From: Candidatus Liptonbacteria bacterium
GTDB lineage: Bacteria > Patescibacteriota > Minisyncoccia > UBA6257 > JACOXY01
Reading direction: 5' to 3'
DNA length: 45,285 nt
Assembly (NCBI GenBank): GCA_016182095.1
Contig: JACOXY010000015.1
Span: forward strand, 1-45,285
The first letter of the stretch is position 1, and every line of letters starts with the position of its first letter. Below, piece after piece: positions 1 through 45,285 of this stretch. The notes under the pieces are model-generated. The model saw only the letters and a program-made list of their open reading frames with translations. It was not told the origin of the DNA and did no database searches. A program made the translations under genes and the position numbers.

Positions 1-1
1 C

Positions 2-280
2 ATCGCCCTTTCCGCGGAAGTGGCAAATCCCGGAGTTTTGGCTATCTATGTCATCATAATGTTTATAATCATCCAACAGCTCGAATCCGACGTTCTGGTG
101 CCAACCCTGATGAATAAAGCAGTCGGCCTGCACCCGGTTGCTGTTTTGGTATCCCTTTTAATCGGAGCTAAATTTTTTGGGTTAATCGGCATACTTCTGG
201 CAGTGCCCGCATCGGTTTTCATCCAAGAATTTATTGAGGACTGGAGTATTAAAAAAACAAGGCATAATCGTTTAGTTTGA
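2..280 (+). CDS. AI-2E family transporter (PF01594-like), C-terminal fragment cut by window edge
   Basis: Open frame continues from the window start; hydrophobic, typical ending ...QQLESDVLVPTLMNKAVGLHPVAVLVSLLIGAKFFGLIGILLAVPA. Confidence 0.85.
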   Translation: MALSAEVANPGVLAIYVIIMFIIIQQLESDVLVPTLMNKAVGLHPVAVLVSLLIGAKFFGLIGILLAVPASVFIQEFIEDWSIKKTRHNRLV

Positions 281-379
281 GAATGTTCAAACTAAACGAC
301 AATTAACATTTGACGCTTGACCGATAGAAAGCCGAAAGGCGTTTTTTGATTTTTACGGCATAAGCCATTATCATAAGAC

Positions 380-653
380 AGGAGTGTGAGATACGAACAA
401 AATCAGTTTAGCGGAGCACATTTCCTAAATATGCAAGGCGCGAGGAGGAGATTAGTACTCAAGGAGTACAGCTCCGTGAAGCAACGAGGCAGATTTAGGA
501 AATGCGCCCGCCCCAGAGGGGAAGCTCAAAAATTGCTGATTTCTTCGTTACTCCTCCTCAATGTATTCTCCGAATACAATTTCGTCGTCGTGCCTTAAAA
601 TCATTTAATTTTTGAGCTTCTAAACTGGATTTATGTTCGTATCTCACACTCCT
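380..653. repeat. Nested-palindrome element family A, copy 1 (274 bp, MITE-like)
   Basis: TIR AGGAGTGTGAGATACGAACA..AATC(C)AGTTTAG at both ends in inverted orientation; second near-full copy at 41458-41757; internal inverted repeats (CATTTCCTAAAT/ATTTAGGAAATG; GAAGCTCAAAAATT/AATTTTTGAGCTTC). Confidence 0.9.
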
Positions 654-2162
654 ATGGCAAAAAGATCTTATTATATTTCAACCTCAATACCATACGTGAA
701 CGCTGCTCCGCATATCGGGCACGCCCTTGAATTTGTGCAGGCAGATGTTTTGGCGCGCTATCACAGGCGAAGAGGTGACGATGTCTTTTTTTTAACAGGA
801 ACCGATGAGAATTCCCTTAAAAACGTAATTGCGGCAGAGACGGCGAAAGTTCAAGTTAAAGATTGGGTGGAGCGTCTCGCGAAAGTTTTTAAAAATTTGG
901 CTCAAAAGTTAAGCATATCCAACAATGATTTTATACGAACCTCGGCTGAAAAGAGGCATATTGATGGCGCGAAAAAACTTTGGAACGCGTGCCGGCCAGA
1001 AGATATTTATAAAAAAAAGTACAAGGGTCTTTATTGTATTGGCTGTGAGGAGTTCAAAACCATGAAAGATTTGCAAGGCGGTCGCTGCGAAGAACACCCA
1101 AACCAAGATATTCAGGAAGTAGAGGAGGAAAATTATTTTTTTCGCCTCTCGGCTTATCAAGATCGCCTTGAAAAACTTATTGCGGATGACGCTCTGCTCA
1201 TTGTTCCGGAATCGCGTAAAAATGAAATTTTAAGCTTTATTCGCGGCGGACTTGAAGATTTCAGTATTTCCCGCTCGCGTGAACGCGCGAAAGATTGGGG
1301 CGTGCCCGTTCCTGGAGACCAAAACCAAATTATGTACGTATGGGTGGATGCGCTTTCAAATTATATTACCGCCTTAGATTACGCAGACAATGGAGAAAAA
1401 TACCAAAAATATTGGGTCGGCGGGGATAATATCTGCCACCTTATCGGCAAAAATATTACACGCTTTCATGCCGTTTATTGGCCGGCAATTTTATTGTCAG
1501 CCGGAGTTCGTCTGCCCCAAACACTTTTCGTGCACGGTTTTTTTACCATTAATGGACAAAAAATCTCAAAATCGCTTGGTAATGTTATTGATCCGTTTGA
1601 TTTGATTGAAAAGTATGGAACCGATGCCTTACGCTATTATCTGTTAAGCGAAATTCCATCTCATGAGGATGGGGATTTTTCAATTGAAAAATTTGAAGCC
1701 AGATATAATGGCAATTTGGCAAATGGATTGGGTAATTACGCGGCGCGCGTATTAACGCTCGCACATAATGCGAATATTGCGAATTGGAATGCGAATGTTG
1801 CGAATGAAGAAATACAGGAAAAAATAAAGGGAACAAGAAAAACAGTTTCAGAAAAAATAGATGATTTTAAACTGCATGAAGCGCTCTCTACAATTTGGGA
1901 GCTAATCAGCTTTGGCGATAAATACATTAATGAAAACAAGCCCTGGGCTAAATCCGTCGAAGACGGATCGCCCGAACAAGCTTCAGAAGCTCGTTTTAGG
2001 GAAATAACCATTTATAACGCACTTTATATTTTAGAAAATGTCGCGGAATTATTAAAGCCATTTCTCCCGGAAACAGCGGATAAAGTTTTGAGAGCGATTC
2101 AACATAGTGGCAAAAATATTGAGGTAAATAAGCTGCCACCTCTCTTTCCGCGATTACAATAA
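654..2162 (+). CDS. metG: Methionyl-tRNA synthetase
   Basis: PYVNAAPHIGHALEFVQADVLARYHR, KISKSLGN; ATG 654 follows the repeat end directly, the 633 start lies in the repeat. Confidence 0.95.
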   Translation: MAKRSYYISTSIPYVNAAPHIGHALEFVQADVLARYHRRRGDDVFFLTGTDENSLKNVIAAETAKVQVKDWVERLAKVFKNLAQKLSISNNDFIRTSAEKRHIDGAKKLWNACRPEDIYKKKYKGLYCIGCEEFKTMKDLQGGRCEEHPNQDIQEVEEENYFFRLSAYQDRLEKLIADDALLIVPESRKNEILSFIRGGLEDFSISRSRERAKDWGVPVPGDQNQIMYVWVDALSNYITALDYADNGEKYQKYWVGGDNICHLIGKNITRFHAVYWPAILLSAGVRLPQTLFVHGFFTINGQKISKSLGNVIDPFDLIEKYGTDALRYYLLSEIPSHEDGDFSIEKFEARYNGNLANGLGNYAARVLTLAHNANIANWNANVANEEIQEKIKGTRKTVSEKIDDFKLHEALSTIWELISFGDKYINENKPWAKSVEDGSPEQASEARFREITIYNALYILENVAELLKPFLPETADKVLRAIQHSGKNIEVNKLPPLFPRLQ

Positions 2163-2243
2163 AACAAGCGAGCGCATATAAAAGCAACCTTGCGTGAGCG
2201 CAATAAGGCTCCGCTAACCATTTATTAGTGATACAATTAAATT

Positions 2244-3185
2244 ATGAAAAAAGTAGTAGTTACGGGGGGCGCTGGGTTTATCGGCTCAAATTTAGCGGAT
2301 GAACTGGTACGCGAGGGCTATGCTGTGCATATTATTGACGATCTTTCGAACGGAAAACGAGAAAATGTGAACCCGAAGGCAAAGCTGCATGTTAAAAGCA
2401 TTCTGGACTTGAAAGCAATTCAACCCATTATCAAAGGCGCTACCTATGTATTTCATCTGGCGGCACTGCCCCGCGTCCAATACTCCATTCGGCATCCTAT
2501 TGAAACGGATAAAGCAAATGTTGGAGGGACGCTTAATGTTCTTGTTGCTTCGGTGCGCGGGAAAGTAAAAAGATTGATCTATTCATCCTCAAGCTCGGCG
2601 TATGGCGATCAAAAGAAACTGCCGCTTAAGGAAACGTTTGCGGTGAACCCTAAAAGCCCTTATGGTTTGCATAAGTATATGGGCGAGCTTTATTGCAGAT
2701 TGTGGAGTGAGGTGTATGGCTTACCCACCGTCTCTCTTCGTTACTTCAATGTATATGGGCCGCGGCAGAGCGCCGAAGGCGCCTACGCGCTTGTAATTGC
2801 CAAATTTTTAAAATTACGATCAGAGGGTAAGCCGCTCTCCATTACCGGGGACGGCAAGCAGACCAGAGATTTTACGAGCGTTCATGATGTGGTACGGGCG
2901 AATATTCTTGCCGCAGAAAGCAAGCGAGTTGGGAGAGGAGAGGTTATAAACATCGGTGCCGGAAAAAATTTTTCAGTTCTCCAAATTGCAAAGTTTATTG
3001 GTGGACCTATTGTGCATATTCCCGCGCGTCTTGAGCCGCGACATACACTCGCGGATACTGCTCTTGCCCGCAAGCTTTTGGGCTGGAAACCGCTGGTTAC
3101 TATGGATGAGGGAATAGAGGAAATAAAAAACACCCTGTGTTTGTGTGGTAGCGGAAAGAAATATAAGAGATGTCATGGAGCGTAG
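2244..3185 (+). CDS. NAD-dependent epimerase/dehydratase (GalE-like SDR) with C-terminal SEC-C motif
   Basis: GGAGFIGSNLADEL, YGLHKYMGE, RYFNVYGPRQ; C-terminus CLCGSGKKYKRCHG. Confidence 0.9.
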   Translation: MKKVVVTGGAGFIGSNLADELVREGYAVHIIDDLSNGKRENVNPKAKLHVKSILDLKAIQPIIKGATYVFHLAALPRVQYSIRHPIETDKANVGGTLNVLVASVRGKVKRLIYSSSSSAYGDQKKLPLKETFAVNPKSPYGLHKYMGELYCRLWSEVYGLPTVSLRYFNVYGPRQSAEGAYALVIAKFLKLRSEGKPLSITGDGKQTRDFTSVHDVVRANILAAESKRVGRGEVINIGAGKNFSVLQIAKFIGGPIVHIPARLEPRHTLADTALARKLLGWKPLVTMDEGIEEIKNTLCLCGSGKKYKRCHGA

Positions 3186-3187
3186 AG

Positions 3188-3214
3188 TAAAGAAAAGACC
3201 CGCGGTTGCGGGTC
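3188..3214 (-). terminator. Intrinsic terminator
   Basis: GACCCGC-GGTT-GCGGGTC followed on minus strand by TTTTCTTT. Confidence 0.75.
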
Positions 3215-3225
3215 CGAGACGAGAA

Positions 3226-3432
3226 TTAGGCGACTTTTGTGAAAGCGGTTTCTGGAAGGTTATGAGGCAGAAGCTTGAAAGAGCACTTTATGCAGGAAAG
3301 AAGCACATCGCCGTTCAACTGAATCGCCTTCAGGCGACCATGAGATTCATCGTGGTAGCAAACAGGCACGTTGGCTCTTGGCTTCTTAGCCCAATGATTG
3401 ATACGCTTAACCACTTCGCGATTTGTCAGCAC
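3226..3432 (-). CDS. Small hypothetical protein with Cys/His-rich segment
   Basis: GTG start preceded by AAGGAGG (5-nt spacing), terminator directly downstream; longer track ORF 3226..3498 includes upstream sequence. Confidence 0.6.
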   Translation of the reverse strand: MLTNREVVKRINHWAKKPRANVPVCYHDESHGRLKAIQLNGDVLLSCIKCSFKLLPHNLPETAFTKVA

Positions 3433-3536
3433 GATAGCCTCCTTATGGGAACCAGAAAGTTCTATAATGAAGTTAGCTGATCCGTGTGCGGAAGTCAATA
3501 AGCAACAAAAGTGCCACGGGTCATGAGAATAAAATT

Positions 3537-4166
3537 ATGAAACCAGAATCATTCGAGGGAAAATTATATAACCCGAGAGATGTAGAAGGGAAGCCCAACA
3601 CAGAGGCGCTAGAACAGCTGAGAGATGTAGAAAAAGATCTTAAGAACAATCCCGCCTTTATTGGTATTGTGCCCGGAGGGTCAAGGATTAAGGGTTATAG
3701 CATTGAAGGATCTGATATTGATGTATTAATTCTCTTTGATTCGAGTAAGATAGATTCTGAGAAAGACAAAAATGATTTTCTGACAGAATATTCTTTCAAG
3801 GGGTTTCAGTTTTTGTTTCTTGATGTAAATCTAGAGAAACTATTGCCAGATTTACAACTTGACCCACGAGGTGATGGGATGGGCGCAGTAATACAACGGA
3901 TGGCTGCTTTAACGGAGTTAGTCAGTGGCCATCAGGTTGGTGATTATAGAAATGCAATTAAGCAATCATATAACCAGTTATCGAAAGATGCCCGGGACAT
4001 AGTTAAGAATCGAGCGGTTGATCTTTTGATGGATAAAGAGGAGTATGCCGCAAGAAAAATTGAAAAACGGATGGCCGATAAGTTAAACAAAGATTCTTTT
4101 TTGGAACAAAGACGGAAGTTATGGGAAGAACGCTATGAACAAATATGGGGTATGAGCGCAAAGTAA
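3537..4166 (+). CDS. Nucleotidyltransferase-domain protein (MNT/Pol beta-like fold)
   Basis: GGSRIKGYSIEGSDIDVLIL matches the GS...SDxD nucleotidyltransferase signature. Confidence 0.75.
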   Translation: MKPESFEGKLYNPRDVEGKPNTEALEQLRDVEKDLKNNPAFIGIVPGGSRIKGYSIEGSDIDVLILFDSSKIDSEKDKNDFLTEYSFKGFQFLFLDVNLEKLLPDLQLDPRGDGMGAVIQRMAALTELVSGHQVGDYRNAIKQSYNQLSKDARDIVKNRAVDLLMDKEEYAARKIEKRMADKLNKDSFLEQRRKLWEERYEQIWGMSAK

Positions 4167-4287
4167 ATTAACCGCATGACATTTTCTATAAACTGGATAC
4201 ATTACAGATGGACCACGGGGAAAACAGCTTAAAATAAAGAGCCGCTGGGCGAACCACGCGGCACATTGGATGAGATTAGTTTCGTGT

Positions 4288-4689
4288 TTAGATTCTGTAA
4301 TCGAAACCTCTACTTTCGGCCCGAATTGATTCCAGTAAATTATTCCTTAAATCGTCCATCTTCATACAGCAGATGACCGCGTGCATTAATAGATCTAGCT
4401 GTTCGGATGGGAGGGCAAGAGACTTGATAACCCTGTAATGTTGGAATGGAACTGTCTCATGCTTGAGGATCATGTATTTATTACTCAACACTGGCGAGCA
4501 AAGACGACCGTTGCGCAAGGATACTTGCTTAATTTCTAGTTTGCCATTTTTAGGAATTGCCACTGCGACAGGACGATTCTCGTTGTTAAAAAACAGAATA
4601 GCACGATTACTTGCCGATTTTTCGCGAGTGCCCCTGCGAGTATCCCAATCTTGGTATGTATAATCGTATTCAATCAGTTTGGCTTTCAT
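4288..4689 (-). CDS. Hypothetical protein, 133 aa
   Basis: ATG with AAGGAGG SD at 6-nt spacing and a promoter-like upstream region. Confidence 0.7.
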   Translation of the reverse strand: MKAKLIEYDYTYQDWDTRRGTREKSASNRAILFFNNENRPVAVAIPKNGKLEIKQVSLRNGRLCSPVLSNKYMILKHETVPFQHYRVIKSLALPSEQLDLLMHAVICCMKMDDLRNNLLESIRAESRGFDYRI

Positions 4690-4723
4690 CCTGCGCCTCC
4701 TTAGAATCGTTATACTGTATTAC

Positions 4724-4753
4724 ACAGTAGCAGAACGAGAGTGATATTGTCAA
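4724..4753 (-). promoter_or_regulatory. Sigma70-like promoter; overlapping dyad TACTGT-N5-ACAGTA (4713-4729)
   Basis: TTGACA, 18-nt spacer, TACTGT on minus strand; dyad covers the -10. Confidence 0.55.
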
Positions 4754-5068
4754 CACACGCGCATTTGCCCGCATGACATTTTCTATATTACAGCAGATTC
4801 AACAGTATCGCAGATGAGAAAATGGCTTAAAATAAAGAAAAGTACTGCGATTGGATATTGAAAAAGCAAAAGTGCTGTGCCCGTGCGTAGCCTGAAAGGC
4901 GAAGTAGGGTCATGTGGGGTGACATCTCGCAATCTTGAGCGCTTCGATAAACTTAGTGTAAACTTGTTGAAGGATAATTTGACCAATTTGATGGGCCCGC
5001 ATGTGGGAAATTGGAATATTTTGAATAATGTGATAACGTTTAGTTAGTTTTGATAAAAAGGAAGCCCC

Positions 5069-5476
5069 GTGGGTTTGCTTCTCGCTAAATGGCTCCTGAT
5101 TTTTACATTGGGCGTGGTTGCCAGTCTTTCTTTTTCGGGCCCAATGTATTATCAAAAATCTCTTATTGATCAAGGCAATCTCACTGTTTTCGGCTATAAA
5201 TTTGAGTCAATCTGGACCTTTCTAATGGTCTTTTATATTAAGTTTTGGCCGCTGTGGTTTGTAATGACTTTTGTTATGTTCTGGCTCTTTGGACGCGCGG
5301 TTTGGTTTGGAAATAGAATATGGGTAATTCATTTAACAGTATTTATTGCCGGGCAATTTGCGGCCGGTATCGGAATCCATTATTTCAATAAGGGCGAATT
5401 GCCGGACTTGTGGACGATTGCGGGAATTATAATTTTTACTTTTTGCATAATAATGAGCGCGGTGTCGCACGGATGA
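5069..5476 (+). CDS. Hypothetical multi-pass membrane protein
   Basis: Hydrophobic segments; GTG preceded by AAGGAAG; terminator after stop. Confidence 0.65.
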   Translation: MGLLLAKWLLIFTLGVVASLSFSGPMYYQKSLIDQGNLTVFGYKFESIWTFLMVFYIKFWPLWFVMTFVMFWLFGRAVWFGNRIWVIHLTVFIAGQFAAGIGIHYFNKGELPDLWTIAGIIIFTFCIIMSAVSHG

Positions 5477-5484
5477 CAAACATA

Positions 5485-5515
5485 AAAAGCGAGCTTTGGC
5501 TCGCCTTTCTTTTTG
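5485..5515. terminator. Bidirectional intrinsic terminator
   Basis: AAAAAGCGAGC-TTTG-GCTCGCCTTTCTTTTT between convergent genes. Confidence 0.85.
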
Positions 5516-5517
5516 GA

Positions 5518-6111
5518 CTATTTAATGAGCGCTCCCATTAAATTATAGAAATTCCTGATATCCTCCAGATATCTTTCCTCGCTATCATCGTTATTCACGA
5601 TTTTCCAGCTGGCATCTTTCGCGCCAATGCCGGGGATATACATTTCAGTTTCGTGCCTCGCTTCGTTGCGAAATTGCCACAGAGTAATTACATTTTCTCC
5701 AATCTTGCCCCCGGCTTCCAATTTTCTCTTTTTAGCTCTCTCATAGCGAACCTGCTCATCAGCCGTTACATAGACAATCAAATGCCGTGGAAAAGTTTTG
5801 ATGACTTCCACGTCATAGTGCCAGCGCACGCCATCATAAAAAACAATTTCACTTGGATCATTTTCAATTCTTTTAGCAACTGCTCTCGCAAGACGGCCTC
5901 TGCCGAATTCCTGCTCTATGGCCCAGACAAGCCGCTGGGCATTTTCTCTGGAAAAGGGGATGGTGCCGCCCCACGCCCTGAACGTGTCTGCCAGAACATC
6001 TCCGGACTTGTGATGGCCTATCGTTGTGGGTTCCGCTACTTTTCGGAATAATCTAACAAAAGTTTCTTTGCCGGCAAGCGCCTCTCCGACTAAACCGATT
6101 ACGGTTTTCAT
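5518..6111 (-). CDS. P-loop NTPase / nucleotide or dephospho-CoA kinase-like protein
   Basis: MKTVIGLVGEALAGKETFVRLF (Walker A-like); likely start inside longer ORF 5518..6234. Confidence 0.6.
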   Translation of the reverse strand: MKTVIGLVGEALAGKETFVRLFRKVAEPTTIGHHKSGDVLADTFRAWGGTIPFSRENAQRLVWAIEQEFGRGRLARAVAKRIENDPSEIVFYDGVRWHYDVEVIKTFPRHLIVYVTADEQVRYERAKKRKLEAGGKIGENVITLWQFRNEARHETEMYIPGIGAKDASWKIVNNDDSEERYLEDIRNFYNLMGALIK

Positions 6112-6181
6112 GTTTGCATTTATCGCTTTCTCCGAAATACTGAATTTCATTCTAAAATAGTGCGGCGCGTAACGCAAGGAA

Positions 6182-6332
6182 CCAGGTAGTAGAAATGCGA
6201 GTGAAGTTTTTAAAAAATATGGTAATGCCGTCAATAAAATTCACAGGGATATTATTGGGTCAGTATTTATACCCGATCGAAGTGGGTAGCTTGGAGTTGG
6301 TAGAAAGAAATGCTCGTATTTTTACTATCTGG
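6182..6332. mobile_element. MITE-like element family B, copy 1 (151 bp)
   Basis: TIR CCAGGTAGTAGAAATGCGAG / CTCGTATTTTTACTATCTGG; nearly identical second copy at 13020-13163. Confidence 0.85.
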
Positions 6333-6369
6333 AAACTAAAAAGCGGGGAGTTCTTCCCCGCAATTGTGC

Positions 6370-6654
6370 CTAGTGGATCTTCCTGAGAATCGCATCATTA
6401 TCTCTAAAAAATACGTATGGAAGCCCGAGGGGCCATACTACCGCGTATATTAAGCTTCGCAGCATGTAAAATAATACATAACTAATTACAAAATTGAGGA
6501 GCTCGGGCACGCCATCGCTTCCACTTCTGAGAACAATATTGTAAGCAAGAAAAGATTTAAATCTTAGTACGCAAATGGCCAAAAATGATAATGGCAAACC
6601 AATGAGATAAACGGTCTTCAAAAGCATGTATGACGCCATCGCGGCAGTTAGCAT
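6370..6654 (-). CDS. Hypothetical membrane protein
   Basis: Hydrophobic ORF; GGAGGT SD upstream. Confidence 0.55.
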   Translation of the reverse strand: MLTAAMASYMLLKTVYLIGLPLSFLAICVLRFKSFLAYNIVLRSGSDGVPELLNFVISYVLFYMLRSLIYAVVWPLGLPYVFFRDNDAILRKIH

Positions 6655-6708
6655 TACTTGGCACCTCCAGACTTGAGCTATTTGGGAGTATATAATATTA
6701 TTTTTTAT

Positions 6709-7611
6709 ATGTCAAACCCAACGAAACCGCGATTATTTGATGTGCATACCCACACTCAATTCCAGGCTTATGAAAAAGACGGTGTGGATGTCATTCGGCG
6801 CGCCTTAAATAAAAATATCTGGATGGTAAATGTTGGCACGCAAAAAGATACCTCTCGGGAGGCGGTTAGGATTGCGAATCTTTATCCGGAAGGAGTTTAT
6901 GCCACTGTTGGTCTGCATCCGATTCACACAGAAAAGTCATATCATGATGCGCAAGAACTTGGAGAAAGCAGCGAGCAACAAGCAACAAGTAACAAGGGAT
7001 TTGTGAGCCGCGGAGAAGAATTTGACTTTGAATATTATAAAAAGCTCGCGGAAGATGAAAAAGTAGTGGCGATAGGGGAGTGCGGGTTGGATTACTATCG
7101 CATAACGATGAACAGTGAACCAAGAACTTTGAACAACGAACAAGGGCTACGAAAAAAGCAAAGGGAGGTTTTTATAAAGCATATTGAGTTGGCGAATGAA
7201 ATCAAGAAGCCCCTCATGATCCACTGCAGAAATGCTTTTTCGGATTTGATTGATATCCTTGTCAATTCAAGGTTGCTAGATGTTAAATGTCCAGGCGTTG
7301 TGCATTTCTTTTCTGGGACAATTAATGATGCAAAGCGCCTGTTGGAGCTTGGTTTTAGTTTTTCTTTCGGCGGAGTAATAACATTTACCAGCGACTATGA
7401 CGAACAAATAAAATATATTCCACTTGACAGAATTTTATTGGAAACCGACGCGCCATATGTTGCTCCAGCCCCATATCGCGGCAAGCGCAACGAACCGGCA
7501 TACCTTGAAGAAGTCGCGAAAAGATTGGCGGTATTAAAAAACACAAGTCTTCACGAAGTTAGAGAAGTTACCGTAAAAAACACCCTGCAAATTTTTAATA
7601 TAAACTTTTAG
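6709..7611 (+). CDS. tatD: TatD family hydrolase
   Basis: LFDVHTHTQFQAY, VGLHPIH, VAIGECGLDYYR, LLETDAPYVAP. Confidence 0.9.
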   Translation: MSNPTKPRLFDVHTHTQFQAYEKDGVDVIRRALNKNIWMVNVGTQKDTSREAVRIANLYPEGVYATVGLHPIHTEKSYHDAQELGESSEQQATSNKGFVSRGEEFDFEYYKKLAEDEKVVAIGECGLDYYRITMNSEPRTLNNEQGLRKKQREVFIKHIELANEIKKPLMIHCRNAFSDLIDILVNSRLLDVKCPGVVHFFSGTINDAKRLLELGFSFSFGGVITFTSDYDEQIKYIPLDRILLETDAPYVAPAPYRGKRNEPAYLEEVAKRLAVLKNTSLHEVREVTVKNTLQIFNINF

Positions 7612-7684
7612 CTCGTTCTATTGGCTACGGCGCTTTGCCAGCACAGGCATGGTGCCATGTTTTTGTTGCACATATAGAAACAAA

Positions 7685-7724
7685 ATCCCGTGCCGCACAC
7701 AGCTTGCGTTATGCGGCACGGGAT
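7685..7724 (-). terminator. Strong intrinsic terminator
   Basis: 13-bp stem ATCCCGTGCCGCA/TGCGGCACGGGAT then TTTTGTTT on minus strand. Confidence 0.8.
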
Positions 7725-7748
7725 GGGAGAGGAAGTCGAGGTTTAGCG

Positions 7749-7964
7749 TCAGAGAGCTATGCTAGGTCGAGGTAAAATCCTATCAGGCAGTTTCGGTGAG
7801 GTCTCTTTGAGCAACGCGAGGACCAACGTTTCCACCGCGTTGAACCTTACCTCCAGATCCTCATCCTTGCCCGCGATACACTGCGAGCAGGGAATCTCCG
7901 GGAGCGAATGCTTTTCGCACACTCCCAGCTTCTCGTTCCAGCGCTTGCTTGTAATTGTCGGCAT
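7749..7964 (-). CDS. Small hypothetical protein with CxxH...CxxC-like segment
   Basis: GGGAGGAGG SD, CEKHSLPEIPCSQC, terminator downstream. Confidence 0.65.
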   Translation of the reverse strand: MPTITSKRWNEKLGVCEKHSLPEIPCSQCIAGKDEDLEVRFNAVETLVLALLKETSPKLPDRILPRPSIAL

Positions 7965-7976
7965 GCCTCCTCCCTT

Positions 7977-8168
7977 CTAATCCTCGCGATGATCGCGAGG
8001 ACGATTCAGCTTCTGTTCCGCCTCCTCTTCCTCAAGCTTTTCCCTTAGCGCCGAGGCGAGCTCTCTTGCGAGAACCTGCCGGCGCTCCGGTCCGATGGAG
8101 AGCGGCTCCTTCATCTTCGCGGCGAAATTCACCGCAAACTCTTCTATCTCGTCCGGATTGGCGCTCAT
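7977..8168 (-). CDS. Small hypothetical protein, 63 aa
   Basis: AGGAGGG SD, promoter directly upstream, co-directional with 7749-7964. Confidence 0.65.
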   Translation of the reverse strand: MSANPDEIEEFAVNFAAKMKEPLSIGPERRQVLARELASALREKLEEEEAEQKLNRPRDHRED

Positions 8169-8216
8169 TTTCCCTCCTGCTTCTTTTTTGGGTTGGTTTT
8201 CAGCCCTAACCTTTTA

Positions 8217-8245
8217 ATTATACCATACTTTCTTAATTTTGTCAA
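8217..8245 (-). promoter_or_regulatory. Consensus sigma70 promoter
   Basis: Minus strand TTGACA-N17-TATAAT with TGn extended -10. Confidence 0.85.
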
Positions 8246-8345
8246 AAACAAACAAATTGCCCAAAACTCTTCACATTTTGTTGTTTTTATTGTATTCTAT
8301 TTCGTATATTGGCAATCATTCGCCAATTAGCGGCGAACCTCTAAT

Positions 8346-10730
8346 ATGCAATATAACCACAAAGTAATAGAGCGTAAATGGCAGAAAATCTGGAAAGTCA
8401 AGAAGATCTACGAAGTTGATGATAAGGCCGAAGGGCGCAAAAATTTTTACCATCTTGTGATGTTCCCTTATCCATCAGGAGATCTCCACATGGGACACTG
8501 GTATAATTTCGCGCCAGCGGACGTCTACGCCAGGCTCAAAAGAATGCAGGGTTATAATGTTTTAAGCCCGATTGGTTTTGATGCTTTTGGTTTGCCCGCA
8601 GAAAATGCCGCTATTAAAAATAATATTCACCCCGAAAAATGGACCTTGAAGAATATAAAGACTATGACCGCCCAGCTTATGACTACGGGCAATAGTTACG
8701 ACTGGTCGCGCGTGATTATAACCTGCGCCCCCGATTATTATAAATGGAATCAATGGTTATTTTTGAAGCTTTACGAAAAGGGACTGGCTTACAGGAAGAA
8801 GGCACCGGCAAATTGGTGCCCGTCATGCAAAACCGTGCTTGCCAATGAGCAGGTAATAGACGGGAAGTGCGAGCGATGCGGCAGTATCGCCGTTCAAAGG
8901 GAAATTGATCAGTGGCTTTTTAAAATTACAGATTATGCCGAACAACTCTTGAATGATTTGGATGGTCTGGATTGGCCGGAGAGAGCCAAGACAATGCAAA
9001 AAAACTGGATTGGCAGGTCGGTAGGAGTAATTATTAAATTCCAGGTTGTCGGACTGGACATGGGCATAGAAGTTTTTACAACGCGGCCGGACACGGTTTT
9101 CGGCGCGACCTATTTGGTTTTGGCCCCCGAACACGAACTTATTCAAAAGCTAAAAGCCAGGGTCAGAAATTGGCGCCCAGTCTTAAAATATCTGGAAACC
9201 ACGAAATCCAAAACCGAAAAAGAAAGAATTGACGAAGGCAGAGCGAAGACAGGCATAGAATTAACGGGTTTGCGGGTTATAAACCCAGCTACTAAAAATG
9301 AGATTCCTGTTTGGACATCGGACTATGTAATCGGCTCATATGGCGTGGGCGCTATTATGGCTGTTCCGTCGCACGATGAACGCGACAGAGAATTCGCGGC
9401 AACCTTTAAACTGCCTGTTAGCGAGGAGCCGCTCCGAGATCCGGAAGAGGCAATCACGGCTGTAAATGGAAAGAGGGTTGTGAAATATAAACTTCGCGAC
9501 TGGCTTATCTCGCGACAGCGCTACTGGGGAACGCCAATTCCCATAATTTATTGCAAACATTGCGGCACTGTGCCGGTTCCGGAAGAGAGTTTGCCGGTTA
9601 AACTCCCGCCTTTGCGAGATTTCAAGCCAGCCGATGATGGCCGTTCGCCCTTGGCGCGCGATAAAAATTTTATGGAAGCAAAGTGTCCGAAGTGCGGAGG
9701 CGAAGCGGAGAGGGAAACGGATACTATGGATACCTTCGTGGATTCTTCTTGGTATTTCTTCCGTTTTTTGGATCCCAAAAATAAAAAAGCGATGTTTGAC
9801 GCTCTTATCGCGGCTAAATGGCTTCCTGTAAATACATACATTGGCGGTGTGGAGCACGCCACCAAGCATTTAATTTATGCCAGATTTATAACTAAATTTT
9901 TGCAGAATATCGGCCTGTCTTCTGTTTCAGAACCCTTTACGAAGCTTGTTAACCAGGGGCTGATCTTGGGCCCGGATGGGCAAAAAATGTCAAAGTCGCG
10001 CGGCAATATCGTAAACCCCGACGAACTGGTAAAAGAATTCGGAGCCGATGCCGTAAGAATGCACCTGTGTTTTATGGGCGAATATTCGCAGGGCGGGCCA
10101 TGGGATCCAAAGGGCATCTTGGGTGTTTCCCGATTTTTAAATAGAGTTTTAGCCCTAAAAAATAAAATTGGCGGTGAAAAAGAGGAAGGGATCGCGAACG
10201 AAAATGACGCGACACAAAAAATTTTGCACAAAACAATCAGGAAGATTGAAGAAGATCTTGAAAATATAAAGTTTAATACTGCCATCTCGGCTCTAATGAT
10301 TCTCTTAAACGAACTTGAGCGACAGAAGAAAATTACAATTGAAACTTTTGAGATTTTTCTGCTGCTTCTCGCGCCATTCGCGCCCCATCTTTCTGAAGAA
10401 TTGTGGCAGTCGGTTCTAAAAGACAGGAAAACAGCCGGCCGCGGTTTCGCGAGTATTCATTTTGAACCTTGGCCAAAATACAACAAAAAACTCCTAAAGG
10501 ATGACACCTTTGAACTGGTGGTCCAAGTTAACGGCAGGGTAAGGGATTCAATTATTATACCAACCGATTATCAGCGCGATAAAGTTGAGGAAGCGGCGCT
10601 AAATAGCGAATCTGTTAAAAAATACCTCGGCAATAATAAACCGGAGCGCTTGATTTATATTCCCCAAAAATTGATAAATATTGTCATTGCGGAGGAGAAG
10701 AAGGAGAACGGTGCTGGACGGGCTTTTTAG
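8346..10730 (+). CDS. leuS: Leucyl-tRNA synthetase
   Basis: FPYPSGDLHMGHWYNF, FDAFGLPAENAA, KMSKSRGN. Confidence 0.97.
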   Translation: MQYNHKVIERKWQKIWKVKKIYEVDDKAEGRKNFYHLVMFPYPSGDLHMGHWYNFAPADVYARLKRMQGYNVLSPIGFDAFGLPAENAAIKNNIHPEKWTLKNIKTMTAQLMTTGNSYDWSRVIITCAPDYYKWNQWLFLKLYEKGLAYRKKAPANWCPSCKTVLANEQVIDGKCERCGSIAVQREIDQWLFKITDYAEQLLNDLDGLDWPERAKTMQKNWIGRSVGVIIKFQVVGLDMGIEVFTTRPDTVFGATYLVLAPEHELIQKLKARVRNWRPVLKYLETTKSKTEKERIDEGRAKTGIELTGLRVINPATKNEIPVWTSDYVIGSYGVGAIMAVPSHDERDREFAATFKLPVSEEPLRDPEEAITAVNGKRVVKYKLRDWLISRQRYWGTPIPIIYCKHCGTVPVPEESLPVKLPPLRDFKPADDGRSPLARDKNFMEAKCPKCGGEAERETDTMDTFVDSSWYFFRFLDPKNKKAMFDALIAAKWLPVNTYIGGVEHATKHLIYARFITKFLQNIGLSSVSEPFTKLVNQGLILGPDGQKMSKSRGNIVNPDELVKEFGADAVRMHLCFMGEYSQGGPWDPKGILGVSRFLNRVLALKNKIGGEKEEGIANENDATQKILHKTIRKIEEDLENIKFNTAISALMILLNELERQKKITIETFEIFLLLLAPFAPHLSEELWQSVLKDRKTAGRGFASIHFEPWPKYNKKLLKDDTFELVVQVNGRVRDSIIIPTDYQRDKVEEAALNSESVKKYLGNNKPERLIYIPQKLINIVIAEEKKENGAGRAF

Positions 10731-10774
10731 TATGTGCTATATTGTTCATAGTTTCCTTATTAGGGGATGGTTAA

Positions 10775-11113
10775 ATGCCTATCGGCTGGTATGAGTTCGG
10801 CTTTATTGGTCTTGTTCTTGTGTCATATGTCATCTGGAGATATTTGCCACGGACCGCTCTCCCGGCAGTTCTTCTGGTTTTGGCAGACTATTTCGGCTGG
10901 ATAAGTCTATCGGGCTGGCAAACGAAGTTCTTGGAGTTGAATATGAATGGCCATTTCCCCCTCTTCAGTAATGATGGGGTGATGAGTTTCACTGCCATTG
11001 CTGTTCTTTTGGCTTTTTTAGGAACACTTTTTGGTTTATGGTTGGATTTTTTTGAGAGGAAATCAAACTCTCCCAATCACGACAAGAAAGAGCTGTCTCA
11101 AAAAAAGCTCTGA
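10775..11113 (+). CDS. Hypothetical membrane protein
   Basis: Hydrophobic segments; terminator downstream. Confidence 0.6.
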   Translation: MPIGWYEFGFIGLVLVSYVIWRYLPRTALPAVLLVLADYFGWISLSGWQTKFLELNMNGHFPLFSNDGVMSFTAIAVLLAFLGTLFGLWLDFFERKSNSPNHDKKELSQKKL

Positions 11114-11125
11114 CGTGAAGATTAT

Positions 11126-11159
11126 AAAAGCCGCTAACATGTGTTAGCGGCACTTTTTA
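11126..11159. terminator. Intrinsic terminator
   Basis: GCCGCTAACA-TG-TGTTAGCGGC then CTTTTT. Confidence 0.8.
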
Positions 11160-11170
11160 TCTTAAAATTA

Positions 11171-12979
11171 TTATAAAAATTTCCAGGTCTCGTTTAGATA
11201 TGAATCTGCAATAAATCGTTTTAAACCAATTTCGTCCACATCTCCAAAATCCAATAGTTTCTCACGAGCTACGCGCAATGACACGGCCTCAATCCCACCG
11301 ATACGCTCTATTATTCGCCTAACATTCTTATCCGCGTCCAGTTTGAACATCTGCGCGGCTGTTTTGACAATTGCTCTTTCCACATCGGCGCAATTCCCGC
11401 GTTCAATAATTTTATTTGCCCTTAAAATGCCGCTTTCCAGAGCAAAGACCATGTTCACGAGATTTGCGAGCGACCCCAGGACCTCTTGCTCTTCTTTGAT
11501 TTCCAACATAAATTTTTGCGCGCTTGCCCCAAAAAGCAGAACCGTAAGTTTTTTAAGATTTCGCAAAAAAAGCGTTTCTCTCCAAAGCACACCGGAAGGA
11601 ATAATCATCGGTTCTTCCGAGCCCAGCGCGATTTCATTTAAATATTTTTGCGCCGCTTCAAAAATCTGGAGTTTCCCGGACGGAAAACTTCGGTCCGCTT
11701 TGAAAATTCTTTCTCCGGTCAACATACGGTTGATTTCATTGGTGCCTTCCCAGATTGTATTGATGCGGGCATCTCGGTAAGCGCGCGCCGGAGATATGCC
11801 GCCAGAGTCAGCATATCCCATGCCTCCTAAAATCTGGACGCATTCGTTAGTGACGTAATTTAAAACCTCTGAAGCAAAAACTTTGTTGATTGAGCATTCG
11901 GTCGCGTATTCGGCAACGGCGGCCATTCTTGCCTTGATATCGGTTGCCGAAACACTGTGCATGGCCTTATCAAGCAAGTCCGCGGTCCGATAAACCACGG
12001 CCTCCATGAGCCATACTTTGGTCACCATTTTACCGAATTTATTGCGAATAAGCCCGCGCGTTGAAATTGGTTTTCCGAAAGTCATCCGCCCCTTGGCGTA
12101 ACTCTTGCTTAATTCCATAAGAGCCTTGGTACTCCCCACGCATCCAGGCGAAAGCTTAAACCTTCCTAAGTTCAAAACATTCATCGCTATTTTGAAACCT
12201 TCGCCAACTTGCCCCAGCATATTTTCCACTGGAACTATGGCATCAACAAATTCAAGCGGGCAGGTTGAAGAACCATGAAGCCCAAGCTTGTGCTCTTCTG
12301 CGCCAATCGTAAATCCCGGTGTATTTCGTGGAACAAGAAAGGCGGTAACTTTTCCGTGAACTTTCGCAAAAATTCCAAAAAGATCCGCGAAGCCGGCGTT
12401 CGTAATCCACATCTTCGAGCCGTTCAAAATATAATTTTTCCCGTCTGGCGAAAGGCGCGCCTTCGTTCTGATTGATGCTACATCCGATCCTGCGTGAGAC
12501 TCGGTGAGTCCGTAAGCGCCGACAAAACTTCCATCAGCGAGTTTTGTAAGATACATCCCTTTTTGCTTCTCATCCCCAAAAAGCTGCAAGGGGAGCGAGC
12601 CAATGCCGACATGATCGGTAAACGCCGTGAGAAAATATGAAGATCCGGTAGCAAGCTTTTCAATAATCAGCGCGGAAATAACCTTACCCAGATCAAGCCC
12701 TCCATATTCTTCGGGCATATCCGCCTGGAGCAACCCAAGATCGGCCGATTTCTTGATAAGCGCTCTAGTGACGTCAAATTGCTTTGCCCCCATTGCCACG
12801 TCATTGGGCAACACTTCTTTTTCCGAAAACTCGGCAGCGGTTTGAGCAATCAATTTGTGTTCTCCGGTAAAGTCTTCCGGAAAAAATGCATCGCCAGGTG
12901 AAAGTTCGGAAAGGAGAAATGAACATCCGGCAACTTTTGGCGAACTCATCCGCATGACCTCACTTTGTAAGATTTGCAA
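11171..12979 (-). CDS. Acyl-CoA dehydrogenase
   Basis: YGLTESHAGSDVASIRTKA, WITNAGFADLF, QILGGMGYA, RDARINTIWEGTNEINRM. Confidence 0.93.
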   Translation of the reverse strand: MQILQSEVMRMSSPKVAGCSFLLSELSPGDAFFPEDFTGEHKLIAQTAAEFSEKEVLPNDVAMGAKQFDVTRALIKKSADLGLLQADMPEEYGGLDLGKVISALIIEKLATGSSYFLTAFTDHVGIGSLPLQLFGDEKQKGMYLTKLADGSFVGAYGLTESHAGSDVASIRTKARLSPDGKNYILNGSKMWITNAGFADLFGIFAKVHGKVTAFLVPRNTPGFTIGAEEHKLGLHGSSTCPLEFVDAIVPVENMLGQVGEGFKIAMNVLNLGRFKLSPGCVGSTKALMELSKSYAKGRMTFGKPISTRGLIRNKFGKMVTKVWLMEAVVYRTADLLDKAMHSVSATDIKARMAAVAEYATECSINKVFASEVLNYVTNECVQILGGMGYADSGGISPARAYRDARINTIWEGTNEINRMLTGERIFKADRSFPSGKLQIFEAAQKYLNEIALGSEEPMIIPSGVLWRETLFLRNLKKLTVLLFGASAQKFMLEIKEEQEVLGSLANLVNMVFALESGILRANKIIERGNCADVERAIVKTAAQMFKLDADKNVRRIIERIGGIEAVSLRVAREKLLDFGDVDEIGLKRFIADSYLNETWKFL

Positions 12980-12990
12980 GAACCGATTTC

Positions 12991-13019
12991 AAAATACTGC
13001 TACAATAGAAGATTGTCAA
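12991..13019 (-). promoter_or_regulatory. Promoter of the acyl-CoA dehydrogenase gene
   Basis: Minus strand TTGACA-N17-TATTTT. Confidence 0.6.
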
Positions 13020-13163
13020 CCAGGTAGTAGAAATGCGAGTGAAGTTTTTAAAAAATATGGTAATGCCGTCAATAAAATTCACAGGGATATTATTGGGTCA
13101 GTATTTATACCCGATCGTAGCTTGGAGTTGGCAGAAAGAAATGCTCGCATTTTCACTACCTGG
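13020..13163. mobile_element. MITE-like element family B, copy 2 (144 bp)
   Basis: CCAGGTAGTAGAAATGCGAG...CTCGCATTTTCACTACCTGG flanked by TCAA direct repeats. Confidence 0.88.
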
Positions 13164-13195
13164 TCAACTCGGTTGGGGCGTATTAGAATAGGGAG

Positions 13196-14845
13196 ATGGA
13201 AATGGCGGAGCCACAACTTGCCAAACCAGAGCCGCGACCGGAATCTCTAAACGATTTGCAAGGCGAATCGTCGGCTAAAGCCTCTGGCTCGCCCGACGAA
13301 ACGTTCAGGGGCGGACATTCTGCGGAGCAGAATGTTTTAGCTAAGCCGATAGATGAATCAATTTTGGCTGGCATGAGCGAGGATGAGCAAAAACTAACAG
13401 AGCTTATTTATGGCGGCAACGAAGTCCCCAATATTGATATCATCCAAAGCGGCTGGATTCACGATTTAAGATCTATGCAAATTGAACATCCGCCGGATAT
13501 TAAGAAAATGTTAAGGGGCGGTGCTCGTCCAAAAGATCAGCCAAAGCTTCTTGAATATGCCAAGGGCGTGCTTGGGTGGCGAGATACAGTGTCGGGAGTA
13601 AAAGAAGCGCAAAAACAAAAAACTGAAAAAGTTTCTGAAGCTTGGTTATTAAAATTGTTGGAAAAAATTGAAAAGGACAGGGGATCCCGGGCTTCTATTT
13701 TATTAAAACGAGAAGCGCAAGATATTGAAATGACACCCGAAAAAAGTGGTTGGGGCAAGTATTGGCTAAATCGCCTAAGACCGGAGGCCGACCTGCTTCC
13801 GGAAAGGATAAGGAAAATTGTTTTGGAATCGCATGAGGACAAGATACCGGAAAGTGAGACCTTGGCATTGGGATCGTACATTTTTCAAAGAATCAGGGTG
13901 TTAAAATTTGACCTGGAAAAGCGCGGGCGAATGGAGCTTTTGCACAACCAACTTCGCGCCATTGATTCGGGTGAACCAGTCTTTCCTCCAGAATCTATCG
14001 CGGAAAGGCGGCCAGTTTTTTGGGATGAGGACGCGCAAACCTTTTATGTTGTAGAAAATGACAAGAGAAGAAACCTTGGTATAGGCGACATTGTTTCTGA
14101 TTACGCTTGGGAAATTAAGTATTTCGCTGACGATAAATTACCTCCTAAAATTAAGCGGCTACTCCAAAAGCGCATAGTTGTTAATGAAGCCCACCGCGAA
14201 ATTGAACATATTTATAATAAAGAGCTTTCAAAAAGCTATGGAATTTCCCGCAGAATAGGTGATATCATGAGCATCGCCGACATTGAAGCAAATATGAAAT
14301 CAGACCCGCGAAGCATTCCGGGATTGAATGGTATTATTGCTGAAAGAGCAATTCTGGAATTTTTAAACAGAGTTTCAATAAAAAATCCCGAGCTTGGGTT
14401 TATAGTTGAACGCTCAAGTGTATTAGAAGACGCGGGGTTAAAATATGATTTTAAAATCAGAATAAAACAAAAATTAAGGGGGGTCGCCGTGGAGGGAGAG
14501 GAACTGCGACGCGCTCAATATGTTAAAGAAAAAAGGCGGGTTGGCATTCAATTCACCATCGGTAAACATGTGGAAAGAAAGCAACTTCAAGTTAATGAGG
14601 CTAAATTAGCCCTTGCAAAATTGCCTAAAGAATTTTTAAGGAAAGGGGTTATGGATATAGTGCTTCTAAGACTGAAATTGGAGGAAATGAAGAAATGTTT
14701 TAATGTCTGGCTAAAAAATGGCAGACCATCCGGTGGCCCGGAACAATACATAAGCACGGCTAAAAAAAGAGAAGTTTTGGAGTGTATTTCCAAAAATTTT
14801 ATACCCCTAACCGAAGAACAAATAGAAAAAGCGATTTCTTCCTGA
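13196..14845 (+). CDS. Hypothetical protein, 549 aa
   Basis: Long ORF without recognised family; C-terminal segment has possible PDDEXK-like spacing. Confidence 0.75.
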   Translation: MEMAEPQLAKPEPRPESLNDLQGESSAKASGSPDETFRGGHSAEQNVLAKPIDESILAGMSEDEQKLTELIYGGNEVPNIDIIQSGWIHDLRSMQIEHPPDIKKMLRGGARPKDQPKLLEYAKGVLGWRDTVSGVKEAQKQKTEKVSEAWLLKLLEKIEKDRGSRASILLKREAQDIEMTPEKSGWGKYWLNRLRPEADLLPERIRKIVLESHEDKIPESETLALGSYIFQRIRVLKFDLEKRGRMELLHNQLRAIDSGEPVFPPESIAERRPVFWDEDAQTFYVVENDKRRNLGIGDIVSDYAWEIKYFADDKLPPKIKRLLQKRIVVNEAHREIEHIYNKELSKSYGISRRIGDIMSIADIEANMKSDPRSIPGLNGIIAERAILEFLNRVSIKNPELGFIVERSSVLEDAGLKYDFKIRIKQKLRGVAVEGEELRRAQYVKEKRRVGIQFTIGKHVERKQLQVNEAKLALAKLPKEFLRKGVMDIVLLRLKLEEMKKCFNVWLKNGRPSGGPEQYISTAKKREVLECISKNFIPLTEEQIEKAISS

Positions 14846-14901
14846 CATTAGTCTACCCCGCGCCAAATTTCGAAACACTAATCAAATTTTTACTATATAG
14901 T

Positions 14902-16551
14902 ATGTGTGGAATAGTCGGTTACGTAGGCAAAAAGAAAGCCCTGCCAATTCTTCTGGAGGGCATTAAAAATCTTGAGTATCGCGGGTATGATTCCGCGGGC
15001 CTTGCTATTATTGAGAGCTCGGGTATTTTTGCGGAAAAAGCAGTTGGCAGAGTTTCTAATTTAGAAAGCAGGGTAAAGAACACAAGTTCTCACGGAAGCC
15101 TGGGCATAATCCACTCGCGCTGGGCTACTCACGGAAGCCCAACCGAAGTAAACGCGCATCCTCATACCGACTGCAAATCAAGATTTTTTTTGGTGCATAA
15201 TGGCATTATTGAAAATTACGGCGCATTAAAAAACGCACTCATAAGCAATGGCCATGTTTTTGTTTCAGAAACGGACACCGAAGTTTTGGCACATTTAATT
15301 GAAGAGGCAAGCCATGATGGGAGGGTTGTGCTGGAAGACGCGGTATGCAAGACGTTATTGCGGGTTAAAGGAACGTATGGATTGGCCATTATTGACGCAA
15401 AGGATCCGGGGAAACTTATCGCCGCGCGGAACTTCAGTCCGCTTATAGTGGGAGTGGGACGCGGAGAGTACTTCGTTGCCTCTGACGCCTCCGCGATATT
15501 GCGCCACACTAGACGTGTAATTTATCTAAATGACGGGGAGGTCGCGGTGCTTACGCCAAAATCGCGCCGTATCTTCAATTTGCAAAAAAAGTCAGTGCGG
15601 CATCACTCAGAAAAAATAGAGTGGAGAACGGAAGCAGTACAAAAAGGAGGATTCCCGCACTTTATGCTCAAGGAAATTTTTGAGGAGCCTGACGCATTAT
15701 TGAACTCAATTCGCGGACGTATTGATATGAAACGCGGTATCGCGGTTTTGGGCGGACTCACTGGCATAAAGGAGAAACTAACCAACATCCGACGCATCAT
15801 TATTTCCGGCATGGGCACAGCGTATCTTGCCGGCCTTCTGGGAAAATACATAATTGAAGAACTTACCGACATTCCTGTGGAGGCAGAGCTCGCTTCCGAG
15901 TTCCGCCATAGAAAATATATTTTCCAAAAAAACGAAGCGGCAGTTTTTATCTCCCAATCGGGCGAAACCGCGGATACTTTGGCGGCGCTCCAAAAAGCAA
16001 AAAAACATGAACTCCTTACATTGGGAGTTGTAAATGTGGTTGGTTCAACTATCGCGCGGGAGACCGACGCGGGAGTTTACCAGCATATCGGACCAGAAGT
16101 GAGCGTAGCTTCAACAAAGGCGTTTCTATCGCAGGTTATTATTCTTACGCTTTTTGCGATCGCCTTGGGTCGTGAACGCAAAACGGTAAGCGCGAAAGAC
16201 GCGAGGAAAATTTTTTTAGAAATGAAAAAGTTACCCAAAGCAATACAGTCCATCCTTAATATGAATGAGGCAATAAAAGAAATTGCAAAAAAATACGCGC
16301 CTTACCGGAACTTTTTGTATTTGGGGCGGGGGTATAATCTCCCCGCCGCTCATGAAGGAGCACTGAAACTCAAGGAAATTTCCTATGTTCACGCCGAAGG
16401 AATGGCCGCGGGAGAAATGAAGCACGGGCCGATCGCCATGATTGACGAACAATTCCCAACCATTTTTATTGCGCCCAAGGATTCTGTTTACGAAAAAAAT
16501 ATTTCCAATATTAAGGAAATTAAAGCGCGCAATAAATCGCCGACGATGTGA
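14902..16551 (+). pseudogene. glmS: Glutamine-fructose-6-phosphate aminotransferase, apparently frameshifted; C-terminal remnant in another frame to 16694
   Basis: MCGIVGYVGKKKALPILLEGIKNLEYRGYDSAG; after stop, other frame encodes [52 protein letters not shown]. Confidence 0.85.
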
Positions 16552-16697
16552 TCCATATTCCCAAAGCCAAGGAGTTCTTCTCGCCCTTGCTTGCGGTTGT
16601 GGCGCTACAGCTCTTTGCCTATCACTTCGCAGTTGCCCGCGGCTGCGACATAGACAAACCGCGCAATCTTGCGAAATCGGTGACGGTAGAATAAGAA

Positions 16698-16727
16698 AAT
16701 TCCGCACATAGATTGTGTGCGGAATTT
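16698..16727. terminator. Bidirectional hairpin terminator
   Basis: AAATTCCGCACA/TGTGCGGAATTT between convergent genes. Confidence 0.7.
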
Positions 16728-16733
16728 ATACTT

Positions 16734-17090
16734 TTAATTTGCAGAGGTGTAATACTTTAGAATAATTCTCATTAATTTTTCGCGACTTATGCGAAAAAGT
16801 TTCGCCTGCTTTCCAAAATAGACATCATTAAGGAAGGTTTGCTTGATCAAGTCCAGACGGTATGCATTCAAGTTGCCCATACGCTTGCCCATTGGAGCGC
16901 TATCGTTTCTATAACTTACGATGGCGAGTACACCGCCCTTATCTAAAGCGTACCGGAGCGTCGCGTGCTCTCTGCTATTCTTAAATGAGCAGATAGTGGT
17001 AATATCATGCACGTCCAAAAGGTACCATTTCCCGCCAGAACCAGAGGGAATAAAGCTATTAGGCACTCGGCGCTCTTGAGGAATCGGCAC
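16734..17090 (-). CDS. Hypothetical protein, 118 aa
   Basis: ORF with GTG start and AGAGG upstream, terminator at 3' side. Confidence 0.5.
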   Translation of the reverse strand: MPIPQERRVPNSFIPSGSGGKWYLLDVHDITTICSFKNSREHATLRYALDKGGVLAIVSYRNDSAPMGKRMGNLNAYRLDLIKQTFLNDVYFGKQAKLFRISREKLMRIILKYYTSAN

Positions 17091-17190
17091 GTAAACCTCT
17101 GAAAAGATAATAAGTAATACTATTTTGCTTATAACATCGTTGCTTTATAATATCAACCATGGCACTATAAAAGGGGAATTAAAATATGCT

Positions 17191-17427
17191 ATGCTTAAAG
17201 TAACTATTTACACAACTCCAACTTGCGTTTATTGTAAAATGACTAAAGAGTTTTTTGGTGAGCATAATATTCAGTATGCGGAAAAAAATGTTGTTCAAGA
17301 TGAAGAGGCGCGAAATGAAATGGTAACCAAATCAGGGCAGATGGGCGTTCCTGTTATTGATATTGATGGTGAAATAATTGTGGGCTTTGATGAAGAGAGG
17401 TTAGGAGAATTATTAAAAATAAAATAA
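17191..17427 (+). CDS. Glutaredoxin-like protein
   Basis: IYTTPTCVYCKMTKEFF, GVPVIDIDGEIIVGFD. Confidence 0.9.
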   Translation: MLKVTIYTTPTCVYCKMTKEFFGEHNIQYAEKNVVQDEEARNEMVTKSGQMGVPVIDIDGEIIVGFDEERLGELLKIK

Positions 17428-17553
17428 TCCCTCACTCAAGAAGAAGTGTTGGCTATCAATTAAACAGTTGTTATACCGTAATTATTCTTAACATTAAATC
17501 AAATTAATATTAATATAAGAAGTAGCAGACCATGCTTCTTCTTGAGTGAGGGA
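17428..17553. repeat. Gene-junction inverted repeat family C, copy 1
   Basis: TAA|TCCCTCACTCAAGAAGAAG ... CTTCTTCTTGAGTGAGGGA|TG, arms overlapping stop and start codons. Confidence 0.88.
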
Positions 17554-18236
17554 TGAACAAAGACAACCTTTTTCTTTCAATTTCTATATTGTTGGCCGGA
17601 GTCTTGATTGCCGGGGCGGTTATTTACAGCGCTAACCAAAAAACAGGTTTGTTGGCAAATACAGATAGCTTGTCTAACCCCGAACCAAGAGAGGTTAAAA
17701 TTGCCCCAGTAACAAGTGCCGATCATATATTGGGCAATATAAACGCCCAGATAAAGATTGTGGAATTTTCGGATCTGCAGTGTCCATTTTGCGCCAGATT
17801 CCACCCGACATTAAAACGCATTTTGGATGAAAACAAGAGCGAGGTCGCCTGGGTCTACAGGCATTTCCCTTTGGAGTCAATACATCCAAACGCGAGACCA
17901 GCGGCGCTTGCGAGCGAATGCGCTGCCGAGCAAAATGGGAATGATGGCTTTTGGGCTTACATTGACGAGGTTTTTGTAAGTCAAACCGAAGCGCTTTCTG
18001 ATCTTACAGCGATAGCGCGGAAGATTGGTCTGGACACCAATAAATTTGACGCCTGCGTGAAAAGCAAAAAATATGAAAGCGCGGTGGACGAAGACATAAA
18101 AGACGCTGAAAATTCAGGAGGGCGAGGCACCCCCTGGACAGTTGTAATAAATTCGGATGGTGAAACTTTTCCCATAAATGGCGCTCTTCCATATGATCAG
18201 GTTAAGGCAGTTATTGATCGGGCCTTAGGAGTGTGA
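17553..18236 (+). CDS. DsbA-like thioredoxin-fold oxidoreductase with N-terminal membrane anchor
   Basis: IVEFSDLQCPFCARFHPTLKR, GTPWTVVINSDG. Confidence 0.88.
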   Translation: MNKDNLFLSISILLAGVLIAGAVIYSANQKTGLLANTDSLSNPEPREVKIAPVTSADHILGNINAQIKIVEFSDLQCPFCARFHPTLKRILDENKSEVAWVYRHFPLESIHPNARPAALASECAAEQNGNDGFWAYIDEVFVSQTEALSDLTAIARKIGLDTNKFDACVKSKKYESAVDEDIKDAENSGGRGTPWTVVINSDGETFPINGALPYDQVKAVIDRALGV

Positions 18237-18250
18237 GATACAAACAAAAT
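18227..18250. repeat. Solo terminus of family A (supplies TGA stop of upstream gene)
   Basis: AGGAGTGTGAGATACAAACAAAAT. Confidence 0.75.
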
Positions 18251-18272
18251 TATATACATGCAATAGTTCACC

Positions 18273-18317
18273 TTTAAAATCAGCTCTTTGTCACTGCCGC
18301 GATGAGCTGATTTTAAA
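18273..18317. repeat. Perfect 14-bp stem hairpin
   Basis: TTTAAAATCAGCTC ... GAGCTGATTTTAAA, 17-nt loop. Confidence 0.85.
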
Positions 18318-18347
18318 TTGTAAACTGTCTTGATATACTAATAGGAC

Positions 18348-19079
18348 ATGGCAAGGATGGATAATTCAAAAATTAAGCGAACCAGCAGGCCGCCAAAATC
18401 ATCTCTTAGTCGCCTTGAAAGATCATTCGGCGTTTATCCGAGCGAAGTGTCGCCATGGCGCATCTTTAAGATAATGGCCGAGTTTGTATCGGGATTTGAA
18501 TTTCTGAAAAAATGCGAGGGCGCGGTAAGTTTTTTTGGAACAGCCAGGGGCACTTTTGACGGCGGCATTTATGAGGACGCGACTAAATTGGCCAAATGGC
18601 TTTCGGAAGACGGTTTTACAATTATAACCGGCGGCGGCCCCGGCATTATGGAGGCGGCTAATCGCGGCGCTTACGAAGCAGGCGGCAGGTCAATCGGAAT
18701 TGATATTAAACTGCCAATGGAGCAAAGGGTTAACCCTTATGTCAAAGAGTCAGAGGCGTTTAAGTATTTTTTTGTTCGCAAGGTGATGCTTTCTTTTGCC
18801 TCGCAGGTTTATATTTTTTATCCGGGAGGCTTCGGCACGTTGGACGAATTGTTTGAAATGATAACTCTTGTCCAAACCGGGAAAATTGATCCGATACCAA
18901 TAATTTTAGTAGGGAAAAGGTTCTGGCAACCTCTCGTTAAATGGATAAAGGATGAGCTTTTCCAAAAAAATAAGGCGGTTGACCTGCGAGACTTCAATAT
19001 TTTTTATCTGGTGGACAATTCTAATGAAGCTTATGATCTTATACGAAAATTAAAGAAGGAGAAAAGAATAGCGATATGA
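18348..19079 (+). CDS. LOG/TIGR00730-like Rossmann-fold protein
   Basis: GGGPGIMEAANRGAYEAGG, PGGFGTLDELFE. Confidence 0.88.
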   Translation: MARMDNSKIKRTSRPPKSSLSRLERSFGVYPSEVSPWRIFKIMAEFVSGFEFLKKCEGAVSFFGTARGTFDGGIYEDATKLAKWLSEDGFTIITGGGPGIMEAANRGAYEAGGRSIGIDIKLPMEQRVNPYVKESEAFKYFFVRKVMLSFASQVYIFYPGGFGTLDELFEMITLVQTGKIDPIPIILVGKRFWQPLVKWIKDELFQKNKAVDLRDFNIFYLVDNSNEAYDLIRKLKKEKRIAI

Positions 19080-20062
19080 GAGATTCAATTTTAAATTTTC
19101 CAAAACAGTTTGAGTGGAATCCAAAAATAGAAAATTCTGATAAGTTTGTCGCGCGTGAAAAATTTATCCACGCAGGGATGGGCGGATCACAGTTAGCTGG
19201 TGACATTTTGAAAATTTTGCGGCCCGATATGAATTTTATAAGTCATCGCGGTTACGGCCTACCCAAACTTAAAGACAGCGACCTTCAAGAAAGGGTCCTC
19301 GTAGCCAACTCTTATTCCGGGAATACCGAGGAGACAATTGACGCTCTTATGGAAGCGCTAAATAAGGGCTTAATGACAATGGTAATTGCAACGGGCGGCA
19401 AACTTTTGGAAATCGCGGTAGAGCGGCAAATTCCTTACATAAAACTTCCCTCATTAGGAATACAGCCAAGAATGGCGACGGGCGTTGGCATCCGAGCGCT
19501 ATTTAGGACAATCGGGGATGAGCTAATGCTTCAGGAAAGCTCAAATCTCGCATCGGAATTAAATCCGCTAAAGTACGAGAAACATGGAAAGGAGTTGGCC
19601 GGTAAAATAAAAGGCAGAATTCCCATTATTTACGCATCGGACGATAATTCCGCGATAGCCAGAAATTGGAAAATAAAATTCAATGAAACAGGAAAGGTTC
19701 CTGCATTTTGGAATGTTTTACCGGAACTAAACCACAATGAAATGACAGGATTTTCGGCTTTTATTGATGGAATTTCCGAGGAAGCAAAAAATCTTTCCGA
19801 TAAATTTTATTTTATTTTTCTAAAAGACGGCAATGACCATCCCCGCATAGCAGCGAGATTTAATGTTTTAGAAAAGTTATTTACAGAGAAGGGGATGCCC
19901 GTAACCACAGTGGAATTAGAAGGAGCTAACAAACTGCGCAAAATTTTTTCATCGCTTATTCTTGCAGACTGGGCCACACTTTATAACGCGGAGCAATACG
20001 GCCTGGATCCAGAGGAGGTGCCGCTCGTTGAGGAGTTTAAAAAACTTATTGCTACGCAATAA
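19076..20062 (+). CDS. SIS-domain sugar isomerase (bifunctional phosphoglucose/phosphomannose isomerase-like)
   Basis: GMGGSQLAGDIL, NSYSGNTEETIDAL; ATGA overlap with upstream gene. Confidence 0.82.
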   Translation: MRDSILNFPKQFEWNPKIENSDKFVAREKFIHAGMGGSQLAGDILKILRPDMNFISHRGYGLPKLKDSDLQERVLVANSYSGNTEETIDALMEALNKGLMTMVIATGGKLLEIAVERQIPYIKLPSLGIQPRMATGVGIRALFRTIGDELMLQESSNLASELNPLKYEKHGKELAGKIKGRIPIIYASDDNSAIARNWKIKFNETGKVPAFWNVLPELNHNEMTGFSAFIDGISEEAKNLSDKFYFIFLKDGNDHPRIAARFNVLEKLFTEKGMPVTTVELEGANKLRKIFSSLILADWATLYNAEQYGLDPEEVPLVEEFKKLIATQ

Positions 20063-20173
20063 GTTTACAATTAACATTTGACAATTAACGCTTGACCGCA
20101 AGGAATTTCCAGATTTTTAAAAATCAATTCCACAAAAGTCAGCTGTCAATTGTCAGATGTCATATGTTTAATC
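20063..20173. repeat. Gene-junction inverted repeat built from TGACA-type words
   Basis: ACAATTAACATTTGACAATTAACGCTTGAC vs inverted GTCAGCTGTCAATTGTCAGATGTCATATG. Confidence 0.75.
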
Positions 20174-21040
20174 ATGTATATTCTTTTTGACATCGGCGGC
20201 ACTAAAACTCGCGTAGCGGCTTCAAACAATTTGACAACAATCGGAAAGCCGATTATTTTCAATACTCCAAAAAATTTCAGGCGGGGGGTACAAATGATTA
20301 AGAATGCCGCGATTGCCCTGTCGCAAGGTAAAAAAATAAAAGCCGTTGCCGGCGGCACGCCGGGACCGCAGGATTTTAGTCACACTAAAATAATTAACGC
20401 TCCTAATCTTCCCGGATGGAACGGAAAACCGCTAAAGGGCGCGCTCCAGGCATTGCTAAAGACTAAAGTTTTTTTGGAAAACGATACTGCGCTGGTTGGT
20501 TTGGGAGAGGCGCATTTTGGGGCGGGGAAGGCGTCAGGAATTATGGCGTATCTTACGGTGAGCACAGGGGTGGGCGGTGTACGTATTGTGGACAGACACA
20601 TTGACCGAAACTCCATGGGATTTGAAGTGGGGCATCAGATTATTTCTTTAGATGGCGGAAAATTCCGCGACTTGGAAAGTTTTATTTCGGGAAAAGCAAC
20701 CGAGAAAAAATATCACAAAAAGCCATATAAAATTTTGGATAAAAAATTCTGGGACGAAGCGGCCCATATACTCGCCATCGGCCTAAATAATACAATAGTC
20801 CACTGGTCTCCGGACACTGTTATTATTGGGGGTTCAATGATGAAAAAAATAGGCATTCCTATAAAGAGGGTTCACTATCATCTCAATAAAATTTTGAAAA
20901 TTTTTCCTCGAAAACCGAAAATTCTCAAAGCCAAATTGGGTGATCTTGGCGGCTTGCATGGAGCTATGATATACTTAAAGCAATCCCTCACTCATGAAGG
21001 AGTGAGGGGTGGTCTGATATGTAATTTAGAAAATAAGTAA
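20174..21040 (+). CDS. ROK family sugar kinase, C-terminus extended into a repeat
   Basis: MYILFDIGGTKTRVA, GGTPGPQDF, LTVSTGVGGVRI; tail QSLTHEGVRGGLICNLENK encoded by repeat. Confidence 0.85.
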   Translation: MYILFDIGGTKTRVAASNNLTTIGKPIIFNTPKNFRRGVQMIKNAAIALSQGKKIKAVAGGTPGPQDFSHTKIINAPNLPGWNGKPLKGALQALLKTKVFLENDTALVGLGEAHFGAGKASGIMAYLTVSTGVGGVRIVDRHIDRNSMGFEVGHQIISLDGGKFRDLESFISGKATEKKYHKKPYKILDKKFWDEAAHILAIGLNNTIVHWSPDTVIIGGSMMKKIGIPIKRVHYHLNKILKIFPRKPKILKAKLGDLGGLHGAMIYLKQSLTHEGVRGGLICNLENK

Positions 21041-21194
21041 TAATCCAGCTAAATATTAAATTAAACAATAATACAATAAACGGCGAACTATACTCCTTCA
21101 TGAGTGAGGGACCACTCAAAAAGAGTGAGGCAATAAGTCAGATTATTATTAAATATGAAGAGGCGACAAGAAATGCTTCTTCTTGAGTGAGGGA
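20984..21194. repeat. Gene-junction inverted repeat family C, composite copy 2
   Basis: TCCCTCACTCATGAAGGAGT ... ACTCCTTCATGAGTGAGGGA, then a second unit ending CTTCTTCTTGAGTGAGGGATG. Confidence 0.87.
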
Positions 21195-21667
21195 TGAATA
21201 AAAAATTATCATTAGGCACGTACGCTGTTTTCGTTGTTTTGGCGGTAATAGTTCTGGTTGCCGCATCCAAATTCAGCCCCGGTGATTTTGGGCTAAATAA
21301 TGAAGACGCTAATATCAATATGGCGGGATATGAAAATATAAATTCGCTTCAGGTTCAAGATATTATAGTTGGATCCGGCGCAGAAGCTCAAAGCGGGAAT
21401 TTAGTTTCGGTGCATTACGCCGGCACCCTGATAGACGGTAAAAAATTTGACAGCTCTTTGGACAGAAATACTCCTTTTGAGTTCACTCTTGGAGCAGGAG
21501 AGGTGATTAAGGGATGGGACGAGGGTGTTTTGGGAATGAAAGTCGGCGGTAAGAGAAAACTTATCATCCCCGGAAGTTTGGCTTATGGGGAAGCGGGCTT
21601 TCCGCCGGTGATCCCCCCTAACGCCACCTTAATTTTCGAAATTGAGTTATTGGGAATTAAGCAGTAA
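21194..21667 (+). CDS. FKBP-type peptidyl-prolyl isomerase, membrane-anchored
   Basis: [51 protein letters not shown]. Confidence 0.95.
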
Positions 21668-21672
21668 GTTAA

Positions 21673-21939
21673 ATGTTGCTAACTGATTATCTAACTGTAG
21701 CCCAGACGGTCTTTTTCTCCATCATCTCTTTGGTGATAATAGCAATTGGCGCTATCTTGATAGTGGCGGCTTATTATCTCATGAGAATTGCGGGACACGT
21801 CAATAGAATTTCTGAAAATTTGGACAACGCATCGGAAGAAGTTAAAAAAGATATATTTGAAATTTTTGAAAAACTGTCCGCCTTGCCGTTTATTAAAAAA
21901 TTAATCAGGAAACGGGTTAAAAATAAGCATAATAAATAA
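21673..21939 (+). CDS. Hypothetical membrane protein
   Basis: N-terminal TM segment followed by charged helix. Confidence 0.65.
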   Translation: MLLTDYLTVAQTVFFSIISLVIIAIGAILIVAAYYLMRIAGHVNRISENLDNASEEVKKDIFEIFEKLSALPFIKKLIRKRVKNKHNK

Positions 21940-22065
21940 TCCCTCACTCAAGAAAGAGTTTGGGTTTTTGTTTGTAAAATAAACGTTTTTGGTCGAGCGA
22001 TATTATGTCAGTAAATTAATTAAAAATAGGAGAGGGCGGATAATGCTCTTTCTTCTGGTGAGGGA
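21940..22065. repeat. Gene-junction inverted repeat family C, copy 3
   Basis: TAA|TCCCTCACTCAAGAAAGAG ... CTCTTTCTTCTGGTGAGGGA|TG. Confidence 0.87.
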
Positions 22066-22391
22066 TGGCAAAGAATTCTGGTAGAAAATTTTTTGAGGGC
22101 GCTCTTTTGGGAGCAGCTTTTGGCGCGGCGTCGGGCATAGTCCTGGGAGTTATAAATTCCAAGAAAATCAAAAAGGGCGCGGCTAAATCAAAAAAACACG
22201 CCGCTGAATTTTATAAGCAGGCGGTGCCGCAGTTAAAAAAACTAAAAAGAGTCGGGGAGGGCGAATATGATGAGTTTATGAAAAAGGCCATAGCGAATTA
22301 TGCGAGAGTAAAGAAACTCTCCGGCAGAGAAGCCATGGAGCTAGCCAGGGAAGCGAAAAAATATTGGCAGGAAATTAAAAAGCATATATAA
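22065..22391 (+). CDS. YtxH-like small protein
   Basis: GALLGAAFGAASGIVLGVINSKKIKKG glycine-rich TM then Lys-rich helix. Confidence 0.65.
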   Translation: MAKNSGRKFFEGALLGAAFGAASGIVLGVINSKKIKKGAAKSKKHAAEFYKQAVPQLKKLKRVGEGEYDEFMKKAIANYARVKKLSGREAMELAREAKKYWQEIKKHI

Positions 22392-22412
22392 TTCGTTAAG
22401 GTTTTAGAAAAC

Positions 22413-22505
22413 ATGAACAAGAAGGTTCAGAAAATTTTCACATACGTTATCGTGGGCATGATGCTTGTGAGTTTAGTGGGAACTATGATATCATTTGGAT
22501 TCTGA
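22413..22505 (+). CDS. 30-aa putative membrane peptide not in ORF track
   Basis: MNKKVQKIFTYVIVGMMLVSLVGTMISFGF*: basic N-terminus plus one TM segment. Confidence 0.5.
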   Translation: MNKKVQKIFTYVIVGMMLVSLVGTMISFGF

Positions 22506-22582
22506 ATTAGAGTCTAGCCATTAGGGTCTAGCCATTAGGGTTCAAAACTATTGGCTATTGACCATTAGCTAGTTTACTAGGC

Positions 22583-24031
22583 TTGTTTTACCTACTAACC
22601 TTCCTCGGCCTTTCATTACTTATTTTAGTCCATGAATTGGGACATTTTGGGGCGGCAAAATTTTTTGGCCTAAAGATTGACGAGTTTGGTTTCGGCCTAC
22701 CCCCTAGAGCTTGGGGCAAAAAAATAGGGGAGACAATTTACAGCTTAAACTGGCTGCCATTCGGCGGTTTCGTGAAAATATATGGGGAAGAGGGCGGTGA
22801 AAATCTACTAATGACTAATACTAATACTACAAATGGCTACAAACAAACCAAAGGAAAAATAGTTGAGAAAGAGCTATCATATGAATTAAATGGAATTTTT
22901 TTTGATATTCACCGCGAGATTGGAAGATATGGACGCGAAAAACAATACGCTGATTTATTAGAAAAAAAATTAAAGGAGCGAGGTATTGAGTATAAGCGAG
23001 AACAAAGGATTGGTGATTTTGTTGATATCGTAGATTTTATTGTAGAAAATAAGATTGTTATTGAATTAAAGGCTAAAACATTATTATTAAGAGAAGATTT
23101 TAATCAGGTAAAAAGATATCTAAATGCCACACAGCTTGAGTTGGGGATTTTGGTAAATTTTAGAGACAGTTATATAAAACCCAAAAGGGTTCTTAGTCCT
23201 AATGTTGGTAGCATTTCGTCAGATTTGGATGAATTCGTAGTTTCGGATCGGTCAAGAAGCTTTGTCGCGCAACTTCCGTGGAAACGCTCAATTATTATTC
23301 TTTCCGGTGTTTTAATGAATTTCATTTTGGGATGGTTCCTGATTTCCGCTGTTTTAATGACCGGAACGCCAGAGGGTGTAATCATCACAGGGGCAACAGA
23401 CAATTCGCCTGCTTATTTGAGCGGCGTTAAACCCGGTGATCGCATCCTGGATTTCATAGATTCAGCCACATTTACCGAATTTATTAAGGAAAACGCCGGA
23501 AAGGAAATAAGTTTTAATGTGAGAAGGGGGAGTGAAAAACTCACGATCAAAGCAACCACGCGCGAAAATCCGCCGCAAGGCGAGGGAGCTTTAGGAGTAA
23601 GTCTTATTGACGGCGGTGGTCGGTTAGGATTTGCGACTGCCATCTTGGAAGGGCTTAAAACAACAATTACGCTGATTGGGTTGATTATCGGGTCATTCGT
23701 GTTTCTAATCAAAGGGCTAATATTGGGGAGCGCTGATCTCGCGGGGGTAGTCGGCCCAATCGGAATTTTTAATGTCGCCGGAGAGGCGGGGTCTCTTGGT
23801 TTGGTTTATTTCCTGAACCTTCTGGCGCTAATCTCTATAAATCTCGGCGTCATTAACATTTTGCCATTCCCGGCTCTGGACGGCGGCAGACTTTTGTTTA
23901 TATTGATAGAAAAGGTTAAGGGTTCACCATTGCCGCAAAAGTTTGAGCAACTCACAAACGGCATCGGCTTTGCGCTTTTAATAGCACTAATGGTTGTGAT
24001 AACGCTCCGCGATATCAGCAACTTGGTTTAG
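22583..24031 (+). CDS. RseP/M50 site-2 protease with in-frame GxxExxY (PDDEXK_3-like) insertion
   Basis: HELGHFGAAKFFG, SLNWLPFGGFVKI, PALDGGRLLF; inserted segment ELNGIFFDIHREIGRYGREKQYADLLEKKL...VDFIVENKIVIELKAK...LELGILVNFR. Confidence 0.9.
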   Translation: MFYLLTFLGLSLLILVHELGHFGAAKFFGLKIDEFGFGLPPRAWGKKIGETIYSLNWLPFGGFVKIYGEEGGENLLMTNTNTTNGYKQTKGKIVEKELSYELNGIFFDIHREIGRYGREKQYADLLEKKLKERGIEYKREQRIGDFVDIVDFIVENKIVIELKAKTLLLREDFNQVKRYLNATQLELGILVNFRDSYIKPKRVLSPNVGSISSDLDEFVVSDRSRSFVAQLPWKRSIIILSGVLMNFILGWFLISAVLMTGTPEGVIITGATDNSPAYLSGVKPGDRILDFIDSATFTEFIKENAGKEISFNVRRGSEKLTIKATTRENPPQGEGALGVSLIDGGGRLGFATAILEGLKTTITLIGLIIGSFVFLIKGLILGSADLAGVVGPIGIFNVAGEAGSLGLVYFLNLLALISINLGVINILPFPALDGGRLLFILIEKVKGSPLPQKFEQLTNGIGFALLIALMVVITLRDISNLV

Positions 24032-24050
24032 CTTGTATTCCCGTAGAGAT

Positions 24051-24078
24051 AAAAATCGGCCAGCGAATGGCCGATTTT
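24051..24078. terminator. Bidirectional terminator hairpin
   Basis: AAAATCGGCCA/TGGCCGATTTT between convergent genes. Confidence 0.75.
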
Positions 24079-24415
24079 ACGACTTGTTTTTCCCAGTCAA
24101 ATACCCATATGCGACAAGAGCCAATAATAAGCCAATTGGGATCCAGAAGTAGAAACCGCGTAACCACAACCATACAGTGCCACACACTAATAATAAAAGT
24201 GCGGCCACCAAAACGATAGGGCTAGCGTGAATATTTTTATTGTGCCAGTAAGCCGCCATAGAAGCACTTACTACAATAATCAAAATAGCAAGCAAAAGTG
24301 CCTCAATCCCGCTAGTTACATCTCCCCGCACAATCCATGTTATCGCAGGTGATATAAGTAAAAGGCCCGCGGTGGCCATCAACAGTAAAAAATTTTTAAC
24401 GTGAACTTGCCACAT
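24077..24415 (-). CDS. Hypothetical membrane protein
   Basis: Hydrophobic segments; promoter upstream. Confidence 0.65.
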   Translation of the reverse strand: MWQVHVKNFLLLMATAGLLLISPAITWIVRGDVTSGIEALLLAILIIVVSASMAAYWHNKNIHASPIVLVAALLLLVCGTVWLWLRGFYFWIPIGLLLALVAYGYLTGKNKS

Positions 24416-24433
24416 TTCTACCCTCAGTCAGCT

Positions 24434-24462
24434 ACTATACTGTAAACAATCTAACATGACAA
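24434..24462 (-). promoter_or_regulatory. Sigma70-like promoter
   Basis: Minus strand TTGTCA-N17-TATAGT. Confidence 0.65.
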
Positions 24463-24504
24463 TGTAAATTTGCCTACACCTCATAATTCCCATATAATCA
24501 AAAC

Positions 24505-25740
24505 ATGTTGCAATCGGGTCTTTTTTCCAAAATTTCCAAAGAATTCCCAAAGGATGAGGAGTCCTTAAATTCGCGTCTTTTAATAAGGGCTGGCTTCGTG
24601 AAGAAACTTTCCGCTGGCGTATATTCGTTTTTGCCGCTTGGCTTAAGGGTTCTGCATAAAATTGTTGATGTGGTGAAGGAGGAGATGAATGAACTGGGGG
24701 CAGAAGAAATGTTAATGCCATCTCTCGTTCCCAAAGCCGCATGGGAGAGGAGTAATCGTTGGAACGTTGATGTCGCTTATAAACTAAACTCCCAATTCGG
24801 GGGTGAATTCGGGCTTGGTTGGACTCACGAAGAAGTTGTTTCCGATATCGCCAAAAACTTTATTTTTTCTTACCAAGATTTACCAAAGGCGGTCTATCAG
24901 ATTCAAACAAAATTTAGAGACGAAAAACGCCCCAAGTCGGGTCTTTTGCGCGGTAGGGAATTTTTGATGAAAGATTTATACAGCTTTCACGCGGATGAAG
25001 CAGATCTAAATAGGTACTATAATCTGGTAATCGGGGCTTATAAGAAAATTTTTAAACGGCTTAATTTGGAAGCCAGGGTTACCGAGGCCTTGGGCGGGGC
25101 ATTCACCAAGGAATATACGCATGAATTTCAAATTTTGTCAGGAGCTGGAGAAGATACAATAATTTATTGCGCTAAATGCGATTTTTCACAAAATTCAGAA
25201 GTTGTGAAAGCACGCGCGGGAGAAAAGTGTCCTGATTGCGGCAATGCTTTGAAAAAAAGCCGGGCAATAGAAGCCGCCAATGTTTTTAAACTCGGCACAA
25301 AATATAGTGATGCTTTTGACCTTAAGTTCAAAGATAAATCTGGGAACTCAAAACCAGTTGTTATGGGTTCTTATGGTATTGGCCCCTCTCGCATCATGGG
25401 AGCTTTGGTAGAGATTTATCACGACGAAAGCGGCATAATCTGGCCGGAAGCAGTTGCGCCGTTTCAAGCGCACCTCATCAATCTAAGTCAAAAGTCAAAA
25501 GTCAAAAGTCAAAAGTTATACCAAAAACTTCAAAAACAAAATGTGGAAATTCTTTATGATGATCGCGACATTTCCCCTGGACAGAAATTTGCGGAAAGCG
25601 ACCTTATTGGTGTACCATTGAGGTTGGTTATAAGCGAGAAAACCGCCGGTAAAGTAGAGGTAAAACAACGGAATAGCGATAAAATAAAGTTGGTGACAGA
25701 AAAAGAAGTTATTAAAATACTGTCGAGTGGTAAAGGTTAA
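24505..25740 (+). CDS. proS: Prolyl-tRNA synthetase (short form without obvious editing insert)
   Basis: LIRAGFVKKLSAGVYSFLPLGLRVL, TKFRDEKRPKSGLLRGREFLMKDLYSFH, GSYGIGPSRIMGAL. Confidence 0.95.
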   Translation: MLQSGLFSKISKEFPKDEESLNSRLLIRAGFVKKLSAGVYSFLPLGLRVLHKIVDVVKEEMNELGAEEMLMPSLVPKAAWERSNRWNVDVAYKLNSQFGGEFGLGWTHEEVVSDIAKNFIFSYQDLPKAVYQIQTKFRDEKRPKSGLLRGREFLMKDLYSFHADEADLNRYYNLVIGAYKKIFKRLNLEARVTEALGGAFTKEYTHEFQILSGAGEDTIIYCAKCDFSQNSEVVKARAGEKCPDCGNALKKSRAIEAANVFKLGTKYSDAFDLKFKDKSGNSKPVVMGSYGIGPSRIMGALVEIYHDESGIIWPEAVAPFQAHLINLSQKSKVKSQKLYQKLQKQNVEILYDDRDISPGQKFAESDLIGVPLRLVISEKTAGKVEVKQRNSDKIKLVTEKEVIKILSSGKG

Positions 25741-25925
25741 GAAGCCAGTTTGGCAAGCAGTAGAGAGGTTAAGGTTATGAAGCAAGCCAGTTGGGTCTAG
25801 GGGTTAAGTCATTAATGTTCTAAAACCTAACCCAAAAACTTTTTACCAAACCGGCCTCTTAACCCTAACCTTTTAATCATTTACCAAACAAGCATCCTAA
25901 CCCTGACCCAAAGCCTACCTACAAT
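25738..25925. repeat. Gene-junction inverted repeat with diverged arms of about 75 bp
   Basis: GGTTAAGAAGCCAGTTTGGCAAGC... inverted against ...AAACAAGCATCCTAACC. Confidence 0.65.
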
Positions 25926-26969
25926 ATGTCTTTCCTAAATTATTTTTCAAAAGATGTCGGCGTTGACCTTGGCACCGCTAATTCGCTCATCTATTTAAAC
26001 GGCAGGGGGATTGTAGTGAACCAGCCAAGTATAGCGGCAATAAACGCGAAAACAAGCGTTGTTTTGGCGGTAGGCGATGAAGCCAAAAAAATGCTAAGCC
26101 GCACACCGCCGCATATAAACGTTGTGAGGCCGCTTGTTAACGGCGTCATTTCTGATTTTGAAGTTACGCAAGAAATTCTGAAACACTTTTTGAAAATGGC
26201 CGACTCATCGTCATTCGGGCGCTATCGGATGGCAGTTTTGGGCGTACCGAGCAATTTGACCGAGGTTGAGCGCAAATCTGTCGAAGACGCCGCTTTGGGA
26301 GCGGGGGTCGGCCGCGCATATGTTATAGAAGAGGCCGTTGCCGCCACTTTAGGCGCAGGACTCCCGATAGACGAGCCAACATCCAATATGGTGGTTGATA
26401 TTGGCGGGGGAACAACCGATATTGCCATAATCTCTTTAGGCGGATCCGTGGTGGCAAAGAGCTTAAAGATTGCCGGCGATCATTTTAATCAGGACATCAT
26501 AAATTTTGTGAGAGACGAGTTCAAACTTTTAATCGGGGAGCCGACAGCCGAAGAAGTGAAAATTGCCGTCGGTTCAGCAATACCGCTTGATGAAAAACTG
26601 GAAATAGCGATTCGCGGCCGGGATTTGGCAAGCGGCTTGCCAAGAGAGATTATTATAAAGAATACGCACGCGAGAGTGGCGCTTGCGCGTTCTCTTAAAT
26701 ATATCGTTGATGCCATTAAAGAAGTAATTGAAATAGCTCCGCCGGAACTCGTGGGAGATATTTATAGAAACGGAGTCCACCTCTGCGGCGGCGGGAGCCT
26801 ACTGCGAGGCATTGACACTCTAATTGCGAAAGAGCTGTCAGTGAAGTGTTTTATTATCGACGAGCCGCTTACTTGCGTAGCAAGAGGCATCGGCAGAGTC
26901 ATTGAAAACTTTGATAATTATAAGAGGTTCCTGGATAATCCTATAAGGCCAAGAGAAATAAATCTTTAA
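25926..26969 (+). CDS. mreB: Rod shape-determining protein MreB
   Basis: DVGVDLGTANSLIYLNGRGIVVNQPS, VVDIGGGTTDIAIISLGG, HLCGGGSLLRGID. Confidence 0.96.
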   Translation: MSFLNYFSKDVGVDLGTANSLIYLNGRGIVVNQPSIAAINAKTSVVLAVGDEAKKMLSRTPPHINVVRPLVNGVISDFEVTQEILKHFLKMADSSSFGRYRMAVLGVPSNLTEVERKSVEDAALGAGVGRAYVIEEAVAATLGAGLPIDEPTSNMVVDIGGGTTDIAIISLGGSVVAKSLKIAGDHFNQDIINFVRDEFKLLIGEPTAEEVKIAVGSAIPLDEKLEIAIRGRDLASGLPREIIIKNTHARVALARSLKYIVDAIKEVIEIAPPELVGDIYRNGVHLCGGGSLLRGIDTLIAKELSVKCFIIDEPLTCVARGIGRVIENFDNYKRFLDNPIRPREINL

Positions 26970-27049
26970 TTACATCTGACATTGGACATATAACATCTGA
27001 CTAAAATCATAAGTCAGTTGTCGGTTGTTAGTTGTCAGTTGTCAGTTTT
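26970..27049. repeat. Gene-junction inverted repeat of TCTGACA/TGTCAG words
   Basis: ACATCTGACATTGGACATATAACATCTGACT vs AGTCAGTTGTCGGTTGTTAGTTGTCAGTTGTCAG. Confidence 0.7.
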
Positions 27050-28933
27050 GTGAACAAAACTGATGATCTCCACTTAGAAGAAATTTTTTTAGATACTCCA
27101 AGAAATGATAGATTCTTGGAAATCCGCCTTACCAAGGGAGTTTTTAACCTTTCCTATCTTGTATTTTTATTGCTCGCTACTATTTTTACCGTCAAAATCG
27201 GCTACCTAAATTTTTGGGAGGGGAAATTTTATGGAGATAGAGCCCTTGCCAACGTTAATAAAGAAATATACGTGCCGGCAGAGCGCGGATATATTTTCGC
27301 GAGAAACCTGGAACCACTCGCGTATAACGAACCGAGCTTCGCGGTAGCGCTTAAATTGTCGGAGTACTTTAATAACAGGGAAGAAATCGATAATTTCTTA
27401 AAAGAGACGATTGGCCTGGATTCTACGAGCATAAATGAGGCGATATCTAAGTCCGATCTGGAAAAATCTGATTTGGTTATCGTCACAAAAGATCTGACAC
27501 AGGACGATATTATAAAACTAAAGGGCAGGGGAATAAAAGGCCTTTATATTGAGGATAATTTTAGCCGGGTTTATCCCTATAAAGGAGAATTCGCCCATGT
27601 ATTGGGATATGTTGATTCGGAAAACAGCGGGAAAACTGGCTTAGAATTATTCTATGACTCAACTCTCGCTGGTGTAAGCGGGGCAATTTTGCGGAAATAC
27701 GACGCGCACGGAAAAATTTTAGATTACAAGGAACTCCGCCGTCCAATCCCCGGGGCTAACCTTAAAACAACATTGGATTTGGGATTGCAGCAATATCTTA
27801 GCGATCGGCTCTTCAGTGGACTCAAGGCACTTGGAAGAACCGGGGGGGTGGGGATTGCCGTGAATCCCAAAAATGGAGAAATTTTATCACTTGTGAGCCT
27901 TCCATTTTTTGACCCAAATTTATTCGTAAAAAGCGGGGGGGCGGCCGAAAGAGAGAAAAAGGTTGAAATTTTGGAGTCAAAAAATAAGCCGATGTTTAAC
28001 AGGGCCATTTCCGGGATTTATAATCCTGGCTCTGTGATAAAACCGCTCGTCGCGGTAGCGGCGCTAAGCGAGAAAGTTATAGACGTAAGTAAAAACATCT
28101 ATTCAAAAGGATACATAGAAATTCCCAATCCTTATTTTCCCGATAAGCCAAGCCGCTTTCTTGACTGGAAACCGCATGGATGGGTGGATATTTATTCGGC
28201 GCTCGCCAAATCAAGCAATGTCTATTTTTACGCGGTAGGCGGCGGCTTTCCCATGGGAGTCGGGGCAGCATATGGCGGGGAGGGCATTCAAGGACTTGGA
28301 ATAAATTTACTTGTAAAATGGTGGAAAATTTTCGGATTAGGGCTAAAAACAGGGATTGACCTGCCGGAAGAGGGCGCGGGTTTTCTGCCGAATCCCGAAG
28401 AGAAAGAAAGGCGGACAGGAACAATCTGGCGTCTTGGAGACACCTATAATGTTTCAATCGGCCAGGGAGATCTGCTTGTAACGCCATTACAGCTTGTAAA
28501 TTACATAGCCGCGATAGCAAACGGCGGTAAAATGTATAAACCCCATCTCGTGATTGAAGAGGAACCGCTGCTTTTGAGCGACCTTTCGGGATTTAACGAA
28601 GAAATAAGTGAGGTCCAAACCGGCATGCGAGACGCGGTGCGGAAACCGTATGGAACCGCGCACCTTTTGAACTCGCTTAACATTGAATCGGCCGCCAAAA
28701 CCGGCACGGCGCAAATTCAAAATAACGCCAAAACAAACGCCTTCACTGTCGCCTATGCTCCCTATGACAATCCGGAAATTGCCATTATTATTTTAATTGA
28801 AGACGCGAAAGAGGGGAGCCTGAACAGCGTCCCCATCGCGAAAGATGTGCTTAATTGGTATTATTGGAACCGAGTAATAAACGGGGAGCGGCGAGGAACA
28901 AGCGAAAATTACGCGACTTCTACCAACCAATAA
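27050..28933 (+). CDS. mrdA: Penicillin-binding protein 2 (MrdA-like transpeptidase)
   Basis: PAERGYIFARNLEPLAYN, SGIYNPGSVIKPLVA, SSNVYFY, AAKTGTAQ; GTG 27050 is one start option outside the repeat. Confidence 0.9.
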   Translation: MNKTDDLHLEEIFLDTPRNDRFLEIRLTKGVFNLSYLVFLLLATIFTVKIGYLNFWEGKFYGDRALANVNKEIYVPAERGYIFARNLEPLAYNEPSFAVALKLSEYFNNREEIDNFLKETIGLDSTSINEAISKSDLEKSDLVIVTKDLTQDDIIKLKGRGIKGLYIEDNFSRVYPYKGEFAHVLGYVDSENSGKTGLELFYDSTLAGVSGAILRKYDAHGKILDYKELRRPIPGANLKTTLDLGLQQYLSDRLFSGLKALGRTGGVGIAVNPKNGEILSLVSLPFFDPNLFVKSGGAAEREKKVEILESKNKPMFNRAISGIYNPGSVIKPLVAVAALSEKVIDVSKNIYSKGYIEIPNPYFPDKPSRFLDWKPHGWVDIYSALAKSSNVYFYAVGGGFPMGVGAAYGGEGIQGLGINLLVKWWKIFGLGLKTGIDLPEEGAGFLPNPEEKERRTGTIWRLGDTYNVSIGQGDLLVTPLQLVNYIAAIANGGKMYKPHLVIEEEPLLLSDLSGFNEEISEVQTGMRDAVRKPYGTAHLLNSLNIESAAKTGTAQIQNNAKTNAFTVAYAPYDNPEIAIIILIEDAKEGSLNSVPIAKDVLNWYYWNRVINGERRGTSENYATSTNQ

Positions 28934-28973
28934 ATAACCTTTAATCAATTCGCAATTTTCGTATTATATTTTC

Positions 28974-29327
28974 ATGGAAAGCTGGAAAAAAATTATAAAA
29001 AATTATCGTCTTTCGCTGTTTTTCGCGATAAGTTTTTTTACGCTTGGGCTCATGATTATTCTGGTATTTTTTAATTTTTACGGCATGGGTAGCGAGGGCA
29101 GAATTGTAATTTATGATGATGCCTTAAGAGAAATCAGCATTTTGGGGACTCCTGCCGATTTATATAAAATTATCGTTTTTGCCGGCGTTATTCTAATCAC
29201 AAATTTAATTCTTGGACGCGAGCTTATGCCAAAAGAGCCATATTTGGCCTATCTCCTGGGAGTAGCAGCGCTTCTTTTCACAACCTTGATTTTTATAGTT
29301 ATTGTTGATACTATATTAATTAACTAA
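28974..29327 (+). CDS. Hypothetical membrane protein
   Basis: Three hydrophobic segments. Confidence 0.6.
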   Translation: MESWKKIIKNYRLSLFFAISFFTLGLMIILVFFNFYGMGSEGRIVIYDDALREISILGTPADLYKIIVFAGVILITNLILGRELMPKEPYLAYLLGVAALLFTTLIFIVIVDTILIN

Positions 29328-29415
29328 ATCAAAAACCAAAAATAAAAAATCAAATATATGGAGTTCGCCCTTGGCGAACAATCAATATTTTTGATATTTG
29401 GTATTTAATTTTAAT

Positions 29416-29721
29416 ATGAAACTGGCTGTCATCAAAACTGGCGGGAAACAATATATTGTTGCTCCCGGTAAAAAAATAAAAGTTGAAAAAATAGCGGGGA
29501 ATACCGGCGATGCCGTTAAATTTAATGACGTGCTACTTAAAGTAAGCGGCGATAATATTGAGGTGGGTTCACCTAACATAAGCGGAGATGTCGAGGGAAA
29601 AATCTTACGCCAGGCTAGGGGCGATAAAAAAATAGTCTTTAGATACCACTCTAAAACCCGCTACAGAAAAAAGAAGGGGCACAGGCAGCGTTTTACAGAA
29701 GTAGAGATCATTAAAATCTAG
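29416..29721 (+). CDS. rplU: 50S ribosomal protein L21
   Basis: MKLAVIKTGGKQYIVAPGKKIKVEKI, KTRYRKKKGHRQRFTEVEI. Confidence 0.95.
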   Translation: MKLAVIKTGGKQYIVAPGKKIKVEKIAGNTGDAVKFNDVLLKVSGDNIEVGSPNISGDVEGKILRQARGDKKIVFRYHSKTRYRKKKGHRQRFTEVEIIKI

Positions 29722-29742
29722 AAATTATAAACGGCAAAGCGG

Positions 29743-29772
29743 AAAAGGACTGCGCGGCGCAGTCCTTTTATT
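29743..29772. terminator. Bidirectional intrinsic terminator
   Basis: AAAAGGACTGCGC-GGC-GCAGTCCTTTT. Confidence 0.8.
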
Positions 29773-29779
29773 ATCAGTC

Positions 29780-29986
29780 TCAACCTTCCGGAACAAAATT
29801 GGACGGGAACCTACTCGGACTGATTTGTTCATGCAAAGCATCAATTGCTTGCTCAATTGCCTCGGAACGGGATAATTCATTGCGCCTTTCCATAATTTCC
29901 CGAAGCCGCAGAATATGCTCTTCGTCAATCCAAAGATCATCGAGTTTATACATGGCCTTATCCTTCTCCGCCATCGTTTTCTCCAC
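29780..29986 (-). CDS. Small protein, possible ribbon-helix-helix/antitoxin-like
   Basis: KLDDLWIDEEHILRLREIMERRNELSRSEAIEQAIDALHE. Confidence 0.6.
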   Translation of the reverse strand: MEKTMAEKDKAMYKLDDLWIDEEHILRLREIMERRNELSRSEAIEQAIDALHEQISPSRFPSNFVPEG

Positions 29987-30035
29987 ACTTTAGAGCTAAT
30001 CATATAATATTATTTTCCGTCGCAAAAATCAACAG

Positions 30036-30650
30036 TCAGCTTCTTCTCTCTAACGCCGCGCCCAAGGTTTCCTCATCAGCGAATTCAATTTCTCCTCCAG
30101 TAGGAATGCCGCGTCCCAACCGCGACAATTTTGCCGTAAATGGCGTAAGTTCCCTTTGAAGCATGGCGGCGTTTAGGTTACCGTAAGCGGTGGGGTTAAT
30201 GGCAAGAATTATTTCATCTGCCTTGCCGCAGAGTTCTTTGGCTATAAATCTCTTTAATGTTTCTAATCGCAGTTTTTGCTCCATATCCATAACGCCATTT
30301 TTTTGCAGATTACCAAGCACCAAATAACGCCCACCGAATTTTTTGGTTTTTTCAAGCGACATCAGATCGGTAGATTTTTCCAAAATCGCTATAACTTTCT
30401 GGTTACGGCTTTGATTCACGCAGATTTCGCAAAGATTATTTTTTTGCGTGTGCGTATAAAAACATTTCCCGCAAATCTTAATACTGTTTAAATTTTTAGC
30501 GGCGGATTCAACTTCTCGCAAAAGCCCGCGATCTTCGCCAGCCAGATAAAACGCGAGCCGCAAGGCTTGCCTTGGGCCGATGGACGGTAATTTTCCAAAA
30601 ACATCGGCAAATTTTTTTATGGGATCGGGTAACATGCTAGCTTCGCTCAA
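30036..30650 (-). CDS. recR: Recombination protein RecR
   Basis: LPSIGPRQALRLAFYLA, CxxC zinc motif region, GRGIPTGGEIEFADEETLGAALERR. Confidence 0.93.
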   Translation of the reverse strand: MSEASMLPDPIKKFADVFGKLPSIGPRQALRLAFYLAGEDRGLLREVESAAKNLNSIKICGKCFYTHTQKNNLCEICVNQSRNQKVIAILEKSTDLMSLEKTKKFGGRYLVLGNLQKNGVMDMEQKLRLETLKRFIAKELCGKADEIILAINPTAYGNLNAAMLQRELTPFTAKLSRLGRGIPTGGEIEFADEETLGAALERRS

Positions 30651-30731
30651 AATTAAATATTAAATATCCTTACACGGCCGAGCCGACAGGCTTTAGGCAA
30701 AGATTAAAATTTTGATTTTTGATTTAACGCA

Positions 30732-32090
30732 TTATGCCTCCGAGGCATGATAAGTATCTATGCTCTTGAACGAAGCCCTTTCGGGATCAAACTTAAGCTT
30801 CACCACCCCAGGCGGCCCGTTTCTGTGCTTCGCGATTCTTATTTCCGCCAAGTTTTGTTCCTCCGGAGGCAAGTTTTGCGCTTCGCGATCTTTTCTATAG
30901 ATAAAAAGCACCAGGTCGGCGTCCTGCTCAATGGAGCCGGAATCTCTCAAGTCGGCTAATTGCGGTATTTTTACTTCACGATGCTCCACGGTTCTTGAGA
31001 GCTGTGAAAGCGCGAGGATTGGCACGTTTAGTTCTCTGGCCAAGCTTTTTAAGCCACGGGAGACTTCGGTTATCTGCTGAACCATGCTCTCGCTTCCGGT
31101 TCTAGGCGCGATAAGCTGAAGATAATCAACGATAATAAGTCCCAATCCGTGCTCTACCTGCATTCTCCGCGCCATAGAGCGCATTTGCAAAATATTTGGC
31201 GAAGCCGTATCGTCAATGAAAATCGGTACGCGAGACAATCTATCTAACGACTCCTGGATCATCTGAAAATCAATGTCATCGGTAATTTTGCCGGTTCTAA
31301 GTTTCCAGAGCGGCACCATTGATTCAGCAGAGATAAATCTGTCTATAACCTGCTCTTTGGCCATCTCGAGCGAGAATACGCCAACCGGTACGCCGGATTT
31401 GGCGGCATTTCTCGCTATGTCAAGAGCCAATGAAGTTTTGCCGAGTGAGGGCCTCGCCCCTAAAACTATGAAATCGGATGCCTGCAATCCTGATGTTAAA
31501 TTATCCAGACTCTGAAAACCAGTCGTAACGCCTCGCAACCGGCCGTCGCCTTGGTGCAGTTTTTCAATTCTCTCGTACGCCGACTGAAGTTCGTCTTTAA
31601 TATGAAAAAATTTTCTGATTATGGATTTTTGGGAGATTTGCAGAACCCTTTTTTCAATTTCGTCCAAAAATTCCGCTGTTTCGCCGGAAAAATCATAAGC
31701 GCCTTCGGTAATTTGCGCAGAGGCGTTGATTAAATCTCGTAAAACTTTTTTCTCTCTTACAATGTTGGCATAGTGAACAACGTGGGCGGCAGTAGGAACG
31801 CCATTAACCAAGTCGGCAAGATAGCTTGAGCCGCCAACTTCTTTAAGAATGTCCCTTTCTTTTAAGAGAGAGGTTAAGCTTAAAAGATCAATCGGCTGGC
31901 TTTTTTGATAAAGCTCAACGATACAGCCATAGATCTTTTCATGAGCCGGCTTATAGAAATCTTCGGCAGTAATGATATCGGCTACATTGGATATGGCGGT
32001 TTTATCAATAAGAAGAGCGCCCAGAACAGATTGCTCGGCTTCAAGGTTCTGGGGGGGGAGTTTTAATTTGTTTTTGGATAAACGAGGCAT
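30732..32090 (-). CDS. dnaB: Replicative DNA helicase DnaB
   Basis: PPQNLEAEQSVLGALLID, GARPSLGKTSLALDIARN, DYLQLIAPR, LSQLSRTVEHRE. Confidence 0.96.
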   Translation of the reverse strand: MPRLSKNKLKLPPQNLEAEQSVLGALLIDKTAISNVADIITAEDFYKPAHEKIYGCIVELYQKSQPIDLLSLTSLLKERDILKEVGGSSYLADLVNGVPTAAHVVHYANIVREKKVLRDLINASAQITEGAYDFSGETAEFLDEIEKRVLQISQKSIIRKFFHIKDELQSAYERIEKLHQGDGRLRGVTTGFQSLDNLTSGLQASDFIVLGARPSLGKTSLALDIARNAAKSGVPVGVFSLEMAKEQVIDRFISAESMVPLWKLRTGKITDDIDFQMIQESLDRLSRVPIFIDDTASPNILQMRSMARRMQVEHGLGLIIVDYLQLIAPRTGSESMVQQITEVSRGLKSLARELNVPILALSQLSRTVEHREVKIPQLADLRDSGSIEQDADLVLFIYRKDREAQNLPPEEQNLAEIRIAKHRNGPPGVVKLKFDPERASFKSIDTYHASEA

Positions 32091-32154
32091 GTCTAATTGC
32101 TAAATTGCCAAACTGCTAAACTATTTTTAAAAAACAATCTAATATTTTAACAAT

Positions 32155-33555
32155 TTACTTCGGCCACACAAACTGGCCGATAGGCGTATCTTCTACCATA
32201 TATCCTAACTCATCTATTTTCTTTCTCAAGCGGTCCGACTGCGCAAACTGTTTATTAACTCGGAATAACTCGCGTTTTTTTGCCAATTTATTGATTTTAC
32301 CGGCTATTTTTGGCAATTTAACGGCAAATCCCAGCACAGCTAAGCGGCTTTCTATAAAGCCGCGTATTAGCTTAAGCTCCTTCCTGCTTAAGCCAAAAAT
32401 GGCGTTCGTGACCTGCTGAATATTATTTATTAAATTAAACAGATGGGCAACGGCAGCCGGCGTATTAAAATCGTCTTGTAGGGCATCATGAAAACCTTTT
32501 TCGGCCAAACTAACTAAATCCCCGGTAACGATACCGCCCGCAATGCCACGCGGCCTATTATCCAGCACAAATTTCAGCAAGCCTAAAAAACGCAGGAGAT
32601 TTTGAAACGCGCCGTGATATTGAATCGTGAGCTCTTCGCTATAGTTAATGGGTGAACGATAGTGGTGAGTTAAAGTTAGAAATCTCAAAGTTTCGGGGCT
32701 GTATTTTTTCAAAAAATCTTCAATTGTTATAAAATTCCCCAAACTCTTTGACATCTTTTTCCCATTAACCAGGAGAAAGCCTGTATGCATCCAAATTTTT
32801 ACAAACGGTATTTTCCCAAAAGCCGACTCCGCTTGAGCTATTTCCGCTTCGTGATGAGGAAACTTTAGATCCAGCCCTCCTCCATGCAAATCATATTGCG
32901 GACCGAAATATTTTTCGGTAATTGCCGTGTCCTCAATGTGCCATCCGGGTCGCCCATCTCCCCACGGTGATTTCCATGAGGGTTCATCTTTTGCTTTTCT
33001 AAACTTCCACAAAGTGAAGTCGCCCCTATTCCTCTTCTTAATACTGTCATCAATTCTTGAGGTTGCGTCCTCCGCCTGTTCTGCGGTGCGCCGGGAAAGT
33101 TTTCCGTAATCCCTGAAGCTCTTCACGTCAAAATAAATACCGTCATTCTCAATCTCATAGGCATGGCCCTTTTGTATCAAGATTTTAATTTGGCTAATTA
33201 TTTGCGGGATATGATCTGTCGCCCTTGCATACACGCTTACAGAGGCCACGCCAAGCTTTTGCATCACATTCAGATATTTTTTCTCAAATTTTTTAGCGCA
33301 GTCCTGCGGCTTAATGCCGCCCTCCCGCGCCCGCAGAATAATACGGTCATCAATGTCGGTGATATTCTGAAGATAGCGCACCTTATATCCCCGGGAGACA
33401 AGGTATCGCGCGACAATATCAAAAAATATATAGGTTCTTGCATGCCCAAGATGAGGATCGTCATACACAGTAGGCCCGCACACGAATAACTTTATGGCTT
33501 TCCGCGTCTTTCTTAAAACTTCTTTTTTGCCGGTCAAAGTGTTATAAATTAACAT
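32155..33555 (-). CDS. cysS: Cysteinyl-tRNA synthetase
   Basis: FVCGPTVYDDPHLGHARTYIFFD, WHIEDTAI, DLHGGGLDLKFPHHEAEIAQ, KMSKSLGNF. Confidence 0.97.
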   Translation of the reverse strand: MLIYNTLTGKKEVLRKTRKAIKLFVCGPTVYDDPHLGHARTYIFFDIVARYLVSRGYKVRYLQNITDIDDRIILRAREGGIKPQDCAKKFEKKYLNVMQKLGVASVSVYARATDHIPQIISQIKILIQKGHAYEIENDGIYFDVKSFRDYGKLSRRTAEQAEDATSRIDDSIKKRNRGDFTLWKFRKAKDEPSWKSPWGDGRPGWHIEDTAITEKYFGPQYDLHGGGLDLKFPHHEAEIAQAESAFGKIPFVKIWMHTGFLLVNGKKMSKSLGNFITIEDFLKKYSPETLRFLTLTHHYRSPINYSEELTIQYHGAFQNLLRFLGLLKFVLDNRPRGIAGGIVTGDLVSLAEKGFHDALQDDFNTPAAVAHLFNLINNIQQVTNAIFGLSRKELKLIRGFIESRLAVLGFAVKLPKIAGKINKLAKKRELFRVNKQFAQSDRLRKKIDELGYMVEDTPIGQFVWPK

Positions 33556-33569
33556 AGGAGTGTGAGATA
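33556..33569. repeat. Solo family A terminus directly 5' of cysS ATG
   Basis: AGGAGTGTGAGATA adjacent to CAT (minus-strand ATG). Confidence 0.65.
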
Positions 33570-33623
33570 GGGAAACCTTTTTTCACAAGCAAGTCCGAGG
33601 GCAAGCGGCTCGTTCACGCCCCC

Positions 33624-35090
33624 TTATAATCTTCCGACTTCAATACTCACGCTTACATCGAGATCTGTCTTATTTTTTAATTTTACATCTTGCGGCAAAA
33701 TAATTTTTGTCAAAAATGTTTGTGATGATCGTAGGTTAGTTATATCAATCGGCTCCAGGGCAATCGAGCTTAATGAGCGGGCACCTTCCGGAACCATAAC
33801 CTTCAGAGATGCGGGTGAAGCGGCAATTTCTCTTATCACATAGCCAGCCGCAACCTTTCCCTTTGTTTTTACTTCAATTGGCAAGTCAATAAGACTCACC
33901 CTTTGAGCCGATACCTCTATTTCTTGAGGAACGATATTTACCACAGAGAAGTTCAGGGGGGTGCTTATCATGTCTTCGGTGATTGAAACTTTTTGGCTGG
34001 CTTTAGTAAGATTGCTTGCATCCAACGAAACTGCGAGAGTTTTTTGATCCAATAAATCAAAGGCTGTCTCCCCGCGAGCTGAAAGCGTGACGGAAACTTC
34101 TTTTGGTTTAGTCTCTTTAATTAATATAATATCGGATGTATTTTTGTAGGTAATCGGCAAAATAAAATCTCTTTGCACTGTGGTTACCTGAAACGCGAAA
34201 AAAAACCATAGAATTGTAGCCGCAAAAATAGACAACAGCTTTTCCAGAGAGTTTCTTTTGATCAAATTTTCTAAAATAGTATGGGCTTGTTCGGGAAATT
34301 TTTCCTTAAGAAAATTCAGCATCGGCCCATGAAGATCGCGGGCGTTTTTAAGTAATTTTAGTCGGCCGTTATACGCGTAAGACACTGTGCCCTTTTCTTC
34401 TGAAACTATAATTGCAAAAGCGTCTGACGCTTCCGAAATTCCCAAGCCAGCACTATGTCGTGTACCGCGTTTACCGATTTGTTCAAAATTATGGGAAAGG
34501 GGAAGGTGGCCGCCAAAAAAAGAGACGCGGTCCATGTTAATTAGGACAGCTCCATCATGCCCGGCGCTTGTGGGGTCAAATATGCTAAGCAAGAGCTCTT
34601 CGGATATAACCCCATCCAGAGTTATGCCGCCGCTTATGTAATTTTCCAAACTGTCCTGCCCCTGCAGAATTATCAAAGCACCGATACTGTCGTGGGCTAA
34701 CTGTTTTACCGCGTTTAAAATTTCTTCCGCCCCCGGAATTGTCAAGGTAGCTCGCGAGCCGCGCTCTACTTGTCTTCTGCTCCAAAGCGCCAGATATTCA
34801 AAAAACTTCCTAAGCTCTTCCTGAAAAATCACTACTAAAGCCACAAAAAAGACGCCAAAGAACGCCTGTAGGGCGAGCGTTGTTAAAAATAAGTTAAAAA
34901 CTCTGGCCAAAACAAATAGTGCTATTATGATGCCAACTCCGGCCGCGACATAAAAAGAGCGGGTCTGCTTGAAAAGAAAGATCGTAATGTAAATCAAAAG
35001 AGCAATGATAAGTACGTCAAAAAAATCCGCTATATAGAGGTTCCCAAAAATATTACGCAATGAAATTAACTGGGCTAAAAGATTAGACAT
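33624..35090 (-). CDS. Diadenylate cyclase (CdaA-type DAC domain) fused to YbbR/CdaR-like repeats
   Basis: N-terminal TM helices; GHDGAVLINMDRVSFFGGHLPLS, GTRHSAGLGISEASDAFAIIVSEE; C-terminal YbbR-like repeats. Confidence 0.9.
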   Translation of the reverse strand: MSNLLAQLISLRNIFGNLYIADFFDVLIIALLIYITIFLFKQTRSFYVAAGVGIIIALFVLARVFNLFLTTLALQAFFGVFFVALVVIFQEELRKFFEYLALWSRRQVERGSRATLTIPGAEEILNAVKQLAHDSIGALIILQGQDSLENYISGGITLDGVISEELLLSIFDPTSAGHDGAVLINMDRVSFFGGHLPLSHNFEQIGKRGTRHSAGLGISEASDAFAIIVSEEKGTVSYAYNGRLKLLKNARDLHGPMLNFLKEKFPEQAHTILENLIKRNSLEKLLSIFAATILWFFFAFQVTTVQRDFILPITYKNTSDIILIKETKPKEVSVTLSARGETAFDLLDQKTLAVSLDASNLTKASQKVSITEDMISTPLNFSVVNIVPQEIEVSAQRVSLIDLPIEVKTKGKVAAGYVIREIAASPASLKVMVPEGARSLSSIALEPIDITNLRSSQTFLTKIILPQDVKLKNKTDLDVSVSIEVGRL

Positions 35091-35134
35091 AAAACTGAAG
35101 CTTCATTATCATTCTATCATGTATATGATAAAAT

Positions 35135-36820
35135 TTGAATATGCGATTGGCGCAAGAACTTAAAAGAGTTGTGGGGGGGGATGTTTTAGATGACGAAAAA
35201 ACGCTCCAAACTTACAGCCGGGATGCCAGCTTATTTGTGGTGCACCCAAAAATTGTGGTATCTCCAAAAAATTCTGAAGATATAAAAGCTTTGGTTAAAT
35301 TTGTTTCCAAAAATAATGGCTCTGCAAATCTTAAGCGCGCCAAAGGCCAAATCCCAAATCACAAATTATTGTCTCTTACCGCGCGGGCAGCCGGCACCTG
35401 CATGAGCGGGGGACCGCTCACGGAATCCATTGTGGTTAATTTTATGAAATATTTTACAAAAATTAGGAGTATTCACGACCATAACGCGACGGTTGAGCCG
35501 GGCGTCTTTTACCGCGATCTTGAAAAAGAAACCTTAAAATACGGCCTCCTTTTCCCGCCCTACCCCGCCTCAAAATCAATTTGCGCGGTAGGCGGCATTG
35601 TTAACAACAATGCCGGCGGCGAGAAAACGTTAAAGTACGGCAAAACAGAAAATTATGTTGAGAAATTAAAAATGGTCTTATCTGATGGGAATGAATATGA
35701 GTTCCTTCCTTTAGACGCCGCAGGGTTGAGGAAAAAGTTAAAGCAAAAAAATTTTGAAGGGGAAATCTACCAGCGCATGCACAAACTTGTAACTAAAAAC
35801 CACAAACTGATAACTTCCGCGAAACCTGACGTTACCAAAAATTCTGCCGGCTATCAATTGTGGAATATTTGGGATAAAAAAGAAAAAATTTTTGACCTAT
35901 CGCGGATTTTTATAGGCGCCCAGGGGACCTTGGGCCTTATGACAGAAGCCACACTGCATCTCATCCCTATCAAAAAACACGCCAGAATGGTTGTAATTTT
36001 CCTGAAAGACATAAAAAAATTAAGCGACTTGGTGCCGATTATTTTGAAACATGATCCGGAGAGCTTTGAAACATATGATGATAATACCTTAAAATTAGCA
36101 ATAAAATTCTTTCCATCATTTGCCAAACTCATGGGAGTAAAAAATCTCTGGAAAATCGCCTGGAGTTTCCTGCCCGAATTCTGGATGACGGTGACTGGCG
36201 GACTGCCAAAATTAATTCTGCAGGTTGAATTCGTGGGTGATGACGCGCCAACTTTAGACAACAGAGTTGCTGAACTTGTCAGGGCGCTTCAGCCATATGA
36301 CGTAAAAATCCGCGCACCCAAAACTCAATTTGGGGCGCAAAAATATTGGACAATCCGCCGCGAAAGCTTTAACTTGCTTCGCCATCACATTAAAGACAGG
36401 CACACCGCGCCATTTATTGACGATTTTGCGATTAAAGCCGAAAGACTGCCTGATTTTTTGCCGGAGCTGGATAAGATTTTAGAAAAATACAATTTAATTT
36501 ATACCATAGCCGGTCATGTAGGCGACGGTAACCTGCACATTATTCCACTTATGAATCTCGGCAATGAAAGTGAACGCAAAATTATCCCGGAGCTTTCCCG
36601 AAAAGTTTATGAACTGGTTATGAAATACGGCGGCACAACAACAGGGGAACATAATGACGGCCTTATTAGAAGCTACTATCTTAAGCAAATGTATGGTGAG
36701 AAGGTTTATAAGCTTTTTGAGGAAGTGAAGAAAATCTTTGATCCGCTTAATATCTTTAATCCGGGCAAGAAGGTTCACGCGAGCTTAGAGTACGCGATGG
36801 AGCACGTTCGCAGAGATTAG
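35135..36820 (+). CDS. FAD-linked oxidase (GlcD/D-lactate dehydrogenase-like)
   Basis: TARAAGTCMSGGPLTESIVVNF, VGGIVNNNAGGEKTLKYG, GHVGDGNLHIIP, FDPLNIFNPGKK. Confidence 0.92.
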   Translation: MNMRLAQELKRVVGGDVLDDEKTLQTYSRDASLFVVHPKIVVSPKNSEDIKALVKFVSKNNGSANLKRAKGQIPNHKLLSLTARAAGTCMSGGPLTESIVVNFMKYFTKIRSIHDHNATVEPGVFYRDLEKETLKYGLLFPPYPASKSICAVGGIVNNNAGGEKTLKYGKTENYVEKLKMVLSDGNEYEFLPLDAAGLRKKLKQKNFEGEIYQRMHKLVTKNHKLITSAKPDVTKNSAGYQLWNIWDKKEKIFDLSRIFIGAQGTLGLMTEATLHLIPIKKHARMVVIFLKDIKKLSDLVPIILKHDPESFETYDDNTLKLAIKFFPSFAKLMGVKNLWKIAWSFLPEFWMTVTGGLPKLILQVEFVGDDAPTLDNRVAELVRALQPYDVKIRAPKTQFGAQKYWTIRRESFNLLRHHIKDRHTAPFIDDFAIKAERLPDFLPELDKILEKYNLIYTIAGHVGDGNLHIIPLMNLGNESERKIIPELSRKVYELVMKYGGTTTGEHNDGLIRSYYLKQMYGEKVYKLFEEVKKIFDPLNIFNPGKKVHASLEYAMEHVRRD

Positions 36821-36853
36821 GGTGGTTTCTATAGGATGCCTACTCTTTTTTAT

Positions 36854-36882
36854 TTGACAAAACTATTATTTTATGCTAATAT
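36854..36882 (+). promoter_or_regulatory. Sigma70-like promoter
   Basis: TTGACA-N17-TAATAT with TGn before -10. Confidence 0.75.
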
Positions 36883-36915
36883 ATGAGTGCCAAAGATGGC
36901 AGAAAGGGGATACAA

Positions 36916-37305
36916 GTGAAACCAGGAGAGGCATCGCGAGAAGAGCGAGAAAAGATTGAGAGTGATGGCAGTGGAGGAAAACAGACATTCCCTCTGGAGC
37001 TCACAAGCGTAGTTTTTCGGGATTACGCGTTGCGCAGGTTCGCGGAACGCCTTGCGTGGGTTGACCCAGGAGCCGCGGAAAGCATAACTGATTTCGAACC
37101 GGTGGCAAGAAAGCTTCTCGCGGAGTCTACCGAGGAGAAACCATCGCGCAAGGGCCGGGGGTATGCGATACGCCGCCTACTGAATAACCACTGCGAGCCG
37201 GCACGCTACTTCGTAAACTCTGGGTGGCGTTTCGCGATAAGCGAGGAGCCAACAGACGGAAAATACGTGGTGTTCACGGTGGAACGCCGAATGCGGCCCT
37301 TGTAG
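36916..37305 (+). CDS. Hypothetical protein (revised start)
   Basis: GTG 36916 with AAAGGGG SD; track start 36883 directly follows the -10 box. Confidence 0.6.
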   Translation: MKPGEASREEREKIESDGSGGKQTFPLELTSVVFRDYALRRFAERLAWVDPGAAESITDFEPVARKLLAESTEEKPSRKGRGYAIRRLLNNHCEPARYFVNSGWRFAISEEPTDGKYVVFTVERRMRPL

Positions 37306-37324
37306 GTCGCGCTTGTAGGTTGTA

Positions 37325-37358
37325 AGAGCATGGGAAGCCCACCCGTGCTCTTTTTTTA
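37325..37358 (+). terminator. Intrinsic terminator
   Basis: AGAGCA...TGCTCTTTTTTT. Confidence 0.65.
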
Positions 37359-37385
37359 TTTTCATTGAAGAGTTATCATTATTAC

Positions 37386-38441
37386 ATGGAATTTATTTTT
37401 GGTGTGGCAATTATTGTGATCCTTTTGGCCGGCTTCGCGGTTGTTTTGTATTTTCTGCGCAATAGTCAAAAGGGTGAAACAAAAGATGACCAAGCGCTTT
37501 TGATGCTCCAAAATCAGCTAAATAATCTTTCGCAAACAATAGACGCAAAAATCGGGGAGTCGGGAAAGTTAATGCAGGAGCACTTGAAATACTCGGCTTC
37601 CGAAACCGTTAAAATTGTGCGCGATGTAACGGAGCGCCTCACAAAACTTGACGAAACAAACAGGCAGGTCGTGAACTTTGCGGACCAGTTAAAAAATTTA
37701 CAAGACATATTAAAAAACCCGAAGCAGCGCGGCATTTTGGGCGAGTACTATCTCCAAACAGTTCTTGACAATGTTCTACCACAGGGCACGTATCAGATGC
37801 AGTACGCCTTTAAAGATAATGTCATAGTAGATGCGGTTGTGTTCGTTGATAAGCGCATTATCCCCATTGACTCGAAATTCTCTCTCGAAAACTACAATCG
37901 TTTTCTGGAAGCAAAAGAGCCGCAGGAAAAAAAGAAATATGAAACCTCTTTTGTTTCTGACATTAAAAACCGCATTGATGAAACATCAAAATACATCAAG
38001 CCAGAAGAGGATACAATGGATTTCGCGTTTATGTTTATTCCATCGGAAGCAATTTATTACGACATTCTGGTAAATAAAGTGGGGAATCTTTCCGAAGAAA
38101 ATAAAAATCTCATTGATTATGCCTGGGCGAAAAAAGTTGTCATTGTTTCCCCAACGTCATTTCTTGCGTATCTCCAAACCATGCTCCAGGGTCTTAAAAA
38201 TCAAAAAATATCGGAGCAAGCAAAAGATATCATTAAGCAAGTGGTAAATTTAAATAAGCATATGGCGTCTCACGATGAATATCTACAAAAACTCGGCAAA
38301 AACTTGGGAACCACGGTTTCCATGTATAATCACACCTATAAAGAGTTTGTAAAAGTTGATAAAGATGTTTTGAAGATCAGTGGTAAGAATAATGAAATTG
38401 AAGCTATGGCGCTTGAGGGCCCGGCAATCGATATTGAATAA
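37386..38441 (+). CDS. rmuC: DNA recombination protein RmuC
   Basis: N-terminal TM, KNPKQRGILGEYYLQTVLDNVLP, VDAVVFVDKRIIPIDSKFSLENY, SPTSFLAYLQTM. Confidence 0.92.
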   Translation: MEFIFGVAIIVILLAGFAVVLYFLRNSQKGETKDDQALLMLQNQLNNLSQTIDAKIGESGKLMQEHLKYSASETVKIVRDVTERLTKLDETNRQVVNFADQLKNLQDILKNPKQRGILGEYYLQTVLDNVLPQGTYQMQYAFKDNVIVDAVVFVDKRIIPIDSKFSLENYNRFLEAKEPQEKKKYETSFVSDIKNRIDETSKYIKPEEDTMDFAFMFIPSEAIYYDILVNKVGNLSEENKNLIDYAWAKKVVIVSPTSFLAYLQTMLQGLKNQKISEQAKDIIKQVVNLNKHMASHDEYLQKLGKNLGTTVSMYNHTYKEFVKVDKDVLKISGKNNEIEAMALEGPAIDIE

Positions 38442-38543
38442 AACCGGCATTGGTTGGTTTTATATTTACAAAATCCAAAAAACTTGCTATAAATAATTCA
38501 GCAATCCCGCAAAGGAGTGCGAAATGATACTGGGTCAACATAT

Positions 38544-38912
38544 ATGCTAGACGAAGAGAGATGCTCCATCTATGGTTATGGTCCGGAAAATTTGCTTGAT
38601 CTTCTGCGCGAGAAGAAGTGGGAGCTTAATCTGTTTATCGCGATTAGCTTCAGCGGCAACTGGCTACACAACCATCCTTCCGAAAAATCGGTGCATTATT
38701 CCATAGAGATTTGGATGTTCCCGGACAATGATGTTTTCCGCGTTCACGGCTACGGATTTAATATCGGAGATAAAAACTTTGTGGAGCTTGCGCGGATACA
38801 TCCGGAAAAAATTAAAATTTGCGACAAAACCCTGGAAGATTTGACGCTGGAGCAGTTTGCGAAACGAGAGAATATCAAGGGATACCGCCTCACCATTATC
38901 AAAAAGTCTTGA
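38544..38912 (+). CDS. Hypothetical protein
   Basis: MLDEERCSIYGYGPENLLDLL...; SD AAAGGAG upstream precedes an 8-codon mini-ORF overlapping this ATG. Confidence 0.6.
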   Translation: MLDEERCSIYGYGPENLLDLLREKKWELNLFIAISFSGNWLHNHPSEKSVHYSIEIWMFPDNDVFRVHGYGFNIGDKNFVELARIHPEKIKICDKTLEDLTLEQFAKRENIKGYRLTIIKKS

Positions 38913-38922
38913 TATATTTCAC

Positions 38923-38950
38923 AAACCGGTCTTCTGCCGGTTTTTTGTTT
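38923..38950 (+). terminator. Intrinsic terminator
   Basis: AAACCGG-TCTTCTG-CCGGTTTTTTG. Confidence 0.75.
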
Positions 38951-38963
38951 TTTTATTACTAAA

Positions 38964-39035
38964 GTTAATTCTCAAATTCTTGCCGTGCCCCGTAGTGAGC
39001 TTCGCTCTACTACTGGGGAGAATTTGAGAATTAAC
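38964..39035. repeat. Palindromic spacer with 17-bp perfect arms
   Basis: GTTAATTCTCAAATTCT ... AGAATTTGAGAATTAAC. Confidence 0.88.
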
Positions 39036-39101
39036 TGCCTCACTCATCTCATTGTTACTTTATTGCTTTGCAATTTTACGGAGATGCTTGATACTTGATA
39101 C

Positions 39102-39842
39102 ATGACACCTGACACAGAAACTTTTTACTCTCGCCTTCACCGCCCCATAGGTGATCTCTCGCTTGCGCGTCGCAAGCAAGATGTTTTATACGACAAAAAA
39201 TGGAAGCTATTTTTGCGGCGGGCGCGGCTTTTTCGGCATATCCCGTTTATTGAATTTGTCCTCGGATCCGGATCAATGGCCTTGGGCAGCGTGCATAAAA
39301 ATTCAGATCTGGATGCTTTAGCCGGAGTAAAATATGGCCGCATTTTCACCGCCAGAGCGTTTTGCATTTTAGTTTTTGGTTCGTTGGGTTGGCGGCGCAG
39401 TAAGTTTTCGCACGCCGAAAGCGCCAAAGATAAAGTCTGCATGCATCACTTTGTGACTGCAAAAAGCTACCAGCTTTCGCCGCCGTATAATATCTATTGG
39501 CAGGAGGTGTATCGGAATCTCGTTCCAATCTATGGCGACCGGATCGTGTTAGATCTATTTTTTGCGGCAAATAGCGGCTGGATGGACCATAAACGAATCT
39601 GCGCTGACGATCTCCGGCATAAGTATAAAGAGGTGAGTAGGGTACAAAAATTTTTAGAATGGGTCTTAAGCGGGAAAATAGGGAATTTAATTGAAACCAA
39701 ACTTAAAAAAATTCAGGTAAGGCGAATTGAAAATGGTTTCAAAAATGACAAATTGGGCTTTGAACCGCGAATAAAATACACCAATGAAGAGTTGGAATTT
39801 TTGCCAAGCACTTCGCGAATCCACGCATTAACTAACCAATGA
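39102..39842 (+). CDS. Nucleotidyltransferase-like protein
   Basis: GSGSMALGSVHKNSDLDALAGVKYGR. Confidence 0.7.
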   Translation: MTPDTETFYSRLHRPIGDLSLARRKQDVLYDKKWKLFLRRARLFRHIPFIEFVLGSGSMALGSVHKNSDLDALAGVKYGRIFTARAFCILVFGSLGWRRSKFSHAESAKDKVCMHHFVTAKSYQLSPPYNIYWQEVYRNLVPIYGDRIVLDLFFAANSGWMDHKRICADDLRHKYKEVSRVQKFLEWVLSGKIGNLIETKLKKIQVRRIENGFKNDKLGFEPRIKYTNEELEFLPSTSRIHALTNQ

Positions 39843-39844
39843 TT

Positions 39845-39882
39845 TTACTTGTTAATAGTACGATCGTACCATTAACAAGTAA
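39845..39882. repeat. 38-bp near-perfect palindrome
   Basis: TTACTTGTTAATAGTACGATCGTACCATTAACAAGTAA, one mismatched pair. Confidence 0.9.
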
Positions 39883-39936
39883 TGAGCCATCAAGCTCTAA
39901 TTCATGTGAAGAATCTGCTCAAGACGACGTCACCTC

Positions 39937-41202
39937 TTACATTGATTTAGCAATTTTATCGTGAGCCAATTTTGCAACTGCCGTAAAAATTGAGTTCGGA
40001 TTATTCATCTCCGCTTCGGCAAGTTTCCAATTCATCTCGGCTCGGACGGTGAGTCTAGTATCTTTAATTCCCGGGGTGAGCGGCAAATTTCCCATACCGA
40101 TTTCGTCTCCATAATAAATTACCTGTGAGCCTGGCAGGCTAAAGAGAAGTTCAAACGCCTCAATAATTTTTTGTGGATCGTTGTTGAAAAAATTAGCCAG
40201 GCGCAAAGAAATACCGTCGCCAAACCTAAGCTTATACTCCGGATCAAAGTAATTAAAAATCTCCTTATGCTCCTCTGGCTTAAGCGTTGCCAGAGATAAG
40301 TCGTCGTGATTTCGCAAAAATACCGCCCAAGAACAGTTCTTTGGTATATCCAATGAGGCTTGAACAATTTCCTGGAGCAAGTCCGGATCGCTGCGCTTAA
40401 GGGCTAATATCATTTTTTCTGCCAACGGAAAATTATAAACCATGTGAGATTCATCTCCGGCGCCAAAATACTCTTTCAATTTTTGAATTGGCTCATGCGC
40501 TTCCGCAAGCAGGACATGTTCCGGCCAGCGGTTTTCAACATGAGAGCGGATCTTTCTAAGCATCGCGTGTGTTTCAGGCAGTCCTTTGGAATTAGTGCCC
40601 TCTCTTTTTATCAAGTGAGATACCGCGTCCAACCTGAATGCGTCAACACCAATATTAGCCCAAAAATCAATCACTCCCATCGTTTTTTCAAAAACTTCCG
40701 GATTGTCCCAATTCAAATCGGCTTGCTGCGGATAAAAAGTAGAGAAGTAGTAGTCGTTGGTTTCTTTATTATAAATCCAGTTACTCGGCTTTATATCAAT
40801 GAAGGGATTAATAGCGCCCCGAAGCTCCTTGCCAGACTTACTCCAAAGAAATAAATCTCTTTGGGGATTATCGGCTGAATTGCGCGCTTCAATAAACCAG
40901 TGGTGATCCACGGAAACATGGTTTAAAACAAAGTCAACCATCACCCTAATGTTCAACTCATGGGCTTTGGCTATAAAATTTTTGAAATCATCCAGCGTCC
41001 CCAGTTCCTTTCTCACGCCAAAGTAATCGGAAATATCATAACCATCGTCAATCATTGGGGATGGATAATGGGGCAGTATATGCACACAACCAATGCCGAG
41101 TTTTTTTAAATAAGGAAGCTTCTCAATAATGCCGCGGAAATTGCCGGCAAATTTGTCAACATAAAGCTCGTAAAAAACCGCCCTTCCCCACCAGTTATTC
41201 AT
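39937..41202 (-). CDS. GH13 alpha-amylase family protein (trehalose synthase/amylosucrase-like)
   Basis: VMVDFVLNHVSVDHHWF, GVDAFRLDAVSHL, LLAEAHE, FLRNHDDLSLA; start MNNWWGRAVFYELYVDKF. Confidence 0.92.
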   Translation of the reverse strand: MNNWWGRAVFYELYVDKFAGNFRGIIEKLPYLKKLGIGCVHILPHYPSPMIDDGYDISDYFGVRKELGTLDDFKNFIAKAHELNIRVMVDFVLNHVSVDHHWFIEARNSADNPQRDLFLWSKSGKELRGAINPFIDIKPSNWIYNKETNDYYFSTFYPQQADLNWDNPEVFEKTMGVIDFWANIGVDAFRLDAVSHLIKREGTNSKGLPETHAMLRKIRSHVENRWPEHVLLAEAHEPIQKLKEYFGAGDESHMVYNFPLAEKMILALKRSDPDLLQEIVQASLDIPKNCSWAVFLRNHDDLSLATLKPEEHKEIFNYFDPEYKLRFGDGISLRLANFFNNDPQKIIEAFELLFSLPGSQVIYYGDEIGMGNLPLTPGIKDTRLTVRAEMNWKLAEAEMNNPNSIFTAVAKLAHDKIAKSM

Positions 41203-41216
41203 TAATAATATTATAG

Positions 41217-41245
41217 CAAAACCCCGCCATTTTGTGGCGGGGTTA
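41217..41245 (-). terminator. Intrinsic terminator hairpin
   Basis: AACCCCGCCA-CAAAA-TGGCGGGGTTTT on minus strand. Confidence 0.7.
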
Positions 41246-41251
41246 AGTTGC

Positions 41252-41398
41252 TTACTTGCCTTCTTCTGCAGATGGTTCCTCCGGGGCTCCTGATTCTTCA
41301 CTTGGGTTGGCTTTCTCTTCGCTCTCTGCCGAAGACTCAACTTGCTCCTCTCCATCCTGTGTGCCTTGAGCAGACACCGGCTTTTTGACTTCGTCCAT
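41252..41398 (-). CDS. 48-aa acidic low-complexity peptide
   Basis: MDEVKKPVSAQGTQDGEEQVESSAESEEKANPSEESGAPEEPSAEEGK*, followed by the terminator; in a different frame from the track ORF. Confidence 0.55.
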   Translation of the reverse strand: MDEVKKPVSAQGTQDGEEQVESSAESEEKANPSEESGAPEEPSAEEGK

Positions 41399-41457
41399 GT
41401 TAATAACAATTTAATTGCAATATTCACTTCTCAAGAAGGCTTGCGACTATTACCTTG

Positions 41458-41757
41458 GGAGTGTGAGATACGAACAAAATCAGTTTAGCGGAGCACATTT
41501 CCTAAATATGTAAGGCGCGAGGAGGAGATTAGTACTCAAAGAGTACAGCTCCGACGAGTCAACGCAACAGATTTAGGAAATGCGCCAGGCCCCTTGGGGA
41601 AGCTCAAAAATTGCTGATTTCTTCCTTATGCTCCATCCTGAGCTTGCCGAAGGACTCCTCCTCAATGTATTCTCCGAATACAATTTCGTCGTCGTGCCTT
41701 GAAATCATCTAATTTTTGAGCTTCTAAACTTGATTTATGTTCGTATCTCACACTCCT
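41458..41757. repeat. Nested-palindrome element family A, copy 2 (300 bp)
   Basis: GGAGTGTGAGATACGAACAAAATCAGTTTAG ... AACATAAATCAAGTTTAG inverted at other end; high identity to 380-653. Confidence 0.92.
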
Positions 41758-41942
41758 ACTACATCCAGATATGCCATAAATAATATCATATAATTGTATA
41801 ATTTCAAAACTCCCAATCTTACGAAGTCTCACTTCGTAAGATTGGCTATTGTTGCCCATTCTTATCCATATGATTGACCAAAAATGAAGAACCATGTAGA
41901 TTATAAAGAGCTACCTAGCATCAGTTTTGACAACCAAAAGGG

Positions 41943-43346
41943 GTGTGGATGGAGTCAGATGGCGCGGCGCAAATCTGCGATACAAATGTAATTATTGAGG
42001 ATCCGGACATTCTCAATAGTTACAAAAATAGGCGGATCGGAATCCCCATTTTTGTTCTTGAGGAACTTGACAGGCGAAAATATGACCGCAATGCCGAAGT
42101 CGCGGAAAACGCCAGAGAGGCGCTCCGAAAATTAGAGAGATTAAGTTCCGCCGGGATTCTGAACTACCTAAACGTTCAAAGCGCTAGTTCCAGCAGCGTC
42201 CAAACCGGCATTGATGTTCTTTTTGGTAACTTTGACTTTGACAATCTACCGACCAGAGCGGGCTTGGAAAATATTCCTGATAATAAAATTATTATTTGCG
42301 GAGTAATGGCCGCAAAGATATACGGAGAGGTTGTAATGGTGAGTAACGATTTTAACGTTCGCGTAAAGGCGCGCGCGCTTGGTCTTGCAGCCATTCCGCA
42401 TGGCGTTAAAGATCTTTATAACGGGAAGAGGAGGATTAACATACGGGACTCAAGAATATTTTCTACCGAGGGATGGGAAAAGAGCGGCCATAAAATCGAC
42501 GCCGCGTTGGTTTGCGACAATGAAATTCTTGAAAGACTAATTCCCAATCAATGCTGTTATTTAAAAGATGAGCGCGGCAAGTATATTCTCGCGGTTTATA
42601 AAAAGCGCGGAAATTATTTTAGGGTAGTCAGAAAGCCACCGACAGTGAGCAGCAAGAACAGATTTAAGTATCCGCTAAACGACGAACAGGCTCTCGCTCT
42701 TGATCTCATGCTTGACCCTGAAATCCAGTGCGTTTCCATTGGGGGGATAGCCGGAGTCGGAAAGACTTTCATCAGTTTACTGGGCGGTTATAATCAAACC
42801 CGACACGGATCGGAATATGTCAGTGAGCCGCGATATAATCTTATAACCGTGTACCGACCAAAGACTTCTATGGGAGAAAAGGAGGGATTTCTTCCGGGAA
42901 ATGAAAAGAAAAAGTTTGAACCATGGGCTAGGCCTATTTATGATAATCTGAATTTAATTATATACGGAGAAGAGGGCCGGTATGAAAAAGATGGCAGAGT
43001 TTTTGAAATTCGCACCCACGAAGATCTTGAGGGCGATTTGATTGAAGTTTGTTCGGTTACTCACGAGCAAGGAAGAAGTTTAAGGAACAGGTTTGTTATC
43101 GTTGACGAGGCGCAATGTCTTACCAAGAAACACATTAAGATGCTGGGGACGCGGCTTGCAGAAAACTCAAAGCTCATTATCTGCGGAGACGTTGATCAGA
43201 TCGCCGATAATGCGAGAGTGAGCAAATATTCCAATGGGTTTTCAAGCATCGTCCGAAGTTTGGCTGGCCAGGAAGAATACGGCCACATTGAACTGACTCA
43301 AGTGGTAAGAATGAAAATTGTTGAACTGATCGCCAATCTTTTATAA
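41943..43346 (+). CDS. PIN-domain / PhoH-like ATPase
   Basis: N-terminal CDTNVIIEDP...; LNDEQALALDLMLDPEIQCVSIGGIAGVGKTFISLLGGY, FVIVDEAQCLTKKHIKMLGTRLAENSKLIICGDVDQI. Confidence 0.9.
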   Translation: MWMESDGAAQICDTNVIIEDPDILNSYKNRRIGIPIFVLEELDRRKYDRNAEVAENAREALRKLERLSSAGILNYLNVQSASSSSVQTGIDVLFGNFDFDNLPTRAGLENIPDNKIIICGVMAAKIYGEVVMVSNDFNVRVKARALGLAAIPHGVKDLYNGKRRINIRDSRIFSTEGWEKSGHKIDAALVCDNEILERLIPNQCCYLKDERGKYILAVYKKRGNYFRVVRKPPTVSSKNRFKYPLNDEQALALDLMLDPEIQCVSIGGIAGVGKTFISLLGGYNQTRHGSEYVSEPRYNLITVYRPKTSMGEKEGFLPGNEKKKFEPWARPIYDNLNLIIYGEEGRYEKDGRVFEIRTHEDLEGDLIEVCSVTHEQGRSLRNRFVIVDEAQCLTKKHIKMLGTRLAENSKLIICGDVDQIADNARVSKYSNGFSSIVRSLAGQEEYGHIELTQVVRMKIVELIANLL

Positions 43347-43351
43347 ATTAT

Positions 43352-43380
43352 AAAACCCGCGAGAAAATCGCGGGGTTTTA
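43352..43380 (+). terminator. Intrinsic terminator
   Basis: AAAACCCGCGA-GAAAA-TCGCGGGGTTTTA. Confidence 0.8.
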
Positions 43381-43442
43381 ACTTTATTGGCTCCAGAGAC
43401 ATTACTTGAATTTCACGCAATATTTAGTAGAATAATAAATAT

Positions 43443-43542
43443 TCCGGCGTAGCGGAACGGCAGAGCGGGTCCCTGTTTCAGCCAGAGGCTGATCCGCCTG
43501 CCTACGCAGACAGGCTTTTGGCGGAAAGGACAAGGTTGTAGG
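43443..43542 (+). pseudogene. Broken tRNA-Asn copy with 48-nt palindromic insertion in anticodon loop, lacking T-arm and 3' acceptor strand
   Basis: TCCGGCGTAGC..AACGGCAGAGCGGGTCCCTGTT [48 nt] AAGGACAAGGTTGTAGG compared with the intact tRNA at 43771. Confidence 0.85.
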
Positions 43543-43584
43543 CCCGCCCCGTTAGATATTGGGAAATTTTTAAAAATTGAATAA

Positions 43585-43747
43585 TAGACCTTGTGCGCAA
43601 TTCCTTTTCTACTTAAATTTCCATATTTTGGCTACGGCTTTGTAAAAATTTCTTGAAATATACCGGTGTATATTCCTTCAAAATTTTTACTTCGCCTCAC
43701 TCAAAATCTTAAAATTTCGTTACGAAAATAATTGCGCAAAAGGTCTA
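43585..43747. repeat. Nested-palindrome element (163 bp)
   Basis: TAGACCTTGTGCGCAATT / AATTGCGCAAAAGGTCTA ends; inner GTAAAAATTT...ATATACCGGTGTATATT...AAAATTTTTAC. Confidence 0.8.
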
Positions 43748-43770
43748 ATGAGAAATAACTGCTATTTTTC

Positions 43771-43842
43771 TCCGGCGTAGCTCAACGGCAGAGCGGGTCC
43801 CTGTTAAGGACAAGGTTGTAGGTTCGAATCCTACCGCCGGAG
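43771..43842 (+). tRNA. tRNA-Asn (GTT)
   Basis: Acceptor TCCGGCG/CGCCGGA, anticodon loop CTGTTAA, T-arm GTAGGTTCGAATCCTAC. Confidence 0.95.
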
Positions 43843-43882
43843 CAAAGTAGCAGTTATCTTGTAAGATATCTAGCGGGGTGAA

Positions 43883-43901
43883 AATCCTACCGCCGGAGCC
43901 A
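43883..43901 (+). repeat. Duplicated tRNA-Asn 3' end (att-like), with CCA
   Basis: AATCCTACCGCCGGAGC identical to 43827-43843, then CA. Confidence 0.85.
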
Positions 43902-44099
43902 AGAAACTAGATACGAACTCATTTTTTGAAGATAGGAGTGTTCGCTCGACCAACCTCGCCACTATTTTTTGTAAGAACACGGCGGAATTTTTAACGGCGC
44001 CTAATTTCTTTTCCTTGCCATACCACCCGTGCGTGGAAAAGGTTAAGGAAATCCCTAAAATCAATAATCCCATTTTGGGATTATACCACAATAGGATAT

Positions 44100-44336
44100 A
44101 TGATACAAACAAGTATGAGTAGGTCAATTTACTCAAAAGACTATAAGGAAATCATAGAACGCTTGAAAAGGGCGCGTATTGAAGCTGATCTATCCCAGCA
44201 AGCGGTAGCTGATAAACTTGGCAAGCCGCAATCCTATATCTCAAAAATAGAATCCGGCGAAAGACGGCTCGATGTAGTGGAAATGAAAAAATTTGCGGCG
44301 ATTTACAAAAAGCCAGCCGATTACTTTTTGAAATAA
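44100..44336 (+). CDS. XRE-family helix-turn-helix regulator
   Basis: RLKRARIEADLSQQAVADKLGKPQSYISKIESGERRLDVVEMKKFAAIY. Confidence 0.92.
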   Translation: MIQTSMSRSIYSKDYKEIIERLKRARIEADLSQQAVADKLGKPQSYISKIESGERRLDVVEMKKFAAIYKKPADYFLK

Positions 44337-44337
44337 T

Positions 44338-44949
44338 ATGTTCGATAAATTTATAAAATTCTACGAGCGAACAATACGAAAAATGTGGCGCATTCGTGCC
44401 GGCGGCACTTTACGTTCGCTGAAAGGCACGCTCGTTGAGACGATGGCCGAGGAGATGGTTTTACTCGCATGGAAAAATATCGGCGGCAAACCTTCGCGCA
44501 TTAAAATCAACAAAACAAAATATCCCATCAGTAATGGAAGGGGAAATGTTTATAAACTATCTCAAGACAAGCAGGTTTATCTTGACGATGAATTTGTGCT
44601 TTCAATCGAGTGTAAAGCGTATGCAGAGGTCGCGATGTATAAACGCATATTAGTTGATGCCTTTTTGCTCAAAAAGCACTTCCCAAAACTCAAATTCTGC
44701 CTTTTCCAATTAGAAAGTATGCTTGGCGGCGATTACTCCATTGCCGTTGATCATCCGAATGGAAGCCCATCAGTCAAAGTTCTTGAGCATCATTTTCCAA
44801 ATCTCGACATTGAGATCATCACCATGCTGGATGGAGAACGAAACATTAAAGGGGAAATACACAAAAAGCAGTTTTATAAACCGCTTCGTCCAGAAAGATT
44901 AGACCATGCAATCAAATACTTTGAGCGCGCATTAAAAGAGCATCTCTAA
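44338..44949 (+). CDS. Putative type II restriction endonuclease (PDDEXK-like)
   Basis: DDEFVLSIECKAYAEV (D...ExK-like); directly follows XRE gene and converges on a DNA methyltransferase. Confidence 0.6.
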   Translation: MFDKFIKFYERTIRKMWRIRAGGTLRSLKGTLVETMAEEMVLLAWKNIGGKPSRIKINKTKYPISNGRGNVYKLSQDKQVYLDDEFVLSIECKAYAEVAMYKRILVDAFLLKKHFPKLKFCLFQLESMLGGDYSIAVDHPNGSPSVKVLEHHFPNLDIEIITMLDGERNIKGEIHKKQFYKPLRPERLDHAIKYFERALKEHL

Positions 44950-45285
44950 AATAACTTCGCCGGAATTTCTTTTATTCGTTTCTCGGAGATTTTGCAGTAT
45001 TTCGGTGAGATATCTATTCCGATATATTTTCTGCCTGTTTCTGCGGCGCAAAGTGTGGTTGTTCCAGCGCCATTGAACGGATCAAGTACAATATCGTCTT
45101 GATAGCTAAAGAGTTTCATCAGTCGCGTTGCTAACTCCTTTGGAAACATTGCGGGGTGATCGTATTCTTTCATGTTTCGTTCGGGGGCGATGGACCATTT
45201 TGCATAAACCCATTTTTTGAATTCGTCGCCTGTTATATCGGCTTTTGATGAGTCGCCGGCCTTTTTGTGTGTATCTTTTGAGAAA
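44946..45285 (-). CDS. DNA N4/N6 methyltransferase, C-terminal part, continues past window edge
   Basis: HPAMFPKELATRLMKLFSYQDDIVLDPFNGAGTTTLCAAETGRKYIGIDIS; frame is open to the window end. Confidence 0.9.
   Translation of the reverse strand, partial: FSKDTHKKAGDSSKADITGDEFKKWVYAKWSIAPERNMKEYDHPAMFPKELATRLMKLFSYQDDIVLDPFNGAGTTTLCAAETGRKYIGIDISPKYCKISEKRIKEIPAKLF

Follow-up and report, generated by a model that had tools for sequence, protein, structure and literature searches.

An in-frame GxxExxY nuclease domain inside the site-2 protease RseP of a Patescibacteria genome as a probable mobile, non-splicing element

How a nuclease domain comes to lie within the reading frame of a conserved membrane protease is the question raised by a rseP gene of Candidatus Liptonbacteria. 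The window, that is, the whole 45,285-nucleotide stretch of DNA analysed, comes from an 893-kb draft genome in 23 contigs. On its forward strand, an ORF at 22583–24031 with a TTG start codes for 482 amino acids and runs uninterrupted to its stop. The Pfam Peptidase_M50 family covers residues 7–469 (4.5e-52) but is interrupted by PDDEXK_3 (PF13366) at residues 97–199 (7.2e-20, 71.9 bits against a cut-off of 22), and NCBIfam likewise recognises both the RIP metalloprotease RseP (TIGR00054, 5.6e-64, 216 bits) and GxxExxY (TIGR04256, 4.8e-18, 65.6 bits against a cut-off of 35). The original prediction, made from the sequence without database searches, of a GxxExxY/PDDEXK nuclease domain in frame inside an RseP/M50 protease is thereby borne out. 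The locus is arranged as follows.

22583–24031, + strand: rseP gene with in-frame insert, 482 amino acids plus stop (ORF call, family matches)
22583–22793, + strand: N-terminal part of RseP, with TM1 and the membrane-associated beta hairpin NWLPFGGFVKIYGE (family match, model, alignment)
about 22631–22645, + strand: HELGH zinc motif in the TM1 part of RseP
22794–22864, + strand: left end and linker of the candidate element, low-complexity ACTAATGACTAATACTAATACTAC..., with a decayed left inverted repeat (gapped alignment)
22865–23191, + strand: GxxExxY PD-(D/E)XK (Cas4/RecB-like) nuclease domain, residues 95–203 (profiles, alignment, models)
23192–23253, + strand: right end and linker of the candidate element, with a 40-nt stretch ending GTTTCGGATCGGTC (matches to copies L015, L106 and L107)
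23254–24028, + strand: C-terminal part of RseP, with TM2, PDZ, TM3–TM4 and the PALDGGR motif (families, model)

The HExxH and LDG motifs, the PDZ domain and the four-TM architecture of an RseP/M50 site-2 protease are all intact around the insert. The predicted structure of the fused protein (pLDDT 90.7) is confident for both the protease core and the nuclease, which are joined by linkers modelled as disordered at residues about 77–88, where pLDDT is low, and 212–218. By the established topology of RseP the TM1–TM2 loop is cytoplasmic, and a nuclease placed there could reach DNA.

The insert is a genuine GxxExxY family member (PF13366, TIGR04256), with all conserved residues present: E119, D151, E161-x-K163 and Q175-xxx-Y179. 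Across 51 aligned GxxExxY domains the E, D, ExK and QxxxY positions vary little or not at all, and the D and ExK are retained just as had been read from the sequence. Modelled alone, the domain folds confidently (pLDDT 94.7), and its best solved structural neighbours are Cas4 SSO0001, LHK-Exo, Cas4 Pcal_0546 and lambda exonuclease. It resembles these Cas4/RecB-type nucleases in fold and in the order D/ExK/QxxxY but is much shorter (114 residues versus about 200) and is fused into unrelated hosts; the model thus points to a compact Cas4/RecB-type nuclease. For embedded domains, dN/dS is 0.06–0.17 in the five pairs whose dS is finite, including about 0.17 for the RseP inserts of genomes G224 and G225; dS is saturated in two further pairs. 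At the level of codon comparison, the GxxExxY nuclease is under purifying selection. Such low values indicate that the nuclease is kept as protein, which argues against its removal at the RNA level before translation. No anti-phage defence model in PADLOC matches the domain, and a reading as a defence gene was rejected on that ground.

The insert also stands out in composition. Its GC content is 30.3%, compared with 44.4% and 46.3% in the two halves of RseP, in agreement with the AT-richness noted originally, and only 0.1% of 439-nt windows across the 45 kb are as AT-rich. The low-complexity start noted at the same time corresponds to ACTAATGACTAATACTAATACTAC at the left end. Of the borders first proposed, 22797–23235, the left one stands (about 22794–22797), but the right one has to be moved to about 23253 because copies in other genes and families share the 40-nt stretch ending GTTTCGGATCGGTC, at their right ends and, inverted, at their left ends. 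The right end of the window's insert, ATTTCGTCAGATTTGGATGAATTCGTAGTTTCGGATCGGTC, is matched by both ends of the pilin-adjacent copies L106 and L107, the left ones when inverted, as well as by the right end of the RseP copy of G224, and these matches identify it as element sequence. Within the window copy, a gapped match of ~44 nt aligns the left end with the inverted right end (P about 0.05); no exact inverted repeat was found there, the longest exact word being 6 nt. Since its inverted repeat has decayed, the window copy may be old and immobile. Directly upstream of rseP, window positions 22500–22575 hold short repeats (GTCTAGCCATTAGG and variants) of the same low-complexity kind as the left end of the insert.

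Among RseP proteins the insert is rare. Relatives recovered from a database scan are nearly all from Patescibacteria/CPR genomes, and 240 of 244 genomes of the order match an RseP query. The segment is not a fixture of close RseP proteins: the insert-free alleles that the original prediction had proposed looking for in related M50 proteases are present throughout the order (about 240 relatives) and also across the class, and among the matches listed there only the window, G224 and G225 carry the insert. The latter two belong to one genus of a different family and have the same domain in the same TM1–TM2 loop. No further fused RseP was seen in the class sample, and when 85,462 species genomes were scanned, the only full-length fused RseP hits were two records whose contigs equal those of G224 and G225 in length. 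Two other candidates, L121 and L122, were rejected as RseP fusions: in each, the GxxExxY gene stands alone and is followed closely by a rseP that lacks the insert. The window's family has one other genome, G001, which cannot be read at the insert, since its rseP contig (L009, G001:C34) starts at the position of the insert end; a repeat-induced break is possible.

Comparison of trees for the RseP core and the insert provides evidence on the origin of these three copies. In the core tree the window's RseP joins that of G001, from the same family (99/95), and those of G224/G225 fall within theirs. A single clade of the three carriers is rejected for the core (p-AU 0.003, 0/200 bootstraps), and with it the vertical descent of the RseP inserts from one origin. 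For the inserts themselves, a single clade is compatible with the data (p-AU 0.47). Because the core tree splits the carriers, the element has either reached the RseP loop on two or more occasions or passed from one rseP gene to another.

Unrelated proteins also contain the domain in frame, which the original prediction had proposed looking for. A PF13366 search of the order gives matches in 84 of 244 genomes, and about 50 of the roughly 150 GxxExxY matches listed sit in open frames of at least 230 codons, a count biased against out-of-frame copies in that embedded copies were detected through open frames. RecG holds 16 copies between its DEQHRFG and SATPIPRT motifs and one more in its N-terminal region; LepA holds 12 copies just before the DTPGH switch and one elsewhere. 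Further in-frame hosts are transketolase, CopA, GatB, an oxidoreductase, an O-antigen-ligase-like protein, a GT4 glycosyltransferase and D-aminoacyl-tRNA deacylase. The LepA and RecG insertion sites recur in families outside the order.

Several other arrangements accompany these. One 862-aa ORF of unknown family (L089:2234-4819, G035) contains two GxxExxY domains from two different subfamilies, and in L106, L107 and L108 the domain continues in frame, with no intervening stop codon, into pilin-like N-terminal segments. Standalone elements lie upstream of a fusA-like gene in L064 and L075, and between the same pair of neighbouring genes in L001 and L073; the use of the same stop-to-start junctions in different families suggests that there are preferred intergenic targets too. 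The RecG frames of L210 and L212 (G183 and G184, family f17) contain TGA codons, in L210 at the conserved tryptophan of DLLWHFPFRY, and family f17 may read TGA as tryptophan.

Evidence for movement comes from closely related genomes that differ at the same site. RecG carries the insert in G175 and lacks it in G176 and G177; it carries it in G219 and lacks it in G220. LepA carries it in G007 and lacks it in G008–G011, and in G123 with absence in G121, G122 and G124. At these LepA and RecG sites a short host turn has given way to the element; in the LepA pairs inspected this turn measures about 15–18 nt. Identities of insert and host are uncoupled: the LepA inserts of G110 and G209 are 87% identical and their cores 64%, those of G071 and G213 79% and 55%, and over all LepA pairs the correlation of insert and core identity is 0.05. 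A RecG insert and the O-antigen-ligase insert are 78% identical. The domain tree mixes hosts, with nine changes needed for the RecG inserts and six for the LepA inserts. The subfamily of the window insert (100/99) includes four RecG inserts, the pilin-gene fusions, three standalone copies and the other RseP inserts; the window insert is 60% identical to pilin-adjacent and RecG inserts and 56–58% to RseP inserts. Presence or absence at one site in sister genomes and transfer independent of the host gene, two marks of homing-type behaviour, are both observed. As for possible carriers, the domain has no match in 50,697 phage records, on which a phage carrier was rejected, and only four distant matches in plasmids.

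Standalone copies reveal the ends of the unit. They are about 415–590 bp long, with the nuclease ORF between inverted repeats that reach 34 nt (10–34-nt terminal inverted repeats in intergenic copies). In most cases no more than about 10 nt separate the beginning of the repeats from the preceding stop codon, and no more than about 15 nt their end from the start codon that follows. Of 27 standalone copies, 22 have an exact inverted word of 10 nt or longer, as do 15 of 47 embedded copies; a control with mispaired ends gives 5%. The repeats are clear in the other two RseP copies (G225, P below 0.001; G224, P below 0.005). Judged from these alignments, terminal inverted repeats are a property of the family. 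No transposase gene was seen inside the element.

A second kind of structure marks the junctions with the host gene. In nine of 12 LepA copies a perfect hairpin of 7–11 bp is present at both junctions; among the RecG copies, several carry a hairpin at the left junction. A slightly narrower test finds stems of at least 7 bp at 8/12 left and 8/12 right LepA junctions, compared with 0.7% and 2.5% in shuffles. The copies concerned are the following.

LepA copies with junction hairpins: L056, L057, L069, L077, L079, L080, L090, L092, L095
RecG copies with junction hairpins: L050, L078, L083, L084, L087, L097

The outer arm of each hairpin is host coding sequence and the inner arm its inverted copy, so the arms differ by host: GTGAGGATG/CATCCTCAC in G123 and GTTCGCATGA/TCATGCGAAC in G007. 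The outer arm in G123 is identical to the sequence of the insert-free sisters. The hairpins are possibly a trace of insertion, as they would be left if both 3' ends at a double-strand break were extended by fold-back synthesis; selection for an RNA hairpin is an alternative account. Junction hairpins were not seen in the subfamily of the window.

These observations are best explained if the segment is a mobile, non-splicing, nuclease-encoding element that survives in essential genes through in-frame read-through, a reading to which we assign a probability of about 0.8. An element of about 450–460 bp, encoding a GxxExxY Cas4/RecB-like nuclease and bounded by inverted repeats, would have entered the cytoplasmic TM1–TM2 loop of rseP in frame. 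It would be translated within RseP, removed from neither RNA nor protein, and would fold as a separate domain on disordered linkers, presumably leaving the protease core intact and functional. The nuclease may cut insert-free DNA at preferred sites, with repair copying the element in by homing or transposition; only frame-keeping insertions would survive in essential genes. Persistence in such conserved genes would be possible because neither the two ends nor the nuclease interrupts the host frame. The suggestion of a mobile intervening domain in a permissive cytoplasmic loop gains strong support from the insert-free alleles, the unrelated hosts and the host-independent movement.

The nuclease could instead have been domesticated, giving RseP a new regulated function, for example as a membrane-tethered enzyme released or triggered by proteolysis. 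Its cytoplasmic location, the occupation of the same RseP loop in two families and the purifying selection on the G224/G225 insert would all fit. However, the distribution is sporadic, the same domain sits in many functionally unrelated proteins, and the window insert is as near to pilin-adjacent and RecG inserts as to those of RseP, which makes domestication unlikely. The membrane protease–nuclease sensor or effector offered as the other option in the original prediction is disfavoured on similar grounds, because the domain has no preference for RseP and the nearest relatives lie in RecG and beside pilin-like genes. Somewhat less probable still is that the insert does not transpose and travels only as cargo, through ordinary homologous recombination or when whole host genes are transferred horizontally. 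Between families, RseP inserts (55–58%) and cores (54–56%) do show similar identities, as such co-transfer would predict, but the cores follow the families while the inserts are compatible with one clade, LepA inserts are far more alike than LepA cores, and related copies occur in different genes.

A self-splicing intein or intron carrying a nuclease would also be in frame and recur at sites in conserved genes. Pfam and NCBIfam scans detect no Hint/intein family, no Rfam intron match up to E 0.1 is found in 22300–24100, the frame is open across both junctions, and the linkers are variable and disordered and not conserved splice junctions; the intein and group I/II intron readings were therefore rejected, and splicing is very improbable. 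The fragmented state of the draft assembly might invite suspicion of an assembly or binning artefact joining two genes, but this is the least credible explanation of all: two independent genomes, G224 and G225, share the arrangement, which excludes an assembly chimera, no stops interrupt the frame, the split M50 match resumes correctly on both sides, and the same pattern recurs in dozens of other genes.

If the preferred reading of a mobile, read-through element is correct, selfish DNA can live inside indispensable proteins without splicing machinery. That reading would also hint at what a widespread nuclease family does, no function of which was found described, and would give the long-standing puzzle of in-frame repeats in protein-coding genes a defined enzyme and known empty sites with which to test it. 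The copies show, in addition, that bacteria with small genomes tolerate a foreign domain of 110 residues in the core of RecG, LepA and RseP. In the open-access literature no description was found of the GxxExxY family as mobile or embedded in other proteins, and of two papers there that mention the family, one has it as an entry in a gene table; within that literature, such behaviour appears to be undescribed. Nor was a description found there of the combination suggested by these sequences, namely in-frame retention, a nuclease and no splicing.

Among known systems, inteins with homing endonucleases splice and carry enzymes of the LAGLIDADG or HNH type. They share with the insert an in-frame nuclease, recurrent sites near conserved motifs and a sporadic distribution, but the insert has no splicing domain, stays in the protein on flexible linkers and encodes a PD-(D/E)XK nuclease. 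Rickettsia palindromic elements (RPEs), reportedly treated by Ogata in 2002, are the nearest precedent for insertions that are in frame and retained. In two reviews these are mobile repeats of about 150 bp that lie in frame in many unrelated protein genes, are kept in the protein and are not described as enzyme-encoding (PMC10969869, PMC3733652). In-frame, retained insertion in unrelated protein genes is the common trait; against their length of about 100–150 bp, the present family has units of 415–590 bp, a conserved nuclease and Patescibacteria as hosts. Insertion sequences in CPR rRNA genes mostly encode LAGLIDADG enzymes, and over half have group-I-intron-like structure; same-site elements are related across distant hosts, from which homing has been inferred, and that paper does not mention GxxExxY (PMC11270868). 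They occur in the same bacterial group and, like the present elements, place same-site copies in distant hosts, but differ by their location in rRNA. The chances are about even that the present elements constitute a new autonomous class in Patescibacteria, in which a nuclease bounded by inverted repeats inserts in frame, without splicing, at recurrent sites of essential genes such as recG, lepA and rseP, the hairpins at many lepA and some recG junctions suggesting fold-back repair. Set beside these systems, the feature is real and unusual and is best regarded as a variant form among the in-frame mobile elements, and the odds are fair that it merits a class of its own.
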